Positions 1 through 64,000 of a stretch of DNA of 64,000 nucleotides are shown here, piece by piece (within the stretch, counting starts at the first letter, position 1; each line of letters starts with the position of its first letter). The stretch is from assembly GCF_007833275.1 (NCBI RefSeq), contig NZ_CP042241.1, positions 992,001-1,056,000 of the forward strand, given 5' to 3'. A program made the translations under genes and the position numbers. The notes under the pieces are model-generated. The model did no database searches, was not told the origin of the DNA, and saw only the letters and a program-made list of their open reading frames with translations. Origin of the DNA: Salarchaeum sp. JOR-1. GTDB lineage: Archaea > Halobacteriota > Halobacteria > Halobacteriales > Halobacteriaceae.

Positions 1-2
1 AA

Positions 3-2252
3 GCCGCGTTTGAAGGCGAAGTGAACACAACGACAGTCACACTGGCAGACAAAATCTTCCAAGTACAAGTCCTACCAGTATACGACAGCGACGGTGATAT
101 TTTCGCGGGAATGACGGTTTCCCAAGACATTACCCAGCAGAAGGAACAAGAGCAAGAACTCAAACAAGCCCAAGAACGGTACCACGCTCTCATCGAGAAC
201 GCACCAGTCCCGATCTTCGTCGGCACAGCCGACGGCAAGATCATCGAAATGAACGAAGAAGCAGAAGCGCTCATCAACCGTCCCCAATCTGCTGTCATCG
301 GAAAATCCCAGCGTATACTGCATCCCGACGAGAAAGCAGAAGAATACGAAGCCCTCTTTTCGACACACGCGATGAACGGCGGGACCCGTCGGTATCTTCC
401 AAATGGAGATCAGATTCACGTCGAAACGAGCGACGGAGACCACATTCCCGTCGAAATCAGCGTTTCGACCATCGACAACGAAGACACCAAGCTCGTCCAC
501 GGAATTTTCCGAGACATCTCCGACCAAGTCTGGTACGAATCCACACTCATGGATCTCCACGAAACCGCCGATGTATTCGTCCAAGCTGATTCTCAACTCG
601 AAATTGCCCAATCGATCGTCGATACTGCAATCGACATCCTTGATCTACAACTCGCCTCCGTCAACCTCACGCAATCTGATGATAATACGCTCACCCCCGT
701 CGCCTACTCGGACGATGTAACCGACATCCTCGGAGATCCACCGGCCCTTCCGTTGAACAAAAGCCTCGCGGGCAAAGCGTATCTCGACAACGAGACGATC
801 CGAACCGGCGACGTTCGGTCACATGGAGCCGTGTACAACCCAAATACGCCGATTCGAAGCCAGCTCATCGTTCCGATCAACGGCTTCGGGACGATCATCT
901 GTGGCGATACTGAACGCAACTCGTTCGATCAGCGTGATCAACAACTGCTTGAGCTGGTCGCCCGAACAGCTGAATCTGCATTCGAGCGTGTGGCTCGCAC
1001 GGCGGAGCTTCGAGACCACAAACGAGAACTCGAACAGACGTCCGAAGCACTGCGACAGGTTGAAGAGCTGGATTCGCGTATCCGTAAACTCACACAGATC
1101 GCAATTCAAGCAGAAACACGGGAAGAACTCGAACAGCAGGTCTGTGACATCTTCGCGTCGCTGGAGTCCTTCTCGTTTGTCTGGGTGAGCGACTTGACTC
1201 CTGAGGGGGATGAGCTTGTCCCACGCACGTGGGCCGGGGACGAACAGGGATATCTCGACAGCCGCTCGTTTACCATTAACGGTTCCGCGACGGAGCCGGC
1301 AGTCGAAACTGCCCGATCGAACGACCTGACTGTCGTGTCGAACACCGCTCGGAACGTCCAAGCAGAACCGTGGCGCCGGGATGCTATCCAACGTGACTTC
1401 GCGTCAGGTATCGCAGTCCCGATCACGTATCAAAACGTCTTCTATGGCGTCATTGAAATCTTCGCAAACGAGCGTGACGCCTTTTCAGATCGAATGCAAG
1501 CCGCGCTCAAAGACTGGGGACGGGTAATGGGATACGCCATTACGGAGATCCAGCGAACCAGCGCAATCCTGGCTCAGCGAGGAACTGTACTCGAGTTCGA
1601 ACTCGAATCGAAGACATGTCCACTTCTCCGAATCGCGCAGCAACACGAATGCACGCTACTCTTTGGCGGGCTTCGAGACCAAGACGGCGAGAATACAACG
1701 GTCTTCGTCCGGCTGCTCGAAGGCTCTGTCGATCGCCTGCTCGAAACAGCCAGAGACGCGACAGGAATCACATCGATCAACAATATTCAGGAAACGGAGG
1801 AGAGTTCACTCTTCCAGATCGAATTCTCAGAAGCGTTCATTGGGACCGTGCTTGCGAAATACGGAATCCAGTTGGATCGAATAGTCGGGGAGACAGATGG
1901 GAGCGTAGCGGCATATGTGAGTGTCCCCCCAACGATCCCGGTCCACCAGACTGTCGAAATCATTTCAACAGAATATCCGAATTCAACATTGCGTAGTACC
2001 GAGGAACGATCAGACGCAATGATTTCGTCATTAGAGTGTTCAGAGAGGATACTCTCGGGTTTGACGGAACGACAACGGGAGACGGTAGAACTGGCGTTTC
2101 ACGGCGGATACTTTGAGTCCCCGAAGCAGACTAAAGGTGCGGACCTCGCTGATCAGATGGGTATCTCCTCGTCATCGTTCTACAATCACCTCCAAGTGGC
2201 CGAGCGAAAAATCCTCAAAAACCTCCTCGGGAGCCCCCCGAAGCCCGACTGA
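3..2252 (+). CDS. PAS/GAF sensor with bacterio-opsin activator (HTH_10) DNA-binding domain, 5' truncated
   Basis: The reading frame is open to the window edge and the first residues match the end of a PAS domain, so the gene starts upstream; the GTG at 21 is internal. Domain order: end of one PAS, a short coiled coil rich in Q/E/K, a full PAS (about residues 50-165, ALIENAPVPIF), two GAF domains (about 180-325 and 350-510), a bacterio-opsin-activator middle domain, and a C-terminal HTH_10 (LTERQRETVELAF, then GISSSSFYNHL). This is the Bat-type haloarchaeal architecture: a soluble sensor of redox, light or small ligands that binds DNA directly. The ligand cannot be read from sequence. It heads a signalling cluster. 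Confidence 0.9.
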   Translation, partial: AAFEGEVNTTTVTLADKIFQVQVLPVYDSDGDIFAGMTVSQDITQQKEQEQELKQAQERYHALIENAPVPIFVGTADGKIIEMNEEAEALINRPQSAVIGKSQRILHPDEKAEEYEALFSTHAMNGGTRRYLPNGDQIHVETSDGDHIPVEISVSTIDNEDTKLVHGIFRDISDQVWYESTLMDLHETADVFVQADSQLEIAQSIVDTAIDILDLQLASVNLTQSDDNTLTPVAYSDDVTDILGDPPALPLNKSLAGKAYLDNETIRTGDVRSHGAVYNPNTPIRSQLIVPINGFGTIICGDTERNSFDQRDQQLLELVARTAESAFERVARTAELRDHKRELEQTSEALRQVEELDSRIRKLTQIAIQAETREELEQQVCDIFASLESFSFVWVSDLTPEGDELVPRTWAGDEQGYLDSRSFTINGSATEPAVETARSNDLTVVSNTARNVQAEPWRRDAIQRDFASGIAVPITYQNVFYGVIEIFANERDAFSDRMQAALKDWGRVMGYAITEIQRTSAILAQRGTVLEFELESKTCPLLRIAQQHECTLLFGGLRDQDGENTTVFVRLLEGSVDRLLETARDATGITSINNIQETEESSLFQIEFSEAFIGTVLAKYGIQLDRIVGETDGSVAAYVSVPPTIPVHQTVEIISTEYPNSTLRSTEERSDAMISSLECSERILSGLTERQRETVELAFHGGYFESPKQTKGADLADQMGISSSSFYNHLQVAERKILKNLLGSPPKPD

Positions 2253-2304
2253 GATGAAAGAGATCGTCTACAATTAAACTCTATTTAGGCAGATGGTTAC
2301 TCCG

Positions 2305-2312
2305 TTTATAAA
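2305..2312 (+). promoter_or_regulatory. TATA-like element upstream of the HalX regulator
   Basis: TTTATAAA stands in the 190-bp AT-rich gap between the Bat-type regulator and the HalX gene. A second weaker candidate (TTTAT near 2422) lies about 20 bp before the ATG, which would suit a near-leaderless transcript. Which one is used cannot be decided from sequence. Confidence 0.4.
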
Positions 2313-2442
2313 CTACTGAAACCCCTCTGTACCGATGACTGCCCCAATTCCGATTGGAGTATTCCAACATCCTGGATAGAATTTGGATAATCTAGCCCTC
2401 CGATTTTTCCCGTTTGAATTGTTTATCGGAAGTAGCCAGTTA

Positions 2443-3036
2443 ATGTCTACTAGTCCATCGTCCCATGACCATGAGCCGATTGTGATAGTCCTTGAAGACG
2501 AACAGGGGCTGGCCGATCTGTACACGACTTGGCTCTCCGACGACTACACTGTTCGAACCGCGTATACTGTCCAAGAAGGTCGAGAGAAATTCGATGAGGC
2601 AGTTGATATTGCACTCATCGACCGGCGACTTCCAGATGGATCAGGAGACGAGTTTCTCGAATGGGTTCAACAACAGCATTCAGCTTGCCGAACAGCGATG
2701 GTCACAGCTGTCAATCCCCAGTTCGATATCCTCGACATGCCATTCGACGATTACCTCGTCAAACCAATCGATCAAGTTGACCTCAAGAACACTGTTCAGG
2801 AATTGAATAGACAACGGGAATACAACGACGACGTACGGGAGTTATACTCCCTCATGACCAAAAAGACCCAGTTAGAGACAGAGCTAAGCCAGTCAGAACT
2901 AGATGCTAGCGAGGAATATCAGGAATTAACAGAGAGAATCGAAGAGATTCAGGAGTCGGCCCGAGCGACAACCACCGAATTTGACGACGCAGATTTCAAC
3001 GCCCTTCTACAACAAATCGAGGAGGATCCTACATAG
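2443..3036 (+). CDS. HalX-type response regulator
   Basis: A 197-aa receiver protein. The phospho-acceptor is Asp60 (ALIDRRLPDGSG), with acidic residues near E18/D19 and the conserved Lys in DDYLVKPID. The C-terminal third is a helical, coiled-coil-rich HalX domain, a haloarchaeal output or partner domain. ATG 2443 is preferred over an upstream in-frame ATG at 2383, because the extension is hydrophobic and unlike the family and the receiver fold begins right after 2443. The KaiC-like gene follows after 3-78 bp and two histidine kinases lie downstream, so it is the likely phosphorelay target of this cluster. Confidence 0.88.
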   Translation: MSTSPSSHDHEPIVIVLEDEQGLADLYTTWLSDDYTVRTAYTVQEGREKFDEAVDIALIDRRLPDGSGDEFLEWVQQQHSACRTAMVTAVNPQFDILDMPFDDYLVKPIDQVDLKNTVQELNRQREYNDDVRELYSLMTKKTQLETELSQSELDASEEYQELTERIEEIQESARATTTEFDDADFNALLQQIEEDPT

Positions 3037-3114
3037 TATGTGGGTTTCATCGAAAAACCACGAAAGCACCCGAATAGTTACGAACCACCGACACATTCAA
3101 GCGAGAACTACGGC

Positions 3115-4575
3115 ATGACAACTGATAGATTAGGAACTGGTATCGACGGGCTCGACTCAATCCTACACGGCGGGCTGATCCCAAACCGGGGTTATCTCGT
3201 TCGCGGTGGTCCGGGAGCTGGCAAAACAATCCTTGGTAGCCACTTCCTCCAAGAAGGTACACAAAATGGCGAGTCGGCCCTGTTCGTTAACCTCGAAGAA
3301 TCGGAAGAAGACATCAAACGTAACGCCAAATCTCTCGGCTTCGAGTTAACTGACATTGAGTTTTTAGATCTCAGTCCAGACGCAGCGGCATTCGCCGACG
3401 ATCAATCGTATAGCATTTTGTCCGCCAGTGAAGTTGAACAGGAGCCGTTCATCGAGAAGATTACCACGACTATCGAAGACATCGACCCGGATCGTGTGTT
3501 CGTTGATCCGATCACTCAGCTTCGCTATCTTACACCCGATCAACACCAGTTCCGGAAACAAGCGATTGGGTTTATGGAGTATCTCACGGCCCATGGTGCA
3601 ACAGTTCTGTTCACCTCGCAGGACACCGAAGCAACGTCAGATGAAGACCTCCAGTTCCTGAGCGACGGGACTATCGAACTCCAACGGACCGACGCGAAAC
3701 ACACGATTTCAGTCCCCAAATTCCGGGGCTCATCGATTAAAGATGGTGAGCACGCTGTCACGATAACTGGGTCTGGCCTCTCTGTGTTTCCGGAACTCCA
3801 GCCCGAGCAACACGCGTCGGATTTCGTGTCAGAACCCATCTCCTCGGGAGTTCCAGAATTAGATGAACTCCTGAATGGAGGCATTGAACGGGGGACAGTC
3901 ACGGTGATCAGTGGACCGACGGGAGCTGGCAAAACAACGCTCGGATCTCATTTTATGAAGGAGGCCGCGGACCGAGGTGAGCGCTCCCTGATGTATCTTT
4001 TTGAGGAAAGTGCTGCGACACTGCGCAATCGTACTGAAGCAATCAATATCCCAGTGAAGCGGATGGAAGAGCGAGGAAATCTCCAAATTGAGGAAATGGA
4101 GCCGCTAGATATATCGCCGCAACGGTTTGCCCAGAAAGTGCAGACAGAAGTTGAGGAAAATGATACTGAGGTCGTTATGATTGATGGAATTAGTGGTTAT
4201 CAACTCTCGATCCAGGGGGACCAGCAAACACTCAATCGGCGCCTGCATGCACTGTGTCGATATCTCAAAAATATGGGCGTGACAGTTATTCTGGTTGATG
4301 AATCGACTACACTGACGGGCGACTTTGCAGCAACCGATACAGGAATGAGCTACCTCGCGGACAACATTCTCTTCCTTCGCCATATCGAATATCAGGGAGA
4401 GTTACGAAAGATCATCGGCGTGCTGAAAAAGCGAACGAGTGACTTCGAACGCTCGCTTCGGGAACTCAAGATCACATCAGATGGAGTCACGGTCGGCGAT
4501 TCACTTACTGGACTCCGAGGTGTGCTCTCCGGGACGCCGGAGTGGACAGATGAGGATTCGTCTGCGGGGAACTAG
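3115..4575 (+). CDS. KaiC-like double RecA-domain ATPase
   Basis: A 486-aa protein with two tandem KaiC/RadA-type domains. Each starts with a GLDxxLxGG motif (TGIDGLDSILHGGL; GVPELDELLNGGI), has a Walker A (GGPGAGKT near residue 34; SGPTGAGKT near 265), and catalytic Glu pairs (LEESEED; FEESAAT). ATG 3115 begins at the expected domain edge; a GTG at 3040 would add a 25-residue tail. In the C-terminal domain, DTGMSYLADN occupies the place of the autophosphorylated Ser-Thr pair of cyanobacterial KaiC, keeping the Ser but with Tyr for the Thr (alignment by eye). It probably acts as an ATP-driven signalling hub with the adjacent HalX regulator and kinases. Confidence 0.88.
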   Translation: MTTDRLGTGIDGLDSILHGGLIPNRGYLVRGGPGAGKTILGSHFLQEGTQNGESALFVNLEESEEDIKRNAKSLGFELTDIEFLDLSPDAAAFADDQSYSILSASEVEQEPFIEKITTTIEDIDPDRVFVDPITQLRYLTPDQHQFRKQAIGFMEYLTAHGATVLFTSQDTEATSDEDLQFLSDGTIELQRTDAKHTISVPKFRGSSIKDGEHAVTITGSGLSVFPELQPEQHASDFVSEPISSGVPELDELLNGGIERGTVTVISGPTGAGKTTLGSHFMKEAADRGERSLMYLFEESAATLRNRTEAINIPVKRMEERGNLQIEEMEPLDISPQRFAQKVQTEVEENDTEVVMIDGISGYQLSIQGDQQTLNRRLHALCRYLKNMGVTVILVDESTTLTGDFAATDTGMSYLADNILFLRHIEYQGELRKIIGVLKKRTSDFERSLRELKITSDGVTVGDSLTGLRGVLSGTPEWTDEDSSAGN

Positions 4576-4608
4576 CTGTGGTTCATCATCAACGTGAGGG
4601 AGCACGAG

Positions 4609-5661
4609 ATGTCTGAGGCACCCTGTGAGCAGTCTTCGAAGCCAGTCTCCGAAACTGTGAATATACTACTAGTTCTTGCTAACAATCAGCTCGAACATCA
4701 AATACGAGATGAATTAGCGTCCCGATACGCGATCACGTCCATCGAACGTCCCGTAGCAGACAAAGAGTTTGATGTCTGTATCGTTGATTTAGTCACGCTT
4801 CGCAATCATTCGTCTCGGCTCCGAACTCTCCGGAACTCGTCCGTGCATAGCAGCCAGCCATGCCTGTTAGTCACCTCCCAAGATCACGAAACGATTGATG
4901 AAGAACACTTGGAGCTTGCTACTGACGTCATCACCCCGGAGTTTTCTTCAGTAGAGATAGAAAAGCGGGTGCAGTCGCTGTCACGGCTACACACACTCTC
5001 AGTACAGGTGGGGAAACAACAACAATTAGCACAGGCCGCTAGTATCCTTTCCCATGACCTGCGGAATCCACTAAATGTTGCCCAAGCGAATCTCGATCTC
5101 GCACAGGAAAACAAGGAGGCAGAGTATTTTGATAGAGTAGACCACTCCCTCAACAGGATCGAAGAGCTCATTGCAGATGTATCGACACTTGCTCGACAAG
5201 AATACGACCTAGGGGACTTCGCTACGCACTCCTTACAAGAACTGGCAAGGGAGGCGTGGGAAGAATGTACGACAGTAGCTTGTTCTCTTAACATTACGAC
5301 CGACGAGGAGGTCTCTCTCCGGGGCAACCGGAGTGCGCTCAAAGAACTCCTAACTAACCTCTATCGAAATGCGATTGCGCACAACGAGTCTCCCGTGACG
5401 ATTACAGTCGGCGCCGTAGACAATGGGTTCTACGTTGCTGATGATGGCCAAGGCATCTCGGCGGGTGAACAAGACTGCATCTTCGAGACGGGATACACGA
5501 CCCGACAGGAAGGGACTGGGCTGGGGCTTTCCATCGTTGAACAAGTGGTTGAGGCACATGGCGGTGAGGTTGCTGTCACGGACAGCGATGCCGGTGGAGC
5601 ACGTTTTGAAATTACCGGTGTCACAGTGGACCATCCCCACCCCCAGAACAAACAAATCTGA
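4609..5661 (+). CDS. Histidine kinase with degenerate receiver-like N-terminus
   Basis: A 350-aa soluble kinase. Residues 15-125 look like a receiver fold (VNILLVLANNQLE, then FDVCIVDLVTL) in which the DD pair and Lys of true receivers are not evident, so it is probably a protein-binding pseudo-receiver. A HisKA domain follows with the phosphorylated His in LSHDLRNPLN (about residue 150), then a HATPase with N box (LYRNAIAHN), G1 (DDGQGI) and G2 (GTGLGLSIV). ATG 4609 is preceded by a purine stretch (GTGAGGGAGC); a GTG at 4594 is the alternative. Spacing to the next kinase is 3 bp, so the two are co-transcribed. Confidence 0.88.
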   Translation: MSEAPCEQSSKPVSETVNILLVLANNQLEHQIRDELASRYAITSIERPVADKEFDVCIVDLVTLRNHSSRLRTLRNSSVHSSQPCLLVTSQDHETIDEEHLELATDVITPEFSSVEIEKRVQSLSRLHTLSVQVGKQQQLAQAASILSHDLRNPLNVAQANLDLAQENKEAEYFDRVDHSLNRIEELIADVSTLARQEYDLGDFATHSLQELAREAWEECTTVACSLNITTDEEVSLRGNRSALKELLTNLYRNAIAHNESPVTITVGAVDNGFYVADDGQGISAGEQDCIFETGYTTRQEGTGLGLSIVEQVVEAHGGEVAVTDSDAGGARFEITGVTVDHPHPQNKQI

Positions 5662-5664
5662 TTC

Positions 5665-8016
5665 ATGACCGGTACTAATTCGCACAGTGCCCACGGCCAG
5701 ACAGAACCCGGGGAGCACCGTGTTTTACTCTGCCTTGAACATACGGAAAATGAACGGCATCTTCGGGCGTGGTTCGAAGAAGAATCACCGTATTCACCAG
5801 AGGTCGTAACAGATACTGATACGAAACTAACCGGTGATCTCTGTCTCGTCGATCGACCAGCCCTAATCGAACATCGTGACTGGCTCTACGAACAGAAAAC
5901 CCGCAACTATCCCCAGTTCTTTCCGATACTCTTGGCGCAACCAGACGACAATCGATCTCTTGGAGACGATCTCTGGGACGTCATCGATGAAACGATCTCA
6001 ACACCCGTCGATACCGATGAACTCCGCCATCGACTCGAAAACCTTCTAGAACGGCGAAACCTCTCCAATAAGCTCGCACAAGAACTCGAAACGACAGAGG
6101 AATACTATAAAGCCGTCTTCCAAGCAACGAATGACGCGATACTAATCATCAACCCAGAAGCCGATCAAGTGGTCGATGCAAATCTCGAAGCAGCTGACAT
6201 CTTAGGATATACTCAATCCGAGATGGAATCAGTCACGCCAACGGAAGACCTCCATCCGACGAATACAGTCGAGTATATGGAGTTTCTGGAGAAGGTCCGG
6301 ACAACTGGATTCGCACAGACGGACAATCTAACGTGTACTAAGTCCGACGGATCTGAAATCGAAGCGGAGATCTCGGCGAGCACGATAGTTGTTGGCGAAC
6401 AGCAACGTGCCATCTTGAGTATTCGAGACGTAACGGAACGTCGGGAGCAGCAGCGACAACTCACCCAGCAACGTGATCAACTTGAGCGACTAAACCGCAT
6501 CACGCGGACGCTCCACGAAACGACACGTGCAGTTGTCGAAGCATCGACACAAGATGAGCTTGAAGAGCAGGTTTGTAGGCGACTAGAAGATTCGCAGGTT
6601 TATCGGTTCGCGTGGATCGGCCGCCAAGACGAAGGCAACCTCGTCACAGCAAGAACCGCAAGCGCGGACGCCAAACAGTATCTTGACCACGTGACGCTCA
6701 CTACCGATGAGACTGATACCGGCCAGGGGCCGACTGGAAGGGCACTCTCCTCAGGGGAAGTAACTACTGTACAAAACGTTGAGGAAGCACCTGTAATGGA
6801 GCCGTGGCGAGATGCCCTCGCGCAATTCGACGTTCAAGCGACAGCCGCCGTACCGATTCACCACGACGGTGAGAAATTCGGCGTGTTGAACCTCTACACA
6901 AGTCGGGAAGACGCATTCAAGGGCGACGAGACACAGATTCTTGAGGATCTCGGACGGACGATTGGCCGTGCGATAATCGGGATTCAGGCCCGTGAAGACG
7001 CCCAACTCTTCCGGCAAGCTGTCGAACATGCGGGACACGCGATCTACATCACTGACACTGATGGAACGATTCGCTACGTCAACCCGACCTTCGAAGAGGT
7101 CACTGGATACGAGAGTGAGGACATTATCGGAGAGCGCCCTTCCAGATTGAAGTCTGGGGAACATAGCGAAGAGTTCTATCAGAACCTCTGGAATACGGTT
7201 CTCTCCGGGGATATCTGGGAGAACGAAATCGTGAACCGACGCAAAGATGGGCGCCGACAATATATCGATCAAACCATCGCGCCGATCGTTGACGAGGACG
7301 GCGAGCCTACGCACTTTGTCGCCGTGAACAACGAGATCACGGCCCAGCGGCGACAGCGCCAGCAACTCGAAGTCCTGTATCGAGTGCTTCGACATAATCT
7401 CCGGAACGAACTGAACGTAATCCGAGGCTACGCGGAGTTGCTTCACGAAACCAGCTCAACAGACACTCAAGAGGCGATAGCGAACGTCTCGGAGTCCATC
7501 GACGATCTGCTCCAACTGAGCCGTCAAGCAAGACAAATCGAAAGCATCTTCGGCGACGAGGAGACAGAAAACAGGTTCCAACAATTCGAAGCGGTAATCC
7601 AGAATGCGATTACGTCGGCTGATCCGCCCACGTCAGCGCTCTCAACGACGATCCCGGAAACGTCGTATCAGGTAGGTATCGAACTCGAAAAAGCCATCAC
7701 AGAACTTGTTCAGAATGCCGTTACACACACTGACAGTGATGAACCGACAATCTCGGTTACTGCTGAAACTACTGTGGAGGACGGAACTCCCTGGGGATTG
7801 ATTACCGTTCAGGATAATGGGCCAGGGATTCCCACGACCGAACGCCGCGTGTTACGCGAAGGAGAGGAGACCCCCTTACTCCACGGGAGCGGCCTCGGAC
7901 TCTGGTTCGTCAATTGGATTGTCAGCGAACTCGGTGGCCACATCGAGATTGAGGACAACGAACCGCGAGGAAGTGTCGTGACGGTTTCCGTCCCCCTCAG
8001 CGAAGCACAAACGTAG
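5665..8016 (+). CDS. Multi-sensor histidine kinase (pseudo-receiver, PAS, GAF, PAS, HisKA-like, HATPase)
   Basis: A 783-aa protein. Residues 15-125 form another receiver-like domain without a clear phospho-Asp. Then a PAS (about 150-260, AVFQATNDAILII), a GAF (about 285-440), a second PAS with PAC (about 445-565, VTGYESEDIIGE), a haloarchaeal HisKA variant with His in VLRHNLRNELN, and a HATPase (LVQNAVTH; DNGPGIP; GSGLGLWFV). No membrane segments are seen, so it senses in the cytoplasm. It directly follows the smaller kinase. The two N-terminal pseudo-receivers suggest both kinases dock on the same partner, possibly the KaiC-like or HalX protein (inference). Confidence 0.9.
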   Translation: MTGTNSHSAHGQTEPGEHRVLLCLEHTENERHLRAWFEEESPYSPEVVTDTDTKLTGDLCLVDRPALIEHRDWLYEQKTRNYPQFFPILLAQPDDNRSLGDDLWDVIDETISTPVDTDELRHRLENLLERRNLSNKLAQELETTEEYYKAVFQATNDAILIINPEADQVVDANLEAADILGYTQSEMESVTPTEDLHPTNTVEYMEFLEKVRTTGFAQTDNLTCTKSDGSEIEAEISASTIVVGEQQRAILSIRDVTERREQQRQLTQQRDQLERLNRITRTLHETTRAVVEASTQDELEEQVCRRLEDSQVYRFAWIGRQDEGNLVTARTASADAKQYLDHVTLTTDETDTGQGPTGRALSSGEVTTVQNVEEAPVMEPWRDALAQFDVQATAAVPIHHDGEKFGVLNLYTSREDAFKGDETQILEDLGRTIGRAIIGIQAREDAQLFRQAVEHAGHAIYITDTDGTIRYVNPTFEEVTGYESEDIIGERPSRLKSGEHSEEFYQNLWNTVLSGDIWENEIVNRRKDGRRQYIDQTIAPIVDEDGEPTHFVAVNNEITAQRRQRQQLEVLYRVLRHNLRNELNVIRGYAELLHETSSTDTQEAIANVSESIDDLLQLSRQARQIESIFGDEETENRFQQFEAVIQNAITSADPPTSALSTTIPETSYQVGIELEKAITELVQNAVTHTDSDEPTISVTAETTVEDGTPWGLITVQDNGPGIPTTERRVLREGEETPLLHGSGLGLWFVNWIVSELGGHIEIEDNEPRGSVVTVSVPLSEAQT

Positions 8017-8042
8017 GGGCCGTCATTCCAACACAGATCGAA

Positions 8043-9164
8043 TTAGCCGTTCTGCTCCGAGGGAGTGTCGAATTCGAACCGAGTACCGCCCTCGTCGCTC
8101 TGGGTGACAGTCACTTGCCACCCGTGAGCGACCGCAATCTGCTTGACAAGGTACAATCCAAATCCGGTTCCGGACGAATTCGTCGAATAGCCGAACTCGA
8201 ACACCTGGTCCCGTTTGTCCGGAGGAATCCCTGGCCCCGTATCCTCGACGTAAAACCCACTCCCGTCAAGTGACCCAACACGAACGGTGACTTCGTCATA
8301 GCCGTGTTCGACGGCGTTCCGGTAGAGGTTCTCAAAAACGTGTTTCAGACGACTCCGATCGGCTTCGAAGCCATATGAATCTTCGACTTCGAGAGTGGCT
8401 GATCCCGTCTCACAGGTTTTCCACGATTCTTTAGCCACGTCTCGCAACTGGACAGCCTCGAGTGCATCGTCGCTAACCGCGTCTCCTTCTTGGGCCACCA
8501 AGAGGAGGTCCTCGATGATCGTCTCCATCCGGTCCACAGCATCCAGAGCGTCGGCCAGGTGACTGGTATCACCAGTCTCTTTGGCGAGTTGCATCCGCCC
8601 GGCAACAACGTTCAACGGATTGCGGAGATCATGAGACACGAGACTTGCGAACGCATCCAACCGTTCATTCTCCTCTTCAAGCTCCTGCTCACGGGTGCGC
8701 AGCTCATCACGGATATCCTCTAATTGTGTTTGGTATCGCTGCTGGTGTCCATCGTAGTACCCGATTACTGACCCAGCGAGCGCGCCGACTGTGAGATAAT
8801 TCACGAGAAGAAACGGAACATCAACTAATGGCACGCCGTGAGCCGCCTGATATGGAATCACAGGATACCCGAACAGAAGACCACCAGCCGCACCAATACC
8901 CGTCCACCCTGCCATCCGAAGCACGATCCGATCACTAAACTGGCTCGTGAAAACCCAACGGCCAACGCTAATCAGGAGAAGTGCAAGCGCCATCGGCAGA
9001 AGCGCCCCGAGAATCGCAGAGTGAAGCGCTTGCTCCTGCCGATAATGAAGAACGTGGAGAATCAGCGCACAGAAACCAAGACCGACGATTACCCCAGACC
9101 CGATCAGCCGACGCATACCGTCACTCGAACGCTCAACCGTCTTGTTAGTACTGTTCTCATCCAT
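8043..9164 (-). CDS. Membrane histidine kinase
   Basis: A 373-aa protein convergent with the preceding kinase. The N-terminal third has about five hydrophobic segments (for example GVIVGLGFCALIL and MALALLLISVG), then a charged coiled coil (RDELRTREQELEEENERL), HisKA with His in VSHDLRNPLNV, and a HATPase (FENLYRNAVEHG; DTGPGIP; GTGFGLYLV). ATG 9164 is chosen because the upstream in-frame extension is low-complexity and crosses the M20 peptidase end region. The kinase core closely resembles the one at 4609-5661. The signal is unknown. Confidence 0.88.
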   Translation of the reverse strand: MDENSTNKTVERSSDGMRRLIGSGVIVGLGFCALILHVLHYRQEQALHSAILGALLPMALALLLISVGRWVFTSQFSDRIVLRMAGWTGIGAAGGLLFGYPVIPYQAAHGVPLVDVPFLLVNYLTVGALAGSVIGYYDGHQQRYQTQLEDIRDELRTREQELEEENERLDAFASLVSHDLRNPLNVVAGRMQLAKETGDTSHLADALDAVDRMETIIEDLLLVAQEGDAVSDDALEAVQLRDVAKESWKTCETGSATLEVEDSYGFEADRSRLKHVFENLYRNAVEHGYDEVTVRVGSLDGSGFYVEDTGPGIPPDKRDQVFEFGYSTNSSGTGFGLYLVKQIAVAHGWQVTVTQSDEGGTRFEFDTPSEQNG

Positions 9165-9228
9165 CTCTACTGAACCCAGGGAGACGTGACCACTCGGTGA
9201 CGGAAGAGAAGAATCCAGGTTCCGTGAA

Positions 9229-10506
9229 TCACTTGTTCTCTCCATCGTCACCGTCATTGGTGATTGCCTGTTCTTTGAGCTTGAACGGGAGCATAGCGTA
9301 GACAAGCGCGTTCCCGAGGAGTGCATCTCGAGTCGTGTACTCGTCGGCTGCGTGAACCGTATCGGTTCCCAGCGCGAATTCGACAGTGTGAATGCCGACG
9401 TGCCGAAATTTCTTCGCGTCGCCGCCACCCGTCGCGCTCCGGCGGTAGATTTGGTCTCCAGTGATGGACTCGGCAGTCTCGGTAACGGCCGTTACGAGCG
9501 GGCTCTCGAGCGGCTCGTAGGTGCCGATGCTCCAACTCACGTCCTCAATTCCGATGCCGTCACAGCTTGCGACACACGCCCGGAGTCGCTGTAACACCTC
9601 AGACGTCTCGACACCCGCAGTCAACCGGATGTCGAGGCGCGCTTGTGCTGCGGCCGGCACGCTGTTGATCGTCTCCCCACCGTCGATCGTCCCGAGATTG
9701 ATCGTCGGCTGTTCAAAGAGGGCCCGGGCGGTCTCTCGCCCCATTGTCGGTTCATAGTACGCGACCGACTCGTCGATGATCGCGTCGACGTCCGCTGGCA
9801 GTGAGAAGCGCTCAGTCCCAAACCGTTCCCGGATCGTCTCGACCGCGTCGTAGAGTCGATCAATCGCATTCTCGCCGAGCATCGGCCGCGATCCGTGAGC
9901 AGCAGTTCCCTCAGCAGTCAGCGTCACCCAGACGCTCCCCTTGTCCGCGACAGTCACAGAGTGACGGTTCTCCGTACAGGTCGTCTCACCGATCACTGCC
10001 CAGTCCGCGTCAAGCCGCCGCTCGCTAAGGACAGTTGGGAGGCCCGCCTCCCCAGCGACTTCCTCATCGCTGACGATGACAAATTGCAGCGTGACAGGCG
10101 GCGTCGTATCAGTCTCGACGAAGGCTTTCGCTGTCGTCAGCATGGCTGCGAGCGGGCCCTTCATGTCGGTCGCGCCGCGTCCGTAGACGCGGTCGTCCTC
10201 ACGCTCGCCCAAGGGGTCGTACGTCCAGGCTGCGTCGTCGGAGGGAACCGTATCGAGGTGACCGTTGAAGATGAGCGTCTGCGCCGACGCTCCCGGGGGT
10301 GTCGCTACCAAATTCGGCTTCGCAGGATCCGCGACGACCCGTTCTGTGTCGATAGCCAGCCGCTCGAACGTCGCTTGGATCTCGTCGGCGAGGGAACGTG
10401 TGTCCCCCGGCGGGTTGCTCGTATCGAACGAGAGCAGGTGCTCGGTCTGCTCGACGAGCTGCGATTCACCCTCCTCGACGTACGTCCGAACAGCGTCCTG
10501 CGTCAC
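9229..10506 (-). CDS. M20-family metallopeptidase/deacylase (ArgE/DapE type)
   Basis: A 425-aa zinc enzyme of the M20 family, which removes acyl groups from amino acids or splits small peptides. The metal and catalytic motifs are visible: FNGHLDTVP (His ligand and catalytic Asp), GRGATDMKGPL (bridging Asp), VSDEEVAGEAG (general-base Glu and Glu ligand) and the C-terminal VHAADEY (last His ligand). The dimerisation domain lies between about residues 190 and 300 (AHGSRPMLGENAID). Substrate choice between N-acetylornithine, succinyl-diaminopimelate and other acyl amino acids cannot be made here, because no biosynthetic neighbours are present. It may be read with the kinase downstream of it on the same strand. 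Confidence 0.9.
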   Translation of the reverse strand: MTQDAVRTYVEEGESQLVEQTEHLLSFDTSNPPGDTRSLADEIQATFERLAIDTERVVADPAKPNLVATPPGASAQTLIFNGHLDTVPSDDAAWTYDPLGEREDDRVYGRGATDMKGPLAAMLTTAKAFVETDTTPPVTLQFVIVSDEEVAGEAGLPTVLSERRLDADWAVIGETTCTENRHSVTVADKGSVWVTLTAEGTAAHGSRPMLGENAIDRLYDAVETIRERFGTERFSLPADVDAIIDESVAYYEPTMGRETARALFEQPTINLGTIDGGETINSVPAAAQARLDIRLTAGVETSEVLQRLRACVASCDGIGIEDVSWSIGTYEPLESPLVTAVTETAESITGDQIYRRSATGGGDAKKFRHVGIHTVEFALGTDTVHAADEYTTRDALLGNALVYAMLPFKLKEQAITNDGDDGENK

Positions 10507-10521
10507 GAGACAGACCCCGGA

Positions 10522-10740
10522 CTACTGTTTCTCGACCGTATCGATTCCGGTCCCGGCGTAGATGGGGCATTTCTGGGTCGTCCCGGTGACCACCAGGATG
10601 CCGCCAACCAGGAGCGCCACCGTGCCGACTACTGTCCCTGCTGCCCAATACCCGCCGATGGCGAGACCGCCAGCGACCAGTGCGAGAATACCGATCCCGA
10701 TCCGGGCTTTCCCGTCCAGTGACCCCACGTTCCGTTCCAT
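10522..10740 (-). CDS. Small DUF2892-type membrane protein
   Basis: A 72-aa protein with two hydrophobic helices (GIGILALVAGGLAIGGYWAA; VVGTVALLVGGILVVTG), then a short tail with Cys (TQKCPIYAGTGID). This matches the DUF2892 fold found alone or fused to rhodanese domains in sulfur handling. A strong inverted repeat lies about 35 bp upstream of its ATG. The gene is followed after 15 bp by the M20 peptidase. Confidence 0.8.
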   Translation of the reverse strand: MERNVGSLDGKARIGIGILALVAGGLAIGGYWAAGTVVGTVALLVGGILVVTGTTQKCPIYAGTGIDTVEKQ

Positions 10741-10773
10741 ATCGGAAGATGTGTCCTCAGTAATTTAGTATAT

Positions 10774-10790
10774 TGGGATATTCCCAATAC
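10774..10790. promoter_or_regulatory. Inverted repeat, candidate operator of the DUF2892 gene
   Basis: ATTGGGA-TAT-TCCCAAT is a 7-bp perfect inverted repeat, with imperfect outer extension (TAGTAT / ACTATA). It lies 34-50 bp upstream of the ATG at 10740, overlapping where a TATA box and BRE would sit. This is the geometry of an ArsR-type or other dimeric repressor site; the regulator is not identified. Confidence 0.5.
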
Positions 10791-10883
10791 TATAGAAACC
10801 CGTTGGTGGATCTGAACAATCGAAGAGCAAGACTCAATTTCGCTATGAGAACCGACATAGCGAGTAGGGTGACCCGTGGTAGG

Positions 10884-11267
10884 TCATGCTCTTCGGAGTT
10901 CTCGAAGCCCGACGAGCAGATACACAAATCCGACGAGTCGCGTTCCAGGATACACCCAGCTCCGCCAGTCACACTGTCTACTATCGACGTACGCAAGCCT
11001 CGCCCCATAGTCAACGTAGGCCCGCGGATACAGCAAGGCTAGCAGCCCGATGAGCCCGAGAAATTGCTTGAATTGAGAATACGACTCATCGCTTCGCCAC
11101 ATGAGCCAGAGGAAGGTCAACCCCTCGAGGCGAGCACCTGGAACGACCCACGATCGGACTTCGACATCATCCGGATTGTCGAGTGCAAGCCTCTCAGCAG
11201 TGTCGATGAGCGCTGCCGGTGCGGCGACTTCGACCGTACAGATGGTGGTGAGGAGTGAGCGGAGCAT
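10884..11267 (-). CDS. Hypothetical protein with an internal repeat and a hydrophobic centre
   Basis: A 127-aa protein of unknown function. Two segments resemble each other, RSWVVPGARLEGLTFLWLM near residue 38 and RSWVYPGTRLVGFVYLLVG near residue 102, separated by a hydrophobic stretch (GLIGLLALLYPRAYVDYG). It may be a small membrane protein made by duplication of one unit. The reading frame is clean and the repeat supports it being real. No family is recognised. About 140 bp without a gene separate its start from the end of the heme-copper-like gene. Confidence 0.6.
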   Translation of the reverse strand: MLRSLLTTICTVEVAAPAALIDTAERLALDNPDDVEVRSWVVPGARLEGLTFLWLMWRSDESYSQFKQFLGLIGLLALLYPRAYVDYGARLAYVDSRQCDWRSWVYPGTRLVGFVYLLVGLRELRRA

Positions 11268-11409
11268 ACCGTAACTTCGAACTCCGGTATATTGAAGCTA
11301 GAGCACAAGTAACTCGAATCGACATCGGCGTTCAACCCGAGATAGTCGAACGTATTCGTCTGATCCCGAATATCGGGCGTGTCACCTTCGCCGATGGGTC
11401 CTCCTCAAA

Positions 11410-12732
11410 TTACTGATCACTTGGTGACGACTCCAGGCGAAGTCGCCGCCGTCCCGCGACGATCTTTGCGAGTTGGACTGCCCAGATACCGATGAGGAGG
11501 AGCCACCCGAGCCCGTGGAGATACGTCGCAAACGTCTGATCCTGAAAGAAAAACCCAAGCCCAACAGCCAGAACAGCGACGTTCCACGCGACGAGCGTCC
11601 ACAGTGATATCCCTGCGGGAATTTCATCTACGGGGAGTAGATCGGTCGGGTTGGCTCGGTCTTTGAGGCCGAGAGCACCGTCGATCATGCAGGGGAGATT
11701 GCGGAAGTAGGCACGCAACCCGGCGAGTGCGATTGGCAGCGCCCAGCCGAGGAAGAAAAAGTGAAGCGCGCCCTGCTCGACCCACGTGCTCCGAATCCCG
11801 AGTGGAAGGCCAAACAAGAGGAACGGTGCGAACACGGCCGGTCCGAGAATCCAGATTTGTGCCGTCAGCAGCGTTCGGGCAATCGACGACCGAGTCCCTG
11901 ATTGATAGGTCCGTGCGAGGTTGTAGAAGTACAGCACGAATCCAGTCCCATACAGGACGAGTCCCGGCATCGTGACCAGTCGCCCCATCCCGAGCCAGGG
12001 CCCGATAATGAGCGGGAAGATACCAGCGGCGAGGAGCCAGAATGAGGCGTTCTTGAGTCGGTCGCTATAGAGGTCGGTCTGTGTCAAGCGAGGCAGCAGG
12101 TTGTACAGGGTGCCGATGGCTGCGAGGCCGAGGAACCCCCATGCATTCGCGTGGACGTGCGCTTCACGAAGACCGTGCCACCCACCAGGAACTTGCCAGG
12201 GGTGACTGAACAACCCGATGGCATAGAGAATCCCGAACAGGAAGACGAATACCGAGAGCAGATAGAGACCAATCGTCGTATCCCACGCCTGCTCACCGTC
12301 GCTTTTCATGACCATAGCGACGAGCAGCAAGAATACGGCCAGCGTCGTGAACCAGATCAGCGCGAGGCCGACGTCAAAGGCGAGTGTCCTCCCATAGGCA
12401 CGGCCGTACCAGAGAACGAGAAACCCGCCATTCAACGCGAGGAAGATACTCCTGAGTGTCCGCCTGGATGGGAGTGGTCGCCTGAGTTTCCTGGCTGTTA
12501 GCTGTGGGAGCATGCCGAACAGCACCTGCGTGAAGCCGCCGATCGTCACATAGTGAATGTGGCTCCAGGTCATCCAGCCGACGATCGGAACGAGATCGAA
12601 CTCCATCAGGCCGCGGTACACGGCGAAGACGAGACCGACCCCGATAAACAACACACCGGCAGCATGAAACGGTGTGAACCGGAGTGGTTCTGCTGCGTCA
12701 CTCGGTGACGATAAGATTTCGTTGGTGGACAT
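11410..12732 (-). CDS. Heme-copper oxidase subunit I-like membrane protein
   Basis: A 440-aa protein with about 12 membrane helices. His-containing helices fit a heme protein related to cbb3 oxidase/NO reductase subunit I or NnrS: WSHIHYVTIGG, EAHVHANAWG and QGALHFFFLG. The full set of copper-B ligands of a catalytic oxidase is not obvious and no subunit II neighbour exists, so it may be a heme-binding relative involved in NO or oxygen handling instead of a terminal oxidase. ATG 12732 starts a short soluble leader before the first helix; a longer in-frame start would overlap the divergent promoter. The HTH_10 regulator gene diverges 116 bp away. Confidence 0.75.
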   Translation of the reverse strand: MSTNEILSSPSDAAEPLRFTPFHAAGVLFIGVGLVFAVYRGLMEFDLVPIVGWMTWSHIHYVTIGGFTQVLFGMLPQLTARKLRRPLPSRRTLRSIFLALNGGFLVLWYGRAYGRTLAFDVGLALIWFTTLAVFLLLVAMVMKSDGEQAWDTTIGLYLLSVFVFLFGILYAIGLFSHPWQVPGGWHGLREAHVHANAWGFLGLAAIGTLYNLLPRLTQTDLYSDRLKNASFWLLAAGIFPLIIGPWLGMGRLVTMPGLVLYGTGFVLYFYNLARTYQSGTRSSIARTLLTAQIWILGPAVFAPFLLFGLPLGIRSTWVEQGALHFFFLGWALPIALAGLRAYFRNLPCMIDGALGLKDRANPTDLLPVDEIPAGISLWTLVAWNVAVLAVGLGFFFQDQTFATYLHGLGWLLLIGIWAVQLAKIVAGRRRLRLESSPSDQ

Positions 12733-12848
12733 CAAGGGAGAATACTTGTGAGAGTCCGTTATTCGTTTGCGCGAAGATGCGAGCCAGTTGCTAATATATT
12801 CGCACCTAGGGTTAACCGAGCCAGCCACCTATCACTCGATATCCGTCG

Positions 12849-13499
12849 ATGCCACACGCGAAACTAACGATAGATGTCCCCGCGGAGACCTGGATCGGTG
12901 ACGTCTCTGCGCAGCATCCGGATCTCCGCTTCGAAGTTGTCGCTGCGATGCCCGGTGAAGACACCGGGATCGCGCTGGTTCGACTTCGAACCGACGATCC
13001 GCTCTCCATCATTACTGAAATCCGGGAGCGAGCGGACATCGATGAATTAGAATTGCTCTGGAAATACGAGGACGAGGCGCTCTTGCAGATCGAATCATCG
13101 AACCCACTGCTGTTATTGCCTGTTTGGCGATCCGGGGTTCCGCTCACGACGCCGTTCGAGATTCAGGATCGACGAGCGACTTGGGAGATGATGACCTCGA
13201 ACAGTCGGTTGTCCCGACTTCGTACACAGCTTGACGAGTTTGGAATCGGGTTCTCGATTGAGTTCGTTCGGGATGTCGGCGCGAGTCAGGCGGATCAGTT
13301 GCTGACAGACCGCCAGCAAGAAGTGTTGTTCACAGCGGCCGAGAACGGCTATTATCAGGCCCCACGCGAAGCGACGCTCGGGGACATTGCAGACACGCTC
13401 GATATTGCGAATGCGACGTGTAGCGACGTGTTACACCGAGCGGAAGGCCATATTATCCACTGGTTCATCGACGAACACATGAGAGTTGAGGTCGGGTAG
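12849..13499 (+). CDS. HTH_10 (bacterio-opsin activator type) transcription regulator
   Basis: A 216-aa single-module regulator. A ligand-binding-like N-terminal domain (about 1-150) is followed by the HTH_10 domain (LTDRQQEVLFTAAENGYY, then a helix-turn-helix around ADTLDIANATCSDVL). It belongs to the haloarchaeal Bat/DmsR/NarO-like group, of which some members govern anaerobic respiration genes. It is divergent from the heme-copper-oxidase-like gene, so control of that gene is the simplest inference. No Cys cluster of the NarO type is visible. Confidence 0.85.
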   Translation: MPHAKLTIDVPAETWIGDVSAQHPDLRFEVVAAMPGEDTGIALVRLRTDDPLSIITEIRERADIDELELLWKYEDEALLQIESSNPLLLLPVWRSGVPLTTPFEIQDRRATWEMMTSNSRLSRLRTQLDEFGIGFSIEFVRDVGASQADQLLTDRQQEVLFTAAENGYYQAPREATLGDIADTLDIANATCSDVLHRAEGHIIHWFIDEHMRVEVG

Positions 13500-13623
13500 T
13501 GAACGACACACGTTGAGCTGGTCTTCTCGGTGAATCCGCTTTTCGCCATCTACTTCGTTAGAGAATGAAGTCAAAACAGCGAGGTCCGACCCACCGGTAT
13601 GCGGTTAGGGTTCATTGGGGGAA

Positions 13624-14148
13624 TTACTTGTCTCGGTACGCACGGACGAACGCGCGACGCAAGACAGTCAGAAGCACGTACGTCTCGTATTTCTGCGTCC
13701 GGCAGTGTTCGCAGGGTTGCATCTCGGCCGTAATGTCGTCAATCACGTCCTCGTACTCCTCGGTCAGCGTTGCGAGTGCCGCCTCGATCTGGGGTTGGAC
13801 TGAATCAGTCATCTCGTCGATCGCTGGCTCGGACGTCTCTGGGAGCGAGTAAGAGAGGACGATCGTGTTCGCTCCATAGTATTTCGTCGTGCCGCCTCGC
13901 CCCTCTTCGAATCGAACGACATCCACGAGCCCTGCGTCGCGGAGTTCATTGATATGATGACGGACGGTGTTCTCAGTCCGGTCGATCCCCCTGTCCGCGA
14001 GTTGTTCGTGAACCTCACCCGCGGTCAAGGCGGCATCCGCGAGGATGTCGAGGATCATCGCCCGCATCGGCTCATCGATTGCATCAGACACCCGCGTGTC
14101 GCGGACGGCAATGTCCTCGAGTTGGTGGCCAGAATCGAACGCACTCAT
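13624..14148 (-). CDS. ArsR-like winged-helix regulator with a C-terminal Cys motif
   Basis: A 174-aa protein. Residues 18-95 form a winged helix (helix-turn-helix in AALTAGEVHEQL to TENTVRHHINEL, then the wing GRGGTTKYYG). The C-terminal part carries EMQPCEHCRTQK, a CxxC pair that could bind metal or sense redox state. The gene stands alone, transcribed away from the DUF7521-like/wHTH pair. The target is unknown; metal or thiol sensing is an inference from the CxxC. Confidence 0.85.
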   Translation of the reverse strand: MSAFDSGHQLEDIAVRDTRVSDAIDEPMRAMILDILADAALTAGEVHEQLADRGIDRTENTVRHHINELRDAGLVDVVRFEEGRGGTTKYYGANTIVLSYSLPETSEPAIDEMTDSVQPQIEAALATLTEEYEDVIDDITAEMQPCEHCRTQKYETYVLLTVLRRAFVRAYRDK

Positions 14149-14362
14149 GGATGAATTGAAGCCGTGCGCGGGATTAAGTATTGACGACCGGGTGCCATCT
14201 GCGAGCCGAACGTCATCGGGATTTGATGAGGATCAGCACCAGAATCCGTATTGTGGTTGGATTCGACGGTTGGACGCCAACCGTTTTAGCAGGAAGGCAC
14301 CTCGGTTGAGATGTATCGACCGTTGAGTAGCTCGCATCGGTCGTGGTCAAAACTAACAGCCT
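14149..14362. other. Divergent promoter region
   Basis: This is a 214-bp gene-free stretch between two divergent genes. It contains AT-rich patches suited to TATA elements on both strands (for example TTAAGTATTGAC near 14172-14184), but no convincing operator or RNA. Confidence 0.4.
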
Positions 14363-14650
14363 ATGCCACTCGCTCAACTCCTCGAACAGTACGTTAGCCT
14401 CGGCATTTTCGTCCTCGCCACAGGGCTTAGCATCCTCAGCTACCTCGCATGGCGACGCGAGCACGACCGGCGCATGCGGATCGTCACCGTCGGGTACGGG
14501 ATGTTCGCTGTCTACGGACTCATCGTGTTCCTCGAACACCCCTTGCTACCATACTTGCCATACGCGACGCTGGAACTGCTCGAACACGGGAGTGCGATCC
14601 TCATCCTCGGGGGTTTACTGGCGTTTTTCGTCGCTCTGACGCGGGACTAA
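14363..14650 (+). CDS. Small membrane protein, DUF7521-like
   Basis: A 95-aa protein with three hydrophobic helices (VSLGIFVLATGLSILSYLA; VGYGMFAVYGLIVFL; AILILGGLLAFFVAL). It resembles the haloarchaeal DUF7521 type, which is often paired with a winged-helix regulator, as here: the next gene starts 3 bp later. The pairing suggests a membrane partner that tunes or is tuned by that regulator. No catalytic residues are seen. The family name is from memory. Confidence 0.75.
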   Translation: MPLAQLLEQYVSLGIFVLATGLSILSYLAWRREHDRRMRIVTVGYGMFAVYGLIVFLEHPLLPYLPYATLELLEHGSAILILGGLLAFFVALTRD

Positions 14651-14653
14651 GCA

Positions 14654-15175
14654 ATGTCTGACCCGGACCTCGAACTGGCTTCCCGGCGGGAAATCTACCA
14701 GCAGATAGCCGACACCCCGGGCATCCATTTCCGTGCGCTTCTCGATACTCTCGACTACGCACAAGGAACGCTCCAGTATCACCTCCGCCAGCTCGCCGAC
14801 GAGAACCTCATCGAGGTCTCGGACGATGGGAAGTACACGCGGTACTATCCAGCTGCCGAGTTCGACGAAACCGACCAAGTCGTGATGAACGCGCTGCGGC
14901 GCGAATACAGCCGCCGCATCCTCGCGCACCTCCTCGTGGACGGTCCACTCTCGACGACCGAACTAAGCGATCGCCTCGACAAGGCCAAATCGACGGTCTC
15001 GTGGCACCTCTCGAATCTCGCTGACGCCGACCTCGTCACGAACGAACGCGACGGCCGGAGCGTCGTCTACGCCGTCAGCGACCCCGACCGAGTCAAATAC
15101 CTGTACACGATCCACCGTCGGTCGTTCACCGACAAAGTCGTTGACCGCTTACTCGGCCTGTGGGAGAATTATTGA
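14654..15175 (+). CDS. Double winged-helix transcription regulator
   Basis: A 173-aa protein with two tandem ArsR-like winged helices: residues 10-70 (GIHFRALLDTLDYAQGTLQY) and 80-150 (SRRILAHLLVDGPLSTTELS, KAKSTVSWHLSNL). This arrangement is common in haloarchaeal repressors. It follows the small membrane protein after 3 bp (one operon) and its 3' end overlaps the convergent ferric-reductase-like gene by 7 bp, which suggests a link to that redox operon. No ligand residues are obvious. Confidence 0.85.
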   Translation: MSDPDLELASRREIYQQIADTPGIHFRALLDTLDYAQGTLQYHLRQLADENLIEVSDDGKYTRYYPAAEFDETDQVVMNALRREYSRRILAHLLVDGPLSTTELSDRLDKAKSTVSWHLSNLADADLVTNERDGRSVVYAVSDPDRVKYLYTIHRRSFTDKVVDRLLGLWENY

Positions 15176-15714
15176 CTTGTGGACGCGGCCGGTGCGATCC
15201 CCCGCAAGACGAATACGCGCAAGAGGAGGACGTAGACGAGAAACGCCACCGAGGGCCCCAGCACGGGACGAACGAGTCCCAGCAGATCGGTGCCGATTGC
15301 TGCCGCGTGAATCGTCCCAAAGGCGAACCCGGCGTATGCGAACGAGTGAACGACGCGCGGGCCCCACGGCCGCTGGAAGCGGTTTGCGTCGGTGAAGCCC
15401 AATACCGCCACGACGAGCATGAGGAGCGCGCCCACCCCGACGGCGATGCCACCAAGGAAGTACGTCATTGAGTACGCAGGCGCCGGGGCCTGCCCGGTGA
15501 TGACGAACCATGTATCCAACACGCCGAGCCCTGCGTGGAGCAGCGTGACGATCATCGCGAACACCGAGACTTCGATGTGGACGCGTTGGGCAGCCTCGTG
15601 GAGCACACCGAACGACGCCGTATTGTAGAGAATACCCGTCAGTACTGCCAGGTATAGCGCTGGATACGCGACGAGGGCGGCCCCGCGATCGAGATACCAG
15701 ATGATGGCCGACAT
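15169..15714 (-). CDS. Ferric-reductase-like bis-heme transmembrane protein
   Basis: A 181-aa protein with about five membrane helices. Two helices each carry a pair of His 13-14 residues apart (VHIEVSVFAMIVTLLHAG and VVHSFAYAGFAFGTIHAA), the signature of ferric reductase/YedZ-type domains that hold two b hemes stacked across the membrane. An Arg early in the first helix (LDRGAALVAYPAL) also fits. No soluble flavin or NAD domain is fused. Its ATG overlaps the stop of the TSP3 gene by one base, and it is the last gene of an operon with ApbE. Expected role: moving electrons across the membrane. Confidence 0.82.
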   Translation of the reverse strand: MSAIIWYLDRGAALVAYPALYLAVLTGILYNTASFGVLHEAAQRVHIEVSVFAMIVTLLHAGLGVLDTWFVITGQAPAPAYSMTYFLGGIAVGVGALLMLVVAVLGFTDANRFQRPWGPRVVHSFAYAGFAFGTIHAAAIGTDLLGLVRPVLGPSVAFLVYVLLLRVFVLRGIAPAASTSQ

Positions 15715-16001
15715 TACGACGCCCCCGTCGTCGCCACGATGTCGGGACAGCCGTCCGCATCCTGGAAGCTATTCGTCGTCTCGGGCCGCGTCGGACACCG
15801 GTCCGTGGAATCGGTGATGCCGTCGCCGTCGTAATCGTCCGGTGCTTGTCGCGTCGAAACGACCTGGTTGACGAGGTCGTTCTGCTGTTCTTCGGTTGCC
15901 TGCGCAGCACGCACGTCCCCGACCTGCCACAGTACTGGGACCGCTGCGACGAGGACGACGATTGCGACGACCGTGATTCGTTGTTTATGCGTCCAAGACA
16001 T
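15714..16001 (-). CDS. Small anchored protein with a thrombospondin type-3 calcium motif
   Basis: A 95-aa protein. One N-terminal hydrophobic helix (TVVAIVVLVAAVPVLWQVG) acts as a signal anchor, leaving about 70 residues outside. The outer part holds a TSP3-type calcium loop (DDYDGDGITDSTDRCP), a second short acidic loop (QDADGCPD) and a Cys pair. It ends with ATTGAS at the C-terminus; TGAS resembles the [S/T]GA[S/T] core that ApbE enzymes flavinylate. ATG 16001 overlaps the ApbE 3' end by 17 bp. This makes it a candidate flavin or metal-binding partner (inference). Confidence 0.75.
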   Translation of the reverse strand: MSWTHKQRITVVAIVVLVAAVPVLWQVGDVRAAQATEEQQNDLVNQVVSTRQAPDDYDGDGITDSTDRCPTRPETTNSFQDADGCPDIVATTGAS

Positions 16002-16851
16002 GGGCGTCGAATCCGTTGGTCGGATGAAAGACACCGTCGTGAATGACGAGCGCTTCCACTCCGTCCCAGTCGTCTGCGAGCGTCTGTGCCTCGGCGAGGG
16101 GAAGGGCAGCCAGTGTCGTCGCAAGCGCGTCGGCCTCCATACAATCCCGTCGTGCGACAACAGTGACTGACTCGTGACGCGAGCCAAGCGACTCGGCTTG
16201 CGGGTTGTAGACGTGGTCGGTGCCGTTCCGTTCGCGGCGGTACTCACCGGACGTTGCGATGTGCCAGTCTGTCTCCAAGATTTTCAACGGCGTATCGTCG
16301 CCGTAAGGGCTCTCGATAGCGACCGGCCCCGACGGGGGAGACATGTCGCCGCCGCCACTGACGAATCCGCGTCGGCCGGGGCTGGCGAGTGTCTCTGCGG
16401 TTCGATCAACGATGTACCCTTTGGCGAGACCATTGAGATCGAGTGCGACATCAGTGGTGACTTGGTCGCCGTCGAGCTGGACTGTTCCGGTGTCGAACGT
16501 TTCCGGCAGCGAGTCGCTGTCGCCGCGCAGGAACGCTTTTAGGGCGTGTTCGACACGGCCCTGATGAATGTCGAAGACGCCATCCGTGCGGTCGAAGTAT
16601 TCGAGTCCACGGCGGACGATCCGTGCGACGTGCCTGTTCGTGACCGTTCCCTCGTTGTTCAGCTGACTGACCGCACTCGTCGTCTCGAATGCGTTCAGTT
16701 GGCCTTCAAGCGAGTCAGCTGTCTCCCGCGCATCGGATACGGCAGCGTTAACCCGCAGTCCCGTAGCCTCAACGACGAACGTCGTATCGCAGCAGCTGAA
16801 CTCACGGTGCGCGTCACCAACCCGCTCGTAGAGGTCAACGAGGGTTCCCAT
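15985..16851 (-). CDS. apbE: ApbE-family FAD:protein FMN transferase
   Basis: A 288-aa enzyme of the ApbE family, which moves FMN from FAD to Thr/Ser of target proteins using Mg2+. Visible motifs: LNAFETTSAVSQLN (substrate loop), the family core VALDLNGLAKGYIVD, GRRGFVSGGGDM, and the C-terminal metal site (RDCMEADALATTLAAL). No signal peptide is seen from ATG 16851, so action in the cytoplasm is likelier. It sits second in an operon with an anchored acidic protein, a TSP3 protein and a ferric-reductase-like protein. No FMN_bind-domain target is present in the window. Confidence 0.88.
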   Translation of the reverse strand: MGTLVDLYERVGDAHREFSCCDTTFVVEATGLRVNAAVSDARETADSLEGQLNAFETTSAVSQLNNEGTVTNRHVARIVRRGLEYFDRTDGVFDIHQGRVEHALKAFLRGDSDSLPETFDTGTVQLDGDQVTTDVALDLNGLAKGYIVDRTAETLASPGRRGFVSGGGDMSPPSGPVAIESPYGDDTPLKILETDWHIATSGEYRRERNGTDHVYNPQAESLGSRHESVTVVARRDCMEADALATTLAALPLAEAQTLADDWDGVEALVIHDGVFHPTNGFDAHVLDA

Positions 16852-16858
16852 TCTGGGC

Positions 16859-17176
16859 TCACTCTTCCTCCTCGTGGTCTTCACCCTCTCCGTCGTCTTC
16901 GCCTTCGTCGTGGTCGTCCTCGTACTCCTCATGTTCGTCCTCCTCGTGCTCAGACTGCGTCTGGACTGCTGGCGTGAAGTCCTGGTTCGGGGTTGGAGCG
17001 TCGGCAGCAACCTGTTGAGGTGTATCTGCGTTCGTCGGTCCCGCTTGGCCTGCCTGTTCACCCGATTGTGTGAAACCAGTAAGTGGGCCAGCGAGGCCAA
17101 CAGCAACGATCGCTGTAAGGAGCGCACCCACGAGGGTAAACGCGACAAGTTTGTTGGTTGGGACTGGAATCCGCAT
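16859..17176 (-). CDS. Anchored protein with a His/Asp/Glu-rich tail
   Basis: A 105-aa protein. It has an N-terminal membrane helix (LVAFTLVGALLTAIVAVGLA), a Gln/Pro/Thr-rich linker, and a last 30 residues almost wholly Glu, Asp and His (for example EHEEDEHEEYEDDHDEGEDD). The tail should bind divalent or ferric metal on the outer face. It is the first gene of the ApbE operon (7-bp gap), which suggests metal capture or delivery to the reductase. A general halophile acidic tail is the alternative, but the repeated His is unusual for that. Confidence 0.75.
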   Translation of the reverse strand: MRIPVPTNKLVAFTLVGALLTAIVAVGLAGPLTGFTQSGEQAGQAGPTNADTPQQVAADAPTPNQDFTPAVQTQSEHEEDEHEEYEDDHDEGEDDGEGEDHEEEE

Positions 17177-17486
17177 AATTACGTCCCCTCGGTTTCTGAG
17201 CCAGGACGGTTACGGTGGCGGTCGTTGATCCGAGCCATTACAGATGGAGGGAGGCAATCATCTAAGTAAGCCGTTCGCGTCTAATCCTCGAATCTTCGTA
17301 CAGCTATCGAAGGGTTCGTGTTGAGAGAATCAACGCGTGGATAGATCCATAGACAGCAGACTGTGTCTGGGTGAATTCTGTAGCACGTACAAGAGATACT
17401 CCGCCAGCCTCGAGAATTCGGATTTTGACTCGTTGGTAGCGTGGAACGCCGATACAACGAAATGAGGGTAGCGAAATGGTTGAAGT
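17177..17486. other. Divergent intergenic region
   Basis: This 310-bp region separates the ApbE operon (minus) and the ABC exporter pair (plus), and must hold both promoters. AT-richer patches occur near 17262-17285 and 17455-17485. No gene, clear operator or RNA is seen. Confidence 0.4.
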
Positions 17487-18410
17487 ATGGGCGCGATCGA
17501 GCTTGACGGGTTGACGAAGGATTACGGGGAGGTTCTCGCTAATGACGATATCTCGTTCACGGTCGAATCTGGCGAGATCTTCGGCTATCTTGGCCCGAAC
17601 GGTGCGGGGAAGACAACGACGATACGGACGCTCCTCGGGCTTATCAAACCGACCGCAGGGACGGCACGGGTACTCGGGACTGATATTCGGGACCGCAAGG
17701 CCCTCATCGACGCGAAACACCGGATCGGTCACCTTTCGGACGATCAGGCGTTCGACGACCAAGCAACCGGGGCAGAGATTCTCGACCTCCATGCCGCCGT
17801 GAAAGGCGACGACCGACGAGCGGAACTGCTCGACCTGTTCGACCCGCCACTTGACCGGCAAGTTCGTGCTTATTCCAGCGGGAACGTCCAGAAGCTGGGG
17901 CTGGTGACGACGTTCATGCACGACCCGGATCTCGTCATTCTCGACGAGCCGACGGGTGGCCTCGACCCCCTCGTGAAACATCGATTCGCCGAATTCCTCC
18001 GGGCAGAACGGGACCGGGGCGTCACTGTGTTCTTCTCCTCGCACATCTTGAGCGAGGTTCGACGGCTCTGTGACCGCGTTGGCATCATTCGCAACGGTCA
18101 ACTCGTCACTGTGGATCCAATCGACACGCTCCTGCGTCGGACTGGGAAAGTTGTCCGCATCAACAGCGCCGACCCGATCCCCATCGAGTTCGTCGATTTC
18201 GACGGCGTTCACGACCTCGAAACGAGCGTGTCGGACGACCAGCACGCCGACCCGGATCGGGAATTCACCGAGTGTACGTTTACGTTCACCGGCGACATCA
18301 ACGAACTGCTCGCCAGGCTGCCCGACCACGAGATGGTCGATGTCTCGATTGAGGAAGCGCCGCTTGAAGATGTCTTTCTGCGGTTCTACGGGGGTGGCGA
18401 GGATGTTTGA
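17487..18410 (+). CDS. ABC transporter ATP-binding protein
   Basis: A 307-aa ATPase of the DrrA/NosF-type exporter group. Walker A GPNGAGKTT (about residue 36), Q-loop replaced by HLSDDQAFDD, signature YSSGNVQKLGL, Walker B DLVILDEPTGG, and the switch His in FFSSHILSEV. The C-terminal 80 residues form the accessory domain typical of ABC-2 systems. It overlaps the permease gene by 8 bp, so the two act as one exporter. The substrate is unknown; export of a peptide or lipid or help in copper-enzyme maturation (NosFY-like) are options, but no nosD or nosZ is present. Confidence 0.9.
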   Translation: MGAIELDGLTKDYGEVLANDDISFTVESGEIFGYLGPNGAGKTTTIRTLLGLIKPTAGTARVLGTDIRDRKALIDAKHRIGHLSDDQAFDDQATGAEILDLHAAVKGDDRRAELLDLFDPPLDRQVRAYSSGNVQKLGLVTTFMHDPDLVILDEPTGGLDPLVKHRFAEFLRAERDRGVTVFFSSHILSEVRRLCDRVGIIRNGQLVTVDPIDTLLRRTGKVVRINSADPIPIEFVDFDGVHDLETSVSDDQHADPDREFTECTFTFTGDINELLARLPDHEMVDVSIEEAPLEDVFLRFYGGGEDV

Positions 18411-19188
18411 ATTCGCCCGATATGACGCCGCCAAGCGCCTCAAGGGAAGCGTGTACCTTGCCGTTGGGATGTCGCTGTTGGCCGCGTTCGCCGTCTGGGC
18501 ATACCCCTCGTACAGCCGAGCAATGGATATGGCGCAACTTCGGGAAGCGTTTCCTGAACCGATGATTCAAGCGTTCAACATCCAGACAATGGCTTCACTC
18601 GAGGGGTTTCTTGCGGTTGAGCTGTATATGTTCGGCTGGGTCATTCTGCTAGGGTTGTACTTCGCGTACAGCGCAGCGAGTATCATTGCCGACGACATCG
18701 ACCGCGGGCGGATGGATACCTTGCTGTCAATGCCGGTGTCGCGGCCGCGTATCGCGCTCGAACGGTTCGCCGCACTCGGCGTGCCGATCCTGACGGTGAA
18801 TATCGTCACGGCGGTCGTCGTGCTCGTAAGTGCTGACCTCATCGGGGAGCCACTGTCCGTCGTTGATGTCGTCGCCCTCCATTTGCTATCAATTCCGTAC
18901 TTGTTTGCCTGTGCGGGAGTTGGATTGCTTGCATCGGTGTTTTTCGACCGTGCGAGTATCGCCCAACGCGTCGCACTCGGCGTGACGTTCGGACTCTACC
19001 TCGTCGAATCGTTGCTGACGGGAACGGATTACGTGAGACTGGGAGCGATTGCGCCGATGCGGTACTTCGAACCGAACGAGGTCCTTCTTGACGGGACGTA
19101 TGATCTCGTCGGCGCGGCTATCCTTCTTGGGATGATAGCGACACTCATCGCCGTCAGCCAACTGTGGTTCATCCGACGTGATATTTAA
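18403..19188 (+). CDS. ABC-2 type transporter permease
   Basis: A 261-aa protein with six membrane helices and a large outer loop between helices 1 and 2 (AMDMAQLREAFPEPMIQAF). The conserved cytoplasmic segment DDIDRGRMDTLLSMPVSR before helix 3 is typical of ABC-2 permeases. The ATG at 18403 lies inside the end of the ATPase gene (GGATG preceded by GAGG), which favours translational coupling. It is the membrane half of the exporter. Confidence 0.9.
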   Translation: MFEFARYDAAKRLKGSVYLAVGMSLLAAFAVWAYPSYSRAMDMAQLREAFPEPMIQAFNIQTMASLEGFLAVELYMFGWVILLGLYFAYSAASIIADDIDRGRMDTLLSMPVSRPRIALERFAALGVPILTVNIVTAVVVLVSADLIGEPLSVVDVVALHLLSIPYLFACAGVGLLASVFFDRASIAQRVALGVTFGLYLVESLLTGTDYVRLGAIAPMRYFEPNEVLLDGTYDLVGAAILLGMIATLIAVSQLWFIRRDI

Positions 19189-19286
19189 TCAACGTAACTG
19201 CTTCTCGTGGCATCTTCCGGAAACTTCAACCTACGAAAACCACCTGCCGTACTGGAAGCCATCTATTTCCAGAAGCGCTAGACGAG

Positions 19287-19306
19287 CCGTTTGACCGCTC
19301 AAACGG
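19287..19306 (+). terminator. Hairpin downstream of the ABC permease
   Basis: CCGTTTGA-CCGC-TCAAACGG is a perfect 8-bp stem with a 4-nt loop, followed by a T-rich stretch (TTGTTTATCC). It lies about 100 bp after the permease stop and about 80 bp before the insertion sequence. It could end transcription or insulate the exporter from the element. Confidence 0.5.
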
Positions 19307-19413
19307 GTTGTTTATCCATTCAAACATATCATCTAAAAAATACTTTAGTGGGTACGAGCACTACGTTGAATTGCAATGAGCGGCCGTGGTGAATCGCTAG
19401 ACGTAGCGTGATT

Positions 19414-20247
19414 TCACGGTTTCACCGCCTGCTTGATGTTGTGAACCGCACACATCAGGACGAGCTCACGAAATTCACCGTACCAAGATCGCGCACGCAC
19501 GGCGTCGCCGAGCGTGCGCTTGATCGTTGAGAAGACCGTCTCACACATCGCTCGTTGGCGGTAGCGAGGCCCATCGATCCGCGCGTTATGCGCGTGATCG
19601 ATGGGCCGGAACTCACGATGCTTGATCAGCGGTCTCACGCCGTCTTCACGGAGTTTCTCGCGTAACTCCATCCAATCGTAGCCTTTGTCGGCGGCGAGGC
19701 TGGCGAGGTCGCCCGCGTTGCGGCGGGCGACCCGCCAGCCGAGCTGTGTGTCGTGACGTTTCTCAGTCGTACAGTGAACGTCCAGAATGGCGTGGCTTTC
19801 TGTGTCCACGAGAGCTGTTGCTTTGAGCGTCTGAACGCGGTAATTTGTCCGACGGCAGTAGTGTTTGCTGGCGTGTTCGCGGTCGAAAAACGTCGCGTCA
19901 ATAGCGGCGTGTCCGCTCGGCTCGTGCAGCTGCGCCGAGAGGCGCAGCAGCACTCGCCAGAGTGCTGTCTTGATCCTGTCAAACCACTTTACTAGCGTGG
20001 AGTGATGCGGGAGATCGGCCGGTTCGAGGCCGATCTCCCCGAGAATATGTGGCATTTCGCTCAGCAGATCCAACGCCTCTCGGTAGGACTTCTCCAAGTA
20101 AACCCGAAGACAGTGGAGCGACACAACAGCGTAATCGGCGAAGCCGCCACCCCCTTCGGGGGCGGCGACTTCGCCTCGACCACCGACAGCATTTTTAGCT
20201 AACTGAACCGCTTTCTTCGTGAAGCGGGAAATCTTCGACATAGGCAT
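19414..20247 (-). CDS. IS5-family DDE transposase
   Basis: A 277-aa transposase. DDE residues: Asp in AAIDATFFDRE, Asp in ADKGYDWMEL, and Glu in MCETVFSTIKR with the Lys/Arg that follows as in IS4/IS5 enzymes. N-terminal helical DNA-binding region to about residue 100. The frame is unbroken, so the element may still move. The start codons ATGCCTATG lie inside the loop of an 11-bp inverted repeat (20221-20264), which could limit translation. Confidence 0.92.
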   Translation of the reverse strand: MPMSKISRFTKKAVQLAKNAVGGRGEVAAPEGGGGFADYAVVSLHCLRVYLEKSYREALDLLSEMPHILGEIGLEPADLPHHSTLVKWFDRIKTALWRVLLRLSAQLHEPSGHAAIDATFFDREHASKHYCRRTNYRVQTLKATALVDTESHAILDVHCTTEKRHDTQLGWRVARRNAGDLASLAADKGYDWMELREKLREDGVRPLIKHREFRPIDHAHNARIDGPRYRQRAMCETVFSTIKRTLGDAVRARSWYGEFRELVLMCAVHNIKQAVKP

Positions 20248-20264
20248 CGGCGGTTTCCCGCTTC
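20221..20264 (-). promoter_or_regulatory. Hairpin enclosing the transposase start codons
   Basis: GAAGCGGGAAA (20221-20231) pairs with TTTCCCGCTTC (20254-20264). In the minus-strand mRNA the loop of 22 nt contains both candidate start codons at 20247 and 20241. Such folding would hide the start site in longer (read-through) transcripts, a known way to damp transposase synthesis in insertion sequences. Confidence 0.55.
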
Positions 20265-20459
20265 ATTCCACTAGTTCTGACGGTCGAAGCCGACGCTGTC
20301 CAGCGATTCACCAGAGCCAAATTGTCCTGATGTTCGCCATCATCAACATAGAATCACTGTGTGAGCCGCTGTAACCGTGATTCAACACCTATTCAACAGA
20401 GCAATTTGTTCGGCATTCCTTCCACTGGAACAGCCGCTAAGTAGGACTGCGTATGTTGT

Positions 20460-20792
20460 TTACTCAGCTTCACCTACAATCGCTACTTGACGAATTATCT
20501 CAAGTTCGTCACCTCGCAATTCCCCCCAGTAAACCTCTCCATCTTCGTTTTCGAACAACTCTGACCTCCCACTCCCTAGACCAGTTGTGAACTCAACAAC
20601 TGCGAAGTATTCCCAACCTTCGTTCTGTAGTCCACGAACATCTTGGTAGTCAGCCGATCGAATGGGAGCAACTTCCGAGACCTTCGCCTCCCAGAACGAG
20701 TTTTCTTCATCTTCGCCATCCCGACGAATCTGGAATTCGATTTCAGATTTGTCTCCGCTAGCGTACGGCTCTAAATCAATTAGAGAGTCCAC
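20460..20792 (-). CDS. Hypothetical protein
   Basis: A 110-aa acidic soluble protein of unknown family. It is predicted mostly beta-stranded, with charged stretches (GDKSEIEFQIRRDGEDEEN; ENEDGEVYWGELRGDELE). It lies 149 bp downstream of the DUF4209-like gene on the same strand, in the mobile island. It may be co-transcribed with it. No function can be assigned. Confidence 0.6.
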   Translation of the reverse strand: MDSLIDLEPYASGDKSEIEFQIRRDGEDEENSFWEAKVSEVAPIRSADYQDVRGLQNEGWEYFAVVEFTTGLGSGRSELFENEDGEVYWGELRGDELEIIRQVAIVGEAE

Positions 20793-20941
20793 TCTTGGTT
20801 CTACTCACCAGCTATGATTAGTGCTTCCATTGTACATAACGACCTCCGACAGAATATGTTGTCTGTTGAGGATTTTCACAGAGTCGTTGTCGAAGATGTG
20901 TTTGACACAGATGGTTTTTCACCCCTGACTTCCCCACAGCT

Positions 20942-22528
20942 TCAGGTGTAGGCGCGTTCCAGCTCGAGGAAGCTTCGCAACATATCGAACAATAGGATAC
21001 AACCCATACCCCACTGTGCCTGGCGGTATCGGAGATGACCGTGAGCGATCTTATTCCGAACATTCTGTCCCGAGAGATCCGTGTATCGGTACCGCATATA
21101 GGTCATCCATGACTCGGCGACGTCACCTTCTAACTGGCCCAATAACCCGGTCATTGATCGAGGATGTAACTCGCCGGTGTCAGGATCAAGGCGGAGTGTG
21201 CTCTTTCCGTATTCTTCCATCTGGCTGCGGATTACCGCCTCAAGCTGGGCCATCCCGATATGGGTTGCCGCTGCCCCTCGGTTCTCGAAGAACGCGATCA
21301 CAAAGTCGGATAGAAACGCGATTGTGTCAGCCCGCAACGTGTTACGTCGATTGAACAAAATGAAGAAATCACCCTCGTGAATCAATCCCCGGTTCACTAA
21401 CCGGTAGATCAAATCTTGCAATACCTTGTGACTGTGCTGTACCGCGACCAAGTACAAATCTGACCAGTCACCACCTGATTCATCCTGTGAATACGATCCG
21501 CCTGACGACGTGATGGTCCTTGACTGCACAAGCTCGCGGAACGATACTCCTGGCCCACGATCCACCGGCTCCGAATCAGGAACCAATATATCGCGGTTGA
21601 CCAGCCACTTAATCGCAAAACCAGTATGCCGTTCCTCTTTTAGCTCTTCAAATTGATCAATGATCGATTCAAGTGCGTTATCAAGCTCCTCAATCTCCTC
21701 GTCCGGTGGCTGATACGAAAATTCACCCATCTGATCAATACTCGCCCGGTTCGCCTTCCGGTGCTCCTGCTCCCACTCCGCCCGCGTCGCTTCATCAACC
21801 CACTCAACACACTCTTTGACAGCTTCGTGGGCCACTGATGCACGCACGGCATGCTGCCCGCCTTGAAGAAACGCCAGCTGTTCGTGATACGACTCAATAA
21901 TTCCGTCCTTCGCCCTCTCCACCGATTGATCCGTCACTCGATTGACCTCCAGAATATGCCGCCAATATTTCCGACAAGTATCGTAGTCACGCTCTTCACG
22001 CGCTTCATCCGCCTGCTCCTCCAAGAAGGCAAGCAGATCATCAATGACAGTTGCAGGAATGGCCTCAGGATGTTCAACAACTAAATCGAGAATATCGAAC
22101 GCCGGCCCGATAGCCAACTCATCCGTACGCCGAAGGAAAGCAATCGCTTCCTCAATCGTCGCTTCAAGGGCGTCATCGTGCTGGAGTTGCACCAGTAACT
22201 GTAACCACTCTTCTAGTACCGTTGCTGCTAACGGTTCCCAACTTTCTTCATCGGCGATTTCAAACCCCTCCTCCAGTTTCGTGACCGCTAGTTCTGCCCC
22301 ATCACGATAGGTTTCATTTTCGACCCACCGTGACAACCCCACAATAGCAGTAAGAAACGGGTGATCACAATCTGCCTCACCGATCTCATCACGAATCTCC
22401 TCGGGTGAGCGACCCCACTCGTCACGCATCTCTCGCATCACCGTGGAGAACTGATAGCGGAACGTGGAATCATGCGGCCCGACCTCTAGTAACGATTCCA
22501 GTTCCTCCACCAATCGCATTCTATCCAC
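20942..22528 (-). CDS. DUF4209-like protein with C-terminal RNxxxHG motif
   Basis: A 528-aa, almost wholly helical protein. The C-terminal region (about 370-528) ends with GQNVRNKIAHGHLRY: RNKIAHG fits the RNxxxHG motif that defines DUF4209, and R491-x4-H496 also fits the R-x4-6-H active-site pattern of HEPN ribonucleases. The preceding segment (SHKVLQDLIYRLVNRGLIHE, then FILFNRRNTLRADTIAFL) looks like a second helical bundle. The N-terminal two thirds are acidic helical repeats. It lies between an IS and recombinase genes, a setting common for defence or toxin genes. RNA cleavage is an inference. Confidence 0.75.
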   Translation of the reverse strand: MDRMRLVEELESLLEVGPHDSTFRYQFSTVMREMRDEWGRSPEEIRDEIGEADCDHPFLTAIVGLSRWVENETYRDGAELAVTKLEEGFEIADEESWEPLAATVLEEWLQLLVQLQHDDALEATIEEAIAFLRRTDELAIGPAFDILDLVVEHPEAIPATVIDDLLAFLEEQADEAREERDYDTCRKYWRHILEVNRVTDQSVERAKDGIIESYHEQLAFLQGGQHAVRASVAHEAVKECVEWVDEATRAEWEQEHRKANRASIDQMGEFSYQPPDEEIEELDNALESIIDQFEELKEERHTGFAIKWLVNRDILVPDSEPVDRGPGVSFRELVQSRTITSSGGSYSQDESGGDWSDLYLVAVQHSHKVLQDLIYRLVNRGLIHEGDFFILFNRRNTLRADTIAFLSDFVIAFFENRGAAATHIGMAQLEAVIRSQMEEYGKSTLRLDPDTGELHPRSMTGLLGQLEGDVAESWMTYMRYRYTDLSGQNVRNKIAHGHLRYRQAQWGMGCILLFDMLRSFLELERAYT

Positions 22529-22593
22529 AGAAGATCAACGAATCATTATAAAATATGGTTCACAGTCCTTGGTTTGAGTAACAGAGTACCACC

Positions 22594-23238
22594 CTACGCT
22601 GAACTGCCAGAGCGAGGCAATGTCGAAGGATTCGATGAGATGTGTTCGTACCCAGATTCAGCTAACGTCGCTACGTATGCGTGATCGATATCTCGCCCCG
22701 AGAGGTGGACGTAGCGTCCGGGGACACGTGACCCGCGTGCCCAGCCGAACCACTCACACATCTGCGCTTCTGTGAGATAGTTTGCGAGATACGTCGCGCG
22801 ACTGTGTCTGAAATGGTGCGGGTTCACCGGCTTCTCGAGTAGATTATGCGGGAGTAGCTTCGCATACGAACTCCGGGAGCGGCGAATCCAGTTCGTCTCT
22901 TCCGGTTCTTCGCCGCCGTTCATCCATTTCCAGAGCTGCTTGATCGCTTGTTTGTACTCTATAACAGTAGCGTCCGTTGTGCCGCGGGTATACAGCCACG
23001 CAACGAGATCGACCAGGTCCTCCTTCTGGAGTTCGTCGAACCGTGCTTGACCGACCTGTTCTGCGAGGATCTTAAACCGAGACATGAGCTTCTGCTGTTG
23101 AGCGATACTGATGTCCGAGAGGATCATGTCGCGGTGATAGTCGTGGATGAGTTTCTTGTTCGCGGGGTGGATGCCCGACGATGCATCAATGTGTTCGAGC
23201 GTGCGGGCGACTGCGGCTTCGAAATCCATCGTCGGCAT
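22594..23238 (-). pseudogene. Tyrosine recombinase with internal deletion
   Basis: A 214-aa frame made of two parts of a XerC/D-like haloarchaeal integrase. Residues 1-120 are the N-terminal SAM-like DNA-binding domain; residues about 145-200 are the catalytic C-terminus ([19 protein letters not shown] with the HxxR box, and [13 protein letters not shown] with the nucleophile Tyr). The roughly 120-180 residues that should carry the first catalytic Arg and the Lys are missing, the join lying near [18 protein letters not shown]. The frame is open but cannot encode a working recombinase by itself; it might still bind DNA. Confidence 0.75.
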
Positions 23239-23330
23239 AAGAGATTCTGATAGGGCTCCAGCCGAGATAACCTGAGCGGCCCAGGATACCGATTATTTGG
23301 AGATCGGTTCACATACCTTCGACATAATCC

Positions 23331-23353
23331 GGCGGTTTCGAGGGGAAACCGCC
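23331..23353 (-). terminator. Hairpin after the integrase gene
   Basis: GGCGGTTTC-GAGGG-GAAACCGCC is a perfect 9-bp stem with a 5-nt loop, 20 bp beyond the integrase stop. It probably ends the integrase transcript and separates it from the deleted recombinase gene. Confidence 0.55.
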
Positions 23354-23372
23354 GGGTTTCAGCGCTATTCAG

Positions 23373-24386
23373 CTAGTCGAAATCCGGTAAGTGCTCGCGG
23401 CGCTGCTGCATCTTCTGTTGGAGTGACCTTTTGTCGTAGCTGCGGTCGAGCACCGCCTGCGACACGTCCATCCTATCCGACACTACGCCGTCTGGCGTAT
23501 CCTCACTCAGGAAGTGGGTAATCGCGCCACTTCGCACAGCGTGCGGACTCACTGAGTCCGGACACTTGCTGGCCGCATGCCGGATTTCTGTCGCCTCACA
23601 TTCGTCGGGGTCGCGGCCGTGCGGGCACTCCCGGCCCGCCATGCAGGGACGCGACAGTTGGTACACGTGGTACCGGAACGTGTTGACGGTCATTCTGCCG
23701 AATTTCGTGGTTAGGAGTGGTTCACGGCCGTGGTCATCGGTGACGTCGTGCCGGTACGTCTCCACGTAGTCGTCGATCGTTGCGCACGCCGCGGCGGACA
23801 GCGCTATGTCACGCTCCCCGCCCTCGCCGTTCTTCAACGGCGTGTCGGTCTCTGGGCGGTGGCGGATGCTCGCGTACCCGGCCTGGGTGTGGACGTCATC
23901 CAGATCGAGCGCGCGGATTGAGCCGGTGCGCGCCCCGCTCTCCCAGAGTAGTCTGAGGATCGTATGCTGCGGGGTCGCGTACTCGTACTTATCTAGGAAT
24001 TCGAGGATGTGCTGCGCGCGGTCCGGATGCAGGATCGCGTCACTGGACCGCTCGTCGGGTTCCAGGCGGGGTATGATGACACTCTCAGCGAGTCCATCCC
24101 GAACCGCGTCGATGGATTCGCAGAACCGCAGGAATACGCGGAGCGTATCCAGCTGGCTCTTCAGCGTCGTCTTCTTCACCTCCGACTTGCGACTCATCTT
24201 GTACCGCTGGAGATCCCGTCCGCTCAGCTCGTTCAGATTCTCGATGTCGTTCGCGTCGCACCATTCGACGAATCGTTCGACGCGATAGCCGTGCGACCGC
24301 AAGGTTGCATCGGAGACTTCGCCCCGTCGATTCTCTTGGAACAGCGCTTTGCCTTCCGCCGGAGTCAGTGGTTCGAGGTCGTCCAT
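23373..24386 (-). CDS. Tyrosine recombinase/phage-type integrase
   Basis: A 337-aa recombinase with all catalytic boxes: Arg I in WESGARTGSIRALDLDD, HxxR in SPHAVRSGAITHFL, and the Tyr nucleophile in VLDRSYDKRSL. N-terminal core-binding domain about 20-110. An inserted Cys/His cluster (CMAGRECPHGRDPDECEATE) before the HxxR box is typical of haloarchaeal integrases and may bind zinc. ATG 24386 is chosen because sequence upstream is non-coding and carries an inverted repeat ending 6 bp before it. It marks the right edge of the AT-richer part of the window, consistent with integrating this element. Confidence 0.9.
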   Translation of the reverse strand: MDDLEPLTPAEGKALFQENRRGEVSDATLRSHGYRVERFVEWCDANDIENLNELSGRDLQRYKMSRKSEVKKTTLKSQLDTLRVFLRFCESIDAVRDGLAESVIIPRLEPDERSSDAILHPDRAQHILEFLDKYEYATPQHTILRLLWESGARTGSIRALDLDDVHTQAGYASIRHRPETDTPLKNGEGGERDIALSAAACATIDDYVETYRHDVTDDHGREPLLTTKFGRMTVNTFRYHVYQLSRPCMAGRECPHGRDPDECEATEIRHAASKCPDSVSPHAVRSGAITHFLSEDTPDGVVSDRMDVSQAVLDRSYDKRSLQQKMQQRREHLPDFD

Positions 24387-24391
24387 GGGTT

Positions 24392-24419
24392 CTAACTCGC
24401 TCCGGCTGGTACGAGTTAG
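24392..24419. repeat. Perfect inverted repeat abutting the integrase start
   Basis: CTAACTCG (24392-24399) and CGAGTTAG (24412-24419) are perfect 8-bp arms around a 12-bp spacer, 6 bp upstream of the integrase ATG. Two inverted arms around a short core is how tyrosine recombinase sites are built; an operator for self-control of the integrase is the alternative. Confidence 0.6.
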
Positions 24420-24765
24420 TGCGCGCGGCGGCGCGGCCCGCGCCACACGGTCGGACGGCGCAGCACCGTGGTGGCCCGACCGCTCGGAAGCCCGGCACGG
24501 CGCGCGACCGCAGGGAGCGCGCCGCGCCCGGAACGTGGCAACCGGCACGGTTAGCGCCGGTGCCCCGTGGAAGCGGAAGCCCGCCCGAGCGGCCCGTTAG
24601 GGCCGCTCCGGCAGGAACCGACACCCGCGAAACCGAGTGGAGCGTGCCGGACAGAACGCCGGCCCACTTCCCGCATTTCTACACTCACGAGCGATGCGTC
24701 GGTTCGTTCGTCCGTCGTGTTTCGTGAGCGGTCTGTTTATCCGGGGTGGCGGCGGAGTGTGGGGT
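24420..24765. other. GC-rich, hairpin-dense non-coding stretch
   Basis: No gene is credible here. Several perfect hairpins are packed together: CGGTCGG/CCGACCG around a CACCGTGGTG core (about 24451-24483), CGGCGCGC/GCGCGCCG (24498-24524), ACCGGC/GCCGGT (about 24541-24561), GAGCGGCCC-GTTA-GGGCCGCTC (24587-24608) and GCCGG/CCGGC (24646-24663). A longer pairing, GGAAG and CCGGC near 24487-24496 with GCCGG and CTTCC near 24658-24671, could close the set. This suggests a structured RNA or an attachment/transfer region. Short TTTAT at 24736 may be the TATA of the next gene. Confidence 0.45.
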
Positions 24766-25467
24766 ATGGATTCGGAGCTTTTGAGCGCGGACGCCGCGGT
24801 GGAGCGGCGGGACGAGGTCGTGGCGGCGGTGCGGGAGCACGCGGGCGAGCTCGCGCGGTCGCTCGCGCGCCTCGACGGCGGCGAGTACGGGCGGCGGTCG
24901 TTCCGGGTCGATGGTGGTGAGTGGACGGTGAAGTACGAGGACGGCGGCCTCGACTTCCTGCGGTTCGAGGGGACGGCGGGCCTCGACGTGTACGTCGTCT
25001 CCACCAAGCGCGACCCGGAGCCGGAGCCGCTGGCGCGCGCGATGGAGCACTACGGCGGTCTCGTGGCGTCCTTCAACGACTACGTGGCGTCGATGCGGGG
25101 GACGCTCGACGCGGTGTCCACGGCGTTCCCGGAGCCCGCGTCCACGAGCGATATCGTGGCGGAGCGCGACCGCATCGTCTCCGAGGTGCGGGACGTCGCA
25201 GACCGAATGGCGGGCGAACTCCACCGGTACGACGGCGGCGACTACGGGTCGTTCGCGTCCCGCGTGGCCGGCACGCGCTGGGAGCTCAAGTACGCGGAGG
25301 GCCGCGCGTCCTACCTGCGTGCGGGCGACGTGTACCTCGTCGGCCAGTACGGGCCGCCGTCCGCGCCGGACGTCCGCCAGCACGCGCCGGACGTGCCGCT
25401 GTTCGTGGAGGCGTACAACGACCACGTCCGGGAGTTGAGCGACTCGCTCGCCACCGTCGAGTTCTGA
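24766..25467 (+). CDS. Hypothetical protein with two tandem homologous domains
   Basis: A 233-aa soluble protein built from a duplicated unit of about 115 residues. Matching segments: AAVREHAGELARSLARLDGG with SEVRDVADRMAGELHRYDGG; then EWTVKYEDGGLDFLRFEG with RWELKYAEGRASYLRAGD; then VYVVSTKRDPEP with VYLVGQYGPPSA. The second half ends with FVEAYNDHVRELSDSL, paired with FNDYVASMRGTLDAV in the first. Function is unknown; the alternating helix and sheet pattern suggests a small binding domain. It is the first gene in the GC-rich part and the Nudix gene follows after 40 bp. Confidence 0.78.
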   Translation: MDSELLSADAAVERRDEVVAAVREHAGELARSLARLDGGEYGRRSFRVDGGEWTVKYEDGGLDFLRFEGTAGLDVYVVSTKRDPEPEPLARAMEHYGGLVASFNDYVASMRGTLDAVSTAFPEPASTSDIVAERDRIVSEVRDVADRMAGELHRYDGGDYGSFASRVAGTRWELKYAEGRASYLRAGDVYLVGQYGPPSAPDVRQHAPDVPLFVEAYNDHVRELSDSLATVEF

Positions 25468-25507
25468 CACCACAACCGCTTTCTCCCGCGTCCCCCTGCG
25501 ACCGCCC

Positions 25508-26053
25508 ATGAGCGACGACGACTTGGCGTGGACGACCCGCGAGCGAGCGGTCGCGTACTCGTGTCCCGGGTTCGACGTGGTGCGCGAGGACGTGACCCTC
25601 CCCGACGGCACGCAGACCGACTTCGACTACCTGAGCGAACCGCCCGCGGTCGTGGTGCTGCCGTTCACCGACGACGGCGAGGTCGTCGTCATCGAGGAGT
25701 GGCGGCAGGCGGTCGACCGCGTGAACCGCGGGCTTCCCGCGGGCGGCACCGAACCCGAGGACGCGGCCGACCTGGCGGCGGCGGCGCGCCGCGAACTCCG
25801 CGAGGAGACCGGCTACGAGGCCGACTCGCTGGAACCGCTCACCACCGTCGAACCGGCGAACGGGTACGCGGACTCCGTCCACCACCACTTCGTCGCGCGC
25901 GGCTGCACGCCAACCGGGGAGCAAGACCTCGACCACGACGAGACCATCCGCGTGGACACCGCGGAGTTCGACGACCTCGTCGCGGCCGCGGCGGCGGGCG
26001 ACCTCCGCGACGCGCGCACGGTCGTCGGCGTCCTCACCTACCACGTCTCCTGA
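25508..26053 (+). CDS. Nudix hydrolase, ADP-ribose pyrophosphatase-like
   Basis: A 181-aa Nudix enzyme. The Nudix box spans GGTEPEDAADLAAAARREL and continues REETGYEA, with the metal-binding Glu residues in REL-REETG. N-terminal residues (VVVLPFTDDGEVVVIEEWRQ) and the Nudix box context (NRGLPAGG) match ADP-ribose or sugar-nucleotide pyrophosphatases (NudF-like). The 3' end overlaps the convergent propeller/pseudokinase gene by 16 bp. Confidence 0.85.
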   Translation: MSDDDLAWTTRERAVAYSCPGFDVVREDVTLPDGTQTDFDYLSEPPAVVVLPFTDDGEVVVIEEWRQAVDRVNRGLPAGGTEPEDAADLAAAARRELREETGYEADSLEPLTTVEPANGYADSVHHHFVARGCTPTGEQDLDHDETIRVDTAEFDDLVAAAAAGDLRDARTVVGVLTYHVS

Positions 26054-27981
26054 GCGAACGCCGCCCACGAGAGGTACTCCCCGAACCGCCGCGGCGTCCC
26101 GTACCGCTCGTCCGGGTCGGCCGCGAGCGCGGTCTCCACGACCGCCTGGAGGTCGTCGGAGACCGGACGGTCGACCCTGCTGTCGTCCACCCCGCGGTTC
26201 TCGGGCGGGCGGCCGGTGAGCGCGTGATGCGTGAGCGCGCCGAGGCGGTACACGTCGCCCGCCGGCGTCGGTTCGGCTTCGGGCGGCGCGTACGGGTCGT
26301 CGCGGTTCGGCCACGCGGCCGCCGCGAGCCCGCCGAACCCCACGTCCCGCACGTCCGCGCGGTCGCCGGTCACCGCGACCGTCGCGGGTCGCAGGAGGCC
26401 GTGCGGGCGGTCGAGCCGCGCCAGCGCGTCCGCCGCGCGCGACACGGCGCGGAGCGCGCGCTCTCGCTCCGCTCCGTCCGCGAGCGTCGCTTCGTACGGA
26501 ACGGTCTCCACCCACGGCCGCGGGTCGAACCCCCACTCGCGGAGCGCGAGCACGCCCTCGGTGTCGCTCGCGGCCGCCCACGCCTCGCACGCCGCCCGGA
26601 ACCCGGTCTCGTCCACGCCCCGGTATTCGGTTCGAATCCGTCCGCTCTCGACGCGCGCGGTCGTCCACTCGGCGGTTCGCTCGACGGTCTCGACGTGACC
26701 CGCGACCCGCCGTCGGTCGCGCCACCGCCGCACGCCCGCGGCGGCCGCGCCGACCGCGCCGAGTCCGCCGAGCGCCGCGAGCACGCCCGCGTTCCGCTCG
26801 CCCCAGCGCGCCGCCGCCGCGAACCCGCTCCACGGCGGGCTGACGGCGTGCAGTTCGAACGACTCGCCGTCCGCCGCCTCCGCGCCGACGTACGCGCGGC
26901 CGTCGCGCTCCACCGCGTACACGCCCCGGCCCGGCGTCTCGTACCGCCAGCGAACCAGGCCGTCCCGGAGCGACCGCGCCTCCACGCCGTCCGCGGTCGG
27001 CACGCGGAGTTCGCCCCGCGAGGCCGTGACGAGGCCGTAGCTGTACTCGAACGCGTCCTGCCAGCGCGCCCGCCCGTCCGCGACCACCGTCACCGTCCGC
27101 GCTCCCTCACTCTCGTTCCCCGTGAACACGAGGAGGGCGTCGTCGGTGACGCTCGCGCCCGCGGCGTCCGGCACGCTGTACCGCCACGCGACGCTCCCGT
27201 CCGCGCCGACCGCGACGAGTTCCGTCGCCCCGTCGCCGGTCGCCGTTCGGAGGAGCACGCGGTCGCCGATGGTTCCGACGGGCGACCCGGTGTCCCGCCA
27301 CCACGCGACCGCGCCCGTGTCCACGTCCCACGCGACGAGGCGGCCGCGTCGCCCTGCGACGACGCGCCCGAGCGACTCGTGTTCGGTCGTCCACGCGACG
27401 TTCCCGTGACGCCAGCGCTCGGTGCCGTCCGCGACGCCGACGCCGACGAGGCCGTCCGCCGTTTCGAGCGCGACCGCCTCAGCCGTTCCCGCGGCGTACC
27501 CGGTCGCGTCCGCGACCCGCCACCGCCGGTCGCCCGACGCGATGTCCACCGCGACCACGCCCGCGTCCGTGACCGCGTACGCGGTTCCCGCCCCGGGGTC
27601 GACAGCGGTCTCTCGAACCACCGTCTCCCCCGGGTCGCCGAACGCCGCCGTCCACGCGACCGCGCCGCTCGCCGGGTCGACGCCCGTGAGCGCTCGCCGG
27701 TCTACGCCCTGCACGACGACGCGCTCGCCCACGCCGCGGGTCTGCCAGCCGATTGACCCCGGGTACGCCCACCGCTCGCCGCCGCGTCCGGGGTCGAGGC
27801 CGACGGCGCGCTCGCTGTCCGCGCCCCACACGGCCGTCACGAGCGTGTTCTCGGTGACGCGCGGCGGGTAGACGAGTCCGGGCGCGCGGTACGTCCAGTC
27901 GTGATGGAGGGCGGTTCCGGGGAGCGACCACGCGGGAGCGGTGGCGGCCGCGCCGAGGAACGCGCGTCGTGTCGCGGGCAC
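26038..27981 (-). CDS. PQQ-type beta-propeller, membrane helix and pseudokinase fusion
   Basis: A 647-aa fusion. A Tat-like signal ([19 protein letters not shown]) leads into a beta-propeller with repeated PQQ-like blades (for example [41 protein letters not shown]). A membrane helix ([20 protein letters not shown]) follows, then a cytoplasmic protein-kinase-like domain with eroded motifs: [13 protein letters not shown] in place of the catalytic HRD loop, DVGFGGLA for DFG, PYAPPE for the APE motif, and [19 protein letters not shown]. The missing catalytic Asp implies a pseudokinase. GTG starts at 27981, 27990 and 28002 are possible. Divergent from tgtA. Confidence 0.78.
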
Positions 27982-28060
27982 ACCCGTCACGTTCGCGCGC
28001 ACCGACAAGAACGTTCGGCGATACACAACCCTCAATGCGAGCGCTCCCCGAAACCGGGTA

Positions 28061-29560
28061 ATGAGAGACCACTTCGAGGTGCGCGCCCAGGACGCCGGGG
28101 GGCGCATCGGCGACCTCACCGTCCCCCGCGCGGGCGTGACGGTGGAGACGCCGACGCTGATGCCGGTGGTGAACCCGAACATCATCACCGTCGACCCCGC
28201 CCGCTTCCGCGAGTTCGGCGCGGAAATCCTCATCACGAACTCCTACATCATCAAGAACGACGACGACCTCCGGGAGCGCGCGCTCGACGAGGGCCTCCAC
28301 GCGATGCTGGACTTCGACGGCGCGATCATGACCGACTCCGGGAGCTTCCAGCTCGCCGAGTACGGCGAAATCGACACCGACACCGAGGAGATTCTCGAGT
28401 TCCAGCACGCCATCGGGAGCGACATCGGGACGCCGGTGGACATCCCGACGCCGCCCGACGTGCCGCGCGAGCGCGCCGAAGAAGAACTCGAAGAAACCCA
28501 GCGCCGCCTCGAACTCGCGGAGACGGTGGAGACGGGCGAGATGCTCGTGAACGCGCCCGTCCAGGGCTCCACGCACCCCGGCCTCCGCGAGGAGGCGGGC
28601 CGGCACGCCGAACACACCAGCCTCGACGTGTTCCCCGTCGGCGCCGTCGTTCCGCTGCTGAACGACTACCGGTACGGCGAGATGGCGGACACCGTCGCCG
28701 CCGCGAAACGCGGCCTCGGCCGGGACGCGCCCGTCCACCTGTTCGGCGCGGGCCACCCCATGATGTTCGCGTTGGCCGCCGCGCTCGGCTGCGACCTCTT
28801 CGACTCCGCCGCGTACGCGCTCTACGCCCGCGACGGCCGCTACCTCACCGTCCACGGCACCGAACACCTCGACTCCCTCCAGTACTTCCCCTGCGGCTGT
28901 CCCGTCTGCACCGACCACGCGCCCGCGGACGTCCAGCGGATGCCCGACGCCGCCCAGGAGGAACTGCTCGCCGAGCACAACCTCCACGTCTCCTTCACCG
29001 AGTTGCGGAGAGTGAAGCAGGCGATTCGACAGGGGAGCCTGCTCGAACTCGTCGAGGCCCGCGCGCACGCCCACCCCCGCGTGCTCGACGGCTACCGCGC
29101 GTTCCTCGACCACGCCGGCCAGTACGAGCAATCGGATCCGGTGAGCAAGGACACGTTCTACTACACGTCCCCGGAGTCCGCGCGCCGACCCGAGGTCGTC
29201 CGGCACCGCGACCGCCTCGACCGCTTCGACCTCCCCGACACCGTGCTCCTCGCGGAGTCCGGGACGGACGACGACTTCGACGAGACGTGGCGCGTCCGCC
29301 CGCCGCTCGGCCCGTACCCGCGCGAACTCGCCACCAGCTACCCCTTCACCGCCGAAGTCCCGGAGCGCATGGACGACGCCGGCTACGAGGCCGCCGCGAA
29401 GGGCGTCTCTCGACTCGTCGCGCTCAACCCCGACACCGAGTTCACGCTCGCCCACCGCGACTGGCCGGCGCGCGCGCTCGACTACGTGCCGCCCCGCGTG
29501 GAACTGGTGAACCTCGAAACGGGACACACTACTGACTCCGGCGCGGAGGACGACGCATGA
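28061..29560 (+). CDS. tgtA: Archaeosine tRNA-guanine transglycosylase
   Basis: A 499-aa enzyme that swaps guanine-15 in the D-loop of tRNA for preQ0, the first tRNA-bound step to archaeosine. Motifs: [14 protein letters not shown] (nucleophile and substrate Asp), [53 protein letters not shown], and the zinc ligands FPCGCPVCT with a later His. ATG 28061 begins the conserved N-terminus ([16 protein letters not shown]). It overlaps arcS by 4 bp (ATGA), so the two are translated together. There is no C-terminal PUA domain, as in other haloarchaea, where the partner gene carries it. Confidence 0.95.
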
Positions 29561-31314
29561 CCGACTACTTCGAGGTGCACGAGCGGGATTCGGCCGCTCG
29601 CCTCGGCGAACTCCGACTCGCGGAGTCCCTCGCGACGCCCGCGCTCGTCGACGACGTCGTGGCGGACGCGGGCAGCGAGTGGTTCCAGAGCCAGCCGTTC
29701 CCCGAGGGCGACGACTCCCGGCTGACGATCCTCCCCTACCGCGGGTTTCCCTCGGGGACGCGCGAGGAAGTCCAGGAGTCGTTCGCGCCCGACTACCCGG
29801 ACGTGGAGTATCCGAGCGCGGCCGTCGTCACGCCCCGCACAGCGGCGGACTACGGCGCGGACGCCTACGTCTTATCGAACGCGCCCGGGTTCGTCGGGCA
29901 CGCGAGCGCGTTCGCGAACGCCGTCGTCGAGGCGAAAGACCGCCTCCCCGCGGACAGCGCGCTCTACCTCTCCGGCGTCGCCACGCCCGCGAACGCCGCC
30001 GTCCTCGCGTACGCCGGCGTCGACCTCCTCGACGGCCACCGCGCCGCCGTCTACGGCACCCAGGGCAAATACCTCACCACCGACGGCGAGCACGAACTCG
30101 CCGACCTGGACGACCTCCCCTGCGCGTGCCCGGCCTGCCAGCGACCGCGCGAGGAGTTCGGCCGCGAGGACTGCAAGGAACACAACCTCAACGCGCTGCG
30201 CGCCGAACTCGCGCGCGTCCGCACCCGCATCCGCCAGGGCCGCCTCCGCGACTACGTCGAGGGGCAGGCGCGCCACGAGGCCTGGCTCACCGCCGCGTTC
30301 CGCGAACTCGACCAGGAGTGGGGCTACCTCGAAGCGCGCACGCCCGTGCAGCGCGACACTCTCCTGCTCGCCGCGTCCGAGGACACGCTCCGCCGCGTGG
30401 AGATTCAGCGGTTCGCCGACCGCGTCACCTCTCGGTACGTGAATCGGTACGGCGACGACCGCCCGCTCCTCCTCGTGCCGTGTAGCGCGCGCAAGCCCTA
30501 CAGTGACAGTCAGAGCCACCGCCAGTTCCAGGACGCCGCGCAGTACCGCGCGCACGTCGTCTCCATGACCTCGCCCATCGGCGTCGTCCCGCAAGACCTC
30601 GAACTCACGTATCCCGCCCAGCACTACGACTCCGTCGTCACCGGCCGCTGGAGCGAGGACGAGAAGGAGTTCGTCGCGCGCGTCCTCCGGCGCTACCTCG
30701 AACGCACGGACTACCCGCGCGTCATCGCGCACGTCCCGCCCGAGGGCTACCGGGACATCGTGGAGCGCGTCGAGGCCGACATCGATATCCCGGTCGAGTA
30801 CACGGTCGAAGACCACCCGACCACCGGCGAGAGCCTCGCGAACCTCCGGGACGCGCTCGCCGGCGAAGACCAGATCTGGGTGTCCGAACGCGAGGAACGC
30901 ACGCTGCGCGCGGTCGCGGACTACCAGTTCGGCCGCGGCGCGGGCGACAACCTCCTCGGCGACATCCAGGTGCAGGGCCGCTATCCCAAACTCCAGGCGC
31001 TCGACGCCGAGGGCGAGCAGCTCGCCGCGCTCGTCCCCCAGTACGGCCTGCTCTCCCTCACGCTCCGCGGCGCGCGCCGCTGGGTGGACTCCGACGTGGA
31101 GACGAAGACCGTCGAAATCGACGACTTCGTGCCGCGCGGCTCCGTGCTCGCGCCCGGCATCGTGACCGCGGACGACGACATCCGCGTCGGCGACGAAGTC
31201 GTCGTCGAGGGGCCGAGCGCGTTCGCCGTCGGGAAAGCCGAGATGCGTGGTCAGGAAATGGCGGAGAGCACGCGCGGCATCGCGGTAGACGTGCGGCACT
31301 CAGAAGAACGCTAA
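29557..31314 (+). CDS. arcS: Archaeosine synthase ArcS
   Basis: A 585-aa TgtA paralogue that adds lysine to preQ0-15 in tRNA, later split to archaeosine by the radical-SAM partner RaSEA. A degenerate TGT domain (1-330) keeps Cys residues ([14 protein letters not shown]) but not the catalytic Asp. The core domain carries the ArcS hallmark [14 protein letters not shown] with the key Lys. A C-terminal PUA RNA-binding domain follows (about 500-580, [17 protein letters not shown]). It overlaps tgtA by 4 bp, and the convergent aldolase gene ends 1 bp away. Confidence 0.94.
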
Positions 31315-31315
31315 C

Positions 31316-32098
31316 CTAGCGCTCGCCCTCGTAGCCGTCCAGCCAGCCCTGGACTGCGCCCTTGAGCGCGCCGGTGGTGCTGCCGAGGTTGAGAATCTGG
31401 TAGCCGGATTCGACTTTCTCGTTCACGTCGTCCATCCCGAAGCCGAGGCCGCCGACGGGCACGTCCGCGTCGATGGCGGCGGTGCGAACGGTCTCCAGGG
31501 CGTCCCGTACGTCGGGGTGGTCGAGTTCGCCCGGGTGGCCGTAGGAGACGGAGAGGTCGAGCGGCCCGAGGAAGACGAACCCGAGTTCGGGAACCGAGAC
31601 GATGTCCTCGATGTTCTCGACGGCCTCCTTGGTCTCGATGGTCGTGCCGACGACAGTCTCCGCGTCCTCGCGTTCGACGTAATTCTCCTTCAGTCCCCAG
31701 TGCCGCGCGCGCGGCGACCCGAGTCCGCGCTTCCCGGGTTCGCCGTCGTACGTGAAGCGCGACGACCGCACCGCCGCCTCCACCTCGTCGGCGGTCTCGA
31801 CGCGCGGCAGGAAGACGTTCCGCACGCCCAGGTCGAGCGCCTTCCGCACCAGCGTCGGGTCGGTGTCCGGCAGCCGAACCAGGAGTTCGATGTCCGTCCG
31901 CTCGGCCGCCCGCAACAGGTCTTCGACCTCGCGGGAATCCCACGGGTCGGGCCCGCCGTGCTCGAAGTCCAGCCACACGAACTCCAGACCGAGTTCGCCG
32001 TAAAACTCCACCAGCGTCGGACTGTACGCGTTATCCAGAACGCCGAGCGCCACACCGCCGGAATCGAGCGTCTCCCGTAACTCGTTCACCATACTCAC
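31316..32098 (-). CDS. HpcH/HpaI-family aldolase
   Basis: A 260-aa class II aldolase of the HpcH/HpaI/citrate lyase group, acting on 2-keto-3-deoxy acids. Visible features: WLDFEHGGPDPW (catalytic His and substrate loop), LLVRLPDTDPTLVRKALDLG, NVFLPRVETADEV, the metal Glu in GTTIETKEAVEN, and VFLGPLDLSVSYGHPGE with the Asp ligand. ATG at 32098 or 32092 both fit. The substrate is uncertain and no pathway neighbours are present. Confidence 0.88.
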   Translation of the reverse strand: MSMVNELRETLDSGGVALGVLDNAYSPTLVEFYGELGLEFVWLDFEHGGPDPWDSREVEDLLRAAERTDIELLVRLPDTDPTLVRKALDLGVRNVFLPRVETADEVEAAVRSSRFTYDGEPGKRGLGSPRARHWGLKENYVEREDAETVVGTTIETKEAVENIEDIVSVPELGFVFLGPLDLSVSYGHPGELDHPDVRDALETVRTAAIDADVPVGGLGFGMDDVNEKVESGYQILNLGSTTGALKGAVQGWLDGYEGER

Positions 32099-32135
32099 GC
32101 CTTCGCGCGCCGACGGAAAACCTCTACCGGCCCGC

Positions 32136-33938
32136 TCAGAGCCGGCGGTCGAGGAAGTCGTCCACGAGCGTGAACTGTCGAATCTTCTGGTCGATGTCGG
32201 TGGAGCCGTGGCCTTCCGCGCCGAGTTCCTCGTACTCGAAGTCGCCGTCCTCGTTCTCGGTCCACCCCTGGTCGAGGAGGGCGTCCCGGAAGACGCGCGC
32301 CTGGTCGACGGGACACCGCGGGTCGTTGACGCCGTGGACGATGAGGATGGGATTCCGGATGTCCTCGACGTGCGTGAGCGGGGAGCGCTCGCGCCAGAAC
32401 GCCTCGTTCTCCTCGGGGTCGCCGAGCTGTTGTTCGAGCATGGACTGGAAGTGCGGCATCGAGTTCTCGTACATCCGGAGGAGGTCGGTGATGCCGACCT
32501 GGGCGATGCCGGTCGCCCACAGCTCGGGGTACTGCACCATCTGCCAGTACGCCGAATAGCCGCCGTACGACCCGCCCATCACGGCGACGCGCTCCGAATC
32601 GACCCAGTCGAGGTTCCGGAGCCACTCGCCGCCCGCGGCCACGTCGGCCTGCTCGCCGCCGCCCCAGTCGTTGTGAATGCGGTGCTTGAACTCCCTCCCC
32701 CGTCCCGTCGACCCCCGGTAGTTCGGCTGGAGGACGGTGTAGCCTCTGGAGACGAGGAACTGCGCGTACAGGTCGAAGCGCGGCATCGAGCGCGCGTGCG
32801 GGCCGCCGTGCACCATCACGACCGCGGGACTCGGACGCTCACCCGAATCGTAGAGGAGCGCGCCGATCTCCAGGCCGTCCTCGCTCTCGTACGTGACGTA
32901 CTCGGACTCGACGAACGTCTCGGGGTCGATGTCGCCGTACTCGGGCGCGATGAGCGTCTCCGTCTCGCCGCTCGCGCGGTCGTACGCGTACAGGGTCTTG
33001 CGCTCGTCCGAGGTGGTGTGCGCCAGTATCGCCCGGCCCTCATTGTCGAAGTGTTCGTCGCCCGCGAGGCCGGCGACGCCCTCGTCGAGGTCGTACGCCG
33101 TCGCGTCGCCCGAATCGAGGTCGTACTCGACGGGCATCGTCGCCGCGTTCCGCACGCGCGAGGCGACGACGGTGTCGCCGTCGAGGCCGAACGCCGCCCC
33201 GGACTCCTCGTACTCGCCACGTGAGAGCCACTCCACCTCGTCGGTCTCGAGGTCGTAGACGCCGACCCGGCCGAGGTCGGTCGTGTTGTCGGAGACGAGG
33301 AGGCGGTCGCCGTCGGGATGCCAGTCGTTCGGGTAGGCCTCCGCGCCGACCTCGCCGACGTCGAGCTTCCGCTTCTCGCTGCCGTCCGCGTTCATCACGT
33401 ACGCGTCCCGGTTCTCCAGCGCGTCCGTCTCGTTCGCGACGTACGCGACGCGCTCCTCGTCCGGCCCGAACTGCCCGCCGTGCACGGGCTGGTCGTACGC
33501 GGTCAGCCGTTCGGTCTCGTCCTCGCGGGTGTCGTACCGGTAGAGGTTCATCTGCTCGCCCTCGTCGCTCCCGTAGAGCACGTACCGGCCGTCGCTCGTC
33601 ACGTCGTGGAACGCCGCCTGGCCGTCCACCGCCACGACGACCTCGACCTCGCCGTCGAGCGTCATCGCGTGGATGTCGTTCTGCTCGTCGCCGCCCTCGT
33701 CCTGGTGGAAGAACACGCGCTCGCCGTCGGCGTCCCACGCGATGGGCCAGCGCGCCGCCCGCGGGACGTTCCCGTCGCTCACCCGCGTGCGCTCGCCCGA
33801 CGCGAGGTCTTGCACGTACAGTTCGTTCCGCCCGGTCTCGTCGTAGTAGAACGCCACCCGGTCGCCGTCCGGCGACACGCGCGGGTGGTAGAACTCGGGC
33901 AGGCTCGCGAGCTCTTCGAGTTCGACAGTAGCTGTCAC
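32136..33938 (-). CDS. S9 (prolyl oligopeptidase/acylaminoacyl) family peptidase
   Basis: A 600-aa serine peptidase. Residues 1-340 form a WD/beta-propeller (FYHPRVSPDGDRVAFYYDE and similar blades) that screens substrate size. The C-terminal alpha/beta hydrolase has the nucleophile in GGSYGGYSAYW, Asp in NDPRCPVDQA, His in GAEGHGSTD and the oxyanion loop VHGGPHARSMPRFD. GTG 33938 is chosen: a longer frame to 33983 would place coding sequence over the promoter, and the family starts near LASLPEFYHPRVSP. It probably degrades short peptides in the cytoplasm. Confidence 0.9.
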   Translation of the reverse strand: MTATVELEELASLPEFYHPRVSPDGDRVAFYYDETGRNELYVQDLASGERTRVSDGNVPRAARWPIAWDADGERVFFHQDEGGDEQNDIHAMTLDGEVEVVVAVDGQAAFHDVTSDGRYVLYGSDEGEQMNLYRYDTREDETERLTAYDQPVHGGQFGPDEERVAYVANETDALENRDAYVMNADGSEKRKLDVGEVGAEAYPNDWHPDGDRLLVSDNTTDLGRVGVYDLETDEVEWLSRGEYEESGAAFGLDGDTVVASRVRNAATMPVEYDLDSGDATAYDLDEGVAGLAGDEHFDNEGRAILAHTTSDERKTLYAYDRASGETETLIAPEYGDIDPETFVESEYVTYESEDGLEIGALLYDSGERPSPAVVMVHGGPHARSMPRFDLYAQFLVSRGYTVLQPNYRGSTGRGREFKHRIHNDWGGGEQADVAAGGEWLRNLDWVDSERVAVMGGSYGGYSAYWQMVQYPELWATGIAQVGITDLLRMYENSMPHFQSMLEQQLGDPEENEAFWRERSPLTHVEDIRNPILIVHGVNDPRCPVDQARVFRDALLDQGWTENEDGDFEYEELGAEGHGSTDIDQKIRQFTLVDDFLDRRL

Positions 33939-34040
33939 GGAAGTGAATACTCGCGGACGGCCAAAAGCGTTCGCGTCCCCCACCTCGGTGGCCGATTCGG
34001 GAATCGACGGGCCTTACTTGCGGCCCGCGAACCACTCGGT

Positions 34041-34727
34041 ATGAACGCTCCCGACGCGACCGAGTTCCGGCGCGGCGCGCGCGCCGTCCTCCCCCTCGTC
34101 CCCGCGATCGCGGGGTTCGGGCTAGTCGTCGGGGTCGCCGCCGGCAACGCCGGGTTCAGCCTCGCGCAGGCAATCGGCTTGTCGGTGTTCGTGTTCGCGG
34201 GCGCGAGCCAGCTCGCGACCGTCGAACTCGTCGACGCGGGCGCGCCGCTCGCCGTCGTCGTGCTCACCGCCGTCGTCATCAACCTCCGGATGATGATGTA
34301 CTCCGCGTCCATCGCGGGCTACTTCGACGACGTCGCGGAGCGCTGGCGCGCCGGAATGGCGTACCTCCTCACCGACCAGGCGTACGCGCTCTCCATCAGC
34401 CACTACGGCGACGACCCGCCGAGCGACCCCCGCGGCTACTACCTCGGCGTCGCCCTCCCGCTCTGGATCGTCTGGCAGATAGCGACCGTCGCCGGCCTGC
34501 TCGCGGGCGCGAGCATCCCCGCGAAGTGGGGCGTGACGTTCGCCGTCCCCCTCGTCTTCCTCGCGCTCCTCGTCCCCGCGATGAACGACCGCCCCAGCAC
34601 GCTCGCGGCCGTCGTCGGTGGTGGCGTCGCCGCGCTCGGCGCGGGCCTCCCGCTCAACCTCGGCCTCCTCCTCGGCGCGGTGCTCGGCGTCGCCGCCGCG
34701 CTCACGCTCGGAGGTGACGAGGCGTGA
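34041..34727 (+). CDS. azlC: AzlC family branched-chain amino acid exporter subunit
   Basis: A 228-aa membrane protein. The AzlC signature is clear: FRRGARAVLPLVPAIAGFG, GLSVFVFAGASQLATVELV, NLRMMMYSASIAGYF and LTDQAYALS. About seven membrane helices. The azlD gene overlaps its stop by 4 bp, giving the usual two-subunit exporter for branched-chain amino acids. Confidence 0.93.
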   Translation: MNAPDATEFRRGARAVLPLVPAIAGFGLVVGVAAGNAGFSLAQAIGLSVFVFAGASQLATVELVDAGAPLAVVVLTAVVINLRMMMYSASIAGYFDDVAERWRAGMAYLLTDQAYALSISHYGDDPPSDPRGYYLGVALPLWIVWQIATVAGLLAGASIPAKWGVTFAVPLVFLALLVPAMNDRPSTLAAVVGGGVAALGAGLPLNLGLLLGAVLGVAAALTLGGDEA

Positions 34728-35044
34728 ACGACGCGACCCTCTGGGGGCTCGTGCTGGTCATCGGGGCGGCGACGTTCCTCATCCGGTACTCATTCCTCTA
34801 CCTCGTCGGCCGCACCGGCGACCTCCCGCCCCGCCTCTCGCGCGCGCTCGCGTTCGTCCCCCCGGCGGTGTTCGCGGCGCTCGTCGTCCCCGAGTTCGTC
34901 AGCTACGACGGCGTCCTCCACGTCGCGCCCGACCAACTCGTCGCGGGCGTCGCCGCGGCGCTCGTCGCCTGGTACACCGAGAACATGTTCGCCACAATCG
35001 CCGCCGGGATGCTCGCGCTCTGGGCGCTGCGCTTTCTCGTCTAG
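34724..35044 (+). CDS. azlD: AzlD family transport subunit
   Basis: A 106-aa membrane protein with four helices (TFLIRYSFLYLVGRTGDLP is the AzlD start region; LAFVPPAVFAALVVPEF; VAAALVAWYTENMFATIAAGM). It begins with GTG inside the stop of azlC and pairs with it as the small exporter subunit. It overlaps the convergent DoxX-like gene by 4 bp. Confidence 0.92.
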   Translation: MNDATLWGLVLVIGAATFLIRYSFLYLVGRTGDLPPRLSRALAFVPPAVFAALVVPEFVSYDGVLHVAPDQLVAGVAAALVAWYTENMFATIAAGMLALWALRFLV

Positions 35045-35409
35045 TCGAACGCTCTCCTGAGGGCGAGCAGGACGCCGCCGAGCATCGCGAGGTTCCCGAA
35101 GAACGCGAGACGCTCGCCGCTCGCGTCGCCCTCCTCGTTCCAGAAGTCGTGCATCGTCGCCGTCACCGTCACGAGGAAGCCCGCCGCCGCCGCCGTCGCC
35201 AGCCGCGGCAGCCGCCAGAGCGCGATACAGACGCCTGCCGCTATCATCGCCGCGGACGCGAGCGGCGCGAGCACGGACGGCATCGGAACGCCCGCCGACT
35301 CCGCGTACTCCACGTGGTCGTCGAGGTCGCGGAAGTCCTCGCTCGCCTGTAACGCCAGTCCGAGGCCGAGCGCCAGCCGGCCGAGCAGCCACGGTTTGTC
35401 GTCGCTCAT
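35041..35409 (-). CDS. DoxX-family membrane protein
   Basis: A 122-aa protein with four helices. It matches DoxX: LLGRLALGLGLALQASEDF at the start, a mid segment MPSVLAPLASAAMIAAGVCI, and HDFWNEEGDASGERLAFFGN before the last helix (LAMLGGVLLALRR). ATG 35409 excludes an 8-residue extension from 35433. DoxX relatives act in quinone or thiosulfate redox and in membrane oxidoreductase complexes; the partner is unknown here. Confidence 0.82.
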   Translation of the reverse strand: MSDDKPWLLGRLALGLGLALQASEDFRDLDDHVEYAESAGVPMPSVLAPLASAAMIAAGVCIALWRLPRLATAAAAGFLVTVTATMHDFWNEEGDASGERLAFFGNLAMLGGVLLALRRAFD

Positions 35410-35449
35410 ACCCGACCGTTCCACGTCCGACACGAAAAACGTACTCCCG

Positions 35450-35680
35450 CTACTCCATCGAGAGGTAGGTCTCGGTGCTCTCGACGCCGCGGACGCGCTG
35501 GATGCCGTTCGCGCTCACCTCCTTCACGCCCGCGGGCGACTCCACGTCGAGCTTCGCGATGAAGTCCACGTCGCCCGCGACGATGTGCGCGTCCACGACG
35601 CCGTCGAGGTCGGCGATCTCGCCGAGGATGCGGTCGGCCTCGCCCGAGTTCGCCTTGATGAGGACGTACGCGACCACCAT
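35450..35680 (-). CDS. Stand-alone Lrp/AsnC ligand-binding (RAM) domain protein
   Basis: A 76-aa protein that is only the C-terminal regulatory domain of Lrp/AsnC regulators (VVAYVLIKANSGEADRIL; VVDAHIVAGDVDFIAKL; GVESTETYLSME). It has no DNA-binding part. It sits 2 bp downstream of trkA and is a paralogue of the protein at 36448-36681. Such domains bind amino acids or nucleotides as oligomers. Control of potassium uptake is an inference from position. Confidence 0.88.
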   Translation of the reverse strand: MVVAYVLIKANSGEADRILGEIADLDGVVDAHIVAGDVDFIAKLDVESPAGVKEVSANGIQRVRGVESTETYLSME

Positions 35681-35682
35681 TC

Positions 35683-36366
35683 TCAGTTCACCCCCGAGGC
35701 CCGCGACGGCTCCTCGCCGACGAGTATCTGGCGCACGTCGTCCAGCGCGTCGAACTCCGCCAGGACGGCGATTCGGTCGCCGACCTCGAGCGTGTCGTCC
35801 GGCAGCGGGAGGCCGAGCGACTCCTCCTTCTTCCCGAACCCGAGCAGGCGGCTCCGCGAGGGGAGTTCGAGTTCCGTCACGGTGTACCCCTGCATCGGCG
35901 CGTCCGCCGTCACCGTGAACTGCACGACCTGGAGGTTCTCCGCGAGGTCCGCGATGGCGGTGACGTTCCCGCCGAGCAGCGCGTTCTTCGCGCCGATCGC
36001 GCCGAGGCGCTCGGGGTAGACGATTTCGTCCACCTCGTCCGCGTACTTCCGGTAGATGTTCTCCCGGTAGTCTTCGTCGATGCGGAGGACCGTTCGGCAG
36101 CCGTGCGCGTTCGCGACCATACACGCCGCGAAATTCACGTTCAGGTCGCCGGTGAGCGCGCCGACCGCGTCCGTCGAATCGAGGTCGGCGTCCACGAGCA
36201 CCTCCTCGCTCGCGCCGTCGCCTTCGATGACCTCGAACCCCTCCGCGCGCGCCTTCTCGACCTTGTCCGGGTTGTTCTCGATGATGACTGCAGTGTGTCC
36301 CTCGTTCGCGATGACGCGCGCCGTGCGGAACCCCACCCGTCCGGCACCGATGATAACGAAGCGCAT
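35683..36366 (-). CDS. trkA: TrkA potassium uptake regulatory protein
   Basis: A 227-aa KTN/RCK protein. Rossmann motif MRFVIIGAGRVGFRTARVI, then an acidic end of the second strand (VIIENNPDKVE) for NAD(H) and GDGASEEVL. TrkA-C domain about 140-220 (APMQGYTVTELELPSRSRLL; LEVGDRIAVLAEFDALDDV). It gates Trk/Ktr potassium channels; the membrane subunit is not in the window. ATG 36366 fits the conserved N-terminus; the longer frame crosses the divergent promoter. Confidence 0.92.
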   Translation of the reverse strand: MRFVIIGAGRVGFRTARVIANEGHTAVIIENNPDKVEKARAEGFEVIEGDGASEEVLVDADLDSTDAVGALTGDLNVNFAACMVANAHGCRTVLRIDEDYRENIYRKYADEVDEIVYPERLGAIGAKNALLGGNVTAIADLAENLQVVQFTVTADAPMQGYTVTELELPSRSRLLGFGKKEESLGLPLPDDTLEVGDRIAVLAEFDALDDVRQILVGEEPSRASGVN

Positions 36367-36447
36367 ACTCCGAGTAGGCTCGCCCGGCCCATATAGGTTT
36401 GTGAACATGCGGCAAGCTTTTTGCGGACTGCCGGCGAACCCATCGGT

Positions 36448-36681
36448 ATGGTACACGCGTTCATCATGGTGAAGACGGCCGCCGGGTCGTCCGCCGACGC
36501 CCGTGACGCAATCATCGACTTGGAGTTCGTCGCGGACGCGCACGTCGTCGCCGGCGAGTACGACGTCATCGCGGAGGCCGACGGGGACGCCGTCGGAGAC
36601 GTGCTCAACACCGCCTCCACCGAAATACAGGGGCTGGACGGCGTGGAGGACACGAAGACGTACATCTCGATGTCCGCGTGA
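36448..36681 (+). CDS. Stand-alone Lrp/AsnC ligand-binding (RAM) domain protein
   Basis: A 77-aa paralogue of the protein at 35450-35680 (VHAFIMVKTAAGSSADARDA; VADAHVVAGEYDVIAEADGD; GVEDTKTYISMSA). It diverges from trkA with 81 bp between starts, so the two RAM-only proteins bracket trkA. It is expected to form oligomers that bind a small ligand and partner with a protein instead of DNA. Confidence 0.88.
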   Translation: MVHAFIMVKTAAGSSADARDAIIDLEFVADAHVVAGEYDVIAEADGDAVGDVLNTASTEIQGLDGVEDTKTYISMSA

Positions 36682-36768
36682 ACGCTGTATCCCCTCCCTA
36701 CTGCGCTACTCGGTCGCTTTGCTCCCTGCGTTGCTCCTTGAGGAAGGGGGCTTAGTGCCTCGATTCAG

Positions 36769-37344
36769 CTAAACGTCCGCGAGCGCGTCCTCGACGTCGT
36801 CCAGCACGTCCTCCGGCGGGCGCGTCGCGTCGATGCGCACGAACCGCGCCGGATCCCAGTCGATGAGCGTCTCGTAGTTCTCCCGGACTCGTGCGAGGAA
36901 CTCCACCTGCTCGAACTTGTTCGTCGCGCCCGCCCGCGCCGCGCCCGTCTCCGGGTCGACGTCGAAGTACAGCGTCAGATCCGGCTCTCTGGTCCACGGC
37001 GCGTGAATCCCCCGCAGGTACTCCATCGGCCGCGGCACGCGGCCGTCGAGCGCGACGCCCTGATACGCGTACCGCGAGTCGGAGTACCGATCGGAGATGA
37101 CGAGGTCGCCCTCCTCGAGGGCGGGCCGCACCACCCGGGAGAGGTGCGCGGCGTGATCGGCGGTGTAGAGGAAGGCCTCCGCGACCGCGTCCGCGTCGTC
37201 GTCGTCGATGGAGCGCTGGACGGCGTCGCCGTACCAGGAGTCCGTCGGCTCGCGCGTGAACACGGCGTCCTCGCGGTCGGCGCGGAGGGCCTCCCAGACC
37301 GTCGTCTTCCCGCTGCCGTCGATTCCCTCCAGCGTGATCAGCAT
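36769..37344 (-). CDS. tmk: Thymidylate kinase
   Basis: A 191-aa dTMP kinase making dTDP. P-loop [12 protein letters not shown] at residue 5, then DR(Y/H) motif [13 protein letters not shown] and lid region. The Arg of [10 protein letters not shown] takes the place of the usual FTREPGGT. Substrate-binding residues lie in [10 protein letters not shown]. It stands alone between a RAM gene and an epimerase gene, with 82 bp to the latter. Confidence 0.93.
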
Positions 37345-37426
37345 TCACCGCTACTGCGTGGGGGAGGCCTAAACGGCTTCCGGGACGGGCGCACCATTTA
37401 GGGTACCGGCCCACCTCAGTCCTCGT

Positions 37427-38308
37427 ATGCACGTACTCGTCACGGGCGGAACGGGATTCATCGGGACGCGACTCTGCGCCGAACTCACGGAGCGCGGACA
37501 CGACGTGACCGCGCTCTCGCGCTCCCCCGAGGGAGAAGTACCGTCGGGCGTCGACACGTACGTCGGGGACGTGACGGCGCTCGACTCCATCAGGGGCGCG
37601 TTCGAGGGCGTCGACGCGGTCGTGAACCTCGTCGCGCTCAGCCCGCTGTTCAAGCCGTCGGGCGGCGACGAACGCCACCTCGAAGTCCACTACGGCGGCA
37701 CGCAGAACGTCGTCGAGGCCGCCGAGGAACACGGCGTGGCAAAGCTCGTGCAGATGAGCGCGCTCGGCGCGGACCCGACCGGCCCGACCGCGTACATCCG
37801 CGCGAAGGGCCTCGCGGAGGACGCCGTCCGCGATTCGGGCCTGACCCACACCATCGTCCGGCCCTCGGTGGTGTTCGGCGAGGGCGGCGAGTTCGTCTCC
37901 TTCACGAAACTCCTCACGACGCCGTACGTCACGGGCCTCCCCGGCGGCGGGAAGACGCGCTTCCAGCCCATCTGGGTGGACGACCTCGTGCCGATGCTCG
38001 CCGACTCGCTCGACGGCGAGCACGACGGCGAGACGTACGAACTCGGCGGCCCCGAGAAACTCACGCTCGCCGAGGTCACCCGCCTCGTTTACCGCGCGGA
38101 CGGGACGTCCACGCGCGTCCTCCCGATTCCGATGGCGCTCGCGAAGATCGGCCTCTCCGTCGCGGACGTGCTACCGGGCGCACCGATGGGTTCCGACCAG
38201 TACCGCTCGCTGCGGTTCGACAACACCGTCTCGGAGAACGACGTGGACGCGTTCGGCGTCTCAGCGGGCGACCTCCGGACGTTCGCGGACTACCTCGGCG
38301 TCGCGTGA
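37427..38308 (+). CDS. NAD(P)-binding epimerase-like protein (NDUFA9-type atypical SDR)
   Basis: A 293-aa Rossmann-fold protein. VTGGTGFIGTRLCAEL binds NAD(P). It lacks a clear YxxxK pair (TAYIRAKGLAED is at the place), as in the NDUFA9/complex I-associated atypical SDRs. The middle part (HTIVRPSVVFGEGGEF) and the C-terminal substrate region (RFQPIWVDDLVPML) match that group. A role in quinone or lipid chemistry near complex I is known for relatives, not shown here. A small membrane protein gene overlaps its stop by 4 bp. Confidence 0.85.
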   Translation: MHVLVTGGTGFIGTRLCAELTERGHDVTALSRSPEGEVPSGVDTYVGDVTALDSIRGAFEGVDAVVNLVALSPLFKPSGGDERHLEVHYGGTQNVVEAAEEHGVAKLVQMSALGADPTGPTAYIRAKGLAEDAVRDSGLTHTIVRPSVVFGEGGEFVSFTKLLTTPYVTGLPGGGKTRFQPIWVDDLVPMLADSLDGEHDGETYELGGPEKLTLAEVTRLVYRADGTSTRVLPIPMALAKIGLSVADVLPGAPMGSDQYRSLRFDNTVSENDVDAFGVSAGDLRTFADYLGVA

Positions 38309-38502
38309 AACCGCACGAACGCCGCGGCGTCGCCTTCGGCGTCAGTACCGCCAGTCTCTACGCGCTCCTCGTCGCCGCTCCCGCCCTCGGGTTCGCCCTC
38401 CCGCTCGGGTTCGCGGTCACCGTCGGCCTGTTCGCCGCCGCCTGCGGACTCTGCAGTGTGTACTTCCTCGCCCGCGCCCTCGGCGAACGCCTCGCAGCCT
38501 GA
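38305..38502 (+). CDS. Small two-helix membrane protein
   Basis: A 65-aa protein starting with GTG inside the stop of the epimerase gene (GTGA overlap). Two hydrophobic helices (VSTASLYALLVAAPALGFAL and GFAVTVGLFAAACGLCSVYF). Family not recognised. The overlap suggests translational coupling and a membrane partner role. Confidence 0.7.
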   Translation: MKPHERRGVAFGVSTASLYALLVAAPALGFALPLGFAVTVGLFAAACGLCSVYFLARALGERLAA

Positions 38503-38513
38503 GTAATCACTGC

Positions 38514-38559
38514 CTAAACGACACGTTTAGACCCGTTCAGAACGCCGTATTCGGGCGTT
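38514..38559. promoter_or_regulatory. Cluster of three inverted repeats upstream of cetZ
   Basis: CTAAACG-ACA-CGTTTAG (38514-38530), CGTTC-A-GAACG (38534-38544) and AACGCC-N7-GGCGTT (38541-38559) lie in series 75-120 bp before the cetZ ATG. They may be operators for cetZ or, in part, an end signal for the upstream operon. Likely TATA sequences (TTATC near 38593) follow downstream of them. Confidence 0.45.
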
Positions 38560-38633
38560 TCAGCCCGTCATCTATTAACCCCATCAAAAGGCTTATCTCC
38601 GCCTTTGCACTCTTATTGGCAACGGTAGCCACC

Positions 38634-39818
38634 ATGAAACTCGCAATGATCGGGTTCGGCCAAGCCGGTGGGAAAGTACTCGACAAGTTCCTCGAGTACG
38701 ACGAGAAGCACGGCTCCGGTATCGTCCGGGCCGCTGTTGCCGTCAACACCGCCAAGGCCGACCTGATGGGACTCGACCACGTTCCGGAAGAGAATCGCGT
38801 CCTCATCGGGCAGTCCCGGGTGAAGGGGCACGGCGTCGGCGCGGACAACGAACTCGGCGCGGAAATCGCGGAGGAGGACATCGACGAAGTCCAGGGTGCA
38901 ATCGACAGCATCCCCGTCCACGAGGTGGACGCGTTCCTCGTCCTCGCCGGACTCGGCGGGGGTACGGGAAGCGGCGGTGCGCCCGTGCTCGCGAAGCACA
39001 TCAAGCGCATCTACACCGAACCCGTCTACGGCCTCGGCATCCTGCCGGGCGGCGACGAGGGAGGGATTTACACGCTCAACGCCGCGCGGTCGTTCCAGAC
39101 GTTCGTGCGCGAGGTGGACAACCTCCTCGTGTTCGACAACGACGCCTGGCGGAAGACCGGTGAGTCCGTGCAGGGCGGGTACGACGAGATCAACGAGGAG
39201 ATCGTCAAGCGCTTCGGCGTCCTGTTCGGCGCGGGCGAAGTCGAGCAGGGCGGCGAAGTCGCGGAGTCCGTCGTGGACTCCTCGGAGATCATCAACACGC
39301 TCGCGGGCGGCGGCGTCTCCACGGTCGGATACGCCTCCGAGACCGTCGAGACCTCCGGGAGTTCGGGCGGAGGCCTGCTCTCCAAGTTCACGGGCGGCTC
39401 GAACAGCCAGCCGGAGGACTCCGCGAACACCACGAACCGCATCACGAGTCTGGTGCGGAAGGCCGCGCTCGGCCGGCTCACCCTCCCCTGCGAGATCGAC
39501 GGGGCGGAGCGCGCGCTCCTCGTCACCGCCGGCCCGCCCGCCTTCCTCAACCGGAAAGGCATCGAGCGCGGGCGGAAGTGGCTGGAGGAGCAGACCGGGT
39601 CGATGGAAGTCCGCGGCGGCGACTACCCCGTGCCGAACTCGGGGAGCGTCGCGGCGGTCGTCCTGCTCGCGGGCGTGACGAACGTCCCCCGGATCAAGGA
39701 ACTCCAGCAGGTCGCCATCGAGGCGCAGGAGAACATCGACGAGATTCGAGACGAGAGCGAAGAAAACTTGCAGAACCTCGTCGAAGACGACGACGATGAA
39801 CTCGAATCGCTCTTCTAG
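38634..39818 (+). CDS. cetZ: CetZ tubulin-family GTPase
   Basis: A 394-aa archaeal tubulin-like protein controlling cell shape and motility in haloarchaea. MKLAMIGFGQAGGKVLDKF is the CetZ start, the tubulin signature is LAGLGGGTGSGGAPVLAK (GGGTGSG loop), and the T7-side region NRKGIERGRKWLEEQTG follows. The C-terminal tail is acidic (VEDDDDELESLF). ATG 38634 gives the family N-terminus exactly. The N-terminal sequence is closest to the CetZ1 subgroup as remembered. The next gene starts within its last 23 bp. Confidence 0.93.
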   Translation: MKLAMIGFGQAGGKVLDKFLEYDEKHGSGIVRAAVAVNTAKADLMGLDHVPEENRVLIGQSRVKGHGVGADNELGAEIAEEDIDEVQGAIDSIPVHEVDAFLVLAGLGGGTGSGGAPVLAKHIKRIYTEPVYGLGILPGGDEGGIYTLNAARSFQTFVREVDNLLVFDNDAWRKTGESVQGGYDEINEEIVKRFGVLFGAGEVEQGGEVAESVVDSSEIINTLAGGGVSTVGYASETVETSGSSGGGLLSKFTGGSNSQPEDSANTTNRITSLVRKAALGRLTLPCEIDGAERALLVTAGPPAFLNRKGIERGRKWLEEQTGSMEVRGGDYPVPNSGSVAAVVLLAGVTNVPRIKELQQVAIEAQENIDEIRDESEENLQNLVEDDDDELESLF

Positions 39819-40605
39819 AGCGGTCGTCGCCGTCCTCGGTCTCGTCCTCCTCGTCGCGGCAGTCGCGCCTGCAGCGGCCGCCGTGCCGTCGATAGACGGG
39901 AGTGCGCCCGACACCGCAGAGGTCGGGTCGACCGTCGACCGGACGTACACGCTCACCGACCTGTTCACGGAGTACAACGAGTGGACGCTCACCGCGGAGA
40001 CCGACCTCTCCGAGGTGACGTGGACGGTGACGACGTACGACAACACGGGCCAGCAGATCGCGCAGGAGACGTACACGGGCCAGTCGTTCCAACACGCGCT
40101 CGTCGCGAGTGACGGCGCGGTCCGCGCGACGGTTCGCCTGCAGGCGACGGTGCCCGAGGTATCGGAGTCCCTCTGGAGCTACGACCCGCCCCAGCAGTAC
40201 ACGGTCGCTGAGTTCGCACAAACCCAGCAGGGCGGATCCAGTACCACCATCAGCGAGTACCTGACGCGGCCGTACACGCAGCAGTCGAGTCAGGCGCGCA
40301 CCCAGATAGACCAGGCGAAGGCCGCGATTCAGGACGCGGAGAACTCCGATGTCTCCGTTTCCGACGCGAAAGCGACGCTCCAGAACGCCGTTTCGGCGTA
40401 CAACAACGCGAACTTCCAACTGGCGGTTGACCTCGCGAACGAGGCCGAACAGCAGGCTGAGGACGCGCTCTCGGCAGCCCAGCAGTCCCAGCAGACGACG
40501 CGGCTCCTGCTGTACGGCGGCGTGGCGCTCGTGGTCGTCCTGCTCGCCGCGGGTGGCTACCTCCTCTACCGGCGGAATCAGGGCTCGCAGGACAAGCTCG
40601 CGTAG
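39796..40605 (+). CDS. Secreted, C-terminally anchored protein overlapping cetZ
   Basis: A 269-aa protein. A signal peptide (VVAVLGLVLLVAAVAPAAAA) is followed by a beta-rich outer domain (about 30-145), a Gln/Ala-rich helical coiled coil (about 160-235, AKATLQNAVSAYNNANFQL) and a C-terminal membrane helix (LLLYGGVALVVVLLAAGGYL) with a basic tail (YRRNQGSQDKLA). The topology is outer domain with a short cytoplasmic tail. The start lies inside the 3' end of cetZ, so co-expression and possibly a link between CetZ and the envelope are suggested by position only. Confidence 0.82.
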   Translation: MNSNRSSRAVVAVLGLVLLVAAVAPAAAAVPSIDGSAPDTAEVGSTVDRTYTLTDLFTEYNEWTLTAETDLSEVTWTVTTYDNTGQQIAQETYTGQSFQHALVASDGAVRATVRLQATVPEVSESLWSYDPPQQYTVAEFAQTQQGGSSTTISEYLTRPYTQQSSQARTQIDQAKAAIQDAENSDVSVSDAKATLQNAVSAYNNANFQLAVDLANEAEQQAEDALSAAQQSQQTTRLLLYGGVALVVVLLAAGGYLLYRRNQGSQDKLA

Positions 40606-41219
40606 TGCGCGTCCTCGTTCCGTTCGACGGCCGGAATCCGTGTTCCCGCCTCGCACCAGTTCTCGATAGCGACGAGCGCGGCGCGTTCGCCGCGTTGCTC
40701 CGCGACGACGTGTTGGACGCGGTGCGCGCGGCCGGCGGCCGCCCCGAACTCCTCGCGACCGCGCCCGTGGACGCCGACGTTCCCGTGACCGTGGACGACC
40801 GCTCGCTCTCCGCCGCCGTGAACGCCGTCCTCGACGCGGGCGAGGAACCGACGGCGGTGGTGATGGCCGACCTCGGGCTGGCGACGCCGCGCGCGCTCTC
40901 CCGGCTGTTCGACGCGTCCGGCGACGTCGTGCTCGCGCCCGGCCGGGGCGGCGGGACGAACGCGCTCGTCGTCCGCCACTCCGACTTCCGCGTGGACTAC
41001 CACGGCGCGTCCTGTCGCGACCACCGCCGAGCGGCGCACGCGGTGGGCGCGAGCCTCCGCGAACTCGACTCCCATCGGCTCGCCACCGACATCGACGAAC
41101 CCGGCGACCTCGCGGAACTCCTCCTGCACGGCGACGGCCGCGCTACTCGGTGGCTCCGGGACGCCGGGTTCCGCCTCTCGACCGGCGACGGACGGGTCGC
41201 CGTCGAGCGACACCCCTAA
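40605..41219 (+). CDS. cofC: 2-phospho-L-lactate guanylyltransferase CofC
   Basis: A 204-aa nucleotidyltransferase that activates 2-phospholactate (or phosphoenolpyruvate) with GTP in coenzyme F420 synthesis. VRVLVPFDGRNPCSRLAPVL is the GTP-binding start, with AVVMADLGLATPRAL (metal site), VVLAPGRGGGTNALVV and SDFRVDYHGASCRDH. The GTG start at 40605 shares a base with the previous stop. cofG follows 460 bp downstream and cofH beyond it, which supports the call. Confidence 0.92.
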   Translation: MRVLVPFDGRNPCSRLAPVLDSDERGAFAALLRDDVLDAVRAAGGRPELLATAPVDADVPVTVDDRSLSAAVNAVLDAGEEPTAVVMADLGLATPRALSRLFDASGDVVLAPGRGGGTNALVVRHSDFRVDYHGASCRDHRRAAHAVGASLRELDSHRLATDIDEPGDLAELLLHGDGRATRWLRDAGFRLSTGDGRVAVERHP

Positions 41220-41244
41220 GCACGCGCCGCCGCGACTCTCGGGT

Positions 41245-41643
41245 ATGTCGTCGTTCCTCTCGCGGTTCGCGCGCGCCGCCGCGGCGCTCGCCGCGGCTAT
41301 CGCGCTCGCGGTCGTCGTCTGGTTCGTCCTCCAGTCCGCGCTCGTGTTCGTCGTCGAGGGCGCGGTCGCGGCGACCGCCGCCTCCGCGGCCGCGGCCGCG
41401 CTGGTGCTCGTCGTCTCCGACGTCTACCTCCCCATCGGCGGCGGCCCGCGCACCGACGTGCTGCGAACCCGGCCGCCCGTCGAGAACGCTGTCGACGCAG
41501 CGCTCGCCGGCGTGGTCGCGCTCGCCGTCGCGCTCGCGCTCGGACTCGCCGGGTACACGGACTGGATCGGCATCGGCGGCGGCCTCGCCGTCGGCTACCT
41601 CTCCTTCGTCGTCCGCCATCGCGAGGAGTACGCCGCCCGGTAG
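41245..41643 (+). CDS. Hypothetical four-helix membrane protein
   Basis: A 132-aa protein with four hydrophobic segments (AAAALAAAIALAVVVWFVLQ; AATAASAAAAALVLVVSDVY; AALAGVVALAVALALGLAGY; GIGGGLAVGYLSFVV). It lies between cofC and cofG on the same strand with 25-39 bp gaps. Function is unknown; it is probably transcribed with the F420 genes. Confidence 0.72.
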   Translation: MSSFLSRFARAAAALAAAIALAVVVWFVLQSALVFVVEGAVAATAASAAAAALVLVVSDVYLPIGGGPRTDVLRTRPPVENAVDAALAGVVALAVALALGLAGYTDWIGIGGGLAVGYLSFVVRHREEYAAR

Positions 41644-41682
41644 CGCAAGCGCTTTCACCGCGTACCCGTAACGCCTTCGCGA

Positions 41683-42765
41683 ATGATTCCGGGCGCCGAC
41701 GAGTACGACATCTCGCTCTCCGTCGCCGAGAGCGACATCGACGCCGCGCTCGCCGTCACGCCCGACGGCGTCGAGTCCGCGAGCGAGCTCACGTTCGCTC
41801 GGAACGTCTTCCTCCCGCTCACGACCGCCTGCCGGTACACCTGCACGTACTGCACGTACTACGACCCGCCCGGCCAGGCCGACCTGATGCGTCCCGACGA
41901 CGTGCGGGAGGCGGTGCGCCGCGGCGCGGACGCGGGCTGCACGGAGGCCCTGTTCACGTTCGGGGACGACCCGGACGACCGCTACACTGACGTACACGAC
42001 CAGCTCGACGAGTGGGGGTTCGACTCCATCCACGACTACCTCCGGCGCGCCTGCGAAATCGCGCTCGACGAGGGGCTTCTTCCGCACGCGAATCCCGGCG
42101 ACCAGACGCGAGAACAGATGGAACTCGTCGCGGACGTGAACGCCTCGATGGGCGTGATGCTCGAAACCACCGCGGACGTGCAGGCCCACGGCGGCCCGCG
42201 CGCGAAGGTTCCCGGACAGCGATTGAACACGCTCCGGAACGCGGGCGAGCTCGGAATTCCGTTCACCACCGGTATCCTCGTCGGCATCGGCGAGGACTGG
42301 CGCGACCGCGCGGAGTCCCTGCTCGCTATCCGCGAACTCCACGAGCGCTACGGCCACATCCAGGAGGTCATCGTCCAGCCAGTGTCGAACAACGAGCGCT
42401 GGCGGGGCGGGTCGCCGGGCGTCGAGGCGCTGCGGCGCGCGGTCGCGATGGCGCGCGCGGTGCTCCCGGAGTCGGTGAGCGTGCAGGTGCCGCCGAACCT
42501 CGCGCCAGTCCGTGAGGTGCTCGACTGCGGCATCGACGACCTCGGGGGCGTGTCGCCGGTGACGGACGACTACATCAACCCCGACTACGAGTGGCCGGCG
42601 GTCAGAGAGCTCCAGGCCATCGCGGACGACGCCGGCGTCCCGCTCCGCGAACGCCTCCCGGTCTACGAACACTACCTCGACGACGACTGGGTGTCCGACC
42701 GCATCCACGCTGCTCTCGACGCCGACGATGCCGCGGGCGAGCGCTACCGCGCCGTGCTCGATTAA
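41683..42765 (+). CDS. cofG: FO synthase subunit CofG (radical SAM)
   Basis: A 360-aa radical SAM enzyme, one half of 7,8-didemethyl-8-hydroxy-5-deazariboflavin (FO) synthase, making the F420 chromophore. The 4Fe-4S/SAM motif is TTACRYTCTYCTYYDPPG. Family segments include EALFTFGDDPDDRY, GLLPHANPGDQTREQM, GVMLETTADVQAHGGPRAKV and IVQPVSNNERWRGGSPG. It works with CofH, encoded on the other strand just downstream. Confidence 0.95.
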   Translation: MIPGADEYDISLSVAESDIDAALAVTPDGVESASELTFARNVFLPLTTACRYTCTYCTYYDPPGQADLMRPDDVREAVRRGADAGCTEALFTFGDDPDDRYTDVHDQLDEWGFDSIHDYLRRACEIALDEGLLPHANPGDQTREQMELVADVNASMGVMLETTADVQAHGGPRAKVPGQRLNTLRNAGELGIPFTTGILVGIGEDWRDRAESLLAIRELHERYGHIQEVIVQPVSNNERWRGGSPGVEALRRAVAMARAVLPESVSVQVPPNLAPVREVLDCGIDDLGGVSPVTDDYINPDYEWPAVRELQAIADDAGVPLRERLPVYEHYLDDDWVSDRIHAALDADDAAGERYRAVLD

Positions 42766-43301
42766 ACCCAGCCGGCGAGGCGTTTCCTGAACACCGTGTA
42801 CAGCACGGAGATACCGAGTCCGCCGAGCAACAGCCACCGCACTCGCACGTCGAAAACCACGAGGAGCGGGACGGTGACGATGACGCAGAGCGCGAGGTCG
42901 CGCGGGCTTCCGTCGTAGGGGATGACGCGGCGCGGCGGGAGCCAGCGCTGGCCGAGGTGGGAGTAGACGCCGCGGTGGTCGTCGCGTAGCCAGGGTTTCC
43001 GGCCGAGGCCGCCGCCGAGCACTTCGGTGAGGCAGTGGAGCGCGGCCGAGACGAGGAAGCACGCGACGGCGACGCTCACCGGCGTCGGGTACGCGAGCGC
43101 GACGAGGGTCGCGAGGAGGGCGAGCGCGGGGTAGAGTTCGGGATGGTGGAGCGTTTTCCTGTGCTCCAGGTAGAGGTCGAGGTCGGGGAACACGCCGCCC
43201 GCGTACCCCGCGTACGCGCTGGTGACGGCGAGCGCCGGGTCGAACCGCAGGACGACGAGCGCGGGGAGCACGCCGAGGGCGGCGTGCGTGGTCGCCATCA
43301 C
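42762..43301 (-). CDS. DUF457/YdjM-like membrane metal-dependent hydrolase
   Basis: A 179-aa protein with about five helices. The family pattern of His-rich loops is present: MMATTHAALGVLPAL, FPDLDLYLEHRKTLHHPE (HRxxxHH), ALHCLTEVLGGG and DDHRGVYSHLG. Members of this group are membrane-bound, metal-binding hydrolase-like proteins, some linked to lipid or SOS functions. It overlaps cofG by 4 bp at the 3' end and follows cofH by 1 bp on the minus strand. Confidence 0.82.
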   Translation of the reverse strand: MMATTHAALGVLPALVVLRFDPALAVTSAYAGYAGGVFPDLDLYLEHRKTLHHPELYPALALLATLVALAYPTPVSVAVACFLVSAALHCLTEVLGGGLGRKPWLRDDHRGVYSHLGQRWLPPRRVIPYDGSPRDLALCVIVTVPLLVVFDVRVRWLLLGGLGISVLYTVFRKRLAGWV

Positions 43302-43302
43302 G

Positions 43303-44637
43303 CTAGAGGAGCGGCGTGCCGTCCGCCTCCGGCCCCAGTGTCGGGCCGTGCGGGCCGTCGCCCGTGACGCGGCGGCGTTCGGTGTAGTCCGTGGAGCGCT
43401 CGACGGGCACGCGACCGATGGCCGCTATCATCTCGACGTAGTCGTCGAAGCTCCGGAACTCGCCGTACTCGCCGCCCGCGCGCTTCGTGATCTCCTCGGA
43501 GAGGATGGTGCCCATGAAGTCGTCCGCCCCGCAGTTCAGGAGCTTCATTCCGTGCTCGTCGCCGTACTTCACCCACGACGACTGCACGTGCGCTACGTTG
43601 TCGAGGAAGAGCCTGGAGACGGCTATCATCAGTTCGTCTTCTTCCTTGCTCGCGCCGGTCTCGACGACGCCGTGCTCGTGCAGGGGCGTGTTCTGGTGGA
43701 CGAAGGAGAGCGGGACGAACTCCGTGATGTTCCCCGTCCGGTCTTGGAGGTCGCGCACCACTTCGAGGTGTTTCACGCGGTGCATCGCGTTCTCGACGTG
43801 GCCGTACATGATGGTCGCGGTCATCGGCAGCCCGACTTCGGCGGCGGCCTCCATCGACGCGACCCACTCGCCGGTGTCGATTTTTCCGGGGCAGATGACG
43901 TCTCGCACCTCGTCCACGAGGATTTCGGCGGCGGTTCCGGGGACGGTGTCCAGTCCGGCGTCGTGGAGTTCGCGGTAGACGTGTTCGTAGTCCCAGTCCG
44001 CGCCGCGCTGGGCGTGCTCGACCTCCTCGGGCGTCATCGAGTGGACGTGCGCGCCCGTCTCCGCCATCCCCCGGATGTACTCCTCGTAGGTCGCGGGCGG
44101 CGTGTCGTACGCTCCTGGGGGCTTGTAGTTGAGTTCGGGGTCGTCCGGGTCGAGGAGTTCGTGGTGGTCGTCGTTCAGCGCGAGACCGGGATGGAGGCCG
44201 GACACGGAGGTCACCTCGTACACGCCGCGCTCGACCGCGTCCGCGACGATGTCCCGTGACTCTCCGAGAGTCTTGGTGAACCCCGCGTGCTCGGCGTCGT
44301 GCTCGGTCTCGAACTGGTGGGCGGTGTCCTTGAAGTTGCAGAACAGACAGCCGGTGTTGCAGGCGGTGGTGACGTTGTTGTTGACGTTCGCGACGAACGT
44401 CACCTCCTCGCCGACGACCTCGGCGCGCCGGCGGTCTGCGGCCTCCAGCACGAGCTCCTTGCGCTCGGGATCGATGCCGGCCGTGTCGGTGCCCGTGGTG
44501 ATGAGTTCGACGCCGTCCGCGACCGAGAGGCGGCGGCCGTCGCGGGCGTTCGCGAGGGCGTTCTCGAAGGACTGGTCGGTCTCGGGGACGAACTCGTAGT
44601 CGAACTCGTCCGCCGAGAGCGAGGCGGCGCGCGACAT
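43303..44637 (-). CDS. cofH: FO synthase subunit CofH (radical SAM)
   Basis: A 444-aa radical SAM enzyme that joins 5-amino-6-ribitylaminouracil to tyrosine in FO synthesis. The SAM motif is ACNTGCLFCNFKD; other family segments are TSVSGLHPGLALND, IRGMAETGAHVHSMTPEEV, GAEILVDEVRD-like GTAAEILVDEVRDVICPGK and SWVKYGDEHGMKLLNCGAD. ATG 44637 gives the usual haloarchaeal N-terminus. With cofC and cofG it makes a near-complete early F420 gene group. cofD and cofE are not in the window. Confidence 0.95.
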   Translation of the reverse strand: MSRAASLSADEFDYEFVPETDQSFENALANARDGRRLSVADGVELITTGTDTAGIDPERKELVLEAADRRRAEVVGEEVTFVANVNNNVTTACNTGCLFCNFKDTAHQFETEHDAEHAGFTKTLGESRDIVADAVERGVYEVTSVSGLHPGLALNDDHHELLDPDDPELNYKPPGAYDTPPATYEEYIRGMAETGAHVHSMTPEEVEHAQRGADWDYEHVYRELHDAGLDTVPGTAAEILVDEVRDVICPGKIDTGEWVASMEAAAEVGLPMTATIMYGHVENAMHRVKHLEVVRDLQDRTGNITEFVPLSFVHQNTPLHEHGVVETGASKEEDELMIAVSRLFLDNVAHVQSSWVKYGDEHGMKLLNCGADDFMGTILSEEITKRAGGEYGEFRSFDDYVEMIAAIGRVPVERSTDYTERRRVTGDGPHGPTLGPEADGTPLL

Positions 44638-44774
44638 ACTCGTAGATGTCGGTCGGAGGTGAAAAACAGGCCGGTCGCGGGGATACACGAACGCGCATAT
44701 TTCTCCACCGGAAACGAGGGGGTTTGGGCAGGGTAATGGAAACCGCTTTGTGAGTCGCGTCCGCTCTCCCCGGT

Positions 44775-45803
44775 ATGACGAGCGTCAAGGATCTCCACGT
44801 CGACCGCGCCGCCACCGCCGACCGCCTCGGCCGCGGGCGGTTCGCGTTCACGGACGACTACTCCGTCTTCGACTGGGGGAAGATGCCCGACGAGATACCC
44901 GGGAAGGGCGCGAGCCTCTGCGCGATGAGCGCGTTCAACTTCGAACGCCTCGAAGCCCGCGGCATCCCGACCCACTACCGGGGCGTCGTCGCCGACGGCG
45001 AAACGGTCGAACTGGACGCGCTGGACGCCGACGCGGACGCGCCGGCAGAGATGGCGGTCGACCTCGCGACAGTCCCCGAGTTGCCGCACGACGGCCGCGA
45101 CTACGACTACGACGCCTACTACGCCGCCGCCCGCGACAACGTCCTCGTCCCCCTCGAAATCGTCTTCCGGAACTCGGTACCCGTCGGGTCGAGTCTGCGG
45201 TCGCGCGCGACGCCCGCCGAGTGCGGCCTCGATCTCGATAGCTGGCCGGACGAACCCGTCACCCTCCCGAACCCCGTCGTGGAGTTCTCCACGAAGCTCG
45301 AAGAGGGCGACCGCTACCTCGACGTCGAGGAGGCCGAGCGCATCGCCGGGCCCGCGGACGTGAACGAACTCGAATCGGTCGCGCTCGACGTGAACGACCT
45401 CGTCACCGAGCGCGCCGACGCCGTCGGCCTCACCCACCAGGACGGCAAAATCGAGTGCGTGCTCGCGGACGGCGAAATCCGGGTCGCGGACGCCGTCGGG
45501 ACGCTCGACGAAAACAGGTTCTCCTACGGCGACCAGCAGGTGTCGAAGGAGGTCGTCCGCCAGTACTACAAGCGCACCCAGCCGGACTGGGTGGAGGACG
45601 TGGCCGCGGCGAAGGCGCGCGCGGACGCGGAGGACGTGGCGGACTGGAAACAGTTCTGCGAACGCACTCCAAATCAGCTCCCGCGCTCGGTGGTTCGCGC
45701 GACGAGCGACCTCTACCGGGCGGGCGCGAACGCCTACACCGACACGTCCTTCTTCGACGCGCCCGCGCTCGACGCGGCCGTCGACGCCGTCCGCGACCTC
45801 TAA
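44775..45803 (+). CDS. purC: SAICAR synthase
   Basis: A 342-aa phosphoribosylaminoimidazole-succinocarboxamide synthase, joining aspartate to CAIR in purine synthesis. Motifs: RLGRGRFAFTDDYSVFDWGK (nucleotide loop, with KMPDEIPGKG), VPLEIVFRNSVPVGSSL (substrate), VVEFSTKLEEGDRYL, GLTHQDGKIECVLADG and NRFSYGDQQVSKEVVRQ. It is convergent with purU, another folate/purine gene, 1 bp apart. Confidence 0.94.
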   Translation: MTSVKDLHVDRAATADRLGRGRFAFTDDYSVFDWGKMPDEIPGKGASLCAMSAFNFERLEARGIPTHYRGVVADGETVELDALDADADAPAEMAVDLATVPELPHDGRDYDYDAYYAAARDNVLVPLEIVFRNSVPVGSSLRSRATPAECGLDLDSWPDEPVTLPNPVVEFSTKLEEGDRYLDVEEAERIAGPADVNELESVALDVNDLVTERADAVGLTHQDGKIECVLADGEIRVADAVGTLDENRFSYGDQQVSKEVVRQYYKRTQPDWVEDVAAAKARADAEDVADWKQFCERTPNQLPRSVVRATSDLYRAGANAYTDTSFFDAPALDAAVDAVRDL

Positions 45804-45804
45804 C

Positions 45805-46749
45805 TTAGTCGTCGAGCGCCTCGTCCACGGGCATCTCGGGGTTCGCGTCGCTCGCGGGGTCGGGCAGGCCGAGCTGGTAGTCGTCGGCGTCCTCCCGTAT
45901 CCGGGTGCGGCCGCGGTGGACGCTCACGTCGTCGTTCAGGTGGAGGGAGACGGCTTCGCGGAGCGCGTCCGCCTCCAGGGGCTGGCCGCGCGCCTTCACG
46001 TCCTCGACGGTGGCGTCGTCCGGCACGTCGAACGCGCGCTGCGTGATGATGGGGCCCTGGTCGAGGTCGGTCGTCACGTAGTGCGCCGTCACGCCCGCCA
46101 CCCGGACGCCCTCCTCGACGGCCTGCCGGTACGCTTGCGCGCCCGGGAACGCCGGCAGGAGGCTCGGGTGGATGTTGATGATGCGGCCCTCGTACCGGAA
46201 CACCACGTCCGGGCTGAGGATGCGCATGTAGCGCGCGAGCACCACGAGGTCGACGCCGTACTCGTCGAGGATGTCGAGCAACTCGGACTCGTCGGGCGTC
46301 CCGCTCCCGTCGCCGATGTCGTGGAAGGGAACGCCGGCGGACTCAGCGACCGGTTCGAGGTCGTCGTGGTTCCCGACGACGACCCGGATTTCGCCGTCGA
46401 GCTTCCCCGATCCCGCGGCGGACAGCAAGTCCTCGAGGCAGTGCGACTCCCGGGTAACGAGCACCGCGATACCCCGGGTCTCGCGGGCGTCCGGGAACCG
46501 CACCCGGATGTCGACGCCGAGGTCGTCCGCGAGGTCGTCGAGCGCGTCAGTGAGCGTCTCGCGCGTGCACACCATCTCCCGGGTGTCCGCGCGCAGCGTC
46601 ATCCGGAACACGCCCTCCCGCACGGCCTGGTCGATGTCCTCGATGTTGATTCCGCGCTCGAACAGCAGGCTGGTGACGTTCGCGACGAGTCCGGTTCTAT
46701 CGTCGCCGACGACCGTAATCTCCGTGTACTCCTCGGTCACGCGCACCAC
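45805..46749 (-). CDS. purU: Formyltetrahydrofolate deformylase/formyltransferase-like protein
   Basis: A 314-aa protein. The N-terminal ACT domain (TEITVVGDDRTGLVANVTSL) is followed by a formyltransferase domain with IINIHPSLLPAFPGAQAYRQ, GVTAHYVTTDLDQGPII and LARYMRILSPDVV. PurU releases formate from 10-formyl-THF for purine synthesis; in haloarchaea the same protein may act as a formyltransferase. The last 50 residues are acidic and extra. GTG 46749 is preferred (46746 and 46738-46740 also possible); a longer frame to 46824 would lie over the promoter. Confidence 0.87.
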   Translation of the reverse strand: MVRVTEEYTEITVVGDDRTGLVANVTSLLFERGINIEDIDQAVREGVFRMTLRADTREMVCTRETLTDALDDLADDLGVDIRVRFPDARETRGIAVLVTRESHCLEDLLSAAGSGKLDGEIRVVVGNHDDLEPVAESAGVPFHDIGDGSGTPDESELLDILDEYGVDLVVLARYMRILSPDVVFRYEGRIINIHPSLLPAFPGAQAYRQAVEEGVRVAGVTAHYVTTDLDQGPIITQRAFDVPDDATVEDVKARGQPLEADALREAVSLHLNDDVSVHRGRTRIREDADDYQLGLPDPASDANPEMPVDEALDD

Positions 46750-46882
46750 CGCCGTAGTCGAGTCATCACCCGTAGAAGGGCGGGGACGGCCAAAAGGATA
46801 GCCTTCCGCGCAAACCCTGGTCACTCAAAGAGCCATCGTGGTCTCCGGTAGGTAGTTACGGCGACCGGGACACGTCCCGGGT

Positions 46883-47431
46883 ATGCAGCGACGAACGTTC
46901 CTCGCCGGCGCGGGCGCGGCGGGCGCGACCGGACTCGCGGGGTGTTCCGCCCTCTCGACGGAGGTATCGGCGACGACGCTCTGGATCGACGACGGCCGCG
47001 AAGTGTACGCGTCCTTCTCCGCGGACGGCGACGAGGTCGCGGCCGCCGGCGTGCGGTTCTACGAGGAGCGGGACGCCGGGGTCGTCCCGTTTCGCGCGTG
47101 GGTCGAGCGAACGGACGACGCGGCCTACGCGGACGTGCGCCTCGCCGTCACGCACGGCGACCCGGCCGGCGCGCTCTACATGCGGCCGCCGAGCGCGACT
47201 GAACGCCCCGCGTTCTCCTACACGCACACGAGCGATCCCGCGGGCGCGGTCGTCGCGCTTGACGACCCGGACGACGCCGACACGCTCACCTACGGCTTCT
47301 GCTTCGACCCGGAGGGCGGCGACACCGACCTCCGCCTCGACGTCGCCCTCACTCTCACCACGGGCGGCCTCCGACCGACCCGCTGGGCGTGCAGCGCCAC
47401 CCGAACCCTCACCCCGTCCGCCCACGTCTGA
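46883..47431 (+). CDS. Tat-exported lipoprotein of unknown function
   Basis: A 182-aa protein. The leader is a Tat plus lipobox signal: QRRTFLAGAGAAGATGLAGC, with the lipid-bearing Cys at residue 21. The mature part is beta-rich and acidic (WIDDGREVYASFSADGDEV; TYGFCFDPEGGDTDLRLD), typical of haloarchaeal surface lipoproteins. It is preceded by a promoter region shared with purU. No binding site is evident. Confidence 0.85.
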   Translation: MQRRTFLAGAGAAGATGLAGCSALSTEVSATTLWIDDGREVYASFSADGDEVAAAGVRFYEERDAGVVPFRAWVERTDDAAYADVRLAVTHGDPAGALYMRPPSATERPAFSYTHTSDPAGAVVALDDPDDADTLTYGFCFDPEGGDTDLRLDVALTLTTGGLRPTRWACSATRTLTPSAHV

Positions 47432-47437
47432 CCACGT

Positions 47438-47450
47438 TCGTGTAACACGA
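47438..47450. promoter_or_regulatory. Palindrome upstream of purS
   Basis: TCGTGT-A-ACACGA is a perfect 6-bp-arm palindrome 47 bp before the purS ATG. A TTTTT run (47465-47469) lies between it and the gene. It is a candidate operator for the purSQ pair; the same motif was not found before purC or purU. Confidence 0.35.
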
Positions 47451-47496
47451 CGCGTAACCACAATCGTTTTTGGGCACGAACGCGCTTCTCCGCGTG

Positions 47497-47751
47497 ATGA
47501 CCGCCTACACCGCGACGGTGACCGTCCGCCTCAAGCGCGGCGTCCTCGACCCCGAAGCCGAGACCACCAAGCGCGCGCTCGAACGCCTCGGGTTCGACCT
47601 CGACGGCCTCCGGTCGACCGACCGCTTCGAACTCGACCTCACTGCGGAGAGCGAGGACGCCGCCGCCGAGCGCGCGGACGAGATGGCGGAACGCCTCCTC
47701 GCCAACCCCACCATCCACGACTACACCGTGGAGGTCACCGAACGCGAATGA
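47497..47751 (+). CDS. purS: Phosphoribosylformylglycinamidine synthase subunit PurS
   Basis: An 84-aa small subunit that joins PurL and PurQ in the FGAM synthase complex. YTATVTVRLKRGVLDPEAET and TKRALERLGFDLDGLRSTDR are typical. ATG 47497 gives the family N-terminus. purQ follows after 52 bp. Confidence 0.94.
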   Translation: MTAYTATVTVRLKRGVLDPEAETTKRALERLGFDLDGLRSTDRFELDLTAESEDAAAERADEMAERLLANPTIHDYTVEVTERE

Positions 47752-47803
47752 CGGCTCAACGCCCTGATACCGCCGGTCTGCGAGTCCACGGAGGTGTCTC
47801 GCG

Positions 47804-48478
47804 GTGACCGTCGCTATCGTCCGCTTCGGCGGGTCGAACTGCGACCGCGACGCCCTGCGCGCGCTCCACCACCTCGACGTGGACGCCGAAATCGTCTGGC
47901 ACGAGGACGGCCTCCCCGCGGACACGTCCGGCGTCGTGCTCCCCGGCGGGTTCTCGTACGGCGACTACCTCCGCGCCGGCGCGATGGCCGCCCACTCGCC
48001 CGTGATGGACGACGTGCGCGACCTCGCCGCCGACGGCGTGCCCGTGCTCGGCGTGTGCAACGGCGCGCAAATCGGGAGCGAGTCCGGCCTCGCGCCCGGC
48101 GCGTTCACCACGAACGCGAGCGCGCGCTTCCAGTGCGAACACGTCCACCTCCGCGTCGAGAACGCCGACACCCCGTGGACGCGCGCGTACGACGAGGGCG
48201 ACGTGCTCTCCATCCCCATCGCGCACGGCGAAGGCCGCTTCGAAATCGCCGACGACCGACTCGACGCCCTCGAAGCCGAAGACAGAGTGCTGTTCCGGTA
48301 CTGCGACGAACACGGGAACGTCGGTACTGAATCGAACCCGAACGGCTCGAAGCACGGCGTCGCGGGCGTGCTCGGCGAGCGCGACACCGTCGCCGTCCTC
48401 ATGCCCCATCCCGAGCGCGCCAGCCTCCCCGATATCGGCGGGACGGACGGACAGGGCGTGCTCCGCGCGTTCGACTGA
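47804..48478 (+). CDS. purQ: Phosphoribosylformylglycinamidine synthase subunit PurQ
   Basis: A 224-aa class I glutamine amidotransferase giving ammonia to PurL. The Cys nucleophile is in VLGVCNGAQIGSESG, the His-Glu pair in MPHPERASLPD, and other motifs are VRFGGSNCDRDA and VLPGGFSYGDYLRAGA. The GTG start at 47804 has a good GGAGGTG site at 47790-47796. purL itself is not in the window. Confidence 0.95.
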   Translation: MTVAIVRFGGSNCDRDALRALHHLDVDAEIVWHEDGLPADTSGVVLPGGFSYGDYLRAGAMAAHSPVMDDVRDLAADGVPVLGVCNGAQIGSESGLAPGAFTTNASARFQCEHVHLRVENADTPWTRAYDEGDVLSIPIAHGEGRFEIADDRLDALEAEDRVLFRYCDEHGNVGTESNPNGSKHGVAGVLGERDTVAVLMPHPERASLPDIGGTDGQGVLRAFD

Positions 48479-48799
48479 CTACTGCTCGGTCAGCAACACG
48501 ACTTCCACGAGTTCGCCGTCGTACCGCACGAACCGGCCGTCGAGCGCCTCGTAGGCGTCACGCACCCGCTCGTACTCCCCGCCGTCGAGTTCGACCGTCG
48601 CCTCGCCTGCGGACGCGGCGTCCCGCACCACCCGCCTGATTTCCTCGGTCTCGACCTCGTCGTAGTCCACGACGGTCGCGTTCGCGGGCGCGTCGGCGAC
48701 CGTGCGGCCTTCCAGGTGACCGCTCCGCGCGTCACCGAGACACCCGGCGGTGAGCAGGAGGGCGCAGCACACGAATGCGACGGCGAGAGCGCCACGCAT
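48479..48799 (-). CDS. Small lipoprotein of unknown function
   Basis: A 106-aa protein with a lipoprotein signal (LAVAFVCCALLLTAGC, lipobox LTAGC). The mature part is acidic, mixed helix and sheet (VDYDEVETEEIRRVVRDAAS; GGEYERVRDAYEALDGRFV). It ends 1 bp from purQ (convergent) and lies 44 bp downstream of the RaSEA gene. No known family recognised. Confidence 0.72.
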   Translation of the reverse strand: MRGALAVAFVCCALLLTAGCLGDARSGHLEGRTVADAPANATVVDYDEVETEEIRRVVRDAASAGEATVELDGGEYERVRDAYEALDGRFVRYDGELVEVVLLTEQ

Positions 48800-48843
48800 C
48801 GCTTGAAATCTCTCACCGAACGAACAAAAAATTTCGTTGCTGA

Positions 48844-49920
48844 CTACTCCGCGAGCGGGAGGTTGTAACTCGTCTCGCGTTCCACGACTTCTTCCCACGT
48901 GTGCTCGCACTCGCAGGACACCTCATCGAAGACGGAGGGGTCCTGCCGGAGGTCGAAGTCCTTGATGGCTTCCTGCACGAGGTCGTCGCACTCCCCGCAG
49001 TTGTGCGGCCCCCTATCGCTGCCGTGGCCGACGGGGTCACTGACGACGATGGCGTCCGCGTCCGCCGTCGATTCGAGCACGTCACAGATACTCCACATCC
49101 ACGGCGGCCGGTACCCCCCGCGGAAGTGCAGTTGGTCGACCATCGTGTACCGCTGGACGTTACACGGGTTCATCGAGACGGTGTGACAGCCCTCCACGTC
49201 CGCGCACGCCCGAATCGAGTCCTTCATGTCCTGCACTGCCTCGCCCTCCGCGAGGAACGGCGGCTTCATCAACAGGTAGGCTTTCACGCCCGCGCCCGCC
49301 TCCTTCGCTTCGAGCGCGGCGTCCTCGAAGTCCGCGAAGTCGAAGTACTTGTTCACGCAGTCGTGACGCACGCGGTCGTTCGCCGTTTCGAGGCCGACCG
49401 CCACGTCCGTCTCCAACCCCACGTCCACGAAGTCACGCACGCGGTCTTCCTGCACGAAGTCCGGCAGGCTCTCGACGACGATGCGCTCCCGGTCGCTGAA
49501 CGTCTCCGCGATCGCCTTCCGCGTCTCCGCGGGAACCTCGCGCTCGTCGAGGAAACTCCCGCTCGTGTAGATCTTGACGAGGCCGGACGTCTCCTCCGCG
49601 TTCTCGGCCTCGTGGTCGAGACACACCTGGATCTGATCCATCAGCGCCTCGTGCTCGACGCTCCCGTCCTCCACCGATTCGGCGACGTACCCGCACATCG
49701 TACACCCGCCGGCGCGCGCCCACCGACACCCGCCCGTGTTGAGAATGATAGTGAGGCTCTGGTAGACGCCGCTCGGCGTGTTGTCCTCGTCTATCCACAC
49801 GCGCGTCGGCTCGTGGGGGTCGTACGTCTCGTCGCGCTCGCCCCGCAACTCCCGCATCACCTTGTTGTGGGCGTCCATCCCCCGACCCGACTCGTACACC
49901 TCGGGGCTCGGCTGACTCAT
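48844..49920 (-). CDS. Archaeosine radical SAM protein RaSEA
   Basis: A 358-aa Elp3-like radical SAM enzyme. The cluster motif is GGCRWARAGGCTMCGY (Cys-x8-Cys-x2-Cys). Other segments: LVKIYTSGSFLDEREVP, VVESLPDFVQEDRV, VAVGLETANDRVRHDCVNK, TVSMNPCNVQRYT, and a C-terminal Cys/His set (HNCGECDDLV; SCECEHTWEEV) that may bind zinc. RaSEA works with ArcS to split preQ0-lysine-tRNA and give archaeosine; arcS is about 18 kb away in this window. ATG 49920 shares bases with the stop of the VanZ-like gene. Confidence 0.9.
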   Translation of the reverse strand: MSQPSPEVYESGRGMDAHNKVMRELRGERDETYDPHEPTRVWIDEDNTPSGVYQSLTIILNTGGCRWARAGGCTMCGYVAESVEDGSVEHEALMDQIQVCLDHEAENAEETSGLVKIYTSGSFLDEREVPAETRKAIAETFSDRERIVVESLPDFVQEDRVRDFVDVGLETDVAVGLETANDRVRHDCVNKYFDFADFEDAALEAKEAGAGVKAYLLMKPPFLAEGEAVQDMKDSIRACADVEGCHTVSMNPCNVQRYTMVDQLHFRGGYRPPWMWSICDVLESTADADAIVVSDPVGHGSDRGPHNCGECDDLVQEAIKDFDLRQDPSVFDEVSCECEHTWEEVVERETSYNLPLAE

Positions 49921-50261
49921 TACTCGCCGTAGCCGTCCGGCGCGTAAAGCCGCTTCGTCACCGCCGCGACCGCACCCCCCGCCAACGCACCCGCGAGGTT
50001 CGCCACTGCGTCGAGCAGACTCCCGGTTCGCCACGCCACCAGCGCCTGCGCGCCCTCGACGCACAGCCCGAACGCGACCGCCACCACCACCGCGACTGGC
50101 ACCGAGAGCGACGACTCGCGCGCCAGCAGCCACGCCAACACCGCATACGCCGCCACGTGCAGGAGCTTATCCACCGGTAGCCCCCCGCCACTCGGCGGCC
50201 CCGCCGGAAGGAGAGACGCCACCAACACCACGACCGCCCACCCTATCGCCCAGCGCCGCAC
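49920..50261 (-). CDS. VanZ-like membrane protein
   Basis: A 113-aa protein with four helices. VanZ-like pattern: an early helix ending in SLLPAGPPSGG, the motif DKLLHVAAYAVLAWLL, then EGAQALVAWRTGSLLDAVAN, where the acidic and Arg residues are conserved. GTG 50261 is the best start. It lies 2 bp after the neighbouring 153-aa gene and overlaps RaSEA by one base, so all three are one operon. Confidence 0.8.
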   Translation of the reverse strand: MRRWAIGWAVVVLVASLLPAGPPSGGGLPVDKLLHVAAYAVLAWLLARESSLSVPVAVVVAVAFGLCVEGAQALVAWRTGSLLDAVANLAGALAGGAVAAVTKRLYAPDGYGE

Positions 50262-50263
50262 GA

Positions 50264-50725
50264 CTACAGCGGCGTGTCCTCGGCCCGCTGGTGCGCCTGC
50301 TCCCGCATCTCCTGCACCTCCGCCACGTACTCGTACCCCGGCACGATCCCCTCGAACCACGTCCCCTCCACGTAGTTCACCACCGCCAGCGCGTCGTCCG
50401 CGACACTTCCCTCCCGCGCCTCCACCTCCGCCTCAACCGTCACCCGCCCGCCCTCGCGAACCACCACCGGCTCCGCCGTCAACTCCGCGTACGTCACCCC
50501 ACCCACGTCCTCGACACGCAGCGAAAACGTCTCGAACCACCCCTCCGACACCGTCTCCCCGACCTCGCCCTCCACCACCGCATCCAACGTCGGCACCTCC
50601 ACCCGCACCCGATACTCGTCCTCGCCCGGCACCACCGACGCCTCCCAATCAGACCCCACAACCTCGAACACACCATCCCCGCGCTCGAACCGCTCACTCG
50701 CCTCGAACTCAGACTCGACGTTCAT
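50264..50725 (-). CDS. Haloarchaeal protein of unknown function (DUF5813-like)
   Basis: A 153-aa acidic, beta-rich soluble protein (VVGSDWEASVVPGEDEYRV; VRVEVPTLDAVVEGEVGETV; RVTVEAEVEAREGSVADDAL). It resembles the haloarchaeal DUF5813 type, a name given from memory. It heads the operon with the VanZ-like and RaSEA genes. ATG 50725 excludes a short extension to 50746. No catalytic motif seen. Confidence 0.75.
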   Translation of the reverse strand: MNVESEFEASERFERGDGVFEVVGSDWEASVVPGEDEYRVRVEVPTLDAVVEGEVGETVSEGWFETFSLRVEDVGGVTYAELTAEPVVVREGGRVTVEAEVEAREGSVADDALAVVNYVEGTWFEGIVPGYEYVAEVQEMREQAHQRAEDTPL

Positions 50726-50773
50726 ACCCCAGCAAAAGAGACTCACCGAAAAGGGCGTTTCGCGTCACCGACC

Positions 50774-51078
50774 ACAGGAGGGATTTGAACCACGCCCAGA
50801 CGGTCGCCCTTCGGGCGCTGCGTCTGGTCTACTTCAGAATCCCTCTACCGCATCGTTCTTCACTTCGTTCAGAAACGATGCGAGGGGAGGGATTTGAACC
50901 TCAGTCGTTCCGCTACGCTCCACTCTCTGCTTCAAATCCCTCTCTACGCAGTTATCCTCGTTTCACTCGGAAAACTGCGAGGGGAGGGATTTGAACTAAC
51001 GTCAGACTCACTCCGTTCGCCTGACTGAGTTCAAATCCCACGCTGTTCGCACCGCTCCTCACTGTCGTTCGTCGCAGG
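50774..51078. repeat. Tandem array of palindromic tRNA-3'-end-like units next to tRNA-Leu
   Basis: About 100-bp units each contain AGGGATTTGAAC, identical to the T-arm of the adjacent tRNA-Leu (complement), and an inverted partner: AGGGATT/AATCCCT (50779-50785/50838-50844, degenerate), AGGGATTTGAA/TTCAAATCCCT (50888-50898/50931-50941) and GGGATTTGAAC/GTTCAAATCCC (50986-50996/51029-51039). Units are joined by unrelated spacer hairpins: GCATCGTT/AACGATGC (50850-50881), CGCAGTT/AACTGCG (50947-50979), GCACC/GGTGC (51049-51081). The two inner copies also keep the acceptor end GCGAGGGGAGGG. No coding frame fits. Confidence 0.8.
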
Positions 51079-51163
51079 TGCGAGGGGAGGGATTTGAACC
51101 CACGAACCCCTTCGGGAGCGGATCTTAAGTCCGCCGCCTTTGGCCTGGCTCAGCCACCCTCGC
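51079..51163 (-). tRNA. tRNA-Leu (anticodon TAA)
   Basis: An 85-nt class II tRNA. Acceptor GCGAGGG pairs with CCCTCGC, D-arm GGCTGAGCCAGG, anticodon stem-loop GCGGA-CTTAAGA-TCCGC (TAA reads UUA/UUG), a long variable arm (TCCCGAAGGGG) and T-arm GTGGGTTCAAATCCC. Discriminator A. CCA is not encoded. Its 3' end borders a tandem array of palindromes that copy its T-arm and acceptor. Confidence 0.95.
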
Positions 51164-51203
51164 GCACCCCTATCGAATCGGTCGGTCTACCTGAATCTGA
51201 CGA

Positions 51204-51542
51204 CTACCAGTCGACGCTGACGGTGCCGTCGCCGTGCGGGTCGGGCGCGATTTCCTCGTTCGTCCGGCGGTCGATGACGTGAATCACGCCCGCGTCCTTC
51301 TTCGCGGGACACACCTCGGCGGCCTCGACGTTGTGGTCGAGTTCGGACTCGTCGAAGAAGTACGAGACGGGTTTCCCCATCCCCGACTTGAGGTCCATCT
51401 CCCAGTTCGCGGAGACGTTCGCGCACTTCCCCGCGCCGATGCACTTGTTCGCCTCGAAAATCAGCTTATAGGGCTTCTCCGACACCGGCGGGGCGTCCGC
51501 CTCCCCGACGCTGCTCGGGTCGAACCCCTCGTCGTCGCTCAT
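51204..51542 (-). CDS. Single-cluster ferredoxin with three Cys
   Basis: A 112-aa acidic protein. The cluster-binding region is NKCIGAGKCANVSANWEMD followed by AAEVCPAKK. Only three Cys are present, with Ala/Gly at the second position of the usual CxxCxxC, as in 3Fe-4S ferredoxins that serve cytochrome P450 or similar enzymes. There is an N-terminal acidic extension of about 30 residues. Partner unknown; no oxidoreductase gene is adjacent. Confidence 0.85.
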   Translation of the reverse strand: MSDDEGFDPSSVGEADAPPVSEKPYKLIFEANKCIGAGKCANVSANWEMDLKSGMGKPVSYFFDESELDHNVEAAEVCPAKKDAGVIHVIDRRTNEEIAPDPHGDGTVSVDW

Positions 51543-51614
51543 ACCTAGACAACTCTCCTCCGGGGACTAACGCGTATCGCTCTCCGCGCGCGAAAACCCC
51601 CTCGTGGAGTACGT

Positions 51615-51630
51615 CAGACCGCGCGGTCTG
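51615..51630. repeat. Perfect 16-bp palindrome
   Basis: CAGACCGCGCGGTCTG reads the same on both strands. It lies between the ferredoxin promoter and the 53-bp repeat array. It may be an end hairpin for transcripts crossing the array or a protein-binding site. Confidence 0.55.
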
Positions 51631-51635
51631 ACCCG

Positions 51636-52082
51636 CGACTCGCCTTACTCGTCGTGAACGACGCCAGCGTGCGGCGCTGGCTGGCTCACGACTCGCCTTA
51701 CTCGTCGTGAACGACGCCAGCGTGCGGCGCTGGCTGGCTCACGACTCGCCTTACTCGTCGTGAACGACGCCAGCGTGCGGCGCTGGCTGGCTCACGACTC
51801 GCCTTACTCGTCGTGAACGACGCCAGCGTGCGGCGCTGGCTGGCTCACGACTCGCCTTACTCGTCGTGAACGACGCCAGCGTGCGGCGCTGGCTGGCTCA
51901 CGACTCGCCTTACTCGTCGTGAACGACGCCAGCGTGCGGCGCTGGCTGGCTCACGACTCGCCTTACTCGTCGTGAACGACGCCAGCGTGCGGCGCTGGCT
52001 GGCTCACGACTCGCCTTACTCGTCGTGAACGACGCCAGCGTGCGGCGCTGGCTGGCTCACGACTCGCCTTACTCGTCGTGAA
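51636..52082. repeat. 53-bp perfect tandem repeat, eight copies plus a partial
   Basis: The unit starts CGACTCGCCTTACTCGTCGT and recurs at 51636, 51689, 51742, 51795, 51848, 51901, 51954, 52007 and, cut short after 23 bp, at 52060. All full copies look identical. Each has the hairpin GCCAGCG-TGCGG-CGCTGGC. The partial last copy covers the stop and last codons of the cyclophilin gene, so the array seems to have grown from that gene's 3' end. The unit length is not a multiple of three and no protein is encoded. Confidence 0.95.
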
Positions 52083-52584
52083 TCTCGACGGATTCGAGGA
52101 CGATGTCCTTCATCGGTTCGTCGCTGCGGTCGGTGGGCGTGCTCCCGATGTCCTCGACCACGTCCATGCCGTCCGTCACCTTCCCGAAGACAGCGTGTTT
52201 GCCGTCGAGGTGGGGCTGGGCGCCGAGCGTGATGAAGAACTGGCTGCCGTTCGTGTTCGGGCCGGAGTTCGCCATCGAGAGGACGCCGGCGTCGTCGTGG
52301 TTCAAGTCCTCGTGGAACTCGTCGTCGAACTCGTAGCCGGGGCCGCCCCGTCCGGTGCCGGTGCGGTCGCCGGTCTGAACCATGAAGTCGTCGATGACGC
52401 GGTGGAACGGCACGTCCTCGTAGTATGGTTCGCCCTCGACTCGCTCGTTCGTCTCGGGGTCAGTCCACGTTTTCTCGCCCGTCGCCAACCCAACAAAATT
52501 CTCGACGGTGTTCGGGACTTTCTCGTCGTAGAGTTCGACTTCGATGTCGCCCTCGCTCGTGTGCAGCGTCGCGTCGATGGTCAT
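52069..52584 (-). CDS. Cyclophilin-type peptidylprolyl isomerase
   Basis: A 171-aa cyclophilin that speeds proline cis-trans changes in protein folding. Active-site segments: [20 protein letters not shown] (catalytic Arg and Phe), [20 protein letters not shown] and [19 protein letters not shown]. No signal peptide, so it is cytoplasmic. Its last codons lie inside the partial end copy of the 53-bp tandem repeat, so the repeat forms the 3' untranslated region. Confidence 0.94.
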
Positions 52585-52662
52585 GGCTACGCGAAGGCGG
52601 TTCGCCGGGAAAACGCTGCTGGTGTGCGGTGGGCTTATCGGGCGACGGCGGGGATTCGGGGT

Positions 52663-53139
52663 ATGGACGCGCCGCGCGAACCCCAGGAACTCGTCCTCCC
52701 GGAACGTCGCCTCGACCGGTTCCGCGAGTGGGCGACCGGGGGGACGGCGACGACCGCGGCGGCGCGCGTCCGCGACCCCGCAGGACGCGTCGCGTTCGTG
52801 CGGAACCGCTGGTCTGACGGCTGGGTGCTCCCCGGCGGCGCGGTCGAACCCGGCGAAACCCCGGCGGAGGCGGCGCGCCGCGAAGTCCGCGAGGAGACCG
52901 GACTCGACCCGGTTCTCGGGGACGCGCTCGTCGTGCTCGACCAGACGTACGTGTCGGCGGCGACGGGCGACACGGCGTTCACGGCCGAGTACGTCGTCTA
53001 CGACGCGCGCGCCGACGAGGAGATACCGGACGCGGGCACACTCGGCGCGGACGCGGACGAGATCGCGGCCGCTCGGTGGTTCGACAGTGTTCCCGCGGGA
53101 TTCGTGGACGACGCGCTCCGCCGCTACATTGAACCGTGA
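52663..53139 (+). CDS. Nudix hydrolase
   Basis: A 158-aa Nudix protein. The box is [20 protein letters not shown] then ETGL, fully matching GX5EX7REUXEEXGU. The N-terminus ([20 protein letters not shown]) resembles haloarchaeal Nudix proteins of unassigned substrate. A TTATC promoter element is near 52634. Divergent from the cyclophilin gene (78 bp between starts). Confidence 0.88.
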
Positions 53140-53158
53140 CGCCCGCCGACTCCCCGGT

Positions 53159-53338
53159 ATGTCGGCTCGTCGAAACCTCTACGTCGCCGCGTTCGTCAGC
53201 GCGTCGCTCGCGTACATCTTCGTCTCGCTCGCGTACACGGGCGAGTTCCACCTGCTGCGCTGGGTGACGTTCGCCGCCTTCTTCCTCGGCGCCACCTACG
53301 GCTTCGAGGCGTTCGTGAACTGGGCGGAACCCCGTTAA
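53159..53338 (+). CDS. Small two-helix membrane protein
   Basis: A 59-aa protein with two helices ([40 protein letters not shown]). It starts 19 bp after the Nudix stop with GGTATG and is probably in the same operon. Its stop overlaps the end of a kinase-domain remnant on the other strand by 4 bp. Function unknown. Confidence 0.7.
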
Positions 53339-53561
53339 GTCCGGGAGGTCGATGCGTCCCGGAACTCGACGCGCGCGCGCCGCTCTCGTTCCCGCTCGTG
53401 AACCGCACCGTCCAGCCGTGGGCGTCCGCCACTCGCTCGACCACGTGCAGGCCGTAGTGGCCCTCGTCGGGTTCGGGCGCGCCCCGGCGAAGCACGCCTG
53501 TGGGGAACCCGGGGCCGTCGTCAGCGACGAAGAACCCGGACTCGTCGTCTATACGCCTGCC
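53335..53561 (-). pseudogene. Remnant of a histidine-kinase-type ATPase domain
   Basis: About 75 codons resemble the end of a HATPase: GFFVADDGPGFP (G1 box) and GHYGLHVVERVADAHGWTV (G2 and following helix). No start codon exists before an in-frame stop at 53562-53564, and no dimerisation domain is present. Near the end, the usual GARVEFRD strand is reached only if one GC pair is removed from the GC run at 53370-53381, so the present frame misses the natural stop at 53335. It looks like a decayed gene end. Confidence 0.6.
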
Positions 53562-53623
53562 TCACTCCCGCGGGCGTTAACGGTTTGGACTACACGACGG
53601 GAACGCGATTTCCGCCCGGGACG

Positions 53624-54679
53624 TTAGAATGCGCGGAGGTCGTGGAGGGTCTCCGCGGCCTGCCCGCTCGCGATGGTGTCGCGGGCGGTTTCCAGGCCGT
53701 CCTGGAGCGTGTCGACGTCGCGGCGGGCGTACATGCGGAACGCGGCGTTGAGCGCGATGGCGTCCGCGAAGTCGCCGTCGCGCTCGCCCGCGAGAACCTC
53801 CTCGGTGATGGTGGCGGAGTCGCCGGTCACGTCCTCGACCTGGAGCGTCTCGTTCGAGAAGTCCATGCCGTACTCGTCGGTCTCGATGGTGAAGTCCGTC
53901 AGTTCGTCGCCGTCCCACTCGGCGACGGTGGTGGAGCCGGGGCGGATGTCGTCGTAGCCCTCCATCCCCTGGAACATGATGACGCGCCCCACCGAACTCT
54001 CCTCGCTCTCCGCGAACGTGTTCACGACCTTCTTCGCGAACGCGAGGTGGTAGAAACTCCCCAGGTGGACGCTCGCGTTCGCGGGGTTCGCGAGCGTCTC
54101 CACCGTGTTCACGAACGTCCGGACGCCCATCTGGTCGCGGCGCTCCTCGATGGCGTCGACGCCCGGATTGAAGTTCGGCTGATAGTAGAACCCGAACCCG
54201 GTCGCGTCAGTCATCTCCGCGGACTCCTCCGGCGTGAGGTCGGTCTCGACGCCGAGCTCGTCGAGCACGTGCTTGTACGCGGTACCCTTCTGTGTGGGGA
54301 CGCGGTCGCCCGAGTGCGCGACGACCGGGGTTCCCGCGGCGGCGGCGACGACGCCCGCGCCCACCCCCAGGAGGGCGGTGCGGAGTTTCCCGTCGTAGTT
54401 CGCGCCGCAGTCCACGGGGTCGACGTCGGGTTCCGCGACCTCGACTGACTCCCGACGCATCACGTCCGTGTACGCGCCGAGTTCCTCCGCGCTGTTGCGC
54501 TTCCAGCGGTTCGCGAGCCAGAACGCGCCGAGCGTGGTGGGATCGGGTTCGTCCGCGAGGATACGCTCGAACGCCTCGGTCGCCTGCTCGCGCGTCATGT
54601 CCTCCGCTGACTTGTGCCCGGAGCCGACGACCTCGGTCATCAGACGCTTCAACGGCCACTCGCCGAAACTCTCGCTCAT
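53624..54679 (-). CDS. Anthranilate phosphoribosyltransferase-like protein (TrpD2 type)
   Basis: A 351-aa glycosyltransferase family 3 protein. N-terminal helical domain (EWPLKRLMTEVVGSGHKSA; ATEAFERILADEPDPTTLG), then a phosphoribosyl-transferase-like core in which the canonical glycine-rich GTGGD loop is replaced (DPVDCGANYDGKLRTALLG) and the HG(N/S) motif is AHSGDRVPTQKG. It belongs with YbiB/TrpD2 paralogues, some of which bind nucleic acid instead of acting in tryptophan synthesis. No trp genes are nearby. ATG 54679 is the family start. Confidence 0.82.
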   Translation of the reverse strand: MSESFGEWPLKRLMTEVVGSGHKSAEDMTREQATEAFERILADEPDPTTLGAFWLANRWKRNSAEELGAYTDVMRRESVEVAEPDVDPVDCGANYDGKLRTALLGVGAGVVAAAAGTPVVAHSGDRVPTQKGTAYKHVLDELGVETDLTPEESAEMTDATGFGFYYQPNFNPGVDAIEERRDQMGVRTFVNTVETLANPANASVHLGSFYHLAFAKKVVNTFAESEESSVGRVIMFQGMEGYDDIRPGSTTVAEWDGDELTDFTIETDEYGMDFSNETLQVEDVTGDSATITEEVLAGERDGDFADAIALNAAFRMYARRDVDTLQDGLETARDTIASGQAAETLHDLRAF

Positions 54680-54760
54680 ATCTCGGGGTAGGGACGGATA
54701 TACCCTAAACCCACGCGATTCAATCCAACGACTGATACTCGTCCGCGCCCTTCTCCCGGT

Positions 54761-55846
54761 ATGGACCTCGACGGCGACTGGCGCAACCGCCTCGACGACA
54801 CCGACGCCCGCCTCGTAGACGGCTTCCAGAGCGGCTTCCCCGTCGAAGAACGCCCGTTCCGCGCTGTCGCGCGCGCGCTCGACACCACCGAGGACGACGT
54901 GCTCGAACGCGTCGAGCGCCTCCTCGAGATGGGCGTGTTCCGGCGGTTCGGCGCGGTTCTCAACCCGCCCGTCATCGGCAGCTCCACGCTCGCCGCCGTC
55001 CGCGCGCCCGACGACCGATTCGAGGAGATAGCCGAGACCATCAACGCCCACCGGCAGGTGAACCACAACTACCGCCGCGACCACGAGTACAACATGTGGT
55101 TCGTCGTCACCGCCGCCTCCAAGGACGTCCGCGACCGCATCCTCGCCGACATCGAACGCGAAACGGGCTGTGAGGTTCTCGACCTCCCGATGCTCACGGA
55201 CTACTACATCGACCTCGAATTCCCCGTGATGAACACGGATCGGTTCGCGCGGGAGGCGCTGCAAGCGCCTCCGACCGAACGAGCGGGGAGCGACGGCCCG
55301 CCAGTACGGGAGCGCCTGGAGCGAACGGACGTGACCGCCACCCGACTCAGCGAGACCGCGCGCTCCGACCTCTCCGCGCTCGAACGCACGCTCATCCTCG
55401 AAATCCAGAACGGGTTCCCGCTCACTGCGACGCCGTACGCGGACATCGCGGACGCAATCGGCGCCGACACGGACGACGTGCTCGCCGCTGTCGACCGCCT
55501 CCTCGCCGACAACTGCATCAAGCGCGTCGGCTGCGTCGTCAACCACGTCGCCACCGGGTTCACGAACAACTGCATGGTCGTCTGGGACGTGCCAGACGAC
55601 GACCTCGACGCGTACGGCCAGACCGTCGGCGAACTCCCCTACGTCACGCTCTGCTACCACCGCCCCCGCCGACCAGACCAGGACTGGCCGTACAATCTCT
55701 TCACGATGGTACACGGCCGCGACCCCGACGCCGTCGACGGGAAAATCGACGAGCTCGCCACCGACTACCTGCCCGTCCCACACGAACGCCTCTACTCCAC
55801 CGAGAAACTGAAACAGACCGGCGCGCAGTACGAAGAACTCGTCTAA
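54761..55846 (+). CDS. ahbAB: Siroheme decarboxylase, fused AhbA-AhbB type
   Basis: A 361-aa fusion of two Lrp/AsnC-like units. It removes the two acetate carboxyls of siroheme to give didecarboxysiroheme in the archaeal route to heme. Each half has an HTH-like start (DARLVDGFQSGFPVEERPFR; LERTLILEIQNGFPLTATPY) and the active-site His loop: HRQVNHNYRRDHEYNMWF in the first and CYHRPRRPDQDWPYNLF in the second. It diverges from the trpD paralogue with about 80 bp between. No other heme genes are in view. Confidence 0.9.
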   Translation: MDLDGDWRNRLDDTDARLVDGFQSGFPVEERPFRAVARALDTTEDDVLERVERLLEMGVFRRFGAVLNPPVIGSSTLAAVRAPDDRFEEIAETINAHRQVNHNYRRDHEYNMWFVVTAASKDVRDRILADIERETGCEVLDLPMLTDYYIDLEFPVMNTDRFAREALQAPPTERAGSDGPPVRERLERTDVTATRLSETARSDLSALERTLILEIQNGFPLTATPYADIADAIGADTDDVLAAVDRLLADNCIKRVGCVVNHVATGFTNNCMVVWDVPDDDLDAYGQTVGELPYVTLCYHRPRRPDQDWPYNLFTMVHGRDPDAVDGKIDELATDYLPVPHERLYSTEKLKQTGAQYEELV

Positions 55847-55984
55847 CCCCCGCGCGGCCCCTATTGTCCTCGACAATCCGTGGGGTTCCGGACTCCGAGA
55901 GCGGCAACGCGTCTCCCGGCGGGACGTCGAACGGGCGAACGCCGCGAGCGAGTGCGGGCGTCCCGACGCACGCTATGCACTCGC

Positions 55985-56233
55985 CTACTTCTCGTTTCCG
56001 GGTGCGCCCTGCAAGTCGAGCGGACGGAGCCAGCCGTACCAGAGAATCAACAGGGTGGAGCCGTAGCCGACGACCCACACCAGCATTCCGACGGTGAACG
56101 TGTTCCCGCCGAACGACACGAGCCCGGTTTCGCCGATGGCGGTACCGGCGAGGATGCCGCGCGTGATGCCGGGAAGGACAATGCCCGCGGCGACGACGAG
56201 GATGAACACCGGCCACGGTGGCGTGTCAGCCAT
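55985..56233 (-). CDS. Small two-helix membrane protein
   Basis: An 82-aa protein with two long helices (PVFILVVAAGIVLPGITRGI; VGMLVWVVGYGSTLLILWYG). The helices resemble small haloarchaeal subunits of oxidase or transporter systems, but none is nearby. It is 29 bp downstream of the DUF7504-like gene on the same strand. Function unknown. Confidence 0.7.
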   Translation of the reverse strand: MADTPPWPVFILVVAAGIVLPGITRGILAGTAIGETGLVSFGGNTFTVGMLVWVVGYGSTLLILWYGWLRPLDLQGAPGNEK

Positions 56234-56262
56234 ACTCTCGTTTGGTCGGCGGGCTACCTGAA

Positions 56263-56850
56263 TCACTCGGTGTGGCGCTTCCACACGAGCTCCCAGCCGT
56301 CGCCGTCCGCGCGCACCACCGCGTCGAACACGGTTGTGATGGCGTCCAGGGTCTGGCGGTCGTTCGCCTCGGGGTCGGCGTGGAAGTGCGCGGTCACGTC
56401 GCGCTCCCGGAGTTCCGGCATCAGCCGATGGAGGAACTGGAACGTCCGCGTCAATCCGATGTCCGCGATGAGCGGGGTGAGCGCGTCGAAACACACGACT
56501 CCCGATTCGCCGTCGATGTCGCGGACGCGCTCTCGAACCGCCGACAGGAGGCGCGCGCCGTCCGACACCGACACGCACTCCACGGACGACCCGTCCGTGC
56601 CGTCGGTCGTGAGGACGGTGCGGGTCGCGTCCGGTGCCCCCTGATCGGCGATGCGCTCTTGAAACTCCGCGTGGGCGTCGTACGTCACGCCGACGACGTG
56701 CGCCGCGTGCTCGCTCGGCGCCGCCAGCAACTGCCGGCACCCCGACGCAGTCATTCGGTCGTCGGCCGGCCCCAGCACGAGGACGCTCGACACTCCCGCC
56801 ACCGACTCGAAGACGTGTCCGTCCGTCCCCGACGCGTGCGCCTGACTCAT
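56263..56850 (-). CDS. DUF7504-like, RecA/KaiC-derived signalling protein
   Basis: A 195-aa soluble protein. Its order (SSVLVLGPADDRMTASGCRQ, later VVCFDALTPLIADIGLTRTF, FLHRLMPELRERDVTAHFH) follows the KaiC/RecA fold, but the Walker A loop is lost, as in the haloarchaeal DUF7504 type. Such proteins sit beside signal regulators. ATG 56850 is favoured over a longer frame that would cross the cupin promoter. Role uncertain. Confidence 0.72.
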   Translation of the reverse strand: MSQAHASGTDGHVFESVAGVSSVLVLGPADDRMTASGCRQLLAAPSEHAAHVVGVTYDAHAEFQERIADQGAPDATRTVLTTDGTDGSSVECVSVSDGARLLSAVRERVRDIDGESGVVCFDALTPLIADIGLTRTFQFLHRLMPELRERDVTAHFHADPEANDRQTLDAITTVFDAVVRADGDGWELVWKRHTE

Positions 56851-56940
56851 CGTACTACCGCTTGCCCGGTCTTCCGCCGCTCGTCGTATCAACGTTGTGG
56901 CGCCCCTACGGTTTTCACGCACCCCGCCGAAAGCCCAGCC

Positions 56941-57417
56941 ATGAAGCACGTCGCTATCGACGACGTCGACACCGAAGTCAACTCGCTCCAGGTTCACGAC
57001 GTCCGCAAACCCGTCTCGCGCGCCCTCGGCACCACCGACTTCGCGATGAACTACTTCGAACTCGCGCCCGGCGACAGCTTCTCCGGCGGCCTCCACACCC
57101 ACCACGACCAGGAAGAAGTGTTCTACGTCGAATCCGGCACCGCGACCTTCGACGTCGGGAAAGACCGACGCGAAGTCGACGTCGGCGAACGCGAACTCGT
57201 CCGCTTCGAACCCGGCGAGTTCCAGACCGGCTACAACGACACCGACGAACGCGTCGTCGGCTGGGCGCTCGGCGCACCCGGAAGCCAACACGACTGGGAC
57301 GACATCCAATCCTACGTCTACTGTCCCGACTGCGAGGACGAACGCGAACACGACCTCGCGCTCGTCGACGGCGCCTTCGAACTCACCTGCACCGACTGCG
57401 GAAACACGCAGGGCTAA
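56941..57417 (+). CDS. Cupin-domain protein with C-terminal zinc ribbon
   Basis: A 158-aa protein. The cupin core has the metal-binding His/Glu set GGLHTHHDQEEVFYVESGTA, followed by FEPGEFQTGYNDTDERVVGW. The last 35 residues carry two Cys pairs (YCPDCEDERE; LTCTDCGNTQG), a zinc ribbon. It resembles phosphomannose-isomerase-like cupins. Substrate unknown. Divergent from the DUF7504-like gene with 90 bp between. Confidence 0.85.
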   Translation: MKHVAIDDVDTEVNSLQVHDVRKPVSRALGTTDFAMNYFELAPGDSFSGGLHTHHDQEEVFYVESGTATFDVGKDRREVDVGERELVRFEPGEFQTGYNDTDERVVGWALGAPGSQHDWDDIQSYVYCPDCEDEREHDLALVDGAFELTCTDCGNTQG

Positions 57418-57434
57418 CCGGCTGAGGACACGGA

Positions 57435-57574
57435 AGTGGGCCGCTGCGGCTGCTGAACTACCGCCAGACGACCCCGCTCGCCTCACCAGCTCGCGTGCGA
57501 CTGGCTGCGACTGCCTTCGTTCAACTCCGCACCGTACACTATTCGATCGCTCACGGTGTTCGCGACAGAAGCAG
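57435..57574. repeat. Degenerate tRNA-3'-end-like palindromic unit next to tRNA-Ile
   Basis: GTGGGCCGCTGCGG (57436-57449), then TGAAC (57454-57458), closely copies the 3' end of the adjacent tRNA-Ile (GTGGGCCGGTGCGG at 57574-57587, then TTTGAAC). An inverted T-arm partner, GTTCAACTCCGCACC, lies at 57519-57533. This is the same plan as the units beside tRNA-Leu, in one eroded copy. The rest of this gene-free stretch shows nothing else. Confidence 0.6.
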
Positions 57575-57648
57575 TGGGCCGGTGCGGATTTGAACCGCAA
57601 ACTTCCACCTTATCAGAGTGGCGCTCTACCTAATTGAGCTACCGGCCC
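57575..57648 (-). tRNA. tRNA-Ile (anticodon GAT)
   Basis: A 74-nt tRNA. Acceptor GGGCCGG with CCGGCCC, D-arm GCTCAATTAGGTAGAGC, anticodon stem-loop CCACT-CTGATAA-GGTGG (GAT reads AUC/AUU), T-arm TGCGGTTCAAATCCGCA, discriminator A. No intron, CCA not encoded. Confidence 0.95.
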
Positions 57649-57718
57649 GCTCACTTCGTTCTATACTGCGTGGTTTGTTTAAGCGTTTCCTTTCGGCAGC
57701 CGTGGCGCTGTCGGGTGG

Positions 57719-58249
57719 TTACTTCCGGCGGTCGTCTTCGTTGTCGTCGAATTCCACGTCGTAGGCGTCCTCGCTGAGGTCGTACGTGTTCTCGCCGGGG
57801 TTCGCGTTCCCGCCGGGGGCGTTCGCGCCGTCGTCCGGGAAGCCGAACGTGTAGACGTGGCCGCTGGCGAAGCCGCCCGTTTTCGCGTCGAGCCTGGGGG
57901 TGATGACGTACTTCTTGAGCGCCCAGCGGATCGGCGCGCGGGTCACTGGAACGACGAACAGGAGGCCGATGGCGTCCGTGACGAGGCCGGGGGTGAGGAG
58001 GAACGCGCCGGCGACGAGCAGCAGGCCGCCGTCCACGAGTTCGTCGGTGGGCGGGCGGCCCTCCGCGAGCGCCTGCTGGATCCGCCTGAGCGTGTGGCGG
58101 CCCTCGGCGCGCACGAACAGCATGCCGAGGAGGGCGGTGAGGACGACGAGCGCGACGAGCACCTCCCACGAGAGCATCGTGGAGAGGAACACGAGGAAGA
58201 GCATGTCGAGCAAGGGCACGAGGAGGAGTGCCGCGAGCAGCCGTTTCAT
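57719..58249 (-). CDS. fxsA: FxsA-family membrane protein
   Basis: A 176-aa protein. FxsA region at residues 1-125 with helices (LLAALLLVPLLDMLFLVFLS; VALVVLTALLGMLFVRAEG) and the family segment GGLLLVAGAFLLTPGLVTDA. A C-terminal acidic tail (DLSEDAYDVEFDDNEDD) is added. Bacterial FxsA suppresses phage T7 exclusion by F plasmid when overproduced; its native role is unclear. Confidence 0.88.
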   Translation of the reverse strand: MKRLLAALLLVPLLDMLFLVFLSTMLSWEVLVALVVLTALLGMLFVRAEGRHTLRRIQQALAEGRPPTDELVDGGLLLVAGAFLLTPGLVTDAIGLLFVVPVTRAPIRWALKKYVITPRLDAKTGGFASGHVYTFGFPDDGANAPGGNANPGENTYDLSEDAYDVEFDDNEDDRRK

Positions 58250-58338
58250 CGCGTGCTACTACCCGCTGGGTGGGTTTAACGGTTGGGTCGGGTCGCCGGG
58301 TTCGAAGCGTTTTCCCGAACACGGCGTCTCTCCCGGGT

Positions 58339-59925
58339 ATGGACGAGTCCGCGGACGCGACGAAGGTGGAGTGGCGCGAGTGGGGCGACGCGGCGTTCGA
58401 GGAAGCCGAATCCGAGGACAACCCCCTCCTGTTGTCGCTGGTGACGCGGTGGAGTCGGCGGTGTCGCGAGATGGACGAGGGCGCGTACGCCGACCCCCGG
58501 GTCGCCGCGAACCTGAACGAGGAGTTCGTGCCCGTGCGTGCGGACGCCGACCGCCACCCGCGGGTGCGGGAACGCTACAACATGGGCGGGTTTCCCTCGA
58601 CGGTGTTCTTGACGCCGTCGGGCGCGCACATCGCGGGAGCGACCTACCTCGACACGGACGGGTTCCGGCAGGTCATCGAGCGCGTGCACCGCGTCTGGGA
58701 GGACAAGGGCGCTGACGCGGCGCGGGTGCCGCGCGCGCTCCGGGACGCGGAACCGCCCGCGGGCGAGGTCACCGCGGAAATCGAACGGTTGGTCGCGGGC
58801 CAGCTGGACGAGAAGTTCGACTCGGACTTCGCTGGCTGGGGGTCGAGCGAGAAGTTCCCGCTCCCCGACACCGTGGAGTTCGCGCTGAAGCGCGAGCGCT
58901 ACCAGGCGACCCAGACGCTCGACGCCCTCGAGCGCAACCTCCGCGCGGACTCCGGCGCGTTCGGCCGGTTCGCGCACGGCCGCGACTGGAGCGACCCCCA
59001 GCGCGAGTACCTCCTCGAAACGAACGCCGCGCTCCTCCGCGCGTACAGCCACGCCTACCTCGTCACGGGCGACGACTCCTACGAGTCTATCGCGTCCGAC
59101 CTCGTGGACTACCTCACGGGCACGCTCTGGACGGGCGACGCGTTCGGGAACGCCGAACTCGCGGAGGCGGGCGCGCGGACGCCCGTGGACGACACCGCGT
59201 TCGCCGCCGGGAACGCCCGCGCCGCCGACGCGCTCGCGTGGTACGCCGCGTACGCGGACGACGACACCGCGCGCCGGTACGCCGAACGCGCGCTCGACTT
59301 CCTCGACACGCTCGTCGAAGACGGCACGGTGGTGCACTTCGACGACCCGAGCAGCGAGTCCGGACTGCTCGCCGACCACGCCGCCGCGACCCGCGCGTAC
59401 GCCACCGCCGCCCAGGTGCTCGACCGCGAGTACCTCTCTCGTGCGGAAGCCGTCGCGTCCGACGCCATCGACCGCCTCCAGTCGGAGAGCGGCGCGTTCG
59501 ACGACGGCCCGCGCGCTGGCGTCGGCCTCCTTGAGAAACCACTCCACCCGATCGACGACAACGCCCTGTTCGCGAACGCGCTCGTCGACCTCCGCTACCT
59601 CGCGGACGACCCCGCGTACCGGGAGGCCGCGGCCGACGCCGTCGGCGCGTTCGCCGGCGCGGCCGAGCGGATGGGCGTGCAGGTCGCCGGGTACGCCACC
59701 GCCGCGTCCCGCCTCGTCACGCGACCGCTCACCATCGAACTCGGCGCGAGCGCGGGCAGCGATCTCCACCGCGCGGCCGTCCGCCTCGCCGACCACGAGA
59801 AGGTCGTCGTCCCCGACGCGCCCGGCGTGGACGCGGACACCGCGCGCGTCGTCACCGCGCACGCGACCCGCGAGGGCGCAGAGACGCCCGCGGAACTCGC
59901 CGACCTCGTCCAGGAGTTACTGTAA
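58339..59925 (+). CDS. DUF255 thioredoxin-like/six-hairpin protein lacking the CxxC motif
   Basis: A 528-aa protein. A thioredoxin-like N-terminal domain (about 1-130: AFEEAESEDNPLLLSLVTRW; MGGFPSTVFLTPSGAHIAG) is followed by an alpha/alpha barrel (SEKFPLPDTVEFALK; LLETNAALLRAYSHAYLVTG; LEKPLHPIDDNALFANALVD). This is the YyaL/DUF255 plan. The redox motif (CHWC in most members) is WSRRCREMD here, so only one Cys remains, and the protein is shorter than the family's usual size. It probably no longer works as a thiol-disulfide enzyme. Confidence 0.85.
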   Translation: MDESADATKVEWREWGDAAFEEAESEDNPLLLSLVTRWSRRCREMDEGAYADPRVAANLNEEFVPVRADADRHPRVRERYNMGGFPSTVFLTPSGAHIAGATYLDTDGFRQVIERVHRVWEDKGADAARVPRALRDAEPPAGEVTAEIERLVAGQLDEKFDSDFAGWGSSEKFPLPDTVEFALKRERYQATQTLDALERNLRADSGAFGRFAHGRDWSDPQREYLLETNAALLRAYSHAYLVTGDDSYESIASDLVDYLTGTLWTGDAFGNAELAEAGARTPVDDTAFAAGNARAADALAWYAAYADDDTARRYAERALDFLDTLVEDGTVVHFDDPSSESGLLADHAAATRAYATAAQVLDREYLSRAEAVASDAIDRLQSESGAFDDGPRAGVGLLEKPLHPIDDNALFANALVDLRYLADDPAYREAAADAVGAFAGAAERMGVQVAGYATAASRLVTRPLTIELGASAGSDLHRAAVRLADHEKVVVPDAPGVDADTARVVTAHATREGAETPAELADLVQELL

Positions 59926-59966
59926 ACTGACACAGGGTTTTTGCGGGCGCGCGCCGAACCCGGGGT

Positions 59967-60767
59967 ATGGCCAGCCTGAAAGACCTCGGACTCTCCGACT
60001 ACGAGGCGAGCGCGTACCGCGCGCTCCTCGAAACCGGCCCGGCAACCGCGAAGGAGTTGTCCGAGGCGAGCGGCGTCCCCATGGGACGCATCTACGACGT
60101 GCTCGCGAGTATCGAAGCCCAGCACCTCGTCCGCAGTCAAGCCGCGAGCAGGCCGAAGAAGTACGCCGCCGTCGACCCCGAGGACGCCCTCGAGCGCCTC
60201 CTCGACGACCGGAAACGCGAACTCAACGAGAAAGCAGACCAGTACGAGGCAGTCGTGAACGAACTCGCGAGCGACCTCGCCGCACCCACCGCGCCAGACG
60301 CGGGCTTCTGGACTGCCGCCGTCGGTTCCGACGAGACTGTCGACCTCCTCCTCGAACGCCTCGACACCGCCGACGACCGCATCGTCCTCTTCTCGGCCGC
60401 GCCGTCCTCCGGCCTCGACATCGGCGACGTCTCCAGTCGCATCACCGACCACCTCCTCGACGCCCTCGACCGCGGCGTCACCGTCTCCGTCCTCCTCGCC
60501 CGCGACCTCTCCCACGAACTCCCCGACGAAGTCAACGCCGTCTACGTCTCCGAACTCGCCGAACACGACGACTTCAGCGTCCGAATCGGCGACACCGTCG
60601 ACAGCAACGTCGTCGTCATCGACGGCGCGGAAGTCTGCATCGAGATGCCGAACCCCGTTCAGCCCGACGAGTCCTTCGCGCTCGTCGCCCTCAAGGATCC
60701 CGCGTTCGCCGACGACGTGACCGCCGAGTTCGAGGAGAGCTGGACGGACGCCACCACGCTCGAATAG
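59967..60767 (+). CDS. TrmB-family transcription regulator
   Basis: A 266-aa protein. Winged helix at residues 1-85 (LKDLGLSDYEASAYRALLE; ATAKELSEASGVPMGRIYDV), a coiled linker (DDRKRELNEKADQYEAVVN), and a C-terminal ligand domain (DERIVLFSAAP-like DDRIVLFSAAPSSGLDIGDV; VSVLLARDLSHELPDEVNAV). TrmB members govern sugar metabolism genes; the target here is unknown. A small membrane protein follows by 42 bp. Confidence 0.88.
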   Translation: MASLKDLGLSDYEASAYRALLETGPATAKELSEASGVPMGRIYDVLASIEAQHLVRSQAASRPKKYAAVDPEDALERLLDDRKRELNEKADQYEAVVNELASDLAAPTAPDAGFWTAAVGSDETVDLLLERLDTADDRIVLFSAAPSSGLDIGDVSSRITDHLLDALDRGVTVSVLLARDLSHELPDEVNAVYVSELAEHDDFSVRIGDTVDSNVVVIDGAEVCIEMPNPVQPDESFALVALKDPAFADDVTAEFEESWTDATTLE

Positions 60768-60809
60768 GTGGAGCAAGGCTTATCGTCGTCTCTCCGGCAC
60801 TCTCCGGGT

Positions 60810-61082
60810 ATGCCGCCCTCCAAGCCGTTCTTCACACCCGATGGTGAACTCGACCTCCCCCGCGTCCTCGTTGAAGTCGTCCCGCTCGCGAAACTCGTCG
60901 TCGCCGTCGGCGTGACCGCCGCGATACCGGCCGTCCTCCAGTACCTCCTCGTCGAACTCGTCGCGGTCACCCCGCTCTTCATCGTGCCGCTCTCGCTCGT
61001 CACCCAGTTCGTCCTCGCGGTCGGCACCGCGTTCGTCCTCCTCTACGTCGTCGCTCGCGCCAACCAACTCGCGAACGCGTAA
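60810..61082 (+). CDS. Small two-helix membrane protein
   Basis: A 90-aa protein with two hydrophobic stretches (LAKLVVAVGVTAAIPAVLQY; IVPLSLVTQFVLAVGTAFVL). The first 20 residues (KPFFTPDGELDLPRVLVEVV) are soluble. It follows the TrmB-type regulator and ends 16 bp from mptA (convergent). Function unknown. Confidence 0.72.
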   Translation: MPPSKPFFTPDGELDLPRVLVEVVPLAKLVVAVGVTAAIPAVLQYLLVELVAVTPLFIVPLSLVTQFVLAVGTAFVLLYVVARANQLANA

Positions 61083-61098
61083 AAAGCGGCTCCTGGCG

Positions 61099-62028
61099 CT
61101 ACTCTGTGACTTCCGCCCGCAGGTCGCCGAGCGTCGCGATTCGTTCGGCGTGCGCGTTGTGCTGGTGGATGGACTCGTCGTTCGACTGCTTCATCGTCAC
61201 GACCGCGTCGTCTGCGAGGTGGTCGTACTCGGAGACCACGCTCTCGGCCATCGCGCGCACGCAGTCCTCGACGAACCGGGCGTTCGCGTGCGCCTCGTAC
61301 GTCATGTGATCCTCGTCGGGGCGCTTGGCCATGTTGTAGATGCGGGCGCTCATCGAGTCCTTCGCGAGCTCGGAGAGTTCGATGAGGTCGACGTCGGGTT
61401 CGCCCGCCGTCTCGATGGTGAGCGTCGCGTGTCCGCGCTGGCTGTGCCCGGCCTGCGGCACCTCGCGGAGGAACTCCTTCACGTCGTCGCTCTCGACGCC
61501 GAGCTCGCGGAGTTTGTCGCGAGCGCGTGCGCTCATCATCTGCTGGCTGCACGGACACACCGTCATTCCGGTGACGCGCACGCCGACCTCCTCGCGCGTG
61601 CGCTCGCCCTCCTGTGCGGTCGCCGAGGCGAGGAAGTCCATCGTGCCCTGCGTCGGCTTCCCCGATTCGGGCGTCTCGTCCTGCGTGACGTACTGCGCCT
61701 CCATCTCCACGCTAGCCTGGGACGTGTAGTCGTGTTTTTCGAGCAGGCGGTTCGCGGCCTCCCCGCACACGTCCTCGATGCGGTATGCGGGCTCGCTCAC
61801 CGCGGCCTCGAGCGTCTCGTCGATGACCTCCATGTTCCGGCTCATGTCGATTCCCTTGCGCTCCCGCGGGAGGTCGACGTACACCTCGAACTCCGCGGAG
61901 AAGACGAGCGGGCGCTTCTCGGGGCGCGCTATCTTCACGAGTTTCTCCACGCCCGTCACGCCCACCTGGCTCAGTCCGACGGAGACGTCCGGGGTCGACG
62001 CCTGCACGTCCGGCAGTTGCTCGGTCAT
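61099..62028 (-). CDS. mptA: GTP cyclohydrolase MptA (FolE2-type)
   Basis: A 309-aa metal-dependent GTP cyclohydrolase of the FolE2/MptA group. Family segments: [40 protein letters not shown], the metal Cys in [20 protein letters not shown], and [16 protein letters not shown]. It opens the pterin route and, in haloarchaea, has been tied to both folate-type cofactors and the preQ0 precursor of archaeosine, which fits tgtA/arcS/RaSEA in the same window. Confidence 0.93.
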
Positions 62029-62077
62029 TACACGATGCTTCCCGCGGTAGCACGGAACTACTTTCGGTATCGGAAGT

Positions 62078-62899
62078 TCACTCCAGTTTTCCGAGCGCCT
62101 GGAAGAAGTCGCTCGCCGGCCCCGCGACCCGCGCGGGTTCGTCCGCCTCGCGGAGCGTCACCTCGCTCGGCGTCTCGATTTCGCGCGTGTTCGAGCCGTC
62201 GCTCGACACGACCGCGTGGTCGGCGTCGTCCACGCGCACGGTGACCTCGCTATCCGTCCGCGTGACGAGCGGCGGCATCGCGTCCTCCGCGCACATTCCG
62301 GTGACGACGAACCCGTGCACGCCGGGCTGGACGAGCGGCCCGCCCTCGCTGAGGTTGTACGCCGTGCTTCCCGTGGGGGTGGAGACGAGCACGCCGTCCG
62401 CGTGACTCGCCGTGTACAGCGAGCCGTCCACTCGAACTTCGACGCTGACGCCCTGTCCGTGCCCGCGCTGCGGGCCCTGTACGACGACTTCGTTCAAGGC
62501 CGGCGTGAGCACCCAGTCCGCGCCCGACGCCTCGATGCGCGGCACGTCCCGCGAGCGAACCGCGCCCGTCTCGAGGTAGCGCTCGACCTCCTGTTTCACC
62601 GCCGCCACGGCGTCCTCCGGCGCGACCGCGTTCAGGAAGCCGACCTCGCCGAGGTTCACGCCGAGAATCGGCACGCTCCCCGCGCCCCGCGCCGCGAACA
62701 GGAACGTCCCGTCCCCGCCGATGCTCACCACGAGGTCGCACGTCGAGAACGCCGAGACCTCGTGGCCCTCCAGGCCGGCGGCCTCCGCGCTCTCCTCGTC
62801 CACCCACACCTCGACCGTCTCGGGGAGCGCGTCCGCGATGTCCGCCGCGAGGTAGGCCGCGCGCGCGTTCCCGCGCTGCGCGACGATTCCCACACGCAT
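62078..62899 (-). CDS. NAD kinase
   Basis: A 273-aa ATP/polyphosphate NAD kinase making [16 protein letters not shown] is the catalytic GGDGT, with [31 protein letters not shown] and [16 protein letters not shown]-terminal Rossmann half ([20 protein letters not shown]). The gene lies 49 bp upstream of mptA on the same strand. Confidence 0.94.
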
Positions 62900-62936
62900 A
62901 CCCGCCCCGAGAACGCCCGACAGTAAAAATCCCGCC

Positions 62937-63308
62937 TTACGACAGCGCCGCGTCGAACGCGTCCACGGCTCGCTTCACCTCCGCCGCGTCCGCAACGAAC
63001 ACGAGGAGTCGCGGCGGTTCGACGGCTTTCGGCCGCGTCCGCAACCCACGCTCCGCCGCCGCTTCCCGCGCCGCGTCCAGTCCGGTGTCGAACTCCACGT
63101 GCGCGCGCTCCGGGTGGACGAACACTTCTGCCACCCGCTCGCCCGCGTGGTGCACGTCGTACGCGCGCGCGCCGTCCGCCGTCGGCTCCACGTCGAGATC
63201 CGCGTTCTCGACGGTTACGTCCGCGAACGAGCCGACCTGCCGACCCGTCAACTCGGAGGCGAGCAACTCCGCGATGCGCACGCCGTCGTTCAGGGATTCC
63301 GCGACCAT
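62937..63308 (-). CDS. Conserved haloarchaeal hypothetical protein
   Basis: A 123-aa acidic protein of unknown function. It has helix-rich ends ([32 protein letters not shown]) with a central beta region ([20 protein letters not shown]). It overlaps the upstream DUF2240-like gene by one base and is 37 bp from NAD kinase, so the three probably share one transcript. Confidence 0.75.
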
Positions 63309-63748
63309 CAGAGCTCCTCCCGGGCCTTCGCGGCCGCGTCGTCCACGTCCACGCCCTCGCGGCGCGCGTACACCACTGCCGCCGCGTCCGCCGTGATACC
63401 GACTTCCTGCTGGAGTTCGTTCACGGCCGCGACGACCTCCTGCTTCTCCAGGCCGTCCGCTTCGAGTGCGTCCACCGCGCGCTCGAACGCCGAGCGCTCC
63501 CGGAACACCGACTTGTCCGGCGAGAAGTCATCCGGGATCTCGACCGAATCGAGGTCGAAGTCCGCGATGAGGTCGCCGTCGTCACGCGAGACGAGGCCCT
63601 CTCCGGTGGCGATGTCGATGACGCGCTTTGCCTGATCGGGCGACAGCCAGTCCCGGTCGAGGGAGAGCGCCACCACGAACTCGTGTTCGCCGATCCGGGC
63701 CTTCCCCCGCTGTTTGAACGGGGCCGCGACCGTCACGCGAAGACTCAT
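63308..63748 (-). CDS. DUF2240-family protein
   Basis: A 146-aa acidic protein of the archaeal DUF2240 type (SLRVTVAAPFKQRGKARIGE; FVVALSLDRDWLSPDQAKRV; ATGEGLVSRDDGDLIADFDL). Helical, possibly winged-helix-like N-terminus. Role unknown. ATG 63748 excludes a tail that would overlap the divergent ribosomal protein promoter. Confidence 0.82.
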   Translation of the reverse strand: MSLRVTVAAPFKQRGKARIGEHEFVVALSLDRDWLSPDQAKRVIDIATGEGLVSRDDGDLIADFDLDSVEIPDDFSPDKSVFRERSAFERAVDALEADGLEKQEVVAAVNELQQEVGITADAAAVVYARREGVDVDDAAAKAREEL

Positions 63749-63843
63749 CACCCGTACTCTTCGCCCGCCGGGCGTAAATCGCGCGGTTTTCACGCGACTC
63801 CGGTTCCGAGCCTTTTTAGTACGCGCTGAGCCACAATACGGGT

Positions 63844-64000
63844 ATGCAATACCAGGGCCGCTCCAAGCGCACGAAAACGGGTGGGCGCAGTCGACCGCAC
63901 AGCAAGAAGAAAAAGCACGAACTCGGCCGCAGCCCCACCGAGACCACCGTCGGCGAACCCAAGTTCCGCACCGTCGACTCCCGCGGCGGCGAGGAGAAAG
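63844..64000 (+). CDS. rps8e: Ribosomal protein S8e (3' truncated by the window)
   Basis: The first 52 codons of S8e: MQYQGRSKRTKTGGRSRPHS, then KKKKHELGRSPTETTVGE and FRTVDSRGG. This basic N-terminus is diagnostic. S8e is a small-subunit protein shared by Archaea and Eukarya. A TTTTTAGTA promoter-like element lies near 63812-63820. The gene runs past the window end. Confidence 0.95.
   Translation, partial: MQYQGRSKRTKTGGRSRPHSKKKKHELGRSPTETTVGEPKFRTVDSRGGEEK

Follow-up and report, generated by a model that had tools for sequence, protein, structure and literature searches.

A tRNA-Leu(TAA) gene, reported both by ARAGORN and by Rfam (RF00005), occupies positions 51077-51163 on the minus strand of the window (the whole 64,000-bp stretch of Salarchaeum sp. 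JOR-1 DNA analysed here). Its 3′ end is followed by an array of three tandem palindromic units, flanked by genes for a DUF5813 protein and a cyclophilin-type isomerase. Read on the tRNA-sense strand, each unit opens with a hairpin (HP1) and closes with a direct copy of the tRNA 3′ end; between these lie an inverted copy of that end and then a second hairpin (HP2). The copied segment is the 3′ end of the tRNA gene at 51079-51099 (GTTCAAATCCCTCCCCTCGC corresponds to 51080-51099), and the units are 103, 97 and 109 bp long, measured from start to start of the direct copies. In unit 1, all of whose parts, like those of the other units, lie on the minus strand, HP1 (51042-51078) is of the type GCGAC-GA-AC-GACA-GT-GA-GGAGC, and is followed by an inverted T-arm copy, GTGGGATTTGAAC (about 51029-51041), an HP2 with the structure GTCAG-GC-GA-AC-GGA-GT-GA-GT-CTGAC (50997-51028), and a direct copy matching the tRNA at 20/20 positions (50977-50996). 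Unit 2 consists of HP1 (50943-50976), the inverted T-arm copy (about 50930-50942), HP2 (50900-50929), and a second 20/20 direct copy (50880-50899). Unit 3 has its HP1 at 50846-50879, a decayed inverted copy at about 50833-50845, its HP2 at 50791-50832, and a direct copy at 50771-50790 that matches at 16/20 positions and has lost its acceptor part. The inverted T-arm of the tRNA-Leu(TAA) units, read on the minus strand, is GGGATTTGAA.

A preliminary description of this locus had proposed three tandem palindromic units at the tRNA 3′ end, two of them retaining the acceptor end, and the placement of the direct and inverted copies bears out both points. The array strand (394 nt) also folds strongly (z = -7.2), with 0/100 shuffles folding equally well. 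The array, which had been placed beside the tRNA 3′ end, lies downstream of the tRNA on the minus strand; the span given for it took in the tRNA itself, and the spacer hairpin that had been called private to each unit is the recurrent element HP1. With Rfam, the tRNA is the only match in the array region at gathering score, the remainder being weak sub-threshold microRNA-type matches to the hairpin. Among the neighbouring ORFs tested, none adjoining the window units was found to encode an integrase or transposase, and the ORFs tested beside the array (DUF5813 and cyclophilin) gave no match to cas genes. A CRISPR array, with its invariant direct repeats, unique foreign spacers and cas genes, was considered and rejected: what lies between the direct copies is an inverted tRNA end together with hairpins, and HP2s are found again at other tRNAs.

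The second tRNA gene in the window, tRNA-Ile(GAT) at 57574-57648, has a single decayed unit behind it on the minus strand (57430-57573, with approximate ends), composed of an HP1 hairpin, the inverted T-arm GTGCGGAGTTGAAC, and a degenerate direct copy. We also note a perfect 53-bp tandem repeat of 8.4 copies at 51636-52082, 500 bp from the tRNA-Leu array, which includes the stop-codon end of the cyclophilin gene and hairpins, one of them of the GA-type motif described below; TRF does not report this repeat at the corresponding locus of a congener (L002).

Distribution behind tRNA genes

A copy was defined as any match to the last 20 nt of a tRNA with no more than 6/20 mismatches. By this definition, 15 of the 42 tRNAs in the genome are followed within 150 nt by a repeat of their own 3′ end, compared to 0/42 with one upstream (p = 1e-5), and chance is therefore excluded genome-wide. 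Three identical 72-bp units follow tRNA-Leu(TAG), and the full anatomy is also present behind Gly, Val, Thr, Ser, and Leu(CAA) tRNAs of the same genome. The search of other haloarchaeal genomes that the preliminary description had suggested finds the arrangement at many tRNAs in nearly all of the Halobacteria searched. A unit-core pattern (GGATTYGAA-N24-54-GTTCRAATCC) matches in 274 of 292 Halobacteria genomes, representing 73 of 77 genera, with 0 matches to the reversed pattern as a control in Halobacteria genomes; because the pattern is strict, genomes without a match may still hold units. Outside the Halobacteria, 1 of 242 genomes in a phylum-wide sample matched (G452), and this is a false positive, the sequence being read as a tRNA gene. 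Judged by these sequence matches, the array in the window is one example of a class-wide feature of the Halobacteria. The largest array seen is behind a tRNA-Gly(TCC) (L416, G011:C1:1876800-1880300), a long tandem array of near-identical 111-bp units.

In the four genomes that were read, 42 of the 43 pattern sites lie no more than 700 nt downstream of a same-strand tRNA. The 43rd site (L326, G008:C1:1220000-1223000) has a core matching tRNA-Arg(TCG) at 19/20 positions and is located beside the gene for a 371-aa tyrosine integrase. In genome G002 the same unit lies directly behind tRNA-Arg(TCG), whereas about 55 kb separate the two in G008, so a larger element has integrated between the tRNA and the unit. 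This element (L326 and L423) has an end repeat of about 13 bp, CCTGCAACGCCCA, at the end of the unit's core, and the G008 unit is older than the element and was displaced by it. The tRNA-Arg(TCG) of the window genome (L047) is followed by sequence very similar to the start of the G008 element, and a related element is therefore probably present there too.

Integration classically leaves direct repeats of a tRNA 3′ end behind it, a footprint that the units match, and the units could be read as attL/attR remnants left by repeated integration and internal deletion, with HP1 and HP2 as the remains of attP arms. The tRNA-targeting integrative elements reviewed together with archaeal tyrosine recombinases (PMC8371274) also duplicate the tRNA 3′ end, leave the tRNA intact, and have the same insertion edge, and the tyrosine-integrase element between tRNA-Arg(TCG) and a unit in G008, with its repeat of about 13 bp, fits this reading. 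However, the units are only 70-145 bp long and gene-free, they contain an inverted tRNA end and two conserved hairpins each, and in nearly every genus they stand behind tRNAs of many kinds, in tandem arrays; att remnants would account for the direct repeat but for neither the inverted arm nor the hairpins. There is no integrase beside the window units, the G008 unit was displaced, and units were found neither in phages nor as attP in viral contigs. We consider that integrative-element footprints are a very improbable source of the units. Nor do the repeats at tRNA-Leu(TAA) look like leftover pieces of one integrated element, a possibility raised in the preliminary description, as their neighbours are the DUF5813 and cyclophilin genes. 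Integrase matches number 13 in the window genome (G000), 6 in its congener G001, and 5 in G008; one of them is that located beside the displaced unit.

Searches of plasmids found none carrying the window units, and the lone haloarchaeal match is a copy of HP2 that lies within an array of tRNA genes on a plasmid. On the Haloarcula halophila plasmid NZ_CP119561.1 (L427 358-3493), 22 predicted tRNA genes are densely arranged upstream of a gene for a TROVE-domain protein, and in a tRNA-Cys-like gene among them (~2430-2570 of L427) hairpins resembling HP1 and HP2 are inserted where the T-stem meets the T-loop. In viral contigs, most matches to the unit pattern fall on the anticodon and T arms of tRNA genes of phages and were set aside; HP2-specific patterns gave 0 matches there, plus one chance match in coding sequence. 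One viral-labelled contig (IMGVR_UViG_3300000875_000004; L203 13744-13933) has at its end a haloarchaeal tRNA-Glu(TTC) with a typical unit behind it.

Anatomy of the units

The anatomy was examined in 213 units at 142 of 260 tRNAs, a set partly selected for having units. The units range from about 70 to 145 bp, with a median length of 114 bp, and 113 of the 213 direct copies reproduce the host tRNA without a mismatch. Base-by-base comparison places the duplicated segment at tRNA positions ~53-73, with identities of 0.91-1.00 and background levels on both sides, although the left edge can be placed only between 52 and 57 because this stretch is nearly invariant in tRNAs. Positions ~53-73 are reproduced in full in every unit, so the host tRNA stays whole. 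The arms also vary together with the tRNA: at position 57, the tRNA base and its partner in the inverted copy form A-T (116) and G-C (64) pairs, compared to A-C (6) and G-T (4), a total of 180 concordant and 10 discordant cases (p about 1e-38, uncorrected for relatedness). The acceptor part of the inverted copy fits its own tRNA better than other tRNAs, but weakly.

HP1 and HP2 have a common motif, in which a stem is followed by GA, two base pairs, a small loop, two further base pairs, GA, and the other side of the stem. Among non-redundant HP1s the scored motif is present in 52% on the tRNA-sense strand and in 0% on the opposite one, compared to 1.2% of shuffles; the corresponding values for HP2 are 27%, 0% and 0.6%. 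The stem pairs covary, and the outer pairs include all Watson-Crick types. Within 1.14 Mb of haloarchaeal sequence, 58 of the 114 motif hairpins lie no more than 600 nt downstream of a tRNA, which is 2% of the space, and none lie upstream of a tRNA or nearby on the opposite strand. This strong enrichment behind tRNAs argues against a genome-wide hairpin family independent of tRNAs, which we reject.

The restriction of structure and motif to the tRNA-sense strand would be expected if the units act as RNA, with the tRNA 3′ trailer transcribed through them and the hairpins functioning in tRNA 3′ processing, in termination, or as small RNAs. The strong folding is in keeping with this, and mismatches between the core and inverted core are somewhat richer in G.T than in A.C (122 vs 57). 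The hairpin stems nevertheless have little G.T excess (23 vs 15 and 10 vs 9), T-runs do not mark the array ends, and Rfam finds no family besides tRNA at gathering score. Moreover, about half or fewer of the tRNAs have units, congeners differ at most of them, and distal copies decay. The preliminary description had offered RNA hairpins cut during tRNA 3′ processing as an alternative to a mobile element. We regard an RNA-level explanation as improbable, and the fast turnover described below makes an essential RNA role unlikely.

Turnover between relatives

Tracing of the units tRNA by tRNA between the window genome (G000) and the congeneric species G001 reveals extensive differences. First, there are filled and empty sites with matching borders: tRNA-Arg(GCG) has one unit in G000 and none in G001, with the G000 sequence past the last core matching the G001 sequence past the tRNA, and the pattern is reversed at tRNA-Tyr and tRNA-Asn, where G001 is filled and G000 empty, again with matching borders. 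Secondly, units are replaced, as at tRNA-Thr(TGT), where each genome has one unit, the two being unlike each other although the downstream flanks are similar. Thirdly, hairpins are reassorted; at tRNA-Leu(TAA) the order in G000 is HP1a-2a, 1b-2b, 1c-2c, and in G001 it is HP1c-2d, 1b-2c, such that the HP1 of unit 3 in the window has a near-identical counterpart in the first G001 unit and the HP2 of unit 3 is joined in G001 to the HP1 of unit 2. Overall, 19 tRNAs have units in one or other genome; at nine the units are in one genome only, at five they are unrelated (similarity ≤0.42), at three they are partly similar (0.60-0.65), and at two they are conserved (0.89 and 0.93). In most of these pairs there is good alignment over the 300 bp upstream of the tRNA.

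Within one genome, HP2s that are 90-100% identical are found at different tRNAs with different acceptor ends, and the HP2 of unit 1 in the window is 97% identical to one behind tRNA-Leu(TAG). HP1 is rarely common to tRNAs with different acceptor ends. Identical tandem units are present in several genomes. The arrays are also polar, with the tRNA-proximal copy being the better match in 25-30 arrays and the distal copy in 3-4 (25 vs 3, p = 3e-5; 17 vs 3 for copies with ≤4 mismatches, p = 0.003), an effect that is weaker without decayed copies (p = 0.035 at ≤3 mismatches). At the level of genome comparison, we see a class-wide, tRNA-anchored, palindromic and modular repeat with fast turnover and with arms matched to each host tRNA, whose units appear and disappear between relatives, undergo tandem amplification, and trade their HP1 and HP2 modules.

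The main alternative to dedicated mobility is that these are ancient repeats, present at many tRNAs of a haloarchaeal ancestor and since reshuffled by homologous recombination alone, through unequal crossing-over of direct cores, gene conversion based on the T-loop, and transfer of whole loci between species. The direct cores, sometimes together with HP1, provide long direct repeats on which deletion and tandem duplication could readily act, the HP1b-HP2c combination of G001 is the expected product of a deletion between two inverted copies in the G000 order, and the pattern in which HP2, but rarely HP1, is common to different tRNAs also fits. Recombination thus explains losses, tandem changes, and some of the reassortment. 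It would, however, have to operate on T-loop homology of only about 10 bp around HP2, and units confined to one congener at 9/19 tRNAs would call for loss or transfer at a very high rate. The strand-specific hairpins with covarying stems need selection, which recombination alone does not supply, and on balance we think it unlikely as a full account.

Proposed mobility and related systems

We give a probability of about one half to the reading that the units belong to a family, class-wide in haloarchaea, of small palindromic DNA repeats that are non-autonomous and multiply where tRNA genes end, at the 3′ side, and we infer that their mobility proceeds through a folded single strand. When single-stranded, the tRNA-sense strand would fold into a dumbbell or hairpin, the core pairing with the inverted core and HP1 and HP2 forming the ends, and a putative trans-acting recombination or replication activity would work on the folded strand at the tRNA end. 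New units would be placed, or kept faithful, beside the tRNA, older units would drift outward and decay, and HP2 modules could spread between tRNAs via the nearly universal T-loop sequence (GGATTYGAA...GTTCRAATCC). The preliminary description had suggested a small palindromic element, mobile or amplifying, with the tRNA 3′ end serving as its recognition arm, and this is partly supported: the filled and empty sites with matching borders, the unit swaps, the tandem amplification, the near-identical HP2s at different tRNAs, and the arms that covary with the host tRNA all fit, but movement itself, whether as transposition or as a circular or single-stranded form, has not been observed. The filled and empty pairs could instead reflect recombination losses between direct copies, or whole-locus transfer between species, and the rarity of HP1 sharing leaves the first arrival at a new tRNA with matching arms unexplained by mobility.

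More speculatively, and in our judgement doubtfully, the units could represent a new kind of mobile DNA, dumbbell single-strand elements whose arms are re-templated from the tRNA gene that is entered, with snap-back or rolling-hairpin synthesis, primed at the 3′ end of the tRNA, as one conceivable route. With re-templated arms, one family could colonise every tRNA harmlessly, with arrays growing from the tRNA outward.

We found no description of such tRNA-end units in the open-access literature searched, and we know of no family with arms that copy and track a host gene; the units have the look of a type of very small mobile DNA not described before. In archaea, integrating DNA enters mainly at the 3′ ends of tRNA genes, and here a repeat family in nearly all searched Halobacteria occupies that entry point with arms co-varying with the host tRNA. 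This raises the questions of which enzyme recognises hairpins that combine tandem G.A pairs with GNA loops, by what means the arms come to match a new tRNA, and whether the arrays block, attract, or record integrating elements. The 3′ flanks of haloarchaeal tRNAs should not be taken as simple provirus scars.

By analogy, the units may work like REP, attC, or rolling-hairpin systems. REP/REPIN sequences, with their RAYT (Y1, HUH) transposases, are likewise short non-autonomous palindromes that form hairpins on one strand and occur as tandem or paired copies. However, REP/REPINs have a conserved palindrome that recurs in intergenic regions throughout the genome, whereas unit stems vary freely with only the GA/GNA motif in common, the arms copy the host tRNA end and vary by tRNA, and the sites are at tRNA 3′ ends only, with 42/43 behind tRNAs. 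A Y1 transposase (PF01797) has one match in G000, none in G001, and one in G008, and as all three genomes have units, which are many in G001, we rejected it as the mover. Integron attC sites and the attP of CTX phage are folded single-strand recombination sites, in which one strand of a palindrome forms the site; at attC a dedicated tyrosine recombinase acts on the folded strand. The units share strand-specific folding with attC, and cassette-like arrays with polarity, but unlike attC they are without cassette genes, their arms are tRNA sequence, and any recombinase acting on them is putative.

The MITEs and PATEs described in Haloquadratum (PMC3119063) are similarly small and non-autonomous with palindromic ends, and elements of this class have terminal repeats that match a parent transposon and a short target duplication. 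The units may differ from them, as no fixed terminal repeats are seen, the duplication of ~20 bp is always the tRNA 3′ end, and no parent transposon was identified. The nearest described case is in Methanopyrus, where a palindrome also sits behind archaeal tRNA genes, about half of them (PMC5217627), although it is a short, fixed motif of one species with no copy of the tRNA end and no units or arrays. Streptomyces telomere palindromes form single-stranded DNA hairpins with sheared G:A closure and GCA loops that are recognised by protein (PMC4513846), and the unit hairpins resemble them in their tandem G.A pairs and GNA loops, a likeness that weakly favours a single-stranded DNA form; the telomere palindromes, unlike the units, cap linear replicons and have no tRNA link. 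One HP2 also has a match on a linear Kitasatospora plasmid, close to the plasmid end (27 nt, 96%, E = 3e-3), a similarity that may be convergent. On this plasmid (NZ_CP108563.1; L428 1001-1027) the HP2-like sequence is located ~120 bp from the end, amid other purine-rich hairpins.
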